From Branchiostoma lanceolatum (taxonomy: Eukaryota > Chordata > Leptocardii > Amphioxiformes > Branchiostomatidae): 64,000 nucleotides of DNA. The notes beneath the pieces are model-generated. The model saw only the letters and a list, made by a program, of their open reading frames with translations, ran no database searches and had not been told where the DNA came from. Where the stretch lies: positions 12,095,501 to 12,159,500 of the forward strand of contig NC_089727.1 of NCBI RefSeq assembly GCF_035083965.1, written 5' to 3'. The first letter of the stretch is position 1; each line of letters begins with the position of its first letter. This document shows, piece after piece, positions 1 to 64,000 of this stretch. Both the position numbers and the translations under genes were made by a program.

Positions 1-96
1 AAATCTGTTTATTGTTCCTCTCTGCTAAAGTTCCAGTGAAAATTTTTGTAGTTCCTTGCAGAAACATGTTTTCAATTTTGTTTTACTCTTCGTTAG

Positions 97-2586
97 GTGT
101 AAGGGCATTGTCTGCACAGAAGGACAAAGGATCAGCTGTAGGTGAGTCTACTACCATCAGATATATATTCTCACCAATGCTGAATTCAACCTTCAATGGA
201 CTAGCAAGTTGAGATCAAACCTTTCTACTGCAAATACTGGTACATGTAGGTTACATTGAAAGAATATCTCAGAAGGGAAAATGATAAATGTAATCAAACA
301 TGCAAAATGATTCCATGCAAATTCAACTTTTTTGCTATATAAACCCTTGGATGAATAATCCACTATGGTAGTTAGTAAACACAAGTACATGTGTGATCAG
401 TGTCAAAGTTGTCTATTTATGTGTTCATCAATCTTGGAAACATATTTCCATTCAGCAAAGTAGGGCTGATTTCCAGGGTTTTACAGCTGGAGATTTTGTA
501 TCCTTTCAGGTGGATGGTGATGCAAGGCAGTTATGTGCCTCACATGTGCAGAAAACCTGATCCTCCTGTGGGGTGAGTCACAGTTCCTCATGCAAACACT
601 ACAGTAGTATTGACCATAGTTTGTATTCCAGTGCATATCATATATTAAAGTGATAAAGCTGTACAAACAGTATTCAGTGGATGCCATTAGTAGGCTTAGT
701 CATTTTGGCTTCTTTCCAGAAAAACAATTTTTATTGTTGAGCTGTTATTTGTCCATCTGTGATGTTCTTGGTCAGAAAAAACAAACATCTGAACTATCTA
801 AGCATTGTAATAACTCTTCAGCATTACACACCAGTCTCGCAGACATGCTTCAGTGGCTGGTCTTATTACATGGAACAAACTGTCACATCTAACCTTTTCA
901 CATCTACACGAAACTCCCACAATTTTAATATAGAGGCACTGTCTGCCTTTTGTTTCTCAGGTCTGTATCCAGAGGCATCTTCTTTACAGACAGGTCCATG
1001 AAGGCGTCAGAGAATGAGCAGGTACTGAACACATTTGTGGAGTTACAAAACATAATATGTTTCATACATGTTTTCTTGAATGTTATCTAACTGGACAGGG
1101 TATTAATAGTGTAAAATGCATCTCCTTCTTGCAATACCCCAATCCAAATTAAAAATTATGTACATATATTGTACAAAAACTTTGAGTGTACGAATGTAAT
1201 AAGAATATCTTTTCGGTCAGTTTTGGATCAAATGTCTTGAACAACATTTGTTGTTCGTCTCAGATCACCCTGCTGTCCATCCCACCTGCAGAAGGCTGTA
1301 ACTTCCCAGTAAGAGCTGTGGAACTGGGGAATGGGGCGTCGGCCTGTCCTAAGGGCATGTGTAAGTACATGGTACATCGAACTCTGCACGGGAGTGTGTG
1401 TGCATGTGTGTGTGCATGTGTGTGTGTGTGCATGTGAGTAAAATGAAAATTTGGTAGTCTAAAAATCCTATTTTCTGTACAAACTGTTAAACACTGCTTA
1501 CATCTCCCACAGTTATCGTTCACCTGACAAGTCAAGGCACTGGTTCTGCCAAAGCCGACCTACAGCCAGCAGCCGAGCAGCTGTTCCAGCCACTGAATAC
1601 TGGTAGGTTTACGTACTTCTTAAATCTTTAAGGATCTGGCTTGAACCTTGATTTAAGTATTAAAACTTGAGTTATCCACTTGGATTAGACCATGGTTTTC
1701 CACTTGAAACAAAAACTAACTGCCCTGGTATGCTAAGCAGCCTTCGTTTCAAGCACTGTGTGAAGTATGTAGAGTAGACATTTCATGATGGTAACACTGT
1801 TTGGTTTTTTATGTCCACGCAGAAGATACAGACACAGAGTCAGAGAAACCCAAAGTGCTGTGGTGTGTTTACTTCAGCCAGCTGGACACCACTGACTGTG
1901 ATCCCAGCAGCCTCTACACAGGACTGCCTGAGAACATTGTGGTCACGTCTGGGCCAGGGGTGGACCTGGGCTATGAGTACGCAGTACAGCAGGTAGAAAC
2001 AATGTCTATTTTTAACTATTGTCAATAAAGTGTGTGTTGTTAGAGAAAATTAAAAAGAATGCATTACAATCGGTAGCGCTACATTTTTAGGAGATTAGTT
2101 ATCCCCCTTACCTTCTTTGTTGTGCAGGAATACTGTTTAGCTGTTTATTATGCTAACATCCAATATGAATGAGCATCTATGTTTATTTCCATTGTTTGTG
2201 ATTAGGCGAGAAGCCTGTTCGAGCAGATGTGTCCAGGAGAAGAGTTTCTCCCCGCGGCCCCCAACCCGGAGGACATCATCTACGAGGACGATGACGGCTA
2301 CAAGTCCGGCGAGGCGCCGAGCAGCTCCGACAACTCCGAGGAAAACGGGAACGACAGCGAGTGGAAACCCGACCAGGAGAAGTTGGACGAAGGAGTCGCG
2401 GGTGCTAGTAACCAAGTATCCCAGGATGCAGCAGGAGGGGAGGCTCAGGGTGGGGATGAGGTGCTACCAGCAGGAGGGGGGGAGGGGCTACCAGGGGGAG
2501 GGGGGGAGGATGTCCCCCAGGGTGGGGAGGGTACAGGCGATACACAGGCAGAACCAAAGGATACAGAAGAGCAGGCTGAAACGTAA
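97..2586 (+). CDS. CHM: Rab escort protein (REP/CHM), C-terminal half, 5' end outside window
   Basis: Exons read by me: 97-141, 510-572, 961-1021, 1264-1360, 1513-1602, 1823-1992 and 2206-2586 (stop TAA 2584-2586). Together they give about 302 residues in one frame. Family knowledge: REP presents newly made Rab GTPases to geranylgeranyl transferase II and belongs to the GDI superfamily. Seen in sequence: CKGIVCTEGQRISC, then GIFFTDRSMKASENEQITLL, then KPKVLWCVYFSQLD, and the run CPGEEFLPAAPNPEDIIYED, all in the order of vertebrate REP1/REP2. The tail after about 2300 is acidic and then Gly/Glu-rich low complexity, ending EEQAET. The N-terminal nucleotide-fold part lies upstream of base 1. Tail-to-tail with the V-ATPase gene. 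One REP gene would be expected outside vertebrates, so CHM and CHML cannot be told apart. Confidence 0.93.
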
Positions 2587-2719
2587 GATTGGAAGGACAG
2601 ATGCTATTTAGTCCAAGGTAAAATTATGGTGGATCCATGATGTCATTTCCAACCTGATTAATTGGTGTTACTTTGAGAAAGATATGATTGTCTAAAGGAA
2701 AGAGGAATAGGAGTCCCAA

Positions 2720-2725
2720 AATAAA
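2720..2725 (+). terminator. Candidate poly(A) signal of the REP gene
   Basis: AATAAA lies 134 bp past the REP stop codon and is followed by a T-rich stretch. It is the first such hexamer after the stop. Usage cannot be proved from sequence. Confidence 0.45.
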
Positions 2726-5297
2726 ATTTTGTTCCTTCCCCCTTTAAAAATCTGCAGGACGGCACTTCAAAATCCTCTCTATGCTTGCACTGTTGAACAA
2801 TACAAACAATGCAATACTGTGTATTCCAAGTAAGCCATGGTGCATACTACATGTAGCTTCTTATACAGCAGTAAAGGTATGTAATGAAAGAGATAATATT
2901 GTAGACTTTGACTTGCCATGAATAAGATTAGATTGATATTTATTTCACCAGAAGCTTGTTTGATGGTTTAACAAGATGGGTATCTTGAAACTGAATATAA
3001 TTTAAATGCTGTTTTCATCTTTGCTGTAAATGTTGTTTATTTGTTTACTTCCTTACCAAATACAAGCTGGTCAAGGCTGAAATACAACAGCAGATATTTC
3101 CTTGTTCTACATTTCTTGGGCCTGCAATAGACATTAATCATAACAGAAGACTCTCTCATGCTTTGAATACAGATGAGTTATGAGCTAAACTCTTTAATGT
3201 TGTTAGTCACAGATAATGACAGCATCAATGTTAGAAATATGCACCAAGACTATCATTTATTAAATATCATCATACTACCATATCGGTTTCCTAACCTCTT
3301 TTCTTAAAAACGTGTTGAAGAAAAACACAGACACAGCATTTTTACACATAACACATTTATTGGCTGCTTGGTACAGGAGGCCTGACAGGAGACATGACAG
3401 ATTTTTACAGAGCCGTTTGAGAGATGTTTACTGCTACCATAACTCCTTAGCCTTGTGGTTCACCCAACTAGATGTAAGAGTTTGTCAAATTTGTCCCAAA
3501 TATCTAACAGCAAAAGCTGCTATGAAGCATATTTTTGTATGGAGCAGCATGTGACTGTATAATCACATTATAAGAGAGACTGCTGGCCAAGCTGGTACTG
3601 GCATGGTTATTTGTATCTTGCTATGAACAGCAAATATACAGTTTACACAGAGCGATTGGCAAAGTAGTTCCCTCCCATGTCACACTGTGGTGAGCGTATA
3701 TCATCTGTAGCATATATACATCCTAAGTTTATCATAAATCTTCTATTCTGTGACGTCATCCCTTGAAATTTGTTCTTAGATTATGCTACAGGCTACAGCT
3801 ATCATTGCAGTTCACATGGACACGTGCAGACCACTACGAACACTGCCACGGCATGCTCTGATGTTACACATTTACAGAGTTCTCTTTATCTGTTCCTACT
3901 ACCTTTTTTTTACCTACACTATTTCTTCACAATATTTTCCTGACATCAAGTCTAAATCCCACTTACTACCTTGGCATTACCTCACAGATTTAAGAGAAAC
4001 AATATATTGTACCCAATAAGTTTGCGTTTGCTTTAAAACAGAGGTAGGACCTGCAAATTATTCTCCCAGTGCAAGTCGAGCCAATGTTATTTGCAAACAC
4101 TGAACTTCCCAAGTAACTACCAATCTACCCCACCAAACATTATATACTATATCCATGATAAATACATCTGTGACATCGATCAAAGTGTCTCATCTAATTT
4201 GTTTCCTTTTGGAGACTCGAAATTACCCTTTTCATTGAGACAAAAACATTTTCCTTATGATAACTACTCCTCTCTGGCTCTTGTACACAATTTTTCACAG
4301 ATACTTAAAATAATTCACCCACTTCCAGTTTTGTGCAGCTTCGACTTCACTAATAACTGTTTTACAGATTTACCTTCAGTACAAAACGAAAAATTCATAC
4401 CACTGTTTACAATGCTTCACTCTATCTACTGTCGCCCATGACATGAGGCTTACGTAAGAGATCTGGGATCACCAGGATATAGAGGAGGCCAACATCTGGA
4501 GACAATGGGTGGCCAACTGGGCCTGACTTTTCATTTTTCATAGACTTCTATCCTTCAACTTCAAGTGGCCTTCATCTTTCAACTCTTTCTTTCTTTGTGC
4601 ATCATGACTTCAAGTTGTATTAATTGAGGAAGACTGTTATATTCAAGCAGTTTGGAATGCTTCCTACGACAATGTCACCTTACTCTCCCTAGTTAATGGT
4701 TTTAAAGGGACCTTTGCATTTTTGCTCTGCAGAAGGATTTTGATAGTTCTTACCACCAGTTAAAAATCCTGCTTCAGAATGAAGTTTACCAGCACATGTT
4801 TGGATTATCATTCATTTCCTCCACAGCGGACTAGCAGCTTTAGATACAAGGGTCAAGTGGAATGTTCTTAAAACTTGCAGAAGCATTGAGGATGGTGGAT
4901 AATAAGAAAGGACTGTCATGGACAGACCTTACCTTAGTGCACAGATCTACTATTACTATAGGGTGTCTCTTCAGTCCTGCTTTCACTGTTCCCCCTGGTA
5001 TACCTATGATATGAAGAGTTGTAAATGCAAAAAATGTCCAAGCCAAGGTGGCAACTCGATCAATATTATAATGGTTTTTATATTTTCACCTGATTGATTC
5101 CGAAAATAGCAGTTGAATGATTTTCTCAATGAGACAAGGAAGTTTTTATGGACCCCAATTTTGTTCGTTTTATTTGTTTGTTTGTTTGTTTGATGGCTTG
5201 AACCCAAGCTGTCAGTTGGCCCACCCATTGCCCTGCCTAGTCCAGGTCTGAGTTAAGTAGAGGTTGGCAGAGTTCCTGAGGAATGCCAGGGAAGCGC
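2726..5297. other. Intergenic stretch between two convergent genes, probably mostly 3' UTR
   Basis: No coding exon is recognisable. Short open frames at 3783-4019 and 4091-4441 show no family likeness, and the sequence is AT-rich. On the - strand an AATAAA (forward TTTATT, 3356-3361) is followed by a GT-rich stretch. This could end a long V-ATPase subunit c 3' UTR of about 1.9 kb. A short TTTG repeat lies near 5165-5190. Confidence 0.5.
3356..3361 (-). terminator. Candidate distal poly(A) signal for V-ATPase subunit c
   Basis: Forward TTTATT reads AATAAA on the - strand. Just downstream on that strand the sequence is GT-rich (TGTTATGTGT, GCTGTGTCTGTG), as expected of a downstream element. 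If used, the 3' UTR would run from 5297 to about 3335. Confidence 0.35.
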
Positions 5298-8200
5298 TTA
5301 CGACTTCTTGGTGGAGAGAATGAGAGCCACGATCAGCCCATACAGACCCAGCACCTCTGCAAAAATCAGAATCAGGACCATACCTGCGAAAACACAATGT
5401 TTGAACTTGGGTTAAAACAAAACGCTTACAGCATTTCTTAAACCTACAGCAAGAAATAGGAAATGTTTGTAACCATTGCTACTATCATTGAGGTGTACCT
5501 CCTTCATGGTACAGATTGTCTGACACATGAGGGAAGAAAGAAGCCAAGCTATTTTGCTAGTGTCCAATTTATAATGTTTCCTACATTCCAGCTGAAAATG
5601 TTTTGCATAAAGGCTACAATCACTCAAACTTTCACATGAGCACATCTACCTTGACGTGTCTTGCAAAATATTGCTTTTATGTGTTACCCTAAACTTACCG
5701 ACAAATAGCCGAGGCTGCTGGGCAGTTCCTCGCACGCCTGCATCACCCACGATCCCCACGGCAAAGCCAGCAGCAAGTCCGCTCAAGCCCACGCTCAAGC
5801 CCGCTCCCAGGTGTAGGAAGCTCCTATAAGGTGGGGAACAACGTACAATTATGTCAGCAATACGGAAAATACACTACAGTACATTACAGCACATGTAATC
5901 AACATGTAGAATACAGACTTTTTCAGTCAGAAATAGTGAAATACATGTACACATGACCAGAGTAATGGACTACAAAAAAGCACAACATATTACAATGTAA
6001 TTAGCAATAAAATCGCAGACTATGCAGCACTGCATAATTAACAATTGAAGATTTTGTATACTAGATTCTTTGGTTAAACAACCATTTACAATGAATGAAT
6101 TTAGAAGCAGCCAATGTCCATTTTAACTCCATTATATATACATGTGACCACGCTGTATTACTGATGCTGCTTCCACAGTATGATAACTTAATTCTTCTGG
6201 TGAGCAACCCAGCGTGCCACATCAGATATTCTGCACCAGTAATGAAGCAGGACCCTTTATGAATTGATGAAAGAATGTGGGCGTCATTCCCAAAGGGAAA
6301 TGTCCTGAGTGAAATGTGTAATGCTAATCACCACTGTTCATCAGAGCATGCCTTTCATGTAACCTTGAAGCAAATTGTGATCATTGAGCAAAGCATATTC
6401 CATTTCAAAGGAGACAGACTCCTGTAGTAAACATAGAAATTGCAAGACAGCAATGTAAACTACACTCCTATGTATATAACACCAATATCTAACCCCCACT
6501 ATTACTGATGGTATACTAACTTATCTGGAAAAATGTCATAACCTCTGTGCTCTTCTAACAAATATTGGAAAACTTGTACTCTTGCAAAATAATGTTATTT
6601 CCCTTACTAATTCAAGTAAAAAAAATTGCAATGGAGAATGAACGAATTAAAAAAGAGCTACCAGTCAAGGATCTGTCTAATCCATTATGAGCCTCTGTAC
6701 ACTAGCTATTGATTAAGGCATTAGCACCAAACCATGACGTCAATACAATTTGTCATAGATTCAATATGCACTGTAGGATAAATAGTGTTTCCTCTGACAC
6801 ATGCTCTTTGATTAACATTCTTTGTACATCTCTCAGCAACTCTTAAGGGCAAAAGTTTACCTAGAGTATTTTGACATTGGAAGTGATCGTCACATGTTGT
6901 TTAAGCATTAATGTTGTCCATGATGCTGCCAGTCAAACTGCCATTAAATTGGCTTGAATTTTAAGTTCATTCCATTTTTCAAATCCCACTCGCCCAAAAT
7001 TCAATTTGTCCATCTTCATCTCTGAGTTGTGTAAGTATCCGTGTTGCCCATTTTGCTGGTAATCAGAACAGCAACTACCAAACTGACATAAGTTTATTAG
7101 GTTGTCCAAATCCAAATTGACCAGAGTTGTTCAGTACATCGTACTACATGATCTGATCTTCACCTGTATGTTGTGTAGGCGTCCGTGTTGTCCATGTTGC
7201 TGCCGATCAGTACAGCGACCACCAGACCATAGATGGCGATGATACCCGCCATGACCACGGGAAGGATGGACTTCATGATGAGCTCCGGCCGCATCACACT
7301 CATCGCTGCGATGCCCATTCCGCTCTTGGCCGTGCCGTAAGCAGCACCGAATGCTATAGGTCAACATGGAAAAACGGATGAGTTTTTACATTTGTATAAT
7401 CTGTATTAATTACTTAGTAGCTGGCATCACATGGTCTGAAAGCCAGAGTTGTTTATCTTGTGTCTACTCCAACCATTGCTTATCATTTGAAACAGTGTCT
7501 AGTTATGACATCAAATGACCTGTCATACTGTACTTATTCCCTGCATATTTGTACTGTAATCTATCAAATACAGATGCCCTTTCCACTTTTCATGACAACT
7601 AGTTTCATCCTAAAGAATTCATTCTAGTATAGGCATGCTACGCCTTTCCTTCTTACCACAGCTTGATGAAAAAATCCTGAATCTACCCTGTATCTAAAAA
7701 GTTAACAAGTAAATGACATCTTAAAATTTCAATTACATTTACCTTCAAGCTCAAGTTGATTTTCCTTTTCTTTGCCTTGCTGAACAATGAAAAGCCAACA
7801 TTTCATCATCCAGTGACTTTTACTCCATATCATGTTTATGAAATGTTTTCTTGCTTGCCTTGTCATTGTTTACTTCTAGGTTACTTATTGACAAAGTGGC
7901 ACATGACCAGTAGATAACAATACCCTTTATGGCAGAGTGTCATGAAGCATGTGATTATTTTGTAATCCAATATACCAATGTGTCTACCTAATTTGGACAT
8001 CTTGTCTTAAAATTTGCAATATGCATTATTCTATATGCTCATATCTGCAATTTTAGTCTTTTCATATCCTGTAAGTGTAACAAGTGTGCAACATAACCAC
8101 TCATAAATAAATAAGATGTAAAATTAAGTTCCAGAAATAAATGATTCCTTTGATTTTATCTATAAGTATAAAGTTTCTTGAATAAATTTTGAAAATGGCG

Positions 8201-9909
8201 TTTTCTACATAGTCCAACGAAAAAATCAGGAGAATCGTGCTCTTTGACAGTTCCTCTGACCTCTCTATTGAAGTGATACATAATTTCGCAAGGGCACCTG
8301 AACAGATGGGATATCCCTTGATGAGGGTCTGCATGCCCTTTTTCGTGAAGCGTTACGAGGGATTTTAATTCACCGTTAATCGTTACCGGCCGCCCTGAAT
8401 TTACCGTTAAGCGTTATCGGTATATTAATCGTGAAGCGTTACTGGTCGTTTTAATTCCTCGTTAAGCGTTATTTGTCATCCTGAATTCAACGTTAAGCGT
8501 TATTGAGTAATTCCTCGTTACGCAGGAAAAAGCATTTCAGTGGGTCAAGATTTCAAAATTTTCTCCAGGGAGCACACGGCTCCGGCGAAAATATGTCGGT
8601 AGGGCGCCCCCCACAACATTTTAAGCTGAAACACTTTTATGTATCAATCTACTAGCAAAGTTTTCGCCTCAAAATTCAGGAAATTAAGCGTTTCGCGGTT
8701 CAATATTTTAAAATTTTCCCCGGGTTCATGCCGGGCCTCCGTCGAAAAATATTGTCAGGGGGGCGTCGACCCCCAAAACTCAAGCTGAAACTTTTCTGTA
8801 TTTTTCACAAACAGAGATATCATTAAACTTAACTTACATTACCAGTAATATTTGCCCATCGACATGCAAGAAATTGCGTTTCAGGGTGTCAAGAATTTTC
8901 CCCGGCAGCATGTCCCAGCTCCGGCGAGGTCTGGAGGGCGTGACGCCCCTCAAAAATCAACCTGAAACTCTTCTGTATTTTTTTTTTCAAATAGAGATGT
9001 CATAAAAGTTAGCTTACTCTTCAGCAACCCCCCCCCCCCTCAGAATGCAGGAAATAGCGTTTCAGAGGGTCAAGATTTCAAAATTTTCGTCGCGCCTTCG
9101 GCGCTTGTCATCGTGATCATGAAATTTCCTGTCGCCGCCGAATTTAAAGGGTTCGGAGCAGGCATGCGAGAATGGCATAGCGTAATAGGTCTCTTGCCAC
9201 AAGATAAGACTAGTGGCAAAAAACCGTCGTCTTCAGGGGTATCTCATGTTCTAAAAATGCTGAATTTACCGTTAAGCGTTATCGGCCGGCCTGAATTTAC
9301 CGTTAAGCGTTATCGGCTGGCCTGAATTTACCGTTAAGCGTTGCCAGGACCCCCCCATGCAGACCCTCCTTGATACCCACCGCACGACTCGGGTGTTGCA
9401 TAATTTATCCCATTCAAAGAATGGATCTAAAAAAATGTAATACGTGGGCAAGAAGCAGGAACTATACTGTTATAGATGATCGAATAAAGGAAACATGTCA
9501 TCATACATAGGCGCAAAGGCATGGACGCTCTTACCTGGCCTCTGGCACCCGCCCATATCCGTCATCAATTTGGGGCACCTTAAATTTTTATAAACTCGCT
9601 TCTTCAGCGCACCAAAAAGCTTCATAAACATACTACAAATTTCATTGTTCCCTGCAATCTAAATTCAGTCCTAAAGGGCATAGAATTATGGTCCTAAAAT
9701 GACTTAAAGACATCAACTGTTTCTTTTTTTATGGTTTGCCAGGCTGAGCCCAACCCGGCTCGTCATCATGTCCATGCGATTTTGTTCATGCGTTAATCGT
9801 CACAAATTTTCTCAGGAAAAAAATCATCCTTACCGCTGAAAACGATGGCTGAGGTGGCTCCCATCACGCCAAAGAAGTGCACGTACTCTGGTGGGCCGTC
9901 AGACGACAT
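5298..9909 (-). CDS. ATP6V0C: V-type proton ATPase 16 kDa proteolipid subunit c
   Basis: Exons on the - strand: 9834-9909 (ATG at 9909-9907), 7164-7353, 5699-5823 and 5298-5383 (stop TAA 5300-5298). The joined frame is 158 residues, close to the family's usual 155 or so. Family knowledge: it forms the membrane proton-carrying ring of the V-ATPase Vo sector in lysosomes, endosomes and the plasma membrane. Seen: four hydrophobic segments as two duplicated hairpins, [20 protein letters not shown] in the first repeat and [20 protein letters not shown] in the second. The essential proton-binding glutamate is at about residue 140 in [13 protein letters not shown]. The start fits [18 protein letters not shown]. 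Intron 1 (2.5 kb) carries a complete inverted-repeat transposon. It is divergently paired with PWP2. Confidence 0.97.
8323..9368. mobile_element. Non-coding TIR element (1046 bp) in V-ATPase intron 1
   Basis: The ends are a perfect 13-bp inverted repeat, GAGGGTCTGCATG (8323-8335) and CATGCAGACCCTC (9356-9368). It is flanked by direct repeats CTTGAT (8317-8322 and 9369-9374), which extend to 7 of 8 bases if the TIR is trimmed by one or two. Subterminal arrays of a motif like TTACCGTTAAGCGTTATCGG occur at about 8340-8530 and 9255-9345. The interior has repeated 'TTTCAAAATTTTC...CGG' segments and no transposase frame. Non-autonomous; an 8-bp duplication would point to the hAT superfamily, but that is inference. 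Confidence 0.8.
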
Positions 9910-10373
9910 TGTGATGATTTTGTTCGGTGTTTTTGGCTGAGAAAATCGGTGGAAACTCGGACACTAGCCTCTTCTTTCGGGCGCTGGCAGACAAGATGGA
10001 GGTAAGATGGCGGTCATGTGATACTGGCGTAAGGTACTGACGTCATTTACTGAACGAAAAACAACAAATTTCCTTATAAAACATACTATTTACCATTCAA
10101 AAAGCCAATTTTGGAAATGATTTCAGCACAATTGTTATATTTTGTGATAAAGACTTCGTAAATCTAAGTTTAAAGATCGGCAGGGTTGGGTCACTCGATG
10201 TGTCAAAGGTGAAAGGTTGTATCTAGCACATGTGAGAAATGATCCAGATCTGCAGACATTGATCAACGCGATCAATTCAGTATTTTTCTGTCGTCAAAAG
10301 TATGATAAGCTGAAAACATTGTTTTCCTAGATTTCTGCCAACTGTGCTCTATAAGTACAAGTTAAATCTAATC
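9910..10373. promoter_or_regulatory. Shared divergent promoter of ATP6V0C and PWP2
   Basis: The two start codons are about 465 bp apart on opposite strands, so the interval must hold both promoters. Visible motifs are AAGATGGCGG (10004-10013), which matches the YY1 core common in housekeeping promoters; GTCATGTGAT (10013-10022), a variant of the M-box/CLEAR E-box; and a full palindromic CRE, TGACGTCA (10038-10045). No clear TATA box is placed for either gene. That these sites act is inference. Confidence 0.6.
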
Positions 10374-13300
10374 ATGAAGTTTTCTTACAAGGTGAGTTTG
10401 ACGATTTCTAGTTGTATTTATCTGTTGGGACCTGCTGAAATTGTTGCAAAAGCAATGTACAGGTCTTGTAATCAAGTTGTCTATTGTTCTAGCACTGGTC
10501 ACTTTAGGTTTGAAAAAACACTGGGAGAGTCATCTCGATTTTAAGCCATAGATTGCAACGTTATGTACAACTTCAAGTATGTTAACTAAACATTATTATC
10601 ATCAAATTATAATATTATTGAAATAACAACTTCAACTAGCTTTCTTCTGTTGAAATAATAGATTATAAGGCGTGAAGATGATAATAACATGTTCCTTCCT
10701 CTTGTTCTGTTAGTTCTCCAACCTGCTGGGTTCAGTGTACAGGAGAGGAAATGTCAGCTTCACTCCTGATGGCAACTCTATCATCAGTCCTGTGGGGAAC
10801 AGGGTCAGCATCTTCGACCTCAAAAAGTAAGCCAGGAGATACATGAATTATGGTAGTATCATAATTATGATTAGCCTGGGTCCCATCCTAGTTAGTTTAC
10901 GGGGGCTCCTATTCAGGCTTTTCATTTAATTATAGTGTTTGATGACAATGATTATCATGACGTCAAAGCCTCTGTGCTCCTCCCTTACAATCGTAAGTTT
11001 GAAGTTGGTAAGGGGTGAGTATGGGATCCCCGCTAAGCTAACTACTATGGCACCCAGGCTAAAGTATGATAATCCTTAAAAGTCAGACGCAGTTGTATGG
11101 TCCTACCGATACCATAACTATATAGTTTAACATCAACGCCTTAACTTATTATAGTCTCATAAAGAAACTCTATCAAAAATTAAAACATCAATAAGCCCTG
11201 TTACAGAATTAAGATGTTAATTGTTTCCTGGCAGTAACAAGTCCGAGACACTGCCAGTGGAGGCCCAGATGAACATCGTATGTGTTGCACAGTCTCCTGA
11301 TGGAAATACTGCTATTCTGGTAGATGAAGGTGAGTGATATGGATACGGTTTGGCTACATGGAGTTTGAATGTGTCACAAATCAATGGAAGAGATTACTAA
11401 TTCACATGCTAGTCATCAATGGACACATGTAATGGTAATCAAAACCTTATTTGCATAACTGATTAACTATAGACATATGAGAAACTCTAATATTTCATAG
11501 AGGCATTAGGTCTCTAACCTTTTGACAGAGGTGTGACATGAAAGACCAAACAAAATCTTAAGCATCAAATAATGCTTTGAAACGTTTATGGTAAATTGAT
11601 AGGTACCTTACAACATTTTATGTATCTTTTTTTGGCTTGCAGTTGGGGCAGCACTACTGGTGAGCCTTGTCAGTAAGTCTGTCCTGCATCACTACCATTT
11701 CCACAAGCCTGTACACACCGTCAAGTTCAGCCCTGATGGAAAGTGGGTATATTTCTTTATTTTGTAATACCTATAAACCATTGCAAAGCAAATAATGACA
11801 TTAAGTGCAATAACAAAGGAGACATGTAAAAGTAGAAAATATGTCTTAACCCTTAAGCTGCCAGTCCCAGTTTAAACAGGGATACAGAAACATGTCTTAT
11901 GTGCTGCGCCTGGTTATAACCGGGATAGGGTATTCCCCACAAGAAAACAGAAAGCTTTGCGTGCGTGTAGCGCTCGAGGCCCGGATGTTAGGGCGTTATG
12001 GACGCTGGCTGTTTCGCGGGTTTCGTGAGGGAGGTCAGGGTCAAACATTTTTGATTTTTACTTGCCTAAAAAACCTGGCAGCTTAATATTACTAACAGCT
12101 GTGCAAGTCTGTGTCCTCAACCATAGATGGTACATATATAGCTTACAAGTGTTCCATCCTGTTGCAAGAAAAAGTTAACAAGATCAATATCTTACCATTT
12201 GAAAGTCAACCCCTATGCCCAATACCACTTATTCTTAGTATTTTATCAATATCAGTCACTTAAAAATGATGATGCCGTTTTTTGTTAACAGAAAGTTTGC
12301 TGTGACCCGTGAGAACCACACGCTGGTGTACCACGCTCCTGGGAAGACGCACGACTTTAACCCCTTCCGCCTATACCGGAGTTACCACGGACCTTATGAT
12401 GATGCCACCTGTATCGACTGGACAGATGACTCCAGGTAAAAATTAGATTCTAATACAATGCTTTTTTTAAAACTTTGATTTAGGCACATTTGGTAGATTG
12501 ATGCAGCATAAAAAGAAACTGAAAGATCAAGTTACAACAGGGCGCTCTCTATGCTATAAAAATGATTATGAAAACTAGAAAGGCAACATTTGCGAGCAAA
12601 TACAGCATGTTTAGCCATACTCCTCGCCATGCAAAAATGGACTCTCTCAAAATAACAATGGACCATTCTAAAATACTTCCACTAAAAAAAATGGATCAAA
12701 ATTGAGTTTAAAAACAATTATCAGTCTCTCCATACAGGAATGGAGTCTTCCAGTAGCACATCAACACAATATGGACCAGTCCAAAACCATTTGGTAGATT
12801 GATGCAGCATAAAAAGAAACTGAAAGATCAAGTTACAACAGGGCACTCTCTATGCTATAAAAATGATTATGAAAACTAGAAAGGCAACATTTGCGAGCAA
12901 ATACAGCATGTTTAGCCATACTCCTCGCCATGCAAAAATGGACTCTCTCAAAATAACAATGGACCATTCTAAAATACTTCCACTAAAAAAAATGGATCAA
13001 AATTAAGTTTAAAAACAATTATCAGTCTCTCCATACAGGAATGGAGTCTTCCAGTAGCACATCAACACAATATGGACCAGTCCAAAACCATATCCACTTA
13101 TTAATTAACAAATACACTTCTGCTAACAAATGGACTTTTTCATAATCATTCCAGCTCAAAATTGAAAGAAATAATTACAGAATGCTCCCCTTGCAAGAAT
13201 GGGATATTCCGTGCCATCTCCATGTAAACTACACCAGTGGAAAAATATCCGCTGAAAATTACACTCTTGCGCATAATCAACCCAGTTCAAAATTGAATGA

Positions 13301-16300
13301 AAAAAGGTCAACCCCAGGGAAGAATAAGAATGAAGTTTTCCATAGTATACATAATGATATATATGAAGATTTGACAGGAGAAGAAGGAAATGACCAAAAA
13401 CAACATATTTCAGCAATAGTATGGGTGAAATATAAAAATGTGACACCCCTTTGTTTGAATGCATGATTCAATAGTATATACACTTCGGGTTGAAAATAAC
13501 GAAACCAAAAAATTCTTTGTTTAAAAAATTGTTTTGAAAGGCTGTATGGCAAACATTTGAATGAGGGCCTGTGTACATACCAAATTTCACATTATTTTGG
13601 TCTAATACATGTAGGAACTGGAGATGTGTATCTTTTTTTTAAAAAGAGTGAACAAAGCCATGTAATCACATGTCCTAGGGATTCCCATACCATATTTGGC
13701 ATGAATACTAGCCTACACCTGCGCCAGAAATGCAAGATAATTAGATTAACTCAATTGACCAATCAGGTGGTCGCAAGGCTCACAGGCATGCAAGGCCAGG
13801 TGCAAGGCACTTGGGGTCACTGACCTTTAGGTCATATGTAGTATTGAAAGTGACAGAAGTGGCAAATATTGTCAAGAAAGCCCAAAATAAATCGTTTTGA
13901 AGATATGTATGCCAAAAATGGGAATGTAGTCCTTTAAATATTTGTTCAAGCCACATATACAGCAAATTTCAGGTCATTCGGTTGAAATACCAGGGCGCAG
14001 GAGGCCAAGATATGCTAAAAATAGCCTAAAAACCTCAATAAAATCACTTTCAAGGTCAATATCAAAAAAAAGGAAAAAAAAGCACATTGGTTTTTGCCTA
14101 CATTACCTCTGTACTAAATTTCAGGTCATTTGGTCAAAAAATGACAGAGATGAATCGATTTGAAGATTTGACAGGAGGAGGAGGAGGAGGAGAAGAAGAA
14201 ACATGAGTAAAAACAATATGTTTAGCCATACTAGGTATGGCTAAACATAATAACTGTCATGTTTTGCATAATGTCTGTTAGTGGCCGTAGAATAGTTTTA
14301 AAGAGACTTGTTACATGTACATGTTGTTTTTCTAACTTGTCAACAGAGCCTTTGCAGTAGGCAGTCGGGACATGAACACACGTGTGCACGCTGCGACAGC
14401 CCTACAGAACCTGGCAGTCTACAGCTTCGGGGGACACAAGGATGCCATTGTGGGCTGCTTCTTTGAGCACAAGTCTTTGGATGTATCCTTAAGGGGGCAC
14501 CCCCTAGTTTATTTTGGGTCTCAATTCGAGTTTGCACACCCCTAAGTCTAGCGACCGTCCCTTCCAGGAAATACTTCTGAGCCAAAACAACTGTGAATGG
14601 GAATGAAGGCTATCCCTCTAGCTACAAGAAAACCCGAGTTTCGGTTTCTTCAACCTTTGTAATGTTAGTAAATATAAGAGGGAAAAAGTATTTTTCCGTC
14701 AAAAATGAGGCGCAAAATTTGGCATTTTCCCGTGGAACTAAATACATCACAAATTTTTTTGACACGAAAATGACTGTTAGTGTCAGAAAGAGAAAACTCC
14801 AAGGTATAATCAAGCCCATTATAAAGAAAATCCTACCTCTGTGATTTTCACAATAACCCGACGCGCGAGGTAATGCAACACGGCCGAAAGAACGCAACAA
14901 AGGTCAATCGGGGTCGACTGGGCAGTTTACCTTCAACGCGTATGGATATCCGGAAGTAAGGCTCGGATCGAAACGCAATTTCCACCCAAAACACACCAAT
15001 TCATACGCTTTTCGGCCATGTTAGTATCTAATGTCAGTTCGAAGCACATTTTGAGAAATGTGAACTCAAACCCAGACCCTCGAAACCCTTTCGTCCCTTT
15101 TTTGTCGCGGACTACCATGGACCACTGTCGCGGAAGAACTGGTGCGTGCACCGTTAATCAATGATACATTGATTTATTGATATTTGTAACTTGTTTGGAT
15201 AATCTAACAAAGTCTGTAAAGACAATAGGAACTTTTGAGCAAAAAGTCCATACTGTAAAACTATAAAACTGATGACAATACATGTACATGTATCATGAAA
15301 TACAATGTAGATGGATGAATGGTCTTTCTATTGACACATTGCCTTTAATTAATATAAGCTACATGGTGAAAGGCAAGGCCTAAAGCTAATCATATTGTCC
15401 AAATCCCCAATATCTGTTCAAATTGAAATGGCAAGTGGTGTATTTTGCTGAAGGGCTGTTATACTGGCTACATAGATACAGATACAGACAGGAATTGAAA
15501 TTGACCAATAGAAGTCAGAAAGATACAGTTGACATTTATAGAAACAGCTTGTGCAGATATAAATGCCTTGCAATTGTTTGAGCTTTTGACTCAACCTAGT
15601 TTTGATGGCTCACATTTTTTTGATACATATGACCCTTGACCTACCTGTTCAGTTGTACACAATCAGTCGGGATGGTACCTTGGTGATCTGGGAATGTGAC
15701 ACTGACCTGGATGATCTTGTTCCCGGGTCAGCACGACCAAAAAAGGAGAAGGAAGTAGAAGATAAGGTCAAAGAAGAAGATGACTCTGAAGGTCAGATAC
15801 CCTTAATCATTGACATATCTTTTTGGTGCATTTTCTCATGGAGTTCTTTTTGGCAAATTTGTAATGTAACATTTTCAGCTTCAATACAATATCTTGTCCT
15901 TTACTGTTTCATTGATGCATTTTGTCATTTAACATTTTTGGTATGAATTGGATTTACAGAAAGTGATGAGGAAGATGACGACAAAGACAAGCAGGAAAAG
16001 ATTCTGTACAAGAAAGTTTCAAAGTGAGTATACCATTGATAAACTTGATCAATTGAAACTCTGTTGTATATTAATAGACAAAGTTAAACAGCTTCTGTAT
16101 GAATAGTAATGTCTGCCTTTTCTTTAACTTTCAGGCATTACTTCAATAAAGAAGGTGACTTCAACACGCTGACGTCATGTGACTACCACAAACGGACCCA
16201 CTTCCTGGTGACGGGGTTTGCTTCGGGCATCTTCCACCTGCATGAGCTACCTGACTTCAACCTCATCCACTCTCTCAGGTGTGGTATTGTAAATCAGGTG

Positions 16301-19300
16301 TAAACAGGTGTCTCTTACATTGTATCAAATACACTGGGAGCCTCATTTTTAGATGTTTTTAAGCTATTTGGAGATGGATATGTAGGTATGACAAGTTGCT
16401 TTAAGGTATAAACCCAGCTGCCACATGTTGATGTGATATGTTGAAGGGTACTTATACTGGCTCAATTATACAGATAAAGAAAGATTTCTTTTTCTTGTTA
16501 ATACATAGCATGTGGTGTTGTTTGTAGCATGACCAGAGCAAAATGAACACTGCAGCAATGAGCGTATTACATGGTAATGCTGCATAGATGAAGATACTGA
16601 ACAGCAAGATTTATGTGAATTATAATAACACTTTGTATTGTCCCTCCAGTATTTCTGACCAGAGAATAGCATCAGTATCCTTCAACTCTACTGGAGACTG
16701 GATTGCACTGGCCTGTTCCGGTTTGGGCCAGCTGCTTGTTTGGGAGTGGCAGAGCGAATCGTACGTCCTGAAACAACAGGGACACTTCAACAACATGTCC
16801 TCATTAGCATATTCACCAGACGGGCAGTACATTGTCACAGGAGGAGAGGATGGCAAGGTAACCTTTGAACTTTGGAATACTTTAATTGTGATCTTGCTAG
16901 ATCTTGAGTAATGCTGCATGGTATGTGTATGTAGGATCTGAATGGTAGATTTGGATGTGCAGATATAACATTTACAATTCAAACTTTTGATTTGATAGAA
17001 ACAACCATGGCCTTCTACATGATAACTGACTCCATTGCTTTGGTCAGGTAACTTTAAATATAGACATGTGACATCAGTCATGGGTCAAAGGTGCCTTGGA
17101 GTCAAAATTGTCCTCAGTCTTAATTGGTTGAGTAATTCCTATTAACACTGATGCATATCTTCCAATAGGTGAAAGTTTGGAACACGGGTAGCGGCTTCTG
17201 TTTTGTGACCTTCACGGAGCACACGGCGGCCATTGCTGGAACCATCTTCACCTCTAACGGGCATGTGGTGATCAGTGCTTCTCTGGACGGCACAGCGAGG
17301 GCATTCGACTTACACAGGTAACATAGTGCACCTTCCACCCTTTTGTTAATTTCTTTTACACCATCTTTTGTTAAGAGGAGAAGCAGTAGAATTGAACTCT
17401 TTTGAAACCTGCCGCCCTGCATGGCCTACAAATTAGAAGCTTACCAGCTCCTTTGCTTTCTCCATTTCCCTGAAAACAGAAAGTTTTCTTAATCATTTGA
17501 ATGTTGAGAGATCACTTGAGACGAAGTGTTAACTATCTCTAAGATTCAGCAAAGTGCATGCTTTCTAACCTTTGCCCTGTGTGTTCTCCAGATACCGTAA
17601 TTTCCGGACATTCACGTCTCCGCGCCCGGCACAGTTCTCGTGCCTGGCCGTGGACCACAGCGGGGACCTGGTGTGCTGCGGCGCTCAGGACATGTTCGAG
17701 ATCTTTGTGTGGTCCATGCAGACAGGAAGATTGCTGGAGGTGGGGGACTGTTTTTTTAAATTCAAAATTCATTCATCATCTGGTCTCCTTGGCGATAATG
17801 TAGCAGTTTCTTTAGTTTTCATAACTGACTGTCAATAAAAAGGGGCTGCAACATACAAATGTACTTTAAGATTAAAGAAAATGTGGATGAATTTACTATT
17901 CTATTGTTATACAGGTTCTTGCTGGTCATGAAGGTCCTGTTGCCAGCCTAACTTTCAGCCCAGCAGATGCCATTTTGGCTAGTGCATCCTGGGACAAGAC
18001 AATAAGGGTCTGGGACATCTTTGAGCGCAAAGGGTGTCGGGAGACTCTACAGCTGGGGTCAGATGGTATGTTATAGATGTGAATTAATGTCAGTCCAGTT
18101 TTAGCTCTAGCTCTTTAACATAATTTTGCACTGTTTGTCACAAGACATGTACCATATGCTATGTGCAGCATATATAGGTTCATTGTATCATGGAAATAGG
18201 TCCCCCTAGCTTTTTTTGACAAGTTTAATGAGAAGTGGACGATGACTTAATGTGGGTCATACACCTATGTCATGAAAACGGTGGTCACTTTTAGATTTGG
18301 GAAGACGCTAGAGATACAGAATCTTGAATTCTAAAATCAAAATGTCTGTGTCTTCTTTAGCCCTGGCTGTTACGTTCCGCCCCGATGGAAAAGAGGTTGC
18401 CATAGCGATGTTGAGTGGAGAGATTCAGTTCTGGGACCCGCACAATGCCACGCAGACAGGCAGCATCGAAGGTCGTCACGACCTTGGAGCAGGGAGGAAG
18501 GAAACTGACAAGATCACTGCCAAGACGTCTTCTGCTGGGAAGTGAGTTTGTGTCAAGGAATAACTTTCAAGGTCACAGTTTAGGCCAAACAAACTAAAGT
18601 TTTTGAATGACATTTTTTAGGAGCTCCAAATTTGATGCAAGTTATGTAGATAAAATTAGCTTGTTTTGTAGTAGGAATATTTTGCATCATTATTTTCAAT
18701 TACACCATTTTTTGATTGAATTTTTAAGTTTAATTTCAATCAGTTCAAATACATAGCAAATAATCACCAAATAAGTGTTTACAAGTAACTAAAGGTGAAT
18801 TTAGAGTGTTTTGTTTTTATCAAGGCAGAAAGGACCGGACTGAATTTAGCATTTTTCTCTTGTTGTCTTATGGGTAGGACACTGTGGGATATAGGATACT
18901 GATACATGTATTATTTGTTGTTCCCAGGTCCTTCTCCTCCCTGTGCTACACAGCAGATGGCACCTGTATCCTGGCAGGAGGGAGGAGTAAGAACATCTGT
19001 ATCTACCATGTGGCAGAACAGCTGCTCATCAAGAAGTTTGAGATCTCCTGTAACCTTAGCTTTGATGCAATGGAGGTGGGTTGACATGTTACCCTGATAC
19101 CTTTGAACATACATGTACAGTTTGGTATAACACTCACTCAGTGTCTCCCTTACCTTATTCAATTGACAATGACAAGCAATGATAATACATAGTTCATCTG
19201 TGTTGGTATACTAAGACAAGGTATTCTTGTCAATTACACACCAGGGAGAAGATTGAATAATGCTTTCTTCCTTCATTCAACATTTTAAGCAAGATTAACG

Positions 19301-21035
19301 ATTGTTCTGTTTTCCTTTTCTTCAGGAATACCTGGACCGGAGAAAGATGACAGAGTGGGGCAGCCTGGCACTGGTGGATGAAGGACAGGAGGAGGGGGAG
19401 GGGGGCAAAGCCATCAGCTTACCCGGGGTCAAGAAAGGTCAGTTAGGAACTACCATTTTCTTTACCTCTACCAAGGAGGGCATGTTTTTGGAAGGATAAA
19501 TGAAAAATATATCAAAGTTTTTCTTTTTAAGTGAGAGGGTAGGCCAGTTAGTAACAACTGCCTTGTATCTTGTCTTACTGCAGGTGACATGGCGTCTCGA
19601 CACTGGAAGCCCGAGGTCAGGGTGTCATGTGTGCAGTTTTCTCCTACAGGTACTGCAGACATTCCTATTTTTAAAATCATTTTAAAAAACATGAATATAA
19701 ATCATTTCTTTTGGTTAACAAAGCTTAGCTGTCTGCTGTATCTACATGTATTTCAATAAGGTCTGCTCTACAAGTACATTGTATTTCCCCAATCTCTCCC
19801 CCAAGGTCGTGCATTTGCCACCACCACTACAGAGGGTCTCATGGTCTACTCCCTGGACAACAGTTTGACCTTTGATCCATTTGACCTTGACATGGACATC
19901 ACTCCAGCAACCATCAGGAGGATGCTTGGAAGGACAGAATATGCTACAGCCCTGATGATGTCATTCCGGCTGAACGAAGGAGCTGTGATACAGGAGGTGG
20001 TAGAGACCATTCCACACACAGAAGGTAGGGACAGCATGATATAAAAAAAAAATTCCGTAAGGTTTTGGCCATCACAAGATGGAATGTTCCCAGTTGGTTC
20101 TTTATTGAGCTCAAGATATGGCTGGCATTGATTTCGGATAATTAATATTTTCCAGTTTCCCATGTGAGCCAGATGTTACCGGACACCTACGTAGACCGGA
20201 TGTTGCTCTTTGTTGCCAGTCAGTTGGAGACATCACGGCACCTGGAGTTCTACCTTACCTGGTGCCAGACACTACTGATGTTACATGGACAAAGGCTGAA
20301 GAACAGGTGTGTGGGTGTTTATGTTCATACCTGTGTGTGCACATTTGTCTGTTGTCAATTAGAAATGTCAATACACCTGGAGTTCTACCTGACCTAGTGC
20401 CAGACACTGCTGATATTTGCAAGTTTGTGTTTGTGTATCTGTGCATGTGTGTATGCACATGCATAAAGCTTTAAAGGTAACAATATTTCTCAATTCTCCC
20501 CCAGATCCATGTCAGTGTTGGCCATGTTGAGAGCACTACAGAAGAGCGTTACAAGGAGATATGAAGACATTAGCAAATTGTAAGTAAAGAGAATTGTGAA
20601 TATTTGACAGCTTGAAATTTAGATATCACTGTTTCTGTACTGCATGTGTCCATGCATAGGTGTGTGCTTGATCAGGGGTCTGTGTGCATTTCAGGCAATG
20701 TATTCTGACCTAACCAGAATAATTTTTTCTCAGTACATCCTCTAAATGGCCCAAACTGACATTTGATTAACAGGTCTTGGGTTGTGTTCCTAGCATGCAC
20801 TTTATAGTATTATCCATATAATACATGTCTAAACTGTACTTTTCCTCCCAGGTGTGACAGTAACAGGTACAGCCTGCAGTACATCCTGTCAGTGGCACAA
20901 CAGGAGGGCAGCAGGAAACGGAAGGCAGGAGGGGACCAGGAGGAGGGAGAGGGAGAGATGGAGGAACTTCCAGATGAGGACTCCTCCCTACAGATGTCTG
21001 AAGATGATCTCCCCATGCAATCACACCACATCTGA
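10374..21035 (+). CDS. PWP2: Periodic tryptophan protein 2 (PWP2), U3 snoRNP / SSU processome subunit
   Basis: Twenty-one exons join in one frame of 914 residues (human about 919): 10374-10391, 10714-10826, 11235-11329, 11643-11742, 12292-12435, 14347-14482, 15653-15791, 15960-16023, 16135-16278, 16650-16857, 17169-17317, 17592-17739, 17915-18065, 18361-18541, 18928-19075, 19326-19437, 19584-19649, 19806-20024, 20156-20306, 20505-20579, 20852-21035. Family knowledge: a UTP-B scaffold protein needed for 18S pre-rRNA processing in the nucleolus. Seen: start [22 protein letters not shown]40 repeats through about residue 650, e.g. [20 protein letters not shown] and [13 protein letters not shown]; an acidic loop at about 225-265 between propellers; a helical C-terminal domain with HLEFYL; and an acidic tail. 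Introns 5 and 6 are enlarged by repeats. Ends converge on MRPL22. Confidence 0.97.
12487..13089. repeat. 301-bp tandem duplication in PWP2 intron 5
   Basis: Two adjacent copies, about 12487-12787 and 12788-13088, line up at a constant offset of 301 bases. I see only two differences (GGGCGCTC versus GGGCACTC, and AATTGAG versus AATTAAG), so the duplication is recent or kept similar. It overlaps the start of the repeat element described at 12574-14249. Confidence 0.9.
12574..14249. mobile_element. Repeat element copy 1, ending in a 33-bp palindrome
   Basis: It begins near CTAGAAAGGCAACATTTGCG and ends with a perfect palindrome at 14217-14249 (15-base arms around TAG; arm TATGTTTAGCCATAC). Shared blocks with the copy at 51697-53213 are GAGCAAATACAGCATGTTTA near the start, AAATTTCAGGTCATTTGGTC before the end, a purine GGA/GAA tract, and the palindrome. 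No convincing protein is encoded; the open frames at 13182-13466 and 13557-13823 are AT-rich and unlike known families. Confidence 0.7.
14483..15652. other. PWP2 intron 6, no gene seen
   Basis: This 1.17-kb intron has a block of different base composition (about 14490-15160, more GC and CG dinucleotides) that looks like an inserted repeat, but I find neither clear terminal repeats nor a coding frame. Confidence 0.5.
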
Positions 21036-21063
21036 CAGATTTCTGAACTTTTAATTTCTAACA

Positions 21064-21069
21064 AATAAA
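21064..21069 (+). terminator. PWP2 poly(A) signal
   Basis: AATAAA 28 bp after the PWP2 stop codon, followed by GTGTTCTTT about 20-25 bases later. Confidence 0.85.
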
Positions 21070-21099
21070 CTTCATACATTCTGTGCTTAAGTTGTGTTC

Positions 21100-21105
21100 T
21101 TTATT
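21100..21105 (-). terminator. MRPL22 poly(A) signal
   Basis: Forward TTTATT gives AATAAA on the - strand, 278 bp past the MRPL22 stop and only 31 bp from the PWP2 signal on the other strand. Confidence 0.6.
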
Positions 21106-21382
21106 GATGGATGGAATAGCTATTTTGAGATATTTTTGTATGACATGAATATGGCTTACATCAAACCAAAGGAGTAACCAGCTGGGAATACACTTATTGT
21201 TTTTATGCTGTTCATTGTGTGTCAGTGATCTACAAAAAACAGTTTCAGTGAGCCAGTTTACTTAGATATGTCCTGCTTGTCAATATATTTGAAACAACCA
21301 ACATTTGAGGCTGTACTTGCCCAGCCCACAAGTCCTAAAGCTCTTCAGCAATCTGAGTCCAAAGATTTACACATTTAAGTTA

Positions 21383-23005
21383 TCATAACCCCATTTGGAT
21401 TGTCCGTTTCCTTAAACTCTCCATGTAGTTGCTTGCCTTGTCGTACCCCGTAGGATCACGTTTCTTGGGAGGAGGCGGGCCCTCTTCTAGCCGCACCAGG
21501 TAGTGGCAGTATCCACAGTGCATGATGCCGAAGTGCCCCCGGCCATGGTACCGAATTTGCTGAGTATGGCGACCCTTCAACGCCAGAGACTCCGCTGTGA
21601 AGGAGAAACAGATCAAACTATTTCAATATTTTAACAGGATGAAAGCACAAGATCAAAGCTAATAGAAATTTGAAAGGTAATGTTCTAGTTAGTTGTTACT
21701 GATCCCCTGCTTTTGTCAGTTTTTCCCCTTTGCACTTAGAATATGAACAACTTTGACTACAAAGACCACAAAAAGTGTCAACTCTGCAACGTAAATTATA
21801 GGTACAACAGGATAAGAAATTAAACAAGATCTAAATACAATTCTAAACCTTACCAATTTTTTTATAAAATATATCTTATAAAAGCAACTCACCGACCCAC
21901 AGGTTTGACTTGTATTCAACGTTACACTCTTTGATTGCTTCTTCCTGTGCTTCCAACAGAACCTCCTCTATGAGACGTGCACCTTTCTTAGAGATGGCCT
22001 GGAGCTGTACTAGAGCCTCATCTATACTCATTCCTCTCACCTGAGCAAAAGTAGAGAAGAACTGTTGAAATTCTGAATGCCCCATAAGTTATAAAAATGT
22101 AGGCTGTCCCATTTAACTTATTGATTTGACACTATATTTACAGACATGTGAAGATCAGAATAGAGACACCTACCATTGTGGCAAGGTACCACAGTTTGTA
22201 GTGGCTATACTTGAAATTCCTTCTGCTCACCCAGATGGACTGCAAGACATGGAACACATATGTTAGCTACGGTATATACACAAGGCCTTATCTAATGTTC
22301 ATTTAATACAGTAGAGTCCTCTTCATTAGATAGATGTAGTTAAAACAACCTAACAGACACTCTGCTTTCATTTTTCAATATTATGAAATCCCAGGACCGA
22401 AAAATTAAATTAGTGCGACCTAAATGGTATATAATGGGGTTGTGTAGTGGTCCGCGCTTCTGTTACATCATCTAGTTCTGATTACTTGGAACCAGAAGGC
22501 CCGAGTTCAACTCCCGGGTAGGACACCTCTGGACAAGAGGCGCATTGAGTCATACCAAAGACTTTATAAAAATGGTATATACTTATGAAACAGTATGGAA
22601 GTTAAACACACTCTACTGCCAGTGCACTAGCCCCCTGCTGTAGTGATTGCACCACAGTGTGGCCCAGGGCTATGAAACGGAGATGGGTACCACCCTATGC
22701 ACCTTATGGTGTGGGAGGATTTTAACTTTTGACTAAAATGGTATATAATAGAATACAAATAAACAGATTAACGATCTTACCGCAGGGTTTCTGGGTTCCC
22801 CTGGGGCCTGAGGTGGCAGCACTTTGCGATTCTTTGAATCCCAGAACCTTTTTCCATCGGCATCTCGCTCATCTTGTACAACAGTGGTGGTGTGGAGACA
22901 GCAGGCCGGGGGCTGGTGCACAGATGGGAAACAGCTGGCTGCTGCTATTCTGTTGGTGACAGCAGCTGTCCCCCTTAACCTTGACGTCAAAAGGGTAGAG
23001 GACAT
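21383..23005 (-). CDS. MRPL22: Mitochondrial large ribosomal subunit protein uL22m
   Basis: Exons on the - strand: 22781-23005 (ATG 23005-23003), 22174-22239, 21893-22040 and 21383-21594 (stop TGA 21385-21383), joined to 216 residues (human about 206). Family knowledge: it binds 23S-type rRNA and lines the peptide exit tunnel of the mitochondrial ribosome. Seen: a basic, acid-poor N-terminus MSSTLLTSRLRGTAAVTNRI suited to mitochondrial import; PPQAPGEPRNPA; KLWYLATMVRGMSIDEAL; KKGARLIEEVLLEAQEEAI; and the family hallmark IRYHGRGHFGIM followed by EGPPPPKKR. The chosen ATG is the first in frame that gives the presequence. Intron 1 holds a SINE. It is convergent with PWP2. Confidence 0.94.
22436..22735 (+). 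mobile_element. tRNA-derived SINE with 14-bp target-site duplication
   Basis: Perfect 14-bp direct repeats AAATGGTATATAAT flank it (22422-22435 and 22736-22749). Near its 5' end are an A-box-like TGTGTAGTGGTCCGC (22441-22455) and a B-box-like GAGTTCAACTCCCGGG (about 22503-22518), the internal RNA polymerase III promoter of tRNA-like SINEs. The body is about 300 bp and lies inside MRPL22 intron 1. Confidence 0.85.
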
Positions 23006-23464
23006 TCATGTAGTTAAATTTAAATACATATTCTACATTATCGTACAGAAAAGTGCTAACCACCATCAATGCAGCATGGCTTCCTCTACATGCTTGTACC
23101 TGTATACAATGTAGTTGAAGAGGAAGGTGTAGTTTGAAAAGAGGATGCTAGGGGGCCATGGTAAAGGTTGACCCATGATGAGAGAGCAGCTTACCTTGTG
23201 GCACCAGCAACATTTGTGACCAGCACTAGTCTCTGTAGACCTGAAATCAACAGCGACATAATTTGGCATGATTACAGACTGACCGCAATGGCAGGCTTGC
23301 TAAGACAGGCTGATTTGGTGACAAATTATTTTCTAAAACCTGTGTTTGATAAAAAGTTGAAAAGTACCTATTCCTATGATCTTAGCAATATTTGTTAGTA
23401 CAATTTAACTGAGATGCAGAGGCAATCTGGGGCTAAACGAAGCTTAAATGGAAGTGGCTACTGT

Positions 23465-24165
23465 AGTACTGGCAGGATCATCCTGTCAGTAGTAGAAAAA
23501 AATGCAATGCTGACAGGACGATCCTGTCAGCAGTGCAAAAATTTCCACTGCTGACAGGATGATCCTGGCAGCAGTGCATTTATTTCATGATCCTGTCAGC
23601 AGTGCATTTTTTTCCAATAGCCTCAGGCAACTAAAATGACACTTTCTAGGATCATAGAACGGTACGTGGTCCAAGAGAAAAAGTAGAAGGGGGAGGGGGG
23701 CACGAGTACATTTTGCCTTTCAAAGTATAATAGGCGAATAAGAGTTCATTTTTCCTATCCACTACAGGAAAGATGATGACCGGCATTGAGCAGGCTAATC
23801 TACATAATGGTAACGTATTACGTGGGAATACCTGTCGGATACGAGATAAACTTTAACAAATATTTTACACCACCTTTCGACAAGGGCGCTGCCATCTTTG
23901 CCGCAAATCGTCAAAAGCTGTCGTAAACCACATGGTGCACGGCTATTCCATTCAAAAGTTAAGGGAGGGGTCGAAAATATATAGTATCCTTCCTATCACG
24001 CGGCCTTTCTCCACTTTCTCTCGAATTAATTCGTTCTGGTATTGAATTGTTTAGAAATTGATTCGTTCTGAAATTGATTCGTTTTGAAATTAATGTTGAT
24101 GACAGGATGGTCCTGTCAACAGTGCAAATTTTACCACTGTTGACAGGATCATCCTGTCAAAAGCC
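23465..24165. repeat. Two clusters of short palindromic repeats (core GACAGGATNATCCTGTC)
   Basis: Near-palindromic units occur at about 23468-23493, 23507-23535, 23547-23577 and 23587-23605, and again at about 24108-24125 and 24134-24164. Each has arms such as ACTGCTGACAGGAT and its complement. The two clusters sit about 500 bp apart, upstream of MRPL22 and each near a GCCTCAG motif. They may be the ends of one foldback-type element. Confidence 0.7.
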
Positions 24166-25724
24166 TCAGTCATAGTATGGCATTAGTATAAGTTTTCCGA
24201 GATTTCGTTTGGCAATGTTTGTCATCCCATTTTGCAGCTTCTTTGTATGATTTACAACTTTGAGTATAGTTGCAAACTTTCTTTGGAGGGGAAGCGCCAG
24301 AAAACTGATTGATGTGCGAGCGGATGTTATCCATATAATCATAAGTCAGAGCGGCATTACGTACTAGACATATATCATTTCCGATCGCCCCATTCTGTAC
24401 ACGAAACTGGTGAAGCCTAGAAAAGTGCCTTTCACAATTACCGATCAAGAACATCCCTGTCAGCTCATGTAAGGCGAACAATTCCCACGGTTCTTCTTAC
24501 AGGTGCTTTTGAATACCTGGTTGCGCCAAGACGGATGCAAAGCAGCCACAAAACGTCGCGAGGAAATGATCAGTGGCATGTTTTGGCCAGGGGCGCTGAC
24601 TGACGAACATTCAGGCCGTCATAGTCTGTGAGAATTAATGTCCGAGATACTAGTAGTCAGTTCTGTTTGGATCAAGAAGGTGTAAAAGAGATCGTCACTG
24701 AGCTAGTTGAATGGTTAAAAGTATACACTGGGTGTCGGTGTTACCGTAACACAGATACATATTTCAACTTGATAGTCGTGCGATTTTTCTGTCACATGAC
24801 ACGACGCGTCCACGTACGACTATCCAACTTCACTGTCGTAGACCGGCTATCGTGCGACGGCCCTAACCTATATGGACTAATTCTGTCAGGAACTAATTCT
24901 GTCAGGAACATGTGTTCGACTTGATGATTGATCATCCTGAAACGATGAAATTACAGCCATAGATTTTCCAGAAGTCTTTAAAGGTGTTCAACCAAACAAA
25001 AACAGTTTTTGAACGGCATTAGCACGGGCGATTTGGATTCCCTCACTGAATAAAGGTTAGCTTTGCTTGACAGCTACATGTCATTACCCCATGGTAACGC
25101 ATAGGTTGGTGGAATTGTTCTACTGTATGTTGAGAAATCACTCAAATTATACGGAGGTACCATTCTACGAACTAAGCCGCATCCAAAAGCTAAAAATCTC
25201 GAACGTTTTGAAAAGCGGCGAATACTCTCAAAGTAAATCTGCAAGGTCGCAACGTTTATTTACTGCCCATGGCGTATTTTGACACAGCAGTTGGCCATAA
25301 AAGGTTGGGTCGGCGCCTGCCAAAGCTCGCCGGGAGAAGAGACGCCGGGCGAGGAATGACTGATGAATGAGACGCGAGTCTGAGGTACAATAGCGGGCGG
25401 GGGGACAGGTGGAAGTTTGGCGGGTTGCCTGGAGTCGGCCACGGTCATGACGACAGTGGATTCCTTTGAACTTACGGGTAGTTCGTCTCCTCACTTCTCC
25501 GTGGGGTCTTGAGTGGGAAGGTTCTTGTCTTCCTTGCGCCGGGACACCTCTGTGAAATTCAGCGAGGGACTACTGAGCAACAGTTTCAATTTCTGGACAT
25601 CTAACAGAGCATTTTCATTCGACAAAGTAGCGCACAGTAGACCCCAGAAGTCCGTGTAGATACACATTAGGACTGTTTAGGCTACGCGCCTACGGTAGAA
25701 CCTATAGTATACAACAACGGCGCC
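24166..25724. other. Intergenic, upstream of the kringle gene
   Basis: No supported gene. The last 450 bp (about 25280-25724) are GC-rich with many CG dinucleotides and probably contain the promoter and 5' UTR of the kringle gene. A 103-codon - strand frame at 24170-24481 resembles no family I know. Confidence 0.5.
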
Positions 25725-28305
25725 ATGCGTCGGCCGAGACTACCCAGACGACCCCCGGCAAGCCGGGGCGAGAGAGGCCCGTGGATAGAGTTAGCTTGGA
25801 CCGCCATTTTCCTGCTTACTGTCGCTTCATTTGGCAAGGGTAAGCTTGTGCAGTTTTGTGTCGTTGAAAATTATCTCACTAACCAAGATATCATGTTTTG
25901 TTTTATCCTATCATGTACTTATGTGATCAATTATTGATCAAAGAAATGTAAACATTACCTTTACCCAGGGCACATTTCCCACGATGAATGTTTACCCACG
26001 ATATGGCCCTATATGTTTGCTTTACCTTTAAAAAAAATAAGTATACTCGCATGATTTCTCTAATCAATATACCAGCATGTAACGTTACCAGTATTTGGAT
26101 GTGGGGTTACTGGGGTATAATCATAGTGTCGATCAAATAAATCCATTTGTTGACTGGGGAAAATAGTAACGAGTTGTCCATTAAGTCTCAACAGTTATTC
26201 AGAAGAGCGTGTCGGAGAACTAGACCTTTTCCGGGTGCTTAGTTTCTCTGAAAAATTATTACCCTACTAGACCAACTTCTGCTATTTTCTCAGTCACCAA
26301 GTCAATCTTGTGCATGTAGAGGCCAGTGTCGCCGTATGATCGATATAACGATTGTTTTAGCATCATGCATATTTCTAGCCTCCTTGTTAGGCTCTACACG
26401 TGGGCTTTTGGGTGTTGATAATATTTCTCATATTCTTGTGTTAACCGAGTCCAATGTAACTGACATGATATATCATCCGAAAAAAATTATAATCACAAAA
26501 AGGCCAACTCGTATAGTCTGCTTAAGAGGCTTCATGTTTTCTTTCAAACACCGCTGGTATCTCAGGGGAAGATAACGTAGACTGCTACACGGCGGAAGAC
26601 CAAGGCGCGAGTTACGTCGGCACGGTCGACGTCACCATCAACGGACTGGCGTGCCAGCGGTGGGACGCGCAGAGCCCATGGGTGAGTACAGCAGCTGTCA
26701 CCATGGAAACGGGAGAGACACGATGTCGATGTTGGTGCTCAAATATTGAACAGAATGAGTCAGGTCCCCAAAAAAACGTAGCCTCGGAGTTCAGCCTTGT
26801 TAGCTTTGGCCCGCCGCCCAAGATCCACTAGTCCGGCAGGCACCTGGCAGGCTAATGGATTTTTTGGGCGGCGGGCAAAAGCTAACAAGGCTATCAAGGC
26901 TGGACTCCAGGCTACAAAAACGGACTGAAATGACTCATATCTTTCAGCGATAATGGAAGAAAGAACAGGAAATACCGTGTTATCAACGCATGTGTCAGTG
27001 TCCTGTTATGTCCGTTTGGTTCTCTTGTAACGGTAGCCTGGAATCCAAACCTATTATAGCTCCCGAGTCAGACTCGGGAGCTATAATAGGTTTGGATTCC
27101 AGGCTAATGTAACGGCCCGGTCACATTCGTCGTAGGTGATGTCGTACAATTTTCACGGCAGGCCGTGACAGAAACGGAAACTGCCGACAAGGATCTCGAC
27201 AGCCTTCCGAAACAAGATCTAGATAGCTGAGTAATGTTCGACACATACACCGACAATCTCGGTACAATGATCGTTAATTGGACGTATGTGATCGGACAAT
27301 GACACTATTTTGGCGATCTCATAATAGCAAGATGCATGCATTTCATTAGATATACGTATACATACTACTAAAACGCAATAAATGCTACAGAAACGTAAGC
27401 TTTTACGTATCAGGATAGGCCGTTGTATCTGTCCTAAAGGATGATACAGGCTTCGCAGGCATGGTAGCCTACTGTATTACACATTAGTTGTCACCCCAAG
27501 CTCTGTAGACGCAAGCCTAGGCCTTCCTCCCCCTGTAGACCCATCGATGGGATCCGTCGGATCATCCCGACAAGAACCTGACCAGTAACTACTGCCGGAA
27601 CCCTGACGACGGAGCCGGACCCTGGTGCTACACCACGAACCCGGACGTCAGCTTTGAGTACTGTAACATCTCTGTCTGTCCGAATGGTGAGTACTGTAAC
27701 ATCTCTGTCTGTCCGAATGGTGAGTATTGTAACATCTCTGTCTGTCCGAATGGTGAATATTGTAGCATCTCTAGATCTGTCTGTCCGAATGGTGAGTATT
27801 TTAATTGTCTGTCTGTCCGGATGGTGAGTATTGTAACATCTCTGTCTGTCCGAATGGTGAGTACTTTAACATCTGTCTGTCTGTCTGTCTGTCTGTCCAA
27901 ATGGTGAGTACTGTAACATCTCTGTGTGTCCGAATTGTAAGTATTGTAACATCTCTGTGTCCTGAATGGTGAGTACTGTAACATCTCTGTCTGCCCGAAT
28001 GTCTTGATACAACAGCGACTACTGCCCTCCCTACAACGACTACGATGTCAACAACAACTACACTGGCAACAACCACATTTGCAACAACGACCACAACGGC
28101 AACAACAACTACACTGGCAACGACCACAGTGGCAACAACGACCACAGCGGCAACAACGACCGCAGCGGCAACAACGACCACAGCGGCAACAACGACCACA
28201 GCGGCAGCAACCACATTGGCAACAACCACCACAGCGGCAGTAACAACCACAATCGGCAGCGCAGCAACACCCGGGACAAGCACAGGTTCAGTAATGCACT
28301 TCTGA
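25725..28305 (+). CDS. Secreted kringle-domain protein with Thr-rich mucin-like tail
   Basis: Four exons: 25725-25839, 26566-26681, 27539-27686 and 28016-28305 (stop TGA), giving 222 residues. Residues 1-38 have an Arg/Pro-rich start then a hydrophobic run (AWTAIFLLTVASF): a signal peptide with a long n-region, or a membrane anchor. Residues about 44-127 form one kringle with all six cysteines (VDCY, LACQRW, NYCRNPD, GPWCYT, FEYCN, SVCP), split by a phase-0 intron. The rest is Thr/Ala-rich repeats, a likely O-glycosylation stalk. Kringles bind protein or lysine ligands in extracellular proteins; the partner here is unknown. An AATAAA at 28370 supports this end. The exon-3 donor lies in a minisatellite that copies it. 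No symbol can be assigned. Confidence 0.85.
26778..26915. repeat. Foldback (inverted-repeat) sequence in kringle-gene intron 2
   Basis: The left arm begins GTAGCCTCGGAGTTCAGCC and includes GGCCCGCCGCCCAA. The right arm includes TTGGGCGGCGGGC and ends GACTCCAGGCTAC. The arms are complementary with a few mismatches around a loop of about 40 bases. Probably a miniature inverted-repeat transposon. Confidence 0.75.
27034..27106. repeat. Perfect 73-bp palindrome
   Basis: Two 36-base arms meet around a single A. The outer end is TAGCCTGGAATCCAAACC and the centre is CCGAGTC-A-GACTCGG. No mismatch is seen. The same outer sequence, diverged, is at 32641-32732. Confidence 0.95.
27651..28001 (+). repeat. 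33-bp minisatellite that repeats the kringle exon end and its splice donor
   Basis: Unit GTGAGTACTGTAACATCTCT followed by GTCTGTCCGAATG. About nine or ten copies run on from the last codons of kringle exon 3. The first two post-exon units are exactly 33 bp (donors at 27687, 27720, 27753); later units vary in length, with GTCT expansion near 27880. Most units keep a good donor ATG|GTGAGT. Confidence 0.92.
28040..28250 (+). repeat. Coding 18-bp minisatellite (Thr/Ala-rich stalk)
   Basis: Units related to GCAACAACGACCACAGCG repeat through exon 4 of the kringle gene and encode TTTTA/ATTTTA-like blocks. Variants place Leu, Phe or Val at the spacer positions. Confidence 0.9.
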
Positions 28306-28369
28306 TAGGAGTAACCAGAGTGGCACAGTAAGAGGGACCCCTCAAACGAAGAATTGTACTTAACTTCTG

Positions 28370-28375
28370 AATAAA
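28370..28375 (+). terminator. Kringle-gene poly(A) signal
   Basis: AATAAA 65 bp after the stop codon at 28305, followed by TTTCTTTC. It supports a four-exon gene ending here. Confidence 0.75.
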
Positions 28376-28555
28376 ATTTCTTTCTATGGAAGCTATGCTA
28401 AGCTTTTTCCTAAAAAGTCATCAAACGTCCAACCACTCCGGTTATGTCTGTCAGTTGGTAATATGTTGGTTTATCACGGTGAATCTGCTGACTGTGTGAG
28501 TATGACTGGTAGTGGAGTGAGAGTGAAGATGGTCATTCTTTCTTGTCTGTTGTAC

Positions 28556-28612
<57 letters not shown>

Positions 28613-31600
28613 CGTGGTTAGATATCTTTGTAGGTTGAAGGGTCAGCAGCTGCAGCCACCTGTTGGAGTCCGTACCTTGGATGGCACACTCACAACTTTG
28701 CTGTCAACGGAACCTCTGAGCGGGAACAACAGCCCCCGTTGCCATGCCAACAGATGAACGAAGACTGGATTGCAGAGAAGACACCAGTTGGAGCTGACCA
28801 TGACGTATACGGGACGACATTCCTGCAGTTGATGTTTAACTATCGAGGCACTAGTTGTTGATTACTTACTATCAATCTCCAAGTTGATTCATGGCTTTGC
28901 CTTAACTTTGTACCTTTTACCGACTGTGTACGTCTTTCATGTAATGAGCTTATTTTGCCGGATACTCGGCATATCGATGAAGAGAGGAGAAAAAGACTTC
29001 ACTCCAAAGATGTTCAGAAGGAGCGAAAAAAGAGAAGAAAAACTGAAGCTATATACATGGCCCGGGAGGTTACAATAACATTGTTAAACGGATGTTAGAG
29101 CGAACTTCGGACACGATTCTAAGTGTGTTTTGACTTTCGAAACTGACCCCGATATTTTGGGGATCTCACGGGTCGACATGTGTGCCATGCAGGATAATTG
29201 TCTGGAGTCCTCACAGCCATGTTCGCTTGACGTTAAACGTTTCGTCTTACAAAAGAAATTCTTGAGTGGCAGCGGCACGTGTAAACACGTTCAGTTGAAG
29301 GAACGCGCGGTGGAGCATGGTAGGGGCACAGGTAATGTCAGAACTCGGTACGTCATAGATGGTATTTAAAGCTATGAGGGTGTGTATGGGTTAGTGCACT
29401 TCCACCGTGGCATAGCGTTCACTTTAAAGCTTTTAAGTTTCAACAAAAGATCCTTTAAAAATACCAGCAACACCTCTCACAGTTATGTCGTTATTTGCTT
29501 AGTCGTCTGAAAGACATGTGATTCTATTGAACAAAAGCGAGTTACACAATACTAAAGGTCTTCCAGTCGAACTTACATAACATTCTTGAACAAGAAAGTT
29601 GGCCCTTTGCAGTATTGTTAGTCTGAAAGAAAAGTTTTGTTTCTTTTCAATCGTTTGTTTGCGTAGACAAGCATTCTTGTGATACCAATGGGTTGATGTA
29701 TGAATACTCGTCATGGTTCGTTAAGGTATAAAGTCATACGAGATTTGTATTTGACTTTTTCTTTGTTCGTCTTTTTTGTGTAAATCCATGCGATATCAAT
29801 AGATAGGGTACTGTGTATACATGACAGTATAGTCTGTCTCTCATGAACACGACGTTTTCCACACACACAAAAATGGACGACGTATTTGGAGTAAAGCTAA
29901 CCCGAGTGAAGTGTGTTATTCCTAGTCGTCTGAAACGTCCACCGCATTGGCAGAACCGATATCCGTGACCGTTATGCCTTTGTTAAAACGTACCCTGGTC
30001 GACATTTTTCTATATTTGCAGTGCTGAGCCATCCATCCGACTCTTGAGCAGTGCATCGCTGTTATTAGACGGCGATCGCCGAGCGACCCTACAGCGACCA
30101 AAATGGGATTTGTGTGACCCTTGATTTCATATTTAGAATATGATGCAAGATGTAAAAGTACGATTTAAAAGAAAACAAACCACACAAAATGTGAAAAGAT
30201 TATCGTTGTTTATGTACGACATTCGTTGAGGGATCTTTCAAATCTTTCGTCGCGATCGCAGCCTCTAGTGGAAAGAGAGACCGACGCTAGTCTCCACCAG
30301 GCACCCTTGTTGGCCACAAGGGCCAGGCGAGGTACAAGTGTAGAAATTGTGAAACAGGGGGTTTGATGATTCTGATAACGAGTCTAATGGAGATTAGGCA
30401 TCGCCTGAAGACAAAGATGTCACCTTATCTGCGTCATGTGTTACTGTACTCAACTTCAAACCTAACGCTTATACCGAGGTAGTGTGACACATGTGACTAT
30501 CATACCTGAAAATAGTGGCCAATCGGAAAAGATGTAATCCCCAGCTGTGGATGGGAACAGGGTGTAGCAGGAAACAATGACACCATTCTAACGTGTAGAC
30601 TCGCAAACGTTCAACATCAAATACTCTTATCCGCTGTACCAGCAAATAGACACAAGCGTGTCTTCCGGACGATTAGAAAGAAAAGCCAAATTCAGAAATA
30701 TTCTACCAATGCCCTTCTTTATTTACAAAGAAATAGCGCAAACGATCCTAACATATCTAGATATCACCCATAACCATGATTTTAGTGGAGAGCAGCTTTT
30801 GGTCACTGGCAGATACTACAACTGTTCTACCGTCATGCTACAAAATAGCACACTGGGTCACGATATCTTTGTAAATGAAGCATGTCTACAGAACGAAATT
30901 GGCACGCCCTACAGTGTCATCTCACATTTCTCGTTGTACACACGTGCCCTTTCGCGACCTTTTCCGGATAAAACGTAATATTTGCTAATATTTTAAACAT
31001 TATGTGTGAGTAAAGAACACACATGGATATAATAGAACATATGCCGTTTCTCTCACGTTATCAACAATACGTGTCAGATATACATCACATTGCTATCGTT
31101 ACACTCATAGTCGACTGGGCGTTCCTAGAGGAAAGGATGTTTGCATTAGTTATGAAAACAATAATGGCATATGAAAAGCATCAAATATGACATTTGGCGT
31201 ATGAGAATACGACATATGGTTTGGTACTCGGTGTATGTTACTTAGAACTCAAGAGGAAACATTAATACGTAATTATTGTATTTTATTCAGATTGATATAG
31301 AACATCAAATAATCAGGTTTGATCTTCATAGGGCAAATACGTTTCAGTAAACTCTACGGTGATAGCTTCCTTTTCTTTGTGTAGAGGGCAACCTTGAACC
31401 AAATAAAGTTTGTGTTGAATAGCTCAAATGTTCCATAATGAGCGACGTATGTATGGTAAAGGACTTTGAATCATAATGCTTAAAGCAAAATGATTACTTG
31501 TAAGACACTTCAATATAAATGTAGTGTGACGACATTAGGATTTAGATTCTCCTTTCCACTCAATAGATACGACTTAAACATACAACGTTACAAACATATT

Positions 31601-31789
31601 CTTTAATTTTAGACTATGGTAACGCGAACCCTGATACTGCGATAATCATGCCCTGTGTACTTTATATTACTCTCGCACACAGTACTTTGAACAGGAAACT
31701 TTGTACTTGAGTTCCGTTCACTACGACAGAAAACCATATTGTTCCGAATTTAGCTGGCGGCGGTGTACTAGTAAGTAGAACTAAACGCG
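28376..31789. other. Intergenic, kringle gene to ShKT/EGF gene
   Basis: A (CA)n microsatellite lies at 28558-28611. An open stretch at 28641-28861 follows a possible acceptor but sits beyond the kringle poly(A) signal, so I do not include it. Open frames at 29130-29369 and 30658-30978 have no recognisable domains. Nothing else is supported. Confidence 0.55.
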
Positions 31790-34700
31790 ATGGAACTTCT
31801 GGCTGCAGTCCTGATTCTCCTGGTTCCAACGGCCCTTGCACAGGGTAAGTAAATCTTTCTCTACGTTGTAATAGTCTTTGATTGTTAGTAACGTCTTCAG
31901 CAATGTTACGTTAACATATGGATGTCAGAGAAAGTCGCCAACGAATGGTCAAAAGAGTAGAGAGAGTTTTCTCATCTCCAAGTAGATGTATGTCTTTGGT
32001 TCATTTATACTTTTCTGTAGTCTTTTTCGTGTGGCTGTTTTATCCATTCGGGATGACCACTGTGAGTAAACATATGCCATAAGTAAGTACTTCTGAAACG
32101 AACAGGAGACGTAGAGATGAAGCAACACCGACCCACTCCTTGAAAATCTGTAGGGGATTTCGGATGACATAGCCTAAAGCATACATATCACAAAGCATAA
32201 CTGTATTTCATCAAGCTTACAAACAAACAAACGGCCTTTGTTGAAAGTTGACCAGAACCATGCCATAGCAATGTATCGATTATCGATAGAACAGTCCGTA
32301 TAACACTACTGAGTCCGATCAAGAAGGTCTTTGGTCCGACAGCATTTGAATTTATATCTTGGAATAGGTGTGTTTCATAAAGATACCTACATGCTCCTGT
32401 GCGGGTTGATCAAACCAATCAGTCGCTTAAGCAGCTTGTAATTTTTAAGGTATGGTACACGACGAGAGCGTTTACCCGGCTTTGTGGTGCCAAGCCACTA
32501 TGTAGAAGCATGAATGTGAGGGAAGTGCTAATACTAATAGCTTTTGTTCCCACACAACAAAAATGTTTCGAATTTCGACTGTCCGTACCGCGGTCGTCAT
32601 TACAAATCACCGAGGACCGACGAACAGATAAGATTTCATAGCCTGGTATCCAAACCTATTATAGTTCCCGAGTCTCTTCTCTCTATTGGAGGAGAGGAGA
32701 CTTCGGGAGCTATAGTAGGTTCGGATACCAGGATTAAGTTTTCCAGCTGATGATGAACGTTTCCCACAGGCCAGTGCATGAACCTGTCCCCGCTGTGCGG
32801 CCAGAGCCCCGGCTGGCCCGACCCCGCCCTGTGTTCAGCCAACTACGTCAGCTCCAACTGTCAGGAGTTCTGCGGAGGATGCAGTAAGTCACGATTCTTA
32901 CTTAACTCTACCGGGATGTTGAGTTTAACATCAAGAAGACCTATGTATTGTTTATGCATGGAAAAATGAAAATTGCACTATGTACCATTTGAAAGAATAC
33001 TTTAACATATCTACAGTTTTCTTCACTATTGAAGTGGCCAATGTTTTCCTTTCTTATTTTTTATAGTTCTTGTCCGATTCAACTAAAAGATCGTATTCGT
33101 AATCTGACAACCGAAATATCAGTTCAGACTAGACAGGTTGAATTCGAAATAGAAATTTTTGCTTGTTAGTCAAGAAATGACGCATATGCATGCCATTATG
33201 AATTAATAACTTCCATATCAAGTTCACCAAAATCGGATCTTTGCTACTGTACTGTTACCGCTTTGTATATCTTTGACTCTGAACTGGTATGTCTTAGATT
33301 TGTATTGTAAGTCGAGTGTGGATCCAATTAAACTTGAAATAACTCCCCCCCCCCTTTTCTCCCGCCTAGCCTGTGACGCTGACCCGCGCGGCCCGTGCCG
33401 TAACGGCGGCACGAGAGGAGGGAACCCGGACAAGTATGGGACCCACACCTGCGACTGTAACTGTCCCGCGCCATGGGTGGGAGATCTGTGTGAAGGTCAG
33501 GAACCTGGCGAACTTTATCAGTACTGCATCATGTCATGCGACGACAAGTACACTTTATATCGTGAGAAAACATGTACAAAAAGAGCAGGGTATTGTGATG
33601 ACCTTTAGGATATCCTCACATGACTAAACTGTAAGTTGTAAACATTAGGGAAACGTTGCCCAGATACAATGTACTATCATTTTGTTCGGTCTCAGCTGGG
33701 AGGTACGCATAGTGTTCTCAAAGTTTCTATGGGTAGAAACGGACTGTGGTGTATAGTGACCTTAAGTTGATTCACTTGAAGATAGGGGGTCGATGCGAAA
33801 AGATAAACTCTGTGTGGTCGTTCGTGCATGGTAACTTGAACTGTACATTGTTTGCTTATTACAACAGAAGTAGGTGCATGTACCCTTTAGTAGATTAACC
33901 GTGGCAAAGTTCACCACGACTTATCGCTCCTTTGGTGATCGACTTTGCCCTCTACGATACGTAAAAGCGGTAGTGTGGGGTGAAAATGTCAAGGCGAATG
34001 AAATAGGTTATCATATGAATGACGAAACGTCACATGTGTACAGCCACATATTTCTCAGTTATTTAAAAACATTTATATGAAATATGACAAGATGGCGGAA
34101 GGCAGGAAGCGGAACTGGGCGTTTCTGTCACACATGCGCAGGTTTCTTACATTCACAAACCCAGAGGACCTGAGACGCGGGGTGATTTTGCAATACTAGG
34201 AGCAAGAGTCAGAAAGTCCTGATATATACGATTTTTTTTCAGGACTTCACCCGTCAAATTGTAACATAAAGCACGACGGTATCAATAGGCAGTAGTATTG
34301 GGCAACCTCAAGCCAACCGTACACACTCACGCCGTATCTTCAGAAAAGACGCTATAGCCGCATAGTCTCTGTTTAAGACTTTATTCAAGCCCACATCCAG
34401 ACTAGTTTCGCCTTGGTGTGGCTTTCTCGATGGTATAAGGCTGCCTTGGTGTGGCTTTCTCGATGGTATAAGGCTTCTTGGTGAAGGTTCTTGGGCTGGT
34501 GTACAGGATCTCCACGACGGTATCAGATATATATAACCAGAAGGTGAATAGGGATTTAAAGCAACTTTTACAATGTCGATTTATGAGTGATTGTGGTTTT
34601 CCCCCAGTGTGCACTGCGACTTGTTTCAACGGAGGCGTGGTGGACCAGACGACATGTTCGTGTCAGTGTGCTCCTGGTTACTTTGGCGAATATTGTCAAG

Positions 34701-35029
34701 GTGAGGCGAGCCGATATTGTAGGCTTTGTCCGCGTCTACTTGACTCTTAAGGATAGTCAGAACGATACGATCAGAGTACATTTTACTACAGTGCCATTAG
34801 ATTACGATCAAGGTGAACAAGCAAACTTGTCGACATTCATTCTTGATGGCATTACCGTCTTACAGTTTCTCTGTGCAATAGATGAAGACAATACTTTTCT
34901 TTCTCCACAGATACATGTAAGAACCTGGACCCGAAGTGCGGTGCGAGCCCCGGGTGGCCTTTGACTTCCATGTGCGCTGACTATGTCCTGGACCTCTGCC
35001 CGGAGTTCTGTGGAGTTTGCAGTAAGCCA

Positions 35030-35104
<75 letters not shown>

Positions 35105-37341
35105 GTGCGTATCTGCGAGCGGTAGGCCTTGACCCAAGGAGAAAGTAAATATTCACTTTCTCCTTGGGTCAAGGCCTACCGCTCGCAGATGCACACACAC
35201 ACACGTTGTGAGAAAGATTCTGGGACGCGATCCGGAAACAGGAACATTTCCATCAGTATTTTTAGCTGTTGGCAGACATGTAGCCACACAAACCCGTGGG
35301 ATCCACTGCCCTGCATGGTACAAAATGCGGGTCAGGCAACCTTACTGAAAACGTCGGACTGGAGGGCTGACGGTCGAATGGCCAATCACTTAGGGCACAT
35401 GACATCATGCATTTCTCAACATGGACGGAGGTATGAATTCGAACTTATGACCACTTCTGACCAATCGCTGATGTCATGCGTCCCAGTAGGGTCACGTGCC
35501 CTAAGTGACCGATCATTCGAACCTGGCGAAGACTGCAGTGTCCTTAGGGCCTGAGTGTCCTCTAAAATGTAAACTGACAACATGGACGAAATTTCCAGCT
35601 GAAATGTATGTCTTTACGTTGCTAGGTTGTGACGACGACCCCAGAGGCCCGTGTTTGAACGGCGGCAGTCGCGGCGGGAACCCGGCTCTGTTCGGAGACG
35701 ACACCTGCAACTGTAACTGTGCGGGAAACTGGATCGGAGAGAGGTGTGAAGGTGCGTGTCTTTTCCGTCAGCATTCTTTAGTCAACAACATGTATGTGTA
35801 TATGAGCAAACTGAATAGTTTCCGACTTATCTAAGTTTGATATGTTAGCATCACTGTTCATCTATTCCTCGTTTTCTCCAGTGTGCGGTGTGCACTGCGC
35901 CAATGGTGGGACCCTGGACCCCGTGAGCTGTACCTGCGCATGCGCTGACGGCTGGGACGGTCTATTCTGTCACGGTAGGCATCGAAAGATAAAAATAACC
36001 TGTCAAAACAATAGTTTGTGTTGATCAAGTGCTTCAATTGTATTATCATAGGAAACAATTGGACAACTTTCCCTTTATAACTACATTTAGTATCTTTCTC
36101 GTCTTCTTCAATGTAGCACGTCGATCACTATCCTGCCTACAGTCAACGCTACAAAATTGAAATGGCGGATCGATCGGTTAACGTCCTTAGTTTTGCCAAC
36201 TTAATGCCAAATGGCATATGCATGATCAACTTTTACATGCTTTTTTTCTTACTGTAAGTTCCTCCTTACAATTCTTGATGTCGGTCGTAGGCTTTTCTCG
36301 TGTGCATTATAGAAGTGAAGTGAAGCAAACTTTATTGCTCAACAATCGTACATGGTACAATGTATGGCATGAAATAAACAATCTGTTCTACAAGGCTAAT
36401 CTATCCTACAATTCTAAGTACAAAATATTTTCGAAACCAGTGTATTTGTTACAATATATAGTCATGTATGGGTAATTCTGTCTCGCTTTTCGAATGATCA
36501 CGCCGAAACCGGAGGCCAGATCACAGGCACGCACGCCTTAACCACTACGCTAAAAGGTCGCGACCAGTTAGCCTGGTCAGTTGGAGGCGCTTGAACCCCC
36601 ACTGTTACACTACTCCCCCTTTTCTTTTTATTATAGAAGAAGAACTTTATTGCACGACAATTGTACACGGTACAACGATTAAACATGTCTGATTATATCT
36701 GATTTTATAACTTCATGTTCTACTTGCTGAGTGCCCAGCCAGACGAGTTCTTTCTATGCGTTCTGTGCACAGTTATAATGTTTATTGGTCTTCACTTGAC
36801 GAGTGTTGTATGATCAAATGATGTCCCGGCTGCCCACAGCGCCATGTATCGACTCTAATCCCCTGTGCGGCGCCAACCCGGGGTGGCCTGACGCCAGCAT
36901 GTGCAGCACGGACTACGTCATGGAGGGCTGCCACGCCATGTGTGGCGTCTGCGGTACGTAGTCTTTGCCAAAATCGTAAATGAGTTGGGTGTAAAAGGCC
37001 TTAAGAAGTTAATTTGTTGCGCGCTCTCGGCCCCTATATCCCTTTGCAGGATCACAGGGATTTAGAAACCTTGATAGATAAACTGAAACGTAAAAGAGCC
37101 TAAGGTCGACATATTCTTAGATAAATTACATTGGATGAACCGTAACTATTCTATCGAATACTAATTCATCAATCGTTCAACATGTTGATAGATCAATTGA
37201 TCGATTGATCGATTGATTGACTGGCTGAATGACTGACTGACTGACTGGGTTCTTGATCTATCAATGAAGCGATTAATTTTGTCCTTACAGCCCTGGTTGA
37301 AGGCTGGATTGATTGACCGGGCAAATGATAGACCAATCGAT

Positions 37342-37385
<44 letters not shown>

Positions 37386-37587
37386 GTGATGATTGATTTA
37401 TTGATTGACTGATTTCCCCCCTGCAGCCCTTTCTGAAGAGTGTACTGACGCGGACTCCGGTGTGATCTACCTGAAGGGCCAGCAGTGGGCGAAGCACGAC
37501 CTCGCCAACCAGCACACCATGCTGTGCACCTGCCTCGGTCCCGACTACTACGTCTGCGAGGACGTCCCGGACTGGACGGGGCCGTGA
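31790..37587 (+). CDS. Secreted ShKT / EGF-like / fibronectin type I domain protein
   Basis: Nine exons: 31790-31844, 32770-32883, 33370-33495, 34608-34700, 34911-35021, 35626-35751, 35882-35974, 36840-36953 and 37427-37587 (stop TGA), giving 330 residues. Every intron is phase 1. Order: signal peptide MELLAAVLILLVPTALAQ (1-18); ShKT-like, six Cys (19-56); EGF-like A (57-98, RGPCRNGGTRGGNP); EGF-like B (99-129, CTATCFNGGVVD); ShKT (130-166); EGF A (167-208); EGF B (209-239); ShKT (240-277); fibronectin type I (278-330, four Cys, GVIYLKGQQW and MLCTCLG). The ShKT-EGF A-EGF B block is an exact two-fold repeat, so it arose by internal duplication. No transmembrane segment or protease domain is seen. 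Extracellular by inference; function unknown. Confidence 0.87.
32641..32732. repeat. Foldback related to the 73-bp palindrome
   Basis: Arms GCCTGGTATCCAAACCTATT and the complement ending GGTTCGGATACCAGG enclose a short loop of about 20 bases. It lies 37 bp before the acceptor of exon 2 of the ShKT/EGF gene. Confidence 0.8.
34410..34477. repeat. Tandem duplication of about 34 bp
   Basis: GCCTTGGTGTGGCTTTCTCG followed by ATGGTATAAGGCT occurs twice in a row in the intron before exon 4 of the ShKT/EGF gene. Confidence 0.85.
35033..35204. repeat. (TG)n microsatellite joined to a perfect hairpin and (CA)n
   Basis: A TG tract (about 35033-35101) is followed by a 36-base arm (35111-35146), an 8-base loop (35147-35154), the exact complementary arm (35155-35190) and a short CA tract (35191-35204). 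The arm begins ATCTGCGAGCGGTAGGCC. Confidence 0.95.
35374..35521. repeat. Imperfect inverted repeat, possible MITE
   Basis: TCGAATGGCCAATCACTTAG with GGGCAC on the left and GTGCCCTAAGTGACCGATCA with TTCGA on the right are complementary with a few mismatches, in the intron before exon 6 of the ShKT/EGF gene. Confidence 0.6.
36300..36690 (-). mobile_element. tRNA-derived SINE fragments, reverse orientation
   Basis: Read on the - strand, about 36500-36560 holds an A-box-like TAGCGTAGTGGTTAAGGCG. A tail motif (forward ACTTTATTGC followed by ACAAT and GTACA-C-GGTACAA) occurs twice, near 36330-36362 and 36649-36677, suggesting two adjacent copies in the intron before exon 8 of the ShKT/EGF gene. 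Confidence 0.55.
37320..37420. repeat. (GATT)n microsatellite
   Basis: A run of GATT/TTGA repeats ends just before the acceptor of the last ShKT/EGF exon. A further imperfect array lies at 37195-37250. Confidence 0.9.
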
Positions 37588-37890
37588 GAGGCGCGGTCAC
37601 ATACGTCGAACGACAGCAACCTGAGTCGCATACGTCGTACGTGACAGATTATTCGCAGAAAATTGAGCCCCATACGTCGTACGACAGCAGCCTAAGTCAA
37701 ATATGTCGTACGATAGGTTAACCACAGCAAATGTGGAATATTCTTGGCACCGTCGGGGATGTGTCATACAAATTTTAGCAATGTTGTGACGGAAAAGGTT
37801 GCCGTGGATCGACGACCGGTTCTGTCACAGCATTGCTGAATGACGTACGACAAAAATATTCGTATGACGTATTGGACTGAGCCTGACAGG
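37588..37890. mobile_element. Repeat-derived 3' UTR of the ShKT/EGF gene
   Basis: Repeated CATACGTCGTACGACAG motifs start right after the stop codon. The segment around 37755-37850 (TTTTAGCAATGTTGTGACGG, then TTCTGTCACAGCATTGCTGA) matches, with changes, the element at 53929-54124. The insertion therefore forms most of the 3' UTR. Confidence 0.6.
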
Positions 37891-37927
37891 CTTTCTGCAC
37901 AAAATACTAGTAGAACATATAGGGAGG

Positions 37928-37933
37928 AATAAA
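37928..37933 (+). terminator. Poly(A) signal of the ShKT/EGF gene
   Basis: AATAAA about 340 bp after the stop codon, followed by CTTGTCTGT and later GTGGGATTTGTTGG. Confidence 0.65.
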
Positions 37934-40900
37934 TCAACCAAGAATGCATCGGCACTTGTCTGTACCTTATCTTTATTTAATGTGGGATTTGTTGGATGGA
38001 TGGACGGATTGATGGATGGATGACAGCGGACGATGAAGGGATGCACAGTTTTATCATCCCGTAAAACACACAACGAGGGCAAAATCACTCTTCTAGACAT
38101 TGAAGATGTAATAAATTATGTTTAGGCATCCGGAAAAAGTCATGTTACAAGCACATATAATTATTGCTAAAATCAACCCTAGTTTTTGGAGTCACACAAT
38201 CCCCAACCTTAGGCCATACTGATTCAATTTGGTCGATAACATCCTCTGGACATCCAAACACGCAGAGCAGTTTATCACACGGTGAACACTAAGTGATTCT
38301 CTGTCCTTGTTCTTTCATGAATGAATGAATGGTTTATTTGCACAGAAGCATCGTAAAAACATTTCGCAGCCAGTAGGCTGAATTGCATGTTTTTGTACAG
38401 AGTAATCGTTTCTACACATAAAACTATAAAATTACAAGTGATAAAAAACGACTTACTACATATAAATATTACGCATATACTCTAAACTTACATAAACTTC
38501 ATCATCATCATCACCATCATCATTATTCTTCCGGATTTACATAAACTTCCTAAAAATAATATTGCACATATAATAGTGACGAATTCATATAGTAATGACG
38601 GTTTAAGCGTCTAACAATGATCAGCTGTGTGTGTTTAGAAGTTTACCAAAGTAAGGGATTGGTGAGTCTCTGTAACGGTTGGTTCTGCATCTGATTGTTC
38701 TATTATTTCTGAGTTTCTGGTGATTCTACTGTCACATCACTACCCTTTGGGGGGAGCATTGCAGGGTTCAACTTTTTGGCGAATTTCAGGCACAAGTACG
38801 ACCTTCGTTGTTCCAATGTCTGTAGATTTGTGATCCGAAGTGCATTCTCAGCACTTCATCAAGTGTTTCATCAGCTGAAGGTATGGGCGTATGTCACTGT
38901 TGTATAATTTTGTGGCACAAACAGTGGTCTGGTATCCAGATGTTTATCACATACGCGGATGAACAGTTAAGAAACTAGAAAAGAGCCCCAAAACGGACGA
39001 TATTAACATACATCTTTAACCTACTCGTTACGTACAAGATATTATGTAAATGTAGGTGGCGCTTCGATGGGCGGACATGGTGCTACATGGGCTCCTCGCG
39101 AGCTGCCACAAATCGATCCTTTTTATGGCAACTAATGTCTTAAAGGTCATTCTAGAAATAGGTAGAGATGTCTGGAGCTGTTTGGGAAAGTGTTCGCTGA
39201 CTTAAAGCCTAATGTGGTGTATATTTGAACATTTTACAAGTCGGGACTCCATACCCTATCATAGCCTAACCTGCAGTACCGCTCCTGGTCGCCTCTGGAA
39301 AATTGGCTAAAACGACCGTCAAATTGCCAAATTTCTGTCTTTTCGGGAATGGAGAAATCACGAAAGGCTCGCAAAGGGGTGTGAATTTCTAAGGCTTATT
39401 CCACTTTATTTTACCAAATGCGTCCAGTTTAAAGTATGAGTGATAGTTAACATGTTTCCAGTACAATTTACTGGAACGTCCTTAAATTGTCACGTTCTGA
39501 AGGGATACCACATCGATATCCAAAGGTAATTCATATTTGTGAAACAAGAAGACACTGAAAAAATGCAACAGCATTCCTGTCTTACCTCCATTTCATCTTT
39601 CAAAATTCTGCAAGGCTTATGGATCGCTTGTCCATGCAATATAATTTTGAGCGCCAGGGGAGCCGTTTGATGGACTCTTGTAGAAGTTCGACTTTTGTAG
39701 AAGTTTGTCACGTCGTCTTCTAAAACAACACAAACAACTGCCCTAGAAGCAAAATGACAGATAACGATAATATTTTGTTAAATAATATGTTTAATGATAT
39801 GTGGCAGAGACCGATAATTGAGCCTGATGGAAATTGAGCGCAATTTCAGTCATTATCAAAATTTATCCATTTGGAAATGGCATTGTGCTTTCATCAAATA
39901 ACGTTAGATGCACTTTATGTAAGACACATTTACGTATGTTAAGATGTATTGGTGCAATTTGTGCAATTAATTGGCTTTCGCTATTGAAATGTTGGAATCG
40001 TGCGTACATTTCTGTTGTTCATGCTGTGTAATAAAACCACAATTAAACTTTCTTGAGTGCTTTGAGTGGCTTGGGGATCACAAGTTTCCTTACTTGGGAA
40101 CTTAGTGTGTTAAAAGCTGTAGACATCTTGAACCCCTATATCCCACCTCTACCGATAAGAAATCCTCGAGAAAACAAAAGCAACTCCAACATATATGTAA
40201 CATTAAACAACAGATATATCCTCAAATTCAGATATGTTACTTGATGCAGGGGTCGATGTTGTACGGAAACCCTTGAAGTTTGCTGCCCAAACCCCTTCAA
40301 ATGTCCATACTAACTCAACATTCTCTTTCACTTGTGATACAGACACCAATGTTGTTGTGGACGATGAACGAAAAACCTTGAAGGGAAAGAAGTGTTTTTT
40401 CTTAACCCCCTGCAAATATCTATACTACTTTCACAGCCTGTCTCTTCCGGCTGTGGTCCCGACACCAACAGCACTAGCGAGCTGGATAGATTATATTCAT
40501 GAGAATCCCGTGATACAATTAAGAAGGATATATCAATTGTCCTGAAGTCAGAAGAGAATTTCATTCCAAAGAACATATATCTATTTTATACATCTAATTT
40601 ATACAAATAAAATAGTATACCATCATATAACAGACGTTTATATCCATAAAATCAAGTCAGTGTGACCTTACGTATATTACGTAGACTCCATTATGGCCTT
40701 GGCTACTGCTGTACGTTTTCATACTCTAACATCGAACCGCTACCCAACATCTAGCCGTGGTTTCATGAGTATGGAATTCCGGATATACGGTTGCGAATTC
40801 CGGATACGGTTGTGTACCCTGGTCAAGTCGACTCCTATGCTATTCCCCCGTCTAAGACCCCGTTCAAGGTCACCTTTGCAATACGGCTCGAGCCGGATTC

Positions 40901-41022
40901 AGGGCCCAATCGATTTAAATCTCATAAATATTTTGTGGGATCTGAACGGCCCAGATTCTCCTATCTATTTCAAGGGAACTAGTTCAAGTTTTCAGTCTTT
41001 TTGTTTCTTCTGTACTTGAACA
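37934..41022. other. Intergenic between two convergent genes
   Basis: No coding exon is recognised. It holds a GAATGAATGAATGG-type repeat tail (38315-38335, probably a SINE end), a CAT/ATC microsatellite (38500-38525) and one arm (39052-39380) of an inverted repeat pair. The rest, including the 3' UTR of the glutamate receptor, has no other signal. Confidence 0.5.
39052..39380 (+). repeat. Dispersed repeat, copy 1 of an inverted pair
   Basis: It runs from AGGTGGCGCTTCGATGG to AAAGGCTCGCAAAGG and includes GCAGTACCGCTCCTGGTCGC and ACGACCGTCAAATTGCC. The reverse complement of 41725-42050 carries the same blocks in the same order. Confidence 0.75.
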
Positions 41023-44000
41023 TCACAATGTGGCCTGCGTGTTGCACTCGTACTCTTCTTTGGCAGGGACGGGAGTTCTTCTCCGGGGCAGCCGAAATCT
41101 CGCCAGCGGATCGCTGTCTCCGAACAGCTTCTGCTTCAGGCTCTTGAACCTTCCAAGGAACGCCTCTGGCATCGTCTGGGGTTTCTGGAAAGTTTAGTTA
41201 GAAAATATGTCAGTCAGGAACGAAAAACAACGGAGAACGGCTTGATCCAACACAAGAACAATGATTGGACACACACAGCAATAATTCTTTTACCTGGAGG
41301 TAAGGTTCTTGCACTTGTAGATTGAATGAAGACGGTTCAAGAAACTATCCTCTGAACTGTAATGTTACATTGCGTTGCTTCTGTTTCTGTATCAGAAGAC
41401 CTATTCTATATCTGGCGGCTCTCCCTGGCGCTCAAGGTTATATTGCACAATAGTTGAAGTGTTTACATGTCATTTGGAAAGGAAACTTTTATCAGAAAAT
41501 CAGACGAAGATAACATAGGAGCAGCACAATGTCTTCTTGTTTCATAAAATATGATAAAAATGTGGACTTGTTAGCCTTTCAGAAAGGGGCAATTAAACGT
41601 ACACTCCACCACTTCATTTATGACCTAATATCTAATTGTCTTGTTTGTGAAATGTCTTGGTACTGCCAATCGTGATTCTAAATGGTTACATCTTCAAAAT
41701 TAAAATCAAATAAGCCTCAATATCTCGAACTCCTTTGAGAGCCTTTCACGATTTCCCCATGCATTCCCTAAAAACCGAAATCTGGCGATTTGACGGTCGT
41801 CTTAGTCACTTTTCTGGAGGCGACCGGGAGCGGTACTGCAGAATATCGTCCTAAATTGTAAAATGTGAAAATATGCAAGACATTGGGTTTGATGTTGGTG
41901 AACCCTTGCCCAAGTAGATCTAGGCATATTCACATCGATATAGAACGACCTTTAGGACTTTTGAAAACACGTCGACTTGACATTCAGAGGATAGATATTT
42001 AGGCATCGCTTGAGGAGCCTATGTAACACCATGGAGCGCCACCTATGTCCGTGCCTACACCACTTCTTGTACGTGATGAGTATGATGTTAGGACATATGT
42101 GTCCACATTCCCTTCATATTCATTATCCGCTTTGCCTTTTCCTCAACTGTTCATCTGCTTAACATCTTTACGCCAGGGCACGGTCGGATATGACATTGAC
42201 ATAGCTACAACAACGTACTGGTACAATGTCAAATACAACATGTAGGATGAATTCCTTTTTGGTATCGATATCTTTTATTAAGCTGATATGTGAAGGAAGA
42301 ATCGACATGTTTTTCGACGTTCTGACCTTTGCACTTTTCTTGTCCACGTCCCCCACGCAGACGATGATCCACTCGAGCGACAGGACCACCAGGCTGATGG
42401 CCATTGCCCCGTACACCAGCACGAACACACCCAGCATGTGGTCCAGCCCGATCACTATCGTACTCAGCTTCGCGTCCTCACGCGCGCACTCAGAACCGCC
42501 CGTCCTGGAAAGGGGAGGATTCATTGACCGGATGAAGATTCAGATTCAGATTTATTTTATTCAGCTGGCATATATTACAAATGTGACAGATGTAACATGA
42601 AGTCTGTCGAAATCTACAACAGTATCAAAATGGGGCATAAATATCAAAACATGATAGTTCTTGTGCAAACGATAGATACAAGTTACAAACATTGAAAGGA
42701 TGAATGAATGAATTGATAAACGAGTGAATGAATGAATGAATGAACTAATGAACACAGGCCAATGGTAGGATCGCGTAGGTACTGTACTATATACCAGTAG
42801 GACAAACAGCTAATGAAGAGAATAAACAATGTGAGATTAACGACTGAACGAACGAGTTTTCATCATACATGGAGGGTCCAAAGGTATAAATCACATGCAT
42901 TTCTCTGTGCTCTCGTGTATTGAAATATAATCAACTATAAGTCGACCTCACATGACTACATGCACAATGGCGGTGTATATCTGATATCTAGTGGATGGCA
43001 ATTCAGCACTTCCAAAGTATGATATTGTCATCACTTTTTTTCACAATGAAAATGTCCATGTGACAAACAAACTGGGATTTACCACTTGCTGAAGAGCTCT
43101 TCCAGTTTTCCCGACTCGCGCGCCCAAAGTATCTTTTCCGTGAACTCTTTCGTGTAAGGGGAGTTCTTCTGTAGGGCAAAACCGTACCCCGTCTTGGAAA
43201 ACAGCCTGCCGACTGTCTTCAAGTCGCATGGTGGCGTTTTTGTCTGAAGAGAGGCATCAAAAAAGACATCATATGAAGACATATGTACACATGTAACATT
43301 GTTTGCAAGCATTTTATCTGCCGTCAAATGTTCAAAGTGTCCCTATTATTCCAAATGCTAGTAAAACCGTGGGATGTCCCAGTAGCTCGCAGCCTCACTG
43401 TTGAGCTCCTGGTTCCAGTTATTTGGTAACCCGGAGACCCCGGTTCAAATATAGTCTCTACCAGACTAACCGCGTCGGCTATAGAGAGAACATTTGCCGC
43501 GGGACTTTGGCCATGGAGGATAACAGTTACATCCGCTGTTATTGGGTTGCCTATTTGACCCTCTCTCCGTAGCCGACTCCCTTCATACAATTGACTCTAT
43601 TTGGCCAATTTCTACTATTTTCCCAGCGACCCGCAGAGACTGGTAGAGGCTAGTTCAAATACGGGGAAGGACATCCTGGTTGGAGCTGCATTCGTTTTAG
43701 GGACGTAAAAAGGGGGTTCCGTGATCGAGGAGGTGCCTCGAGCCCGTTAAAAGGCACTACATATATACAGCAGCCTCATTACTTAGATGGGTACCTACTG
43801 GCTGTACTTCAGATGAATTGAACAACACCAACCACATAGTCAAGTATCCCGCTGTCCCAGACGAAGGCGTAGTTTCCCCTGCGCGCGCGCTCTATCCCCT
43901 CCTCTGACGTAGCCACCATGACGTCATGCGTTGCCATGTAACGAGCCATTGTCTGAAAGGTCTCGATAGTGGACTGTTGGAAGAAGCTGTGAGGGCCCGA

Positions 44001-47000
44001 GGACAGGACTGTGCCATAAGCGATCTCCGTCTGAAGACAAAGGCAGGGCAAAGTAATGGGTAAAAAAAATGACAAACTCGAATTCGAAAGACCAACATGA
44101 AAGCTTAGCCTTTGGTGAAGTCTGTACATTTACACACACAGTTTCAGTGAGTGAATCTAGTCAGTTTTCCTCCCAGTTAACGTTCTCTAGTTCCCAAGTT
44201 TTCATCTTGTCTTACTGCTTAATTTCTACTTTAATATGTTCGAACAACTGTGTGGCCTTGTTGTTTACGACAACTAAGAGACTCTGACCTGTTTGGCCAG
44301 GTCCTCCACACTGCCGACCGTCTCCTGTAGCCTGCCGATGGTCAGGTGTGCCGCCAGGTTAGCCGTGTAGGTGGCGATCAGGATCAGGATCACCAGCCAC
44401 CACACACCTGCCGTAAACCGGCCTAGGAGGGAGAACATATGTCGTAAATGTACTGACAGACTAGAACCAGAATACTGGACTCCTGACAAAGTACCATGCG
44501 GCGTTGTCTCTCCGCCCATCCGGTAAAGTCTTTGACCTACGAACCTGACACGGTTTAAGACGTTTTCGTGCAACGTTATGTATTGCTGTCTGAGCTCTAC
44601 ATACTAATAACTAGAGAACATTCAAGTTCAGCTCGTGAGCTCGGCGTACCTGCCGCAGATTTGGGGTACTCCTCCGGGCCTTGCTGGAACAGCGTGCAGA
44701 AGGAGTTCCAGATCCAGTCTCCCAGGGTGATCCTCGTCTGGTCATTCTCATCATCTTCAGCCTCCTCATCCTCCTCTTTCTCTTTCTCCTTCTTTTTCAA
44801 AGAAGGCTCCCTGTGTATGTAAAACGCAATACACAAGGCTGGCATCACACTGTGCTCCAATGGCAAGTTATGGCACCAGATGCACTACTACTTCACGAAC
44901 TCATCAAAGTACAGATCCTCGTATTTTGCTCAATTATACAATGCTACTATTAACACAGTGAACTTCTGTACCAAGCACTTCCATTCGCTAAAATATCTAT
45001 GTTTAGGTGTATTCACAACGGTTTTCAGGCGCTACCGGAGTTGAGGTAGATATCTACACTTACCATTTACTTCTGCTTCAACAACATATCCCCGTTATTT
45101 TGTGTACAAATTGTATGGTGACTGACCTCTCGTGGTTGTCCTGTCCCGGCTGTGTTATTGCGACCGGCCGGCAGCTGTAGGGGCTGAGTTTGTTGACTAT
45201 AGACAGAAACACGCCCACAGCCACCGTGGTGATGGCGATCAGCAGCCACAACCTGCGGGCAGACGGGAAGAAGAGCGTAATGAAAAGAGGAAAGGAAGAA
45301 GTTGTAGGAAAGAAACTCGGAGTGGTAGAGATCAAACAAAAGTCAGGAAGAACCGAGGATAGACAGTAAAAATTAGAGAAAGAAGATTTCATAAGCTTGT
45401 ATCAATTTGGCCTTTCTTTTCGTCACCATGTGTCAAGATTGCTGTGTGTCATACTATCTTGCACAAAGTGAAAGAAAAAGAAAAAAGAAATTTTACCTCT
45501 AGATTTCCGACTGGAACATAACCAGGACAAGTAATTCCTTGAGGTGTAGAGACAAACACAAACTATATGTGCAACAATGAAAGGGTACTTGAGGAGTTTA
45601 GTAGAATACTGAATGTTTTTTGGTGCACGCGGGAATAGTGGGTACTTTATCGTATACTGTTATGCATTTTTCACTTCCTAAAATTACTATCTTTAAAAAC
45701 TAAGAGCTCACCTTTTCTCAAGAGGTCCGAAGAAGTTGAAGAGTGAGATCTCCTTCCTCCCCACCTTACTCATGACGAAGGTGAGCCCGACGTCGACATA
45801 AGGCGTGGTGAAGTCTACAACCACCTCTCGGTCCGCCCGGATTGTGATGGAAGCTACCACCATGTCGGCTTTCTGAAAATACAGGCGTGATGGTCGCTTA
45901 CATCTGCATTATAGCATAGTAGCTGCTTTAATGTCGCAGTTCGTTTGCGGGTGTAGCGTGGGGTGGGAATGGTCCATGAAGTTTACTTCCATCGCTTAAA
46001 ATAAGTCTTTTAAATGGTCAATAGCTTTTTTCTGTTCGTAATTTTGCCCTCTTGTTTGACTTTCATTGATTGCATTATTTTCCCCTTCAGATGCTTCCTG
46101 TGTACCTTTCTCAATCTCAACAGATGCGAAAGACGTAAAAGAAAGCAAAAAGACGCACAGAAACAAGCCGCAGCCCTATGTCTACTTGGAAATGACGCCA
46201 TTCCCACCTTGTAGGCCACGTCAGCGACCACGCCGTTCCATTTCCCTGTGCTTGGGTCCTTGGCGCCCCAGTTGTTGTCGGCCACGTGATACAGGTTATA
46301 CCGGAACCCCATCTCCTGAGACATCCAGTCCAGAAGGTCCACACAGAAACCTGCAACAACGGAGACGGAGGGCGTTATAGCCTTCCCGGCGCTTTTGATC
46401 GATTGCGGACGTCACGTCACGTCAGATCAAAAATTAAATCAAGAAACTTAACTTTTGCGGAACAAGTTCCAAACGTTGCTCTGTGAACGAGACTCACCCG
46501 AGAACCTCTCGTTCCCATGCAGGACCTTCCCATTCTCGTCCTCGTCGCGCATTATCATGAAGGGAGACTCCACAATGGTTACAACCTGTTACAGGACACA
46601 GTAAAGCTTTCGGTAATTACATTGTGGTCAGTATTATCATGGAAATAAAACAAAGGTGTATATCTGAAGACGAAAGTTGAATACTAGGTCTGGCCAGGCA
46701 ATACCTCTGGCAAATCATTCTCCGTATTTGGACAATTCATGCTTTATTCAAGCCATCTAATGAGTCTGTTCGAGACTACAGAACGTGGATACAGACCCTG
46801 AGTGTCCTGTTGCGCAGGTCCGTCCGGTAGTCCTCTGGCACCGGATCCGCCATCCCCATGAACGTCACGTTCCTAGTGCGCATGCTCAGACCGCGCGCCT
46901 CGTCCCACCTCCCCACCTGCAGGATAGGTAAAGTCCATATTCACCATGCAATACTCGCCAAAGTTGTCACAAAAATCTAGTTAAGTCACACCCTAAATAT

Positions 47001-50000
47001 GTCAGACACAAGGGAAACGTATCTAGAACTAGAAATTCAAAGAGTGGCAAATTAAAACTCAATACTTTTTTTCCAGAGGTCACGACCGTTCTTGTAGTAC
47101 CGTGACTGTTACGACTTATTATCTCATTGTGTGGTGCCCTCCCCTCGCCTTAAGTAGTGATCTTTCTGAGGTAGTATGCCTGATACTGTCGCTATAGAAA
47201 TGATTGACACATGACGTACTGTGTGCCAGCCGTGTTTCCTGAGGTTGACGACGTCGAACAGCGGGTCCCGGGGGATCCTGGCGGACGTGAAGCGGAGCCG
47301 CTGGGAGATGCCGGGCTCGTCTACCTGAGGAGGAAGGCTCGGGATATTATCATGGTATCTATGATTCAAAGATTGTGCCTTTCGTATCTAACGTTAGCAT
47401 CGGTGATACTGTAGCACTGACTAGTAATCCATGATAGAACTGCAGTATTTGGACCTATAGCTGACCGGAAGCTGACAGAATCCCACGATGGGATATGGCT
47501 GCACCCGTCGATGGCGACGAGTTTAAAATAGGTTTCACCTATGATTATGTGAATGCGTAGGTTTTAATACCTTCTTCAGGTACTCCAGCATGGCGGGTCC
47601 GTTGGTCCACTTCCAGGAGACGTTCCCCTCGCAGAAGAGCGGCGTCTCCGGCCGGTAGAACCCGTCCCTGATGATTTGTTGAAAGGCGTAGGCGAAGGTG
47701 AGAACGGCGTCGGCGAACTTGGCAGCTCTGGCCTATAGGACGGGTATACACTAGTACTGTACTTAACGTTCAAGTAAATGTATGGATTCTGTTTGCTTTC
47801 AAAGCGTTTTTCCTCGCTTTGTGCGTTTTTCAAAGACTTCAAAGTGTGCGTTTTGATACGCCCAGCACTAGAAAAAACGTCACCACTTCAAAAACGTGCG
47901 AGATAAGTACAGAAACAAGTCAAAGTTACAAGTCTGCTTGGGAAACACATATGTTTTGTTTGTCTCGTATTAAACTCTGTTGTGACGTTAAAATTCAGTT
48001 CCCAAATGTATATCCCAGCGTCCAAGGGCGGGTCACTGACCTCAATCTTCATCTTGCCTGCCCCTGGGTACAAGATGGGATCAGCTGCTCGCCAGTACTG
48101 CCGGAATGACGTGTACAGGTCACCACTGCTGCCGACTGGTCTCGTCCCCAGGACACCCACCAGATCGTCCGGTACCTCGTCGCTTAGCTCCGACTGACAA
48201 AAGGGAAAATGTTACTGTTTTAGATTCACCGGAAATGACGTGTTGAAGTCGCGACTGGCGCGAAAACATACCTTGAGTATCATTGCCGCCAGTCGGACTC
48301 ACCATTCTCTTCTGCTATATTGGACATGCTTTTCCATCTTAATTCTTTCAGTGAACCCAAGATCCTTAATCAACTGACTTTCAAGGAGCAAGAAAAAAGA
48401 AGATTTTGAATTTGAACAAAACGTAAGTGGAGAAGAATGATGGTATGTTCCGGCCACGTGGATGTGCAGGTGACTTATAAGAACACATGCAGACAAAAAG
48501 TACGTGTCCTGAAAAAAGTGGAACACAACCGCGACAAAAAAGGGCTAGTCCTTATTTAGACAGTCAGATACAGCAGACCAGAACATTTCCCAGGCACATT
48601 TGACCCTCAGTTGCAGTCACGTGCCCATGTAGTCACGTGTCTAAAACAACTGGGTCAATCTGCCTAGAAGGTCGTAGATTTGGTTGAATGTTCTGCAAGC
48701 CTGGTTTCCTTCTTTTTAGAACATTTCATGCTATGGAGGGAATTTTCTGGTATGCCAAGTCTGGACTAGCCCTCAGGAGAACCATGAATAGTGTTCAATA
48801 ACATGCCTGTCGTGCTCAGTGAATCACGTGGCCACTGCATGCCACATGCAGAGATGCACGTGATCAGAACCTACCTTTACCTTCGTCTCTCCAATGGACT
48901 ACGACATTAGGGAGACATAATGACACAACTATGAGAAAATGAGCAATGAGCAAACTATGGTGTCCTCTAGTGACCCTAGAATCAATACAGCCCTCTTCAC
49001 CTCATATTAAAAATGCATCAAGTAGCCTGATGGGCCGGATTAAGGGCAAGAAGAGAACTCATTTGCTTGCATATTAGATTATTACTCGGCCCACGTGCTA
49101 ACCTAGAAATGCACTCACAAGTGATACAATCCAAAGATCATCCTCTGTTCATCAAGAGACCATGCAATGAAGCCGTTGTCTTAACACGAGCCACTTTCGG
49201 AGTACGCTCAAATAGACCACACATCGATTTTTGTACATTAAGCAAAAATGGTATGGATCATCCTAATAACCCAATTAGGTACTCTATGAAGTACGAACCA
49301 ACCACAAAGGAAGGGAAAGTACCTGCACGGCCCATTATGACTGATGCAGACTTAAGATAGTGGGCACTCTTAATGTCCACTCATTAAAGATGCAAGCAGG
49401 TTAAACAAAATGTGCTTTTTCTGGACATACGTTTGTTCGACTGATTTCTGTCAAATTATCTCAAATGAGATCTACATTCTACATGGAGTACAGATCTTCA
49501 TTACAGATATTAAAAGAACAACTATGAGGTTTAATTCCAGACTATTACATGCTGCAATTACTATATATATTAGCCCGGTATAGCTGATGAACTGCAACCT
49601 GATCAAAAATGTTGACAGAAGAGTTGTAGATAAGTTAGGATATTTGATGGCTTGCTTGTATTTCTGAGAGGGGCGTCATCAGAGATCACCATGCCTGACT
49701 TGATTGTAAACTGCCCACGAGTTTTCTGTTGGGTTTCAAAATATTTACGACTGACGGTTTGGACACTTGTTTGGACCAGGACCTGGGACTTACAATGCTG
49801 GCGATCCCGTCTGTGACGATCCAGACCCAGCCCTCTCCGGTCATACCCATGGTGGAGGCCTTCCTCAGCACCTCCATCCCCAACAACCCGCCGCAGTTCA
49901 GCAGGATGATCCGCGCACCTGACAGGTACAAACTCGTTTAAGAACAGAACAAACAACGGGTCTTAAGATTGACTTTTTTAGGTTTGAAAAGACTCTGACA

Positions 50001-53000
50001 GCTTGGAAAATGGTGTGTGGAGGCTCCATCACAAACAACCCGGAATTTCAGCAGGATGATCCTTGCGCTTGGGGAGGACAAACATCACGGAGGATCATCA
50101 CGCCATCGCAAAGAACATCGTTGGTTCAGACCCTTGTAATGCCTAGCGGCACATAGGGCAGCAAGTTTCCTTGCTGTTTCAGTAGAGGGTATATGTTTAC
50201 AGGGAGGGGTTTAACTGTCAGGCAGGATGATACCAGTTGGGCTATAGGGACATTCCTCACAAACAAGAAACTAAGATTGGTCATTTTACGTTTGGACACA
50301 CTCGAGCTCTGGGAAGTGTTGGAATGGCGGCCTTTCATCACACCTGTAGAACATATAACGTTAGGTTTATTGGGAACTTGGAAAATCCCATTGCTCGTGA
50401 TATTAGATATCTTCGTAACGTTAACTTTAAAGGTTATGGAGTCAAATATAGAGATTCCGTTTACTATATACAGTATAGACCGAAGCATTTTCTTGTCGTT
50501 AACATGTTATCATTTCCTGTCTTTTTAACAACTACATCTTCCAAATCCCCAGCGTCTTTCCCTGAAACTCTTTTGTGTTTCTGTAATATTCATGGTAGGA
50601 GATTACTCGGACGTACTTTTATCAGTTCTGGCCATATCATCCCCCATTTTCCTTAAATACACGCAATTAAGATGATGTTATATAGGCCCCAGTTGGGTCA
50701 TCCCACGACTCGGATCATCAAGGAAGAATGAGTGACCGATGATTGTGTCTTTTTCCCAACGCAGCCATCCCTCTTCAACGTTATATTGAATACCACATAC
50801 TAGGCGTAAATTTAACGTTAAGTACTTTATGTCTGTTGAGGCATCTTTGATGATCTTATGTTTCCAAAAGTGTGCGGCCTTCCTAGTCCATAACATCACA
50901 TGTAGCTGGAACCAGCAAATATGTAATTTCATCATTGACCACTATGATTGAGATATCAACGAACATAGCTTAACTAGGGCTCAATGAAACGAGCTTTGGA
51001 TAGTCCATTACGTCCGTAGAGGATGTGGTGATGCACATTAGCCCCGATTGGCTAATCACAGTGACACAGCGGGCACAAGTGCCTACGGACTGCATGTGAC
51101 CATGGCTAACAGGGTATCCTCGATATCAAGGGTTATCCTCGTGATCCTGACAATCTGTGCGGGGTTCTCCTTGACAAATCTCGAGCTTATTGAGTGAACT
51201 ATAAAACTACGATTTTTGCTAGGAACGAAATTTATCGCGTCAAAGTTGACCCATAAGTTTCATCGTGTACAGCACGCACGGATTTCAAGTTATCTTCAGG
51301 CTGAGTAGGATTTGCTTAACGTCACAGCTAACTAGCTATAGACTGATTGAATCGCCCAGAGTGGTCGGCCCAGCATCTGGCCCCCGCCCAATAAAAGCCT
51401 CGAACAGCGGAGTTTGCGTTACACAGATTAACAGCAAACATGGCCAAAGAAAAGACAAATGTCCCACACAAACGTCATATGTTAACAACCAATACAGGTG
51501 TTAACAACAAATACAGATGAAGTACCAATTTAAGAAGAACTAACATTGCGTCATTGGCATTGAAGTTCACCTTGGCCAGTGTGCCAAACGTATCAAAGCT
51601 ATGCTTCTATATTCTGCTAAGATATCACTGATATGTTCAAGGTTCTTAGAGTGTGCCTTCATATCGTCCTTGTATGTGTAGGAAATATACTACTAGTACT
51701 AGAAAGGCCGTCATTTGCCCCTGAGCAAATACAGCATGTTTAGCCATACTCCTCCCCATGCAAGAAGTGGGCTGTCCCAAAATAACACCTGGGCAAATCG
51801 AAATATTAACTGCATGTAGAAAGGCAACATTTGCGAGAGCATTATACTTCGACAATCTCCCTCCTGATGCATAAATGGACTGTTCCAAAATCACCCGTAC
51901 AAAAACTCTCTCTACAAGTTCTGCGAGACCCCAAGAGCTTCTTACTGCAAAGGCTTGCATGTGTTCCTGCAATATGACCTCAGGTGACCTAAATAGAACA
52001 GTGTTCTTTGGCCAGTAGCAAATGGAACGCGGGGATCCTTAGATAGAACATGGATTCCTTGGCCAGCAGCAAATAGAACATGGAACGTGGATACCACTTT
52101 TGGCCTGTTTTTGGTCTGAAAATGGGTCCAAAAGTCCCCAAAATGAAGCATTCTGAAGTGATGTACACCAGAATTGTGATTGAAATCCTGTAGGGACATG
52201 TTCAAGGCACCCTTGTACCGAATTTCAGGTCACTTGCTAGAAATACCAGGGCACAGGAGCCCAAAATATAAAAATTGTCTAAAAATGCCCCAAAAAACCT
52301 CCATAAAAATGTTTTTAAGGCCTGTTTCGAAAGAAATGAAAAATCACCTAAGGCCACAGCAAGTAATTTTTATGGATGACATCAGCGCGCTCATTAATTT
52401 TCGCCTGATTTCGAAATAAAAAACAAGAAATTTCATTGCCCTCCGACGGTGGTCAACATGCAAATAATTGGCAAATATGTCGTAAATGGTGACAGTCTAA
52501 GGTGTTTAATTGCATATATTCATATTTCATTCATTCATAACCCAGTGTACTTCCCGCCCATGATGGTATAATAACAAATTGTTTTCTGCATTTGTTCTAG
52601 CAAGGACATTATATGAATAATTGGGGGGGGGGGGGGGTTCTAGTTAATTGAGCTGTATACACAAGGTGTTTCATCGCATATGAATACCCAGTGTAGTTGC
52701 TTCAGATGATGGTACAACAAGCTCTTTTTTGCATTTCTTGTAGTTAGTCTATTGAGATGTATACACATCTACAAGGACCTGTTTACTGTTGAATCAAGGA
52801 GGTTTTATATTATATATGAATGAATACAGGACTTATACATCGGTTGAATACAGGACTAAACGGCCTGTTGGTCATGATATCATATTTCGTCGCCTCAATT
52901 CTTGTTTAACAAGAATTATGATATCAAAATTTGAAAATATAGGAATCTTGTTTTTTTGGGCCTGCCTTGTTTTTTTTTCGCCCTATCTCATTAATTTTGG

Positions 53001-56000
53001 AGTCTGCGGAGGATGTCATCCATAAAATTTACTTGCTGTGGCCTAAGGGTATTTGCCATCTTTACCTACATGCCAAATTTCAGGTCGTTTGGCCCAAAAA
53101 TGACGGAGTAGATTCCATTTGAAGACTTGGCAGGAGGAGAAGAAGAAGAAGAAGAAGAAGAAGAACGTGAACAAAAACAATATGTTGAGCCATACTAGGT
53201 ATGGCTAAACATAAATATAAGACATATTTCAAGCCATATGCCATTCCCCCGTACCCAGATGCAGACATCGAGCTGGGGATTTTCCGGGGATTAAGCACGA
53301 TATTGGATGGCCTGTTGTAACGCATGGTGCACGGGACAGGTGTCTTTGTCGATAGCATGTGGGTTAGTGGGACGATATTCATTATTCAAGAAGACATCAA
53401 TGTCCATTTTACAGTGGGGATTACACGTAGAAAACTCTGTAACATTTTATGGAGATACCTCCTGAACCCGTCTGCCCCGTCTGTCTGTTCTGTAAACAGA
53501 TGGTTTAATTACTCGGTGTCTGCATGTGAAGACGGCAGGGTTGTAAACCAGCGATTCGCCTCCTGCCGTGCACGCAAGTGTAGGCCGATAATGAGCTTAT
53601 AGTAAGTAGGCACACATCGAAGTTCAACTAAGTACACAGATGATATCATCTGCTGCCGTCTCTAATGCATCCATCAACTGTTGTCTTCATGATGCATCAA
53701 AAGCTGGTGGCGTTTTATAGTCCCTACCGTCTTTTTATTTTTTTGATATCTCTAGTGTTCTGATACCTGTCGATGAATGCTAAGAAAGTGGCCAGTCATC
53801 AAAATATGGCTGTAGTTGAATCCAGCAATCAGTGTGTGATTATATTTTTTTATTATATAAAGAACGTCGCGAGCAGCATGCTAAGATTCAGTAAGAAAGT
53901 TAGCAGATAGGGCCTTGCCACATTCGTCGTACGATTGTTGTTCGCTCGTAAAGCGATGGTATTCTTGGGAGAGTCGTGCATGTGTCGTACGGAATTTAGC
54001 TGTCTTGTTACGGAAAATGCTAACTAAGATTTTTGTCTGTGATTGGTTTTGTCACAGCCTGCTTAGAATTCCTTGGACATCAAAATCGTACGAAGAACTA
54101 CGACGAATGTGAACGCGCAATTAGCCTCCTAGGAATCTTGTGTTTTCCATCCCTGGCCGTCACGGTAGTGAATAAGGTTGTTCGTTTTGCCTTCTTTTTT
54201 TTCTGTACTATTCTGTCCATTGGCATCCTTCAGTTCTTCCCCGTGTGCTGAGTAGCTGACCTTCCACACGCCGGCGTACCATCCGACTCACCTTGTAAGA
54301 TTGATCAATATGTCGCTGCCGCACAGCTGAAGATACAGCGCAGTAGTTGGAAGCCCTCTGACATGCGCAAATCTACTTAACTCTTATCGTCAGTTCGGAA
54401 AAAAGGCTCAGTAAATCCCCCAAGAAAGATAGCAATATGTCACACACATGCCAGACAAGGGTGCATCCGGATTCAGCTGACACATGTCAGATTTACTGGG
54501 TTACTTGGAGGATTTCTTCAGAATCCGAAATTAAATTTGTGTTGTATTCAGATAAGAACAAAGCTGTAATAAATTAGATGGCTGTAATGAATTTATTTTG
54601 AAAAGACCGAAGCAGAGCTTTATTTTCTTCTGAATGATTGAGAGGATGTCAGTCACGATGTTTGGCGGGAAGCCATGTTTCTGTCAGGTTATCGTCCGAA
54701 AGGGAAACGCGTCCAACTGCTGCAGTGCGCAGGAAATCCCTGTGCTTTGGTTTCAAGTTTGACACTAATTGATAAGGACCGAATCCCTGAAACTATTTGT
54801 GTCGTTCGCAACGTTTATCAGATGGAGATAGCGACTGTTGTGCAAAGTCTGACCGTAATGGCTGCGTTCTGTTTCAGGCGGAGATGTTTTAGACGAGTTC
54901 GTCACTGTCTGCCTTACTTGTGTTATACACTGAGACAATATCGGTCAAATTCAGAAGGCTGAATAATTCTTTAAAAAGAAAGGAATGTAGCCCTGAATCT
55001 TGTAGCGAAACAAAGTCCGTGAAGTGCTGCAATCAGAGACATACAGGCACTCACTGACTCTCTCACTCGCTTATTCACTTACTGATTACTGACTCAATGA
55101 CTCACTGACTCACTGATGCACTCACTCACTCACTCACTCACTCAATCCCTCACTCTGATATGATTCGCTCACTCACTCACTCACTCAGTCACCCACTCAC
55201 TGAATCACTCACTCACTCACTCACTCACTCACTCAGTCACTCACTCAGTCACTCACTCACTCACTCACTGATTCAATGACTGACTGACTCACTCACTTAC
55301 TCGCCCATACGCCCACTCTCCCCACCCTACCTGCCGTCTTGATAGCCTTGAGCTGCAGCAGCACGTCTATCTGTGCAGGGTTCTCCTTGGGCTGGAACTG
55401 TTGGACGGTGCGGATGAGCCAGCCCCGCTGACTGGCCAGCGTCTTGAATTCCATCAACCCGTGCGTGCCTGGAGAGGTGGAAGTTGGAGGATTTCAAAAT
55501 GACTTCAAACACGTTCACCTTGCTTGTTTATGAAAATGAAACGATCGCCGTGTTTAACGGAAATTATGGATAGTTCATGCTTCTATGGCCCACCAGTCTT
55601 TGCTGCATTCTCACATATTTGCCACTAAGAAATAACAGGGTACAGCCAATTACCATTTGGTAGGTAACGTTACATGTAACTTCAAGCCATTGAGAGCGGC
55701 TGCTTTGTAAGCTGTTTGATACTTGATAATGATTTGGATAATGTTAGCCTGAACGGTGCATGTGTTTATCACTAGGGACGTTCGGTTGAAAGGACTCCTG
55801 ACTTTGAATGTGAAGTTCAGAACATTCAGTAGTTACTACATCTTGAATAGTAATGATAATAATTGTAATTTTACTGCAGGTTCGTTCCCGGCTAATTGCA
55901 AGTAACGTGAAAAATAATGTAGAACAGTACATCATGTGTCGTCTGGTCTAAACGCAAACTTAGTGGGTTTGACTTATTTTTCTTACGCAGTTGAAGACGA

Positions 56001-57088
56001 AGGTTCCCAGTTTTTTCTATAATGTGTGAGTTCTGTGATGTTAAGAGTAGAGTAGTTTGCTCGCCTGTAAACGCGGAGAAATTAGAAGGAAAATTGATTC
56101 GGTGCAGTCATGATAGTTTAAAAGCTGCTTTCATGATAGTTTTCATTACTTTCTTTAAAGTGAACTTGTTCGGACCATACCATAGTCGTCCCGTGAGACG
56201 AGGATGCTCATCTGCTGCCAGCCGAACTCGTTAACCAGGTCCACCAGCGCGCGGCTCTGCACGGTGTCGGGCGCGGACATGCGCAGTAGGTACCGGTACT
56301 TCTCGGGGTTGTCCAACATCGGGTCGGTGGCGATGGGCGCGATCTGAGGTATCGCGAGACCCGCCGAGACTAGCTGCGTGGTCTTGACCGAGGAGGAACT
56401 TCCGGGCCCGATGAAGGTGGCCACACCCTTTTCAGCTTGATGGCAGACTGTGGAACAGAACACCTTAGCATTCAAGAGGGTGGTCCTAAGGTTCAACACA
56501 CAAAACGCCTCTCCAAGCTTCAGTTTCTCTCATTTTGCAACTTCCAACTTTCATGTAAATCTCAGTGCATAGCTTGCTTTCGGTACTACCATGGGCATAC
56601 TTGTTCGTGACATGCAAAAGAACAAGCCAGACAAGTTTTGTACTAAGTGTGAATCCATTACGATGACCATGCAAGTGCGGGAACATAACGTTATAACGTT
56701 ACATACAGTATATAAGCTCCAAATTGCGCCTTACTCAAACTTATCTGATCAAGAAACATCCTTACTACCTCCGCTAGGAGTTCAATCTACGTTGTTCACA
56801 TGAGGCAGAGGACATACATCTAGATAAGTGTATTTGGCTGCAGTATTCACGTGCGTCACTCCGAACTGTTGCAGGAGGACTTTCATCACACCTCGTGCAT
56901 TCCCACATGCAGATAACGGCAGCGGTCATGGACAGCGGTCGGGTGTTGATGATGTTGATTACAATGGGATTATGTGTTACGTTTTATCTGTGAGTTTGTA
57001 TTCTTAGGGCACATTTGTGGAGTAATGAAATGATAGAGCTGCTACTTTTTGATAGAGGAAGGGTGAAGGTTGTTAGCACGTGTGTGCG

Positions 57089-57128
<40 letters not shown>

Positions 57129-58023
57129 TGAATATGTATTTTGTTTATATGTTATCTCATCAGCAAAGTCCTTTTATTCCATGATTAGATGACCAATCAA
57201 GTTAATGAGAAAAAAGGCATCTAGTCTCCAGCCATCAAACGGGATGCTGCTAATGCCATGATTTTGTGGTGATTGGTGATCAATTACCAGATGTAGGTTA
57301 GAGTTCCAAAATATGGTGCTATTCTTCAGAATGCCACATGTAGTATGGATCTACCGAGCTTTCCTTTATTACATTTTGGTAGATTAGAGAACAATCATGA
57401 GTGATGAGTCCTCCAAAAGCGATTCGTCACACCCAGATAATTCTCCAATTTGGCTGTGGAGATGAGGCTATTGTAGATGAGGCCCCAATACCCCAGTAGG
57501 AAACGATTTGTAATAGATGATTGCTATCCAGATATAGAACGGAAGATTAAAACGTTTTCTGGCCGACTGGCTGGCCCGGTTTTGGTTACCGGCCCTTCAA
57601 CCAATAGGATAAAGTAGAAGAAGAATCGGAAGGGCCTGGTGTCAGGAGAACGGGACAATAGAAGAAATGGCAGTTTCTGCCTCGAGATACCTAGTTGGCA
57701 TTTCGACATGCTTACGGTCCCGTTAACACAAGTAATATTGACCTGTTGTCCTACGGTGTTTTTGCAGCCGGTGTTCCGGCCTTTTAACTAAGAGGAGGAG
57801 GAAGGAGTAAGAGAGTAAGGGCGTTGGCTGTCAAAATGAGGTTAATTAGTGTTTTCTCCAGCCTTACCAGTGAGCACGCTGTCCAGGTTAGCCAGCATCA
57901 CCACGGTTCCCTCCACGATCCTGATCCTGGTCGCAGGTAAGATGTCGGTCCTGTTGTTCACGAACTCCACCGCTAGGCGAACAGCCGTGCGGTCCGTGGG
58001 GCTCTCTCCGTCGTACAGCGCAC
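41023..58023 (-). CDS. Ionotropic glutamate receptor subunit, complete except signal-peptide exon
   Basis: Eighteen - strand exons: 57868-58023, 56181-56447, 55331-55468, 49794-49918, 48041-48193, 47571-47732, 47220-47324, 46797-46916, 46498-46585, 46208-46350, 45712-45872, 45127-45252, 44650-44810, 44289-44422, 43833-44030, 43083-43243, 42327-42504, 41023-41184 (stop TGA 41025-41023): 911 residues. Amino-terminal domain about 1-405 from GALYDGES; ligand domain S1 from VVTIVESP; M1 about 540; pore loop TLFQQG; M3 ATYTANLAAH; S2; M4 about 815-840; short basic tail ending QATL. Ligand-site residues: Thr495 and Arg500 kept (TIRADRE), but Gly691-Pro692 replaces Ser-Thr, and Trp737-Asp738 matches GluN1 rather than AMPA/kainate Glu. 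The pore glutamine is genomic. Charged insert 582-607. Family certain; subclass (possibly lancelet 'epsilon') inferred. Exon 43833-44030 uses an unusual GTTGGT donor. Confidence 0.94.
41725..42050 (-). repeat. Dispersed repeat, copy 2 of an inverted pair, in the last receptor intron
   Basis: Its reverse complement aligns with 39052-39380 (AGGTGGCGCTCCATGG at one end, AAAGGCTCTCAAAGG at the other). The two copies face each other across the receptor's terminal exon. Confidence 0.75.
43371..43800 (+). mobile_element. SINE interrupted by a nested transposon
   Basis: The left part (about 43377-43451: GTTGAGCTCCTGGTTCCAG, then GTAACCCGGAGACCCCGG) and right part (43653-43800: GGAGCTGCATTCGT, GAGGAGGTGCCTCGAGC) align with the SINE at 58160-58470. 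The element at 43452-43652 splits them. It fills most of the receptor intron 43244-43832. Confidence 0.8.
43452..43652. mobile_element. 201-bp MITE nested in a SINE
   Basis: 13-bp inverted ends TAGTCTCTACCAG (43452-43464) and CTGGTAGAGGCTA (43640-43652) differ at one base. It is flanked by 9-bp direct repeats GTTCAAATA (43443-43451, 43653-43661), which is the SINE's B-box sequence. An 8-9 bp duplication suggests a hAT-like origin (inference). No coding frame. Confidence 0.85.
51697..53213. mobile_element. Repeat element copy 2, ending in a near-perfect palindrome
   Basis: It starts near ACTAGAAAGGCCGTCATTTG and ends with the palindrome at 53181-53213 (one mismatch to the copy in PWP2, GTTGAGCC for GTTTAGCC). 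GAGCAAATACAGCATGTTTA, the 'ATTTCAGGTCACTTG' block and the GGAGAAGAA purine run occur in the same order as in 12574-14249. Confidence 0.75.
53929..54124. repeat. Foldback element with CACATTCGTCGTA ends
   Basis: The left end GCCACATTCGTCGTACGATT and the right end ACTACGACGAATGTGAACGC are inverted. The interior (CTTGTTACGGAAAATGC, TTTTGTCACAGCCTGCTTAG) resembles the 3' UTR repeat at 37755-37850. A related start, TCACATTCGTCGTAGG, is at about 27120. Confidence 0.65.
55046..55305. repeat. ACTC microsatellite
   Basis: A long imperfect run of CACT/ACTC with TGACTGA variants, close to the donor side of receptor exon 55331-55468. Confidence 0.95.
57090..57128. repeat. (TG)n microsatellite
   Basis: About 18 TG units within the receptor intron 56448-57867. 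The rest of that intron holds no other supported feature. Confidence 0.9.
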
Positions 58024-58159
58024 CTGGTGGAGGGGAAACACGGATCTCGTTAGACTTTTGAAGACACAGGCAATTTGGAAAATACCACTAGCGTTGAAGT
58101 CAAATATCTCCACAAATGATTTGTGAAATAAACATACTTCAACAAAACCATCTAATTCA

Positions 58160-58470
58160 GGGATGTCCCTAGTCCTAAAGCTCAACTGGTGGTTGCGTCA
58201 CAGTTGAGCGCCTGGTTCCGATTAACGTTAGTTGCTAACTGGGAGACTCTGGTTTAATCCTGGGTAAAGACGTCTCGGTTGGGGCTGCACCCGTCTTTCG
58301 AACGGGACGTAAAATGGGGATCCCGTGTTCGAGGAGGTGCCTCGAGCTCGTTAAAGAGGAAGGGCTAGCAACCCTCCCTGTAAAAATACACCCTGCTGCT
58401 GAAACAGCAAGGAACCTTGCTGCCCTGTGTGCTACTAGCTATAGGCACTACAATGGTCTGGATGAACGAA
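58160..58470 (+). mobile_element. tRNA-derived SINE
   Basis: B-box-like CTGGTTTAATCCTGGG (about 58248-58263) after an A-box-like TGGTTGCGTCACAGTTGAG. The body has GGTTGGGGCTGCACCCGTC and GAGGAGGTGCCTCGAGC, shared with the SINE at 43371-43800, and a tail of GAAC repeats (GAACGAACGAACAAATA). It lies just upstream of the first identified receptor exon. Confidence 0.7.
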
Positions 58471-61400
58471 CGAACAAATAACAAATATTCACTTTTAGTT
58501 GCAACCACGTGAATAAAAACTTGTCCAACTTGCTAGCAGTGTCGTCAAGGTCAAGAGATGGAATCAGTTGACCTTGGACTCGTCTCAAGTCTGCAAGTTC
58601 AAGATCACCGATTCTGATAGTAAGATAATGCACTCACATGGGCTGCAATAATCTCATAAGTAGTTTACATTGCTCTTAACTGTCTGAGAGCTTTCATCTT
58701 TACTAGGGTAGTAAAATCACAGAGAGCCATGGCCACGTGCGCGATGTCGTAGCGGAAGCCTGGGTCATTCATTAAGCCATTACCGCGGGCGGGTAAGAAC
58801 GCATCGATATTTCTCGAGAGTCGGATTCTGACAATGAAGTATACGTCTGCATGGCGGTAGGGATTGGTGTTTGAAAGGGACTTATAAATCTCATAGAATT
58901 GCACTTAGGAAATCTAGGTCACATTGTTCACGATGGCATTCTAGTGGATGGTTCCCAGAAAATGAAGTTTAAGCAGGAAGTGAGGAAGTTAAAGTGGAGT
59001 GACTCCGACATTTGTCAGCAATTATCTTTCTTTCGAAACAAACTCCCCGCATCGGCAGCCTTCGGCGCCGTCGGTATTGAACCGATCACTATCGGTGTGT
59101 TTTATCCCCCAAATTGAACTGAAGTGGCCCGTAGATATGTGTCAATGTCTACGCCTCCATTAAGGGCACGCTTTCCCTTTTAAGGGGATCCTGCATCTTG
59201 GCGTCTCCATGGGTGTCACATCAGCAGGACCCGCAGTAAAACCTCACGTGGACGCCCATCCGTCAAATTACTACCTCCACACGTGACGTGCGCTGCAATA
59301 GCAGCGACAGAGATAGCAGCAGGCGTGATGCCGGCTTATTGAATACCGTTATTTTACGAGAACAAGCCGTCTATGGCCCACCGGTGAACCGTCGGCATCT
59401 CTCGCTACGATCGCGCGGTCGACGAACCTGTCGGTCTGACGATGACTAAGGCAGCAATCCTAGCCTGGCTTCTAGCAGCTCTCACACTGTTCAGGCTCTT
59501 GATGAAAAAAGAATAAAATCGATGACAACTTCTCCAGTTAAGAAGACTTAGAACTGTCAGTTACCATGGTGTCGGAGGGTGCTTTGTCTGATTTCCATGG
59601 TGACAGAGAATCCTTGGGTACTATTGGTATCTCTATTTTTTTTGGAACGAGTCTGAGTCTCTCGGCTTTGAAGCGAGCGGCCACAAACTGTACAGGGGGT
59701 AGACTAGGGGGTTGACTCCATTGCCTACAGCATCCCGGTCTAAATTTAGAACAGTGTCCCTGTATGGGGGTTACGCAAAGGCTGAAGTGCCACTGATTGT
59801 TTTTGTGATAAAACGCATTAGCAGGCTAACGAGAAATTCAACCACCATAATGGGAAGATGAAATGATTTCGCCATTAAGCGATATTGTGTGGACCGCTAA
59901 CGGCAGTTGTGACATTGAGAAGAAGTAAGGTCACCAGAAATCATCTCAGATTCATTAAACCATTCATACATGGGAGACAATTTTGCTTTTATATGCAGAC
60001 TGTGTCTCCCAGCTGACGAGTAATATTTCTGTTATTTTCTTTTTGGCAAGGCTTCCCAACTTGTGAAATGCTATGAGTGTGTTTGGAACTGATTACTTTT
60101 GGCCTCCGCACACCTTGGTGCATCCCCACTGTTAACGATAGGTGCGATGGGTTCTTCAATGTACCCGTGCTGTGGCTCTGCTTACTTGATGTCCACATGA
60201 AATGACTACACGCCCTCCTCACAGCATGCAAGTAGGGGTTTGGAACGCCGACGGCCACGACAGGACGAACAAAGACGAGTAAATAGCCCAGCCGATAATC
60301 GCTTACAAGTCTCCATGCTTACATAAGACTGGTTTGTTCTTCAATGATCTCTTAGCAGCTATTAAGCTGAATTGCCGAGACACATTACATTTCATTTCAT
60401 TTAAAAACGACTACTTCATTACATCCGCAACAATTAAAAAATACTTGTTAAAATACGACAATACACACAAGGTAAGCTTCTTATTGTAACACATAAAGTC
60501 GTGGATTTCTTAAGTGTACATACATGTACATGGATGAGCACAATCTCGAACGTTCTCTCAGTGATGCACTGTGCTTTACCAAAGTAACATTATCAGTGCG
60601 GCTTTTCAGATCGCTTTTTCGCTAGACTATTATGATATATCATGGTACATCCACGTGAGTACCATCTAACATCTCATATTCTTCTTTCAGGTGAACGGCT
60701 GTCCTTCATTTCATTGCGTCATTAGTGCGTCAGAATGGATGATGGTGGTTGAACAATATGTTGCTAGGAAATTACCTAATAACGGAGCACGAACGCTTTC
60801 CTTTTAGGATTAGCACTCTGATGAAGTGATGAATTGTGCTAGTGCTATATATATTGGACAAAACATATTGGCATCCTGCCAACTTTGAAGCAACATTAGT
60901 CCTTTTCACTTCAACTATAGTTTGTTTATAAATAACCAATGTATCGATGTAGGGCATAGTTACATGTGAGTGAGTATGTGAATGAGAGGGTATACAGATA
61001 AGACAGGGCAGGGGACAAACAAAGACCAAACGAAATGAAATGAGCAATGATAGGCCGGCCAGAAACAGTAACATTCGCACGACTTTCTACCACTTTCTTC
61101 AACGTCTAAATTGGGAATATATGCTATTGGTATCAATATGTAACATCCCAAGTACGATGATGATAAGTACTACTTTTACTGTCTCTTATATATCATAATG
61201 TTGGGCACGATATGGTATATGTTGAGAGATTGTTTACGAAGAAAAAAACACAGTTATCTGATAGCTAGCTATTAAGGTTCTTTATACACAACCAATACCA
61301 ATTACCTGCCAACATATCGGTTGCCTTTCACTAGAACTAGTCAGTATTGCCCTGAGCACTGGAAGGGTAACCGAAAGGTTGACAGGTAATTGGATTGGTT

Positions 61401-64000
61401 GTGCACAAAGAACCTTTATATCCAGTGATTTACCAACCTGATGAAACTGTTCACGGAGGACGGTTTGAAAGAAACACATTAGGGGTCATTGAACTTTTCA
61501 CTTAACTGTAAGAGGTTGTTTATGGGGGTAATTCTGTTCATTACTGAGTTTCTGAATGGGGAATTTCCATGTAAAACAGAACTGCCCCGACGAAAGGTCA
61601 TCACGTCAGTACCGGATAAAGGATCTTCTTCGCCCACTGATAGTTTGGTATTGCGAAGATCTTTTAAAAGGCCAAACTGCCGGGAGCATCTATACATGCA
61701 TCCACCGCATTGCTGCATCAGTCAACGGCTCAGTTAAGGTTAACAAGCCACCTCTCTGTCTGTCTTCTATCGTCAAACCAACGGTGTCATCGCACTTTTT
61801 CCCTAATCGGACAAACAAAAATGATAGTTGTCCATGGTGCAAACCTTCACGATACCGTCTATAACTTGCCCACACAGTTCAACGAAGTTACAAGAAGGAA
61901 TACGGCTTTAATAAGAAGTAACAATCTACATTTCTTAAGCAAACCTAAGTTCTTATGGTGTTTGTTACTGAAACAATAGTGGTACATATCATACTATGGT
62001 GTTAGCCTTCACATTATATAAAGGTCTTAAAATCTGTCCATTCGTGCCTTGATGAAGTACGGACACAGTGATGTTACAAGTTTCCAACATGGCGTCAACA
62101 TATCTGATTTCAAAGGTCACACTAACTCGACATGACCTAGTCCGCCATCAAATTACACCTCGACCTGCCATGCACAATTTACGGTTATGGCTTTCCACTT
62201 CGTTGTGATCATCACGTGCCTATTGTTGTGAGACGCAGGCCGTGTTCTGAGGGATGGGCCCCGAGTGTGTTCTCGGGCGGACTAAGCCGGCTATGATTCC
62301 CCATAATCTCCTCTCGCACGCCCGGAGGCCCGTATAGATTGCTCCAGTGAAACCCGTTTGTTCGCCGGAAAGTTGAGAAAATCCGCTTATTGCGAGGTGC
62401 GATGGTGACCGGCACTTACTTGTCAGGACTCGCAAATAACAGGAATTTACAGCAAGATCATTTAAAGGGCTCTACAAGGCAGCAGATGGCTACAGTAGCA
62501 AAGAAGATTACTCGTGACATACAAAATATATGGTCAGAAAATATGATCCTTGTTGTTTGTCTCACAACTGACAGAAATTTGCTGAATCATGATCACTTCA
62601 AGGATTTTAAAAGCTAGCAGAAGGCTTAGGAACAATACGTACTTTTCTTGGAGATAGTCCGTTATAAAGTTGTTTATAACATATAGGAAGCGAAACAAGG
62701 TCGAGACCAGCACGCATAATGAAATCTCAAAAAACAGGAGTTAACTACAGTCGAAGATCACTTCAAGAGAGGTTTTGAAGCTATTAGGAGGCTTAAAAAG
62801 ACGTCACGCAGCCACTTGTAAGATATGGTATGGTGTGAGAGAAACAAGGTCAGAAAACATGATCCTTAAATGGTCTCACAAATACAAAGATCTTTATAGT
62901 GTAGCTTTAGCCAGGTCTCACAAAAAAACAGGAATTTTCTTCAGTCGGAGATCATTTCAAGGGTTCTAGAAGGTAGTAGGAGGCTTAATGAACAACAGGC
63001 TGGAGTTATATTTGGCATTCGTTCAGCGAAACAAGGACAGAGGACGTGATCTTCAAGCAGATGTATGGGCTCGGCTTAATTGTTTTGCACGAGCGTTTTG
63101 GCGTCTCTAGTCGTGCAGGTTTTGCTCTGCTCTGTCATACATAGAGAAAAGGTGCTTCATTTGAGAGACGTTCCAAACACCTGAGAGAAAAAGTCGTAGC
63201 CATATATCTGCTTGGAGATTGATCCTCGTGGTTGAGTTTATCCACGGTGTAAATGCCTTTGACCAGGTAACGCTGTGGTGCGGAGCTCGCTTATTCAATT
63301 ATGAGTGTCCAACAAAGAACCAGCTCTTAGCAGATCAATCAACTAGTAATCTACGAGTTGATGCGTTTCGTGAAACCGACATCTTCATTTCTTTCACACA
63401 ATTTTGGGATTTCCTTCACCTATAACCAAAATGAAAACAACATCTGGAATATACAACATCTGGTCTATAGGTGTTGACGTAAAATGACGGGCGTTATTTT
63501 CGGCTTAAGGAAATCTTTTTAGTGGTCATTAAACGTGTTCGTCCAGGTGGATTAGTACCTAGTCTTAAGACATATACAATATATTTCTATCACCAAGGTA
63601 ACCAAAGTATTCGGCCAGGTGGTTCATATTCAAGATACTTTCATCACCTAGGCAACCATGAATGATAAGACAAAGCCAAGATCCCATATGACGTGCACAA
63701 CACATTCGTGAAATTTCTCTACCGTTTCGTTCTGTGACATGTTAGACCGGATACGTGCTACTAATGTATCACAGTTTCGGCCGTATTTACCCTGAAGGTC
63801 GCCACATGTAAAAACAAGAGTTCCGCGACCTCATATCTCCATGAACAAGTCTATTTATGCAAATGACTTACACATTTACATAATATATGCTTTATCATAA
63901 ACACCTTTATCTTACTTAAACATGTTGCAATATTGACAGTCCTATAATTTTCAAATTTGATGAATTTCGGTGTTTTTGCATTAATTATGCAAATCAGGAA
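58471..64000. other. Upstream of the receptor; no supported gene
   Basis: I see one MITE (61275-61415) and one possible signal-peptide exon (60996-61074, - strand). Open frames at 58665-58904, 61489-61864 and 62390-62617 have no recognisable domain. The remainder is AT-rich with no tRNA, rRNA or repeat array that I can support. Confidence 0.5.
61275..61415. mobile_element. 141-bp MITE with about 40-bp TIRs and TTA duplication
   Basis: AGGTTCTTTATACACAACCA at the left matches the complement of GGTTGTGCACAAAGAACCT at the right, and the similarity runs on through AATTACCTG-CAAC. TTA flanks both ends (61272-61274, 61416-61418), the duplication typical of PIF/Harbinger elements. Non-coding. Confidence 0.85.

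Follow-up and report, generated by a model that had tools for sequence, protein, structure and literature searches.

A mirage-like minisatellite across the boundary of a kringle exon and its splice donor in Branchiostoma lanceolatum

In the window analysed here, a 64,000-nucleotide stretch of Branchiostoma lanceolatum DNA, positions 27656-28001 contain ten tandem copies of a 33-bp unit, an array confirmed by TRF and by alignment of the copies. It adds a case to kinds of repeat already described in lancelets and in an interferon gene of humans. We consider it likely to be an amphioxus 'mirage' minisatellite that fills an intron, with the donor at 27687 serving as the main donor and the later donors being mostly passive.

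We propose that the array began as a tandem duplication of a short segment running from the 3' end of a kringle exon into its donor; the copies would then have expanded until the phase-1 intron behind the kringle was nearly full. The array would now provide this intron with many donors, and probably also with its branch region and pyrimidine tract. In most transcripts the donor at 27687 would most likely be joined to 28016 to give a 222-aa protein, and the later donors would be mostly passive, with occasional use of 27720, 27753 and 27792 adding 11 to 35 residues.

The host gene and its surroundings

The host is a Branchiostoma gene for which at least four coding exons are predicted; one kringle is split between two of them, and the last is Thr-rich. 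The gene model was built with two database proteins as guides: P0001 ('LPA', B. lanceolatum), the nearest protein, which has 7 differences from the window in its first 126 residues, and P0002 (a B. floridae x B. japonicum record), which differs at 26 of 126 residues from the window and at 25 from P0001. All of its features lie on the forward strand. The coding part of exon 1 (25725..25839; MRRPRLPRR...VASFGKG) matches the N-terminus of both proteins, contains a hydrophobic N-terminal stretch, and ends in phase 1 before GTAAGC. Kringle exon A (26566..26681) is flanked by an acceptor CAG and a donor GTGAGT, ends in phase 0, and encodes the first kringle half with cysteines 1 and 2. Kringle exon B (27539..27686, 148 nt) encodes cysteines 3 to 6 and ends in phase 1 (AAT G/GTGAGT, the slash marking the boundary), and the tblastn match of P0002 to this exon stops at 27685. 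The last intron is predicted to be 329 nt long (27687..28015), with boundaries taken from the reading frame and from the P0001 and P0002 models, and is followed by a Thr-rich tail exon (28016..28305) with a TGA stop at 28303-28305 and by a likely polyadenylation signal, AATAAA, at 28370..28375.

The joined protein contains a full Pfam Kringle domain with six cysteines (PF00051; 3.3e-25; 88.7 bits where the cut-off is 34.3; profile positions 3-79 of 79), and the Pfam search found no other domain in it. Its best PDB matches are the kringles of plasminogen and HGF, with plasminogen at the top, among the best 60 of 91 distinct sequences matched. With the first donor the product would be a 222-aa kringle protein with a Thr-rich tail, probably secreted or anchored. 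A tblastn search of the window for more kringle exons returned only the gene's two exons and three array copies, all else having E values of 1.8 or higher.

The tail exon is open in three frames (95, 104 and 75 codons), as would be the case for a stop-free simple repeat, and apart from the Thr-rich frame there is an Asn-rich frame with a stop at 28329 and a Gln-rich frame with a stop at 28241. The tail repeat (28016-28330) is thus readable as Thr-, Asn- or Gln-rich, and P0001 and P0002 read different frames. Beyond the stop of the window gene, a segment at 28684-28788 matches the C-terminus of P0002 with 57% identity and one internal stop, suggesting that the floridae x japonicum model either runs on farther downstream or ends in a different exon.

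Several other features of the window were noted. The intron between the two kringle exons contains inverted repeats at 27027-27113 (43-nt arms 1 nt apart) and 26793-26892 (29-nt arms 42 nt apart), which are possibly MITE-like elements. Upstream of the kringle gene there is a PWP2-like gene (10714-21032, forward strand; a WD-repeat protein of the small-subunit processome), and a 301-bp segment present twice in tandem with approximately 99% identity (12487-13091) sits between its exons at 12287-12436 and 16133 onwards. P0129, a B. floridae PWP2-like protein, shows several residue differences from the window inside the aligned PWP2 exons, which speaks against B. floridae as its source. P0001, P0002 and P0129 together place the array locus in Branchiostoma, and by protein similarity B. 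lanceolatum or a close relative is likely. Downstream, the open reading frame list includes frames at 33210-33608, 34472-34750 and 35505-35834 whose cysteine patterns we read as EGF-like.

Anatomy of the array and its donors

The exonic copy of the unit with its donor GT (copy 0, 27656..27688, forward strand) reads GAG TAC TGT AAC ATC TCT GTC TGT CCG AAT G followed by GT, 33 nt in all; a first-pass annotation of this DNA had described the unit as the end of the kringle exon plus its donor, and it does consist of 31 coding nt, namely the final ten codons and one further nucleotide, and then GT. Nine further copies follow on the same strand (27689..28001), the first eight of which end in a donor GT that is absent from the last. 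The copies measure, in order, 33, 33, 33, 39, 32, 33, 47, 33, 32 and 31 nt, and the length changes fall mainly in their TCTG-rich middle. Copy 1 (27689-27721) is identical to copy 0, copy 2 differs by one base, and copy 5 equals copy 2; the remaining later copies are more divergent, and identity between copies ranges from 60 to 100%. The TRF rows over the array include 27655-27885, 27671-27988 and 27888-28001.

The array is far above chance. The lag-33 identity of 27656-28001 is 0.591, whereas 1000 dinucleotide shuffles average 0.267 and reach 0.396 at most. GGTGAGT occurs seven times in the array, but in the shuffles 0.052 times on average and never more than twice. The sequence ATGGTGAGT is found eight times in the 64-kb window, seven times on the forward strand and once on the reverse, and all seven forward copies lie inside the array, the first being the exon's own donor. 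Of the 329 nt of the predicted last intron, 315 (96%) belong to the array, and the source of the intron sequence is therefore recognisably exonic, these nucleotides being copied from the exon end and its donor.

The exon itself contains the word TGAGT (codons E-Y), which resembles the donor GTGAGT and precedes the real donor by 33 nt; exon B reads TTTGAGTACTG, and the next copies have GGTGAGTACTG or a close variant at the matching place. This shared short word could have begun slippage or unequal exchange, but the present identity between the exon and the start of the intron is itself a result of the duplication and cannot prove how the duplication began. The residues EYC are found at the same place in three of nine aligned PDB kringles (two of plasminogen and one of HGF), and the word is thus not peculiar to the lancelet gene. 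At the other end, the last copy places TGTAAC and a TC-rich run near the acceptor at 28015, within its reach, so that the array probably supplies the branch and pyrimidine signals; the acceptor CCGAATGTCTTGATACAACAG is pyrimidine-weak (9 of 17).

A donor scan found nine GTs, one closing each of the first nine copies, at 27687, 27720, 27753, 27792, 27824, 27857, 27904, 27937 and 27969, and the tenth copy is without a donor. Seven of the nine (and so seven of the ten copies when all are counted) retain the 9-mer ATG/GTGAGT intact, and the two deviant donors are those at 27753 (ATG/GTGAAT, weakened) and 27937 (ATT/GTAAGT). The first-pass annotation had placed the donors at 27687, 27720 and 27753 in one phase, which the scan confirms, but had given the next unit as 38 bp with loss of frame directly after 27753. 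The distance from 27753 to 27792 is in fact 39 bp and the fourth donor is still in phase; the donor-to-donor steps are 33, 33, 39, 32, 33, 47, 33 and 32, so that the frame is kept through 27792 and is first broken at 27824. The geometry by which later donors would remain in frame with the tail exon therefore holds for four donors, one more than had been claimed, and translation of the unit gives the anticipated 11-residue block with two cysteines, GEYCNISVCPN.

These four donors, all on the forward strand, are GTGAGT at 27687..27692, which leaves a phase-1 intron and is the predicted main donor; GTGAGT at 27720..27725, which adds 11 aa and contains a second GT at 27724; the weakened GTGAAT at 27753..27758, which adds 22 aa; and GTGAGT at 27792..27797, which adds 35 aa. 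Joined to 28016 they give proteins of 222, 233, 244 and 257 aa that end in the Thr-rich tail, which is thus in frame for four of the nine donors. A Gln-rich tail results from the donors at 27824 (247 aa) and 27857 (258 aa) and an Asn-rich one from that at 27904 (303 aa), and the frames leading to 27937 and 27969 run into a stop 32 and 64 nt ahead of the junction. A message whose stop codon lies in the last exon escapes decay, and this should apply to the seven donors of nine that place the stop there.

Two further ideas were considered and set aside. One mini-intron per unit was rejected, since eight of the ten AGs in the array are GAG or AAG within the donor hexamer; and we make no claim for selection on decoy donors despite the seven intact 9-mers among nine donors, as the copies and changes are not numerous enough to support one.

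Donor choice and alternative readings

The seven intact donors score equally with a donor matrix, and the 33-nt units preceding the donors at 27687, 27720 and 27857 are 97-100% shared; with donors and preceding units nearly identical, local sequence gives no preference for the first. A literature search found no paper that lays down how equal donors compete. Published mirages are nevertheless said to be spliced normally.

The two database models point in different directions. P0002 joins its kringle to its tail as CPN/VTTAVPTTTT, where the window spliced from 27687 to 28016 gives ATTALPTTTT, and the residue at which P0002 leaves the kringle fits that expected from the donor at 27687. P0001 carries one extra unit, CPN-GEYCNISVSPSG-DDYCPPYND, and then continues in the Asn-rich tail frame, a layout that is reproduced in the window by joining the GT at 27724 (GTGA/GT, inside donor 2) to 28016. 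The extra unit and the Asn-rich frame would, if the model is based on reads, speak against a dominant first donor and suggest that a later donor region is used there. However, the extra unit has VS where copy 1 has VC, copy 8 of the window (27939-27970, KYCNISVS) also has VS, and the best tblastn match of P0001 runs to copy 8; the extra unit thus need not be copy 1, and the B. lanceolatum source of P0001 may instead carry fewer copies. The extra unit seems to favour weakly the first-pass reading that later donors add blocks, the weakness lying in its being a gene model and in the unusual donor GTGA/GT. A search for longer homologues with the repeated block passed 307 proteins, of which 120 were listed, with lengths of approximately 280-890 aa (P0001 and P0002 fall outside this range); those 120 of 307 have mostly plasminogen, HGF-like and other kringle names, and P0084, a B. 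lanceolatum plasminogen-like protein, is the sole Branchiostoma name among them. If P0001 belongs to the BraLan3 set, as we suppose, it comes from models described as merging RNA-seq assemblies, protein alignments and Augustus predictions (PMC9673378).

The array could alternatively be a protein-length module, in which later in-phase donors are regularly used and copy number sets the number of 11-residue, two-cysteine blocks, a reading we consider rather unlikely. Four donors yield complete in-frame proteins, with copies 0 to 3 keeping the frame, and the P0001 model contains one extra block. Yet a unit length divisible by three arises by chance in one case of three, the fourth donor is reached with a single in-frame indel (+6), the third has decayed to GTGAAT, and the protein support would consist entirely of gene models. 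All six cysteines of a kringle are normally paired, and the extra blocks would add two cysteines each beside a complete six-cysteine kringle and compete with its disulphides, which argues against abundant use. Isoforms that human IFI6 is reported to make by using downstream repeat units as donors (PMC4526556) show that such a mechanism is possible, but the published mirages, as reported, are spliced normally (PMC3087553, PMC3902484). There is also a slim chance that the donor array selects both the length and the tail frame of the kringle protein: the outcomes by donor are four Thr-rich (with 0, 11, 22 or 35 extra residues), two Gln-rich and one Asn-rich, and the models differ likewise, P0001 with an extra unit and an Asn-rich tail and P0002 with no extra unit and a Thr-rich tail. 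If true, copy-number change would switch the C-terminus of the kringle protein within and between species.

It is similarly improbable that the array is a recent intron, born by tandem duplication of exon sequence (a Rogers-type gain), even though exon-derived repeat makes up 96% of the predicted intron. Kringle modules are usually bounded on their downstream side by a phase-1 intron, so the intron was probably present before the array; moreover, P0002 joins its kringle to the Thr tail at the same residue, though a protein cannot reveal an intron, and the array stops just short of the acceptor CAG at 28015. Precedents for intron birth are a model from globin genes that predicts new introns made of mirage repeats (PMC3087553) and a multiplied 24-bp exonic segment spanned by introns in fission yeast (PMC4974935). 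An assembly or gene-model artefact, in which the true allele has fewer copies and the extended P0001 is an annotation error, has a chance slimmer still. Short tandem arrays can be misassembled, the B. floridae draft contains an aberrant assembly of a globin mirage (PMC3087553), Augustus prediction contributed to the BraLan3 models (PMC9673378), and the P0001 layout needs the odd donor GTGA/GT in the window sequence; but 60 to 100% identity among copies would be hard to produce by stutter, and P0001, an independent record, also holds a second unit.

Seven donors with the same nine bases in one short intron offer a ready-made experiment on positional choice by the spliceosome among equal 5' splice sites, and three of the seven also stand behind nearly identical 33-nt units. 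With four donors in phase, the outcome of splicing is readable from protein length as well as from RNA, and an intron almost wholly copied from an exon can inform models of how introns arise and turn over.

Comparison with known repeats and kringle proteins

The closest likeness is to the amphioxus mirages, Branchiostoma tandem repeats that lie over an exon-intron boundary and of which many copies bear splice signals (PMC3087553, PMC3902484). They are described in the globin genes BflGb6 and BflGb9, with Adh3 cited, and their units measure 150-160 bp in these globin genes and 10-72 bp in Adh3; 6 units are present in one BflGb6 haplotype and 3 in another, Adh3 is cited as somatically unstable, new introns are proposed to contain mirage repeats, and copies with splice signals are suggested as possible cryptic sites (PMC3087553). 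TnC and PGBD5 have been added to the list (PMC3902484), and in the accounts of both papers amphioxus mirages are spliced normally (PMC3087553, PMC3902484). The array described here likewise has a unit that spans an exon-intron boundary, as placed by the frame and by P0002, and splice signals in many but not all copies (donor GT in nine of ten, GTGAGT in seven of ten). Relative to the passages describing published mirages, it is set apart by a 33-bp unit equal to 11 codons, by four donors in one phase, by filling 96% of its intron, and by the presence of the unit inside an annotated protein, P0001.

In human IFI6 (6-16/G1P3) a minisatellite also provides multiple splice donors, although gene and unit are unrelated to those studied here. 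The IFI6 unit is 12 bp long, and the primary paper on this minisatellite is reportedly that of Turri et al. 1995. Two downstream repeat units are described as being used as donors, giving three mRNA species (PMC4526556), so that donor use is reported in IFI6 and predicted here. Intron gain by tandem duplication has been reviewed, including the fission yeast 24-bp case, and the AGGT segments of SPOG_01682 and SOCG_00815 are similar to our array in being codon-multiple exonic repeats with an intron across several copies (PMC4974935). In the AGGT model, as presented there, the duplicates supply both donor and acceptor, whereas in our array the acceptor lies outside and eight of ten AGs belong to the donor hexamer. 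The host protein, finally, shares six cysteines and the Pfam Kringle domain with the kringles of plasminogen, apolipoprotein(a) and HGF, its best PDB match being plasminogen, and differs from these proteins in having a single kringle and a low-complexity tail with no other Pfam domain.
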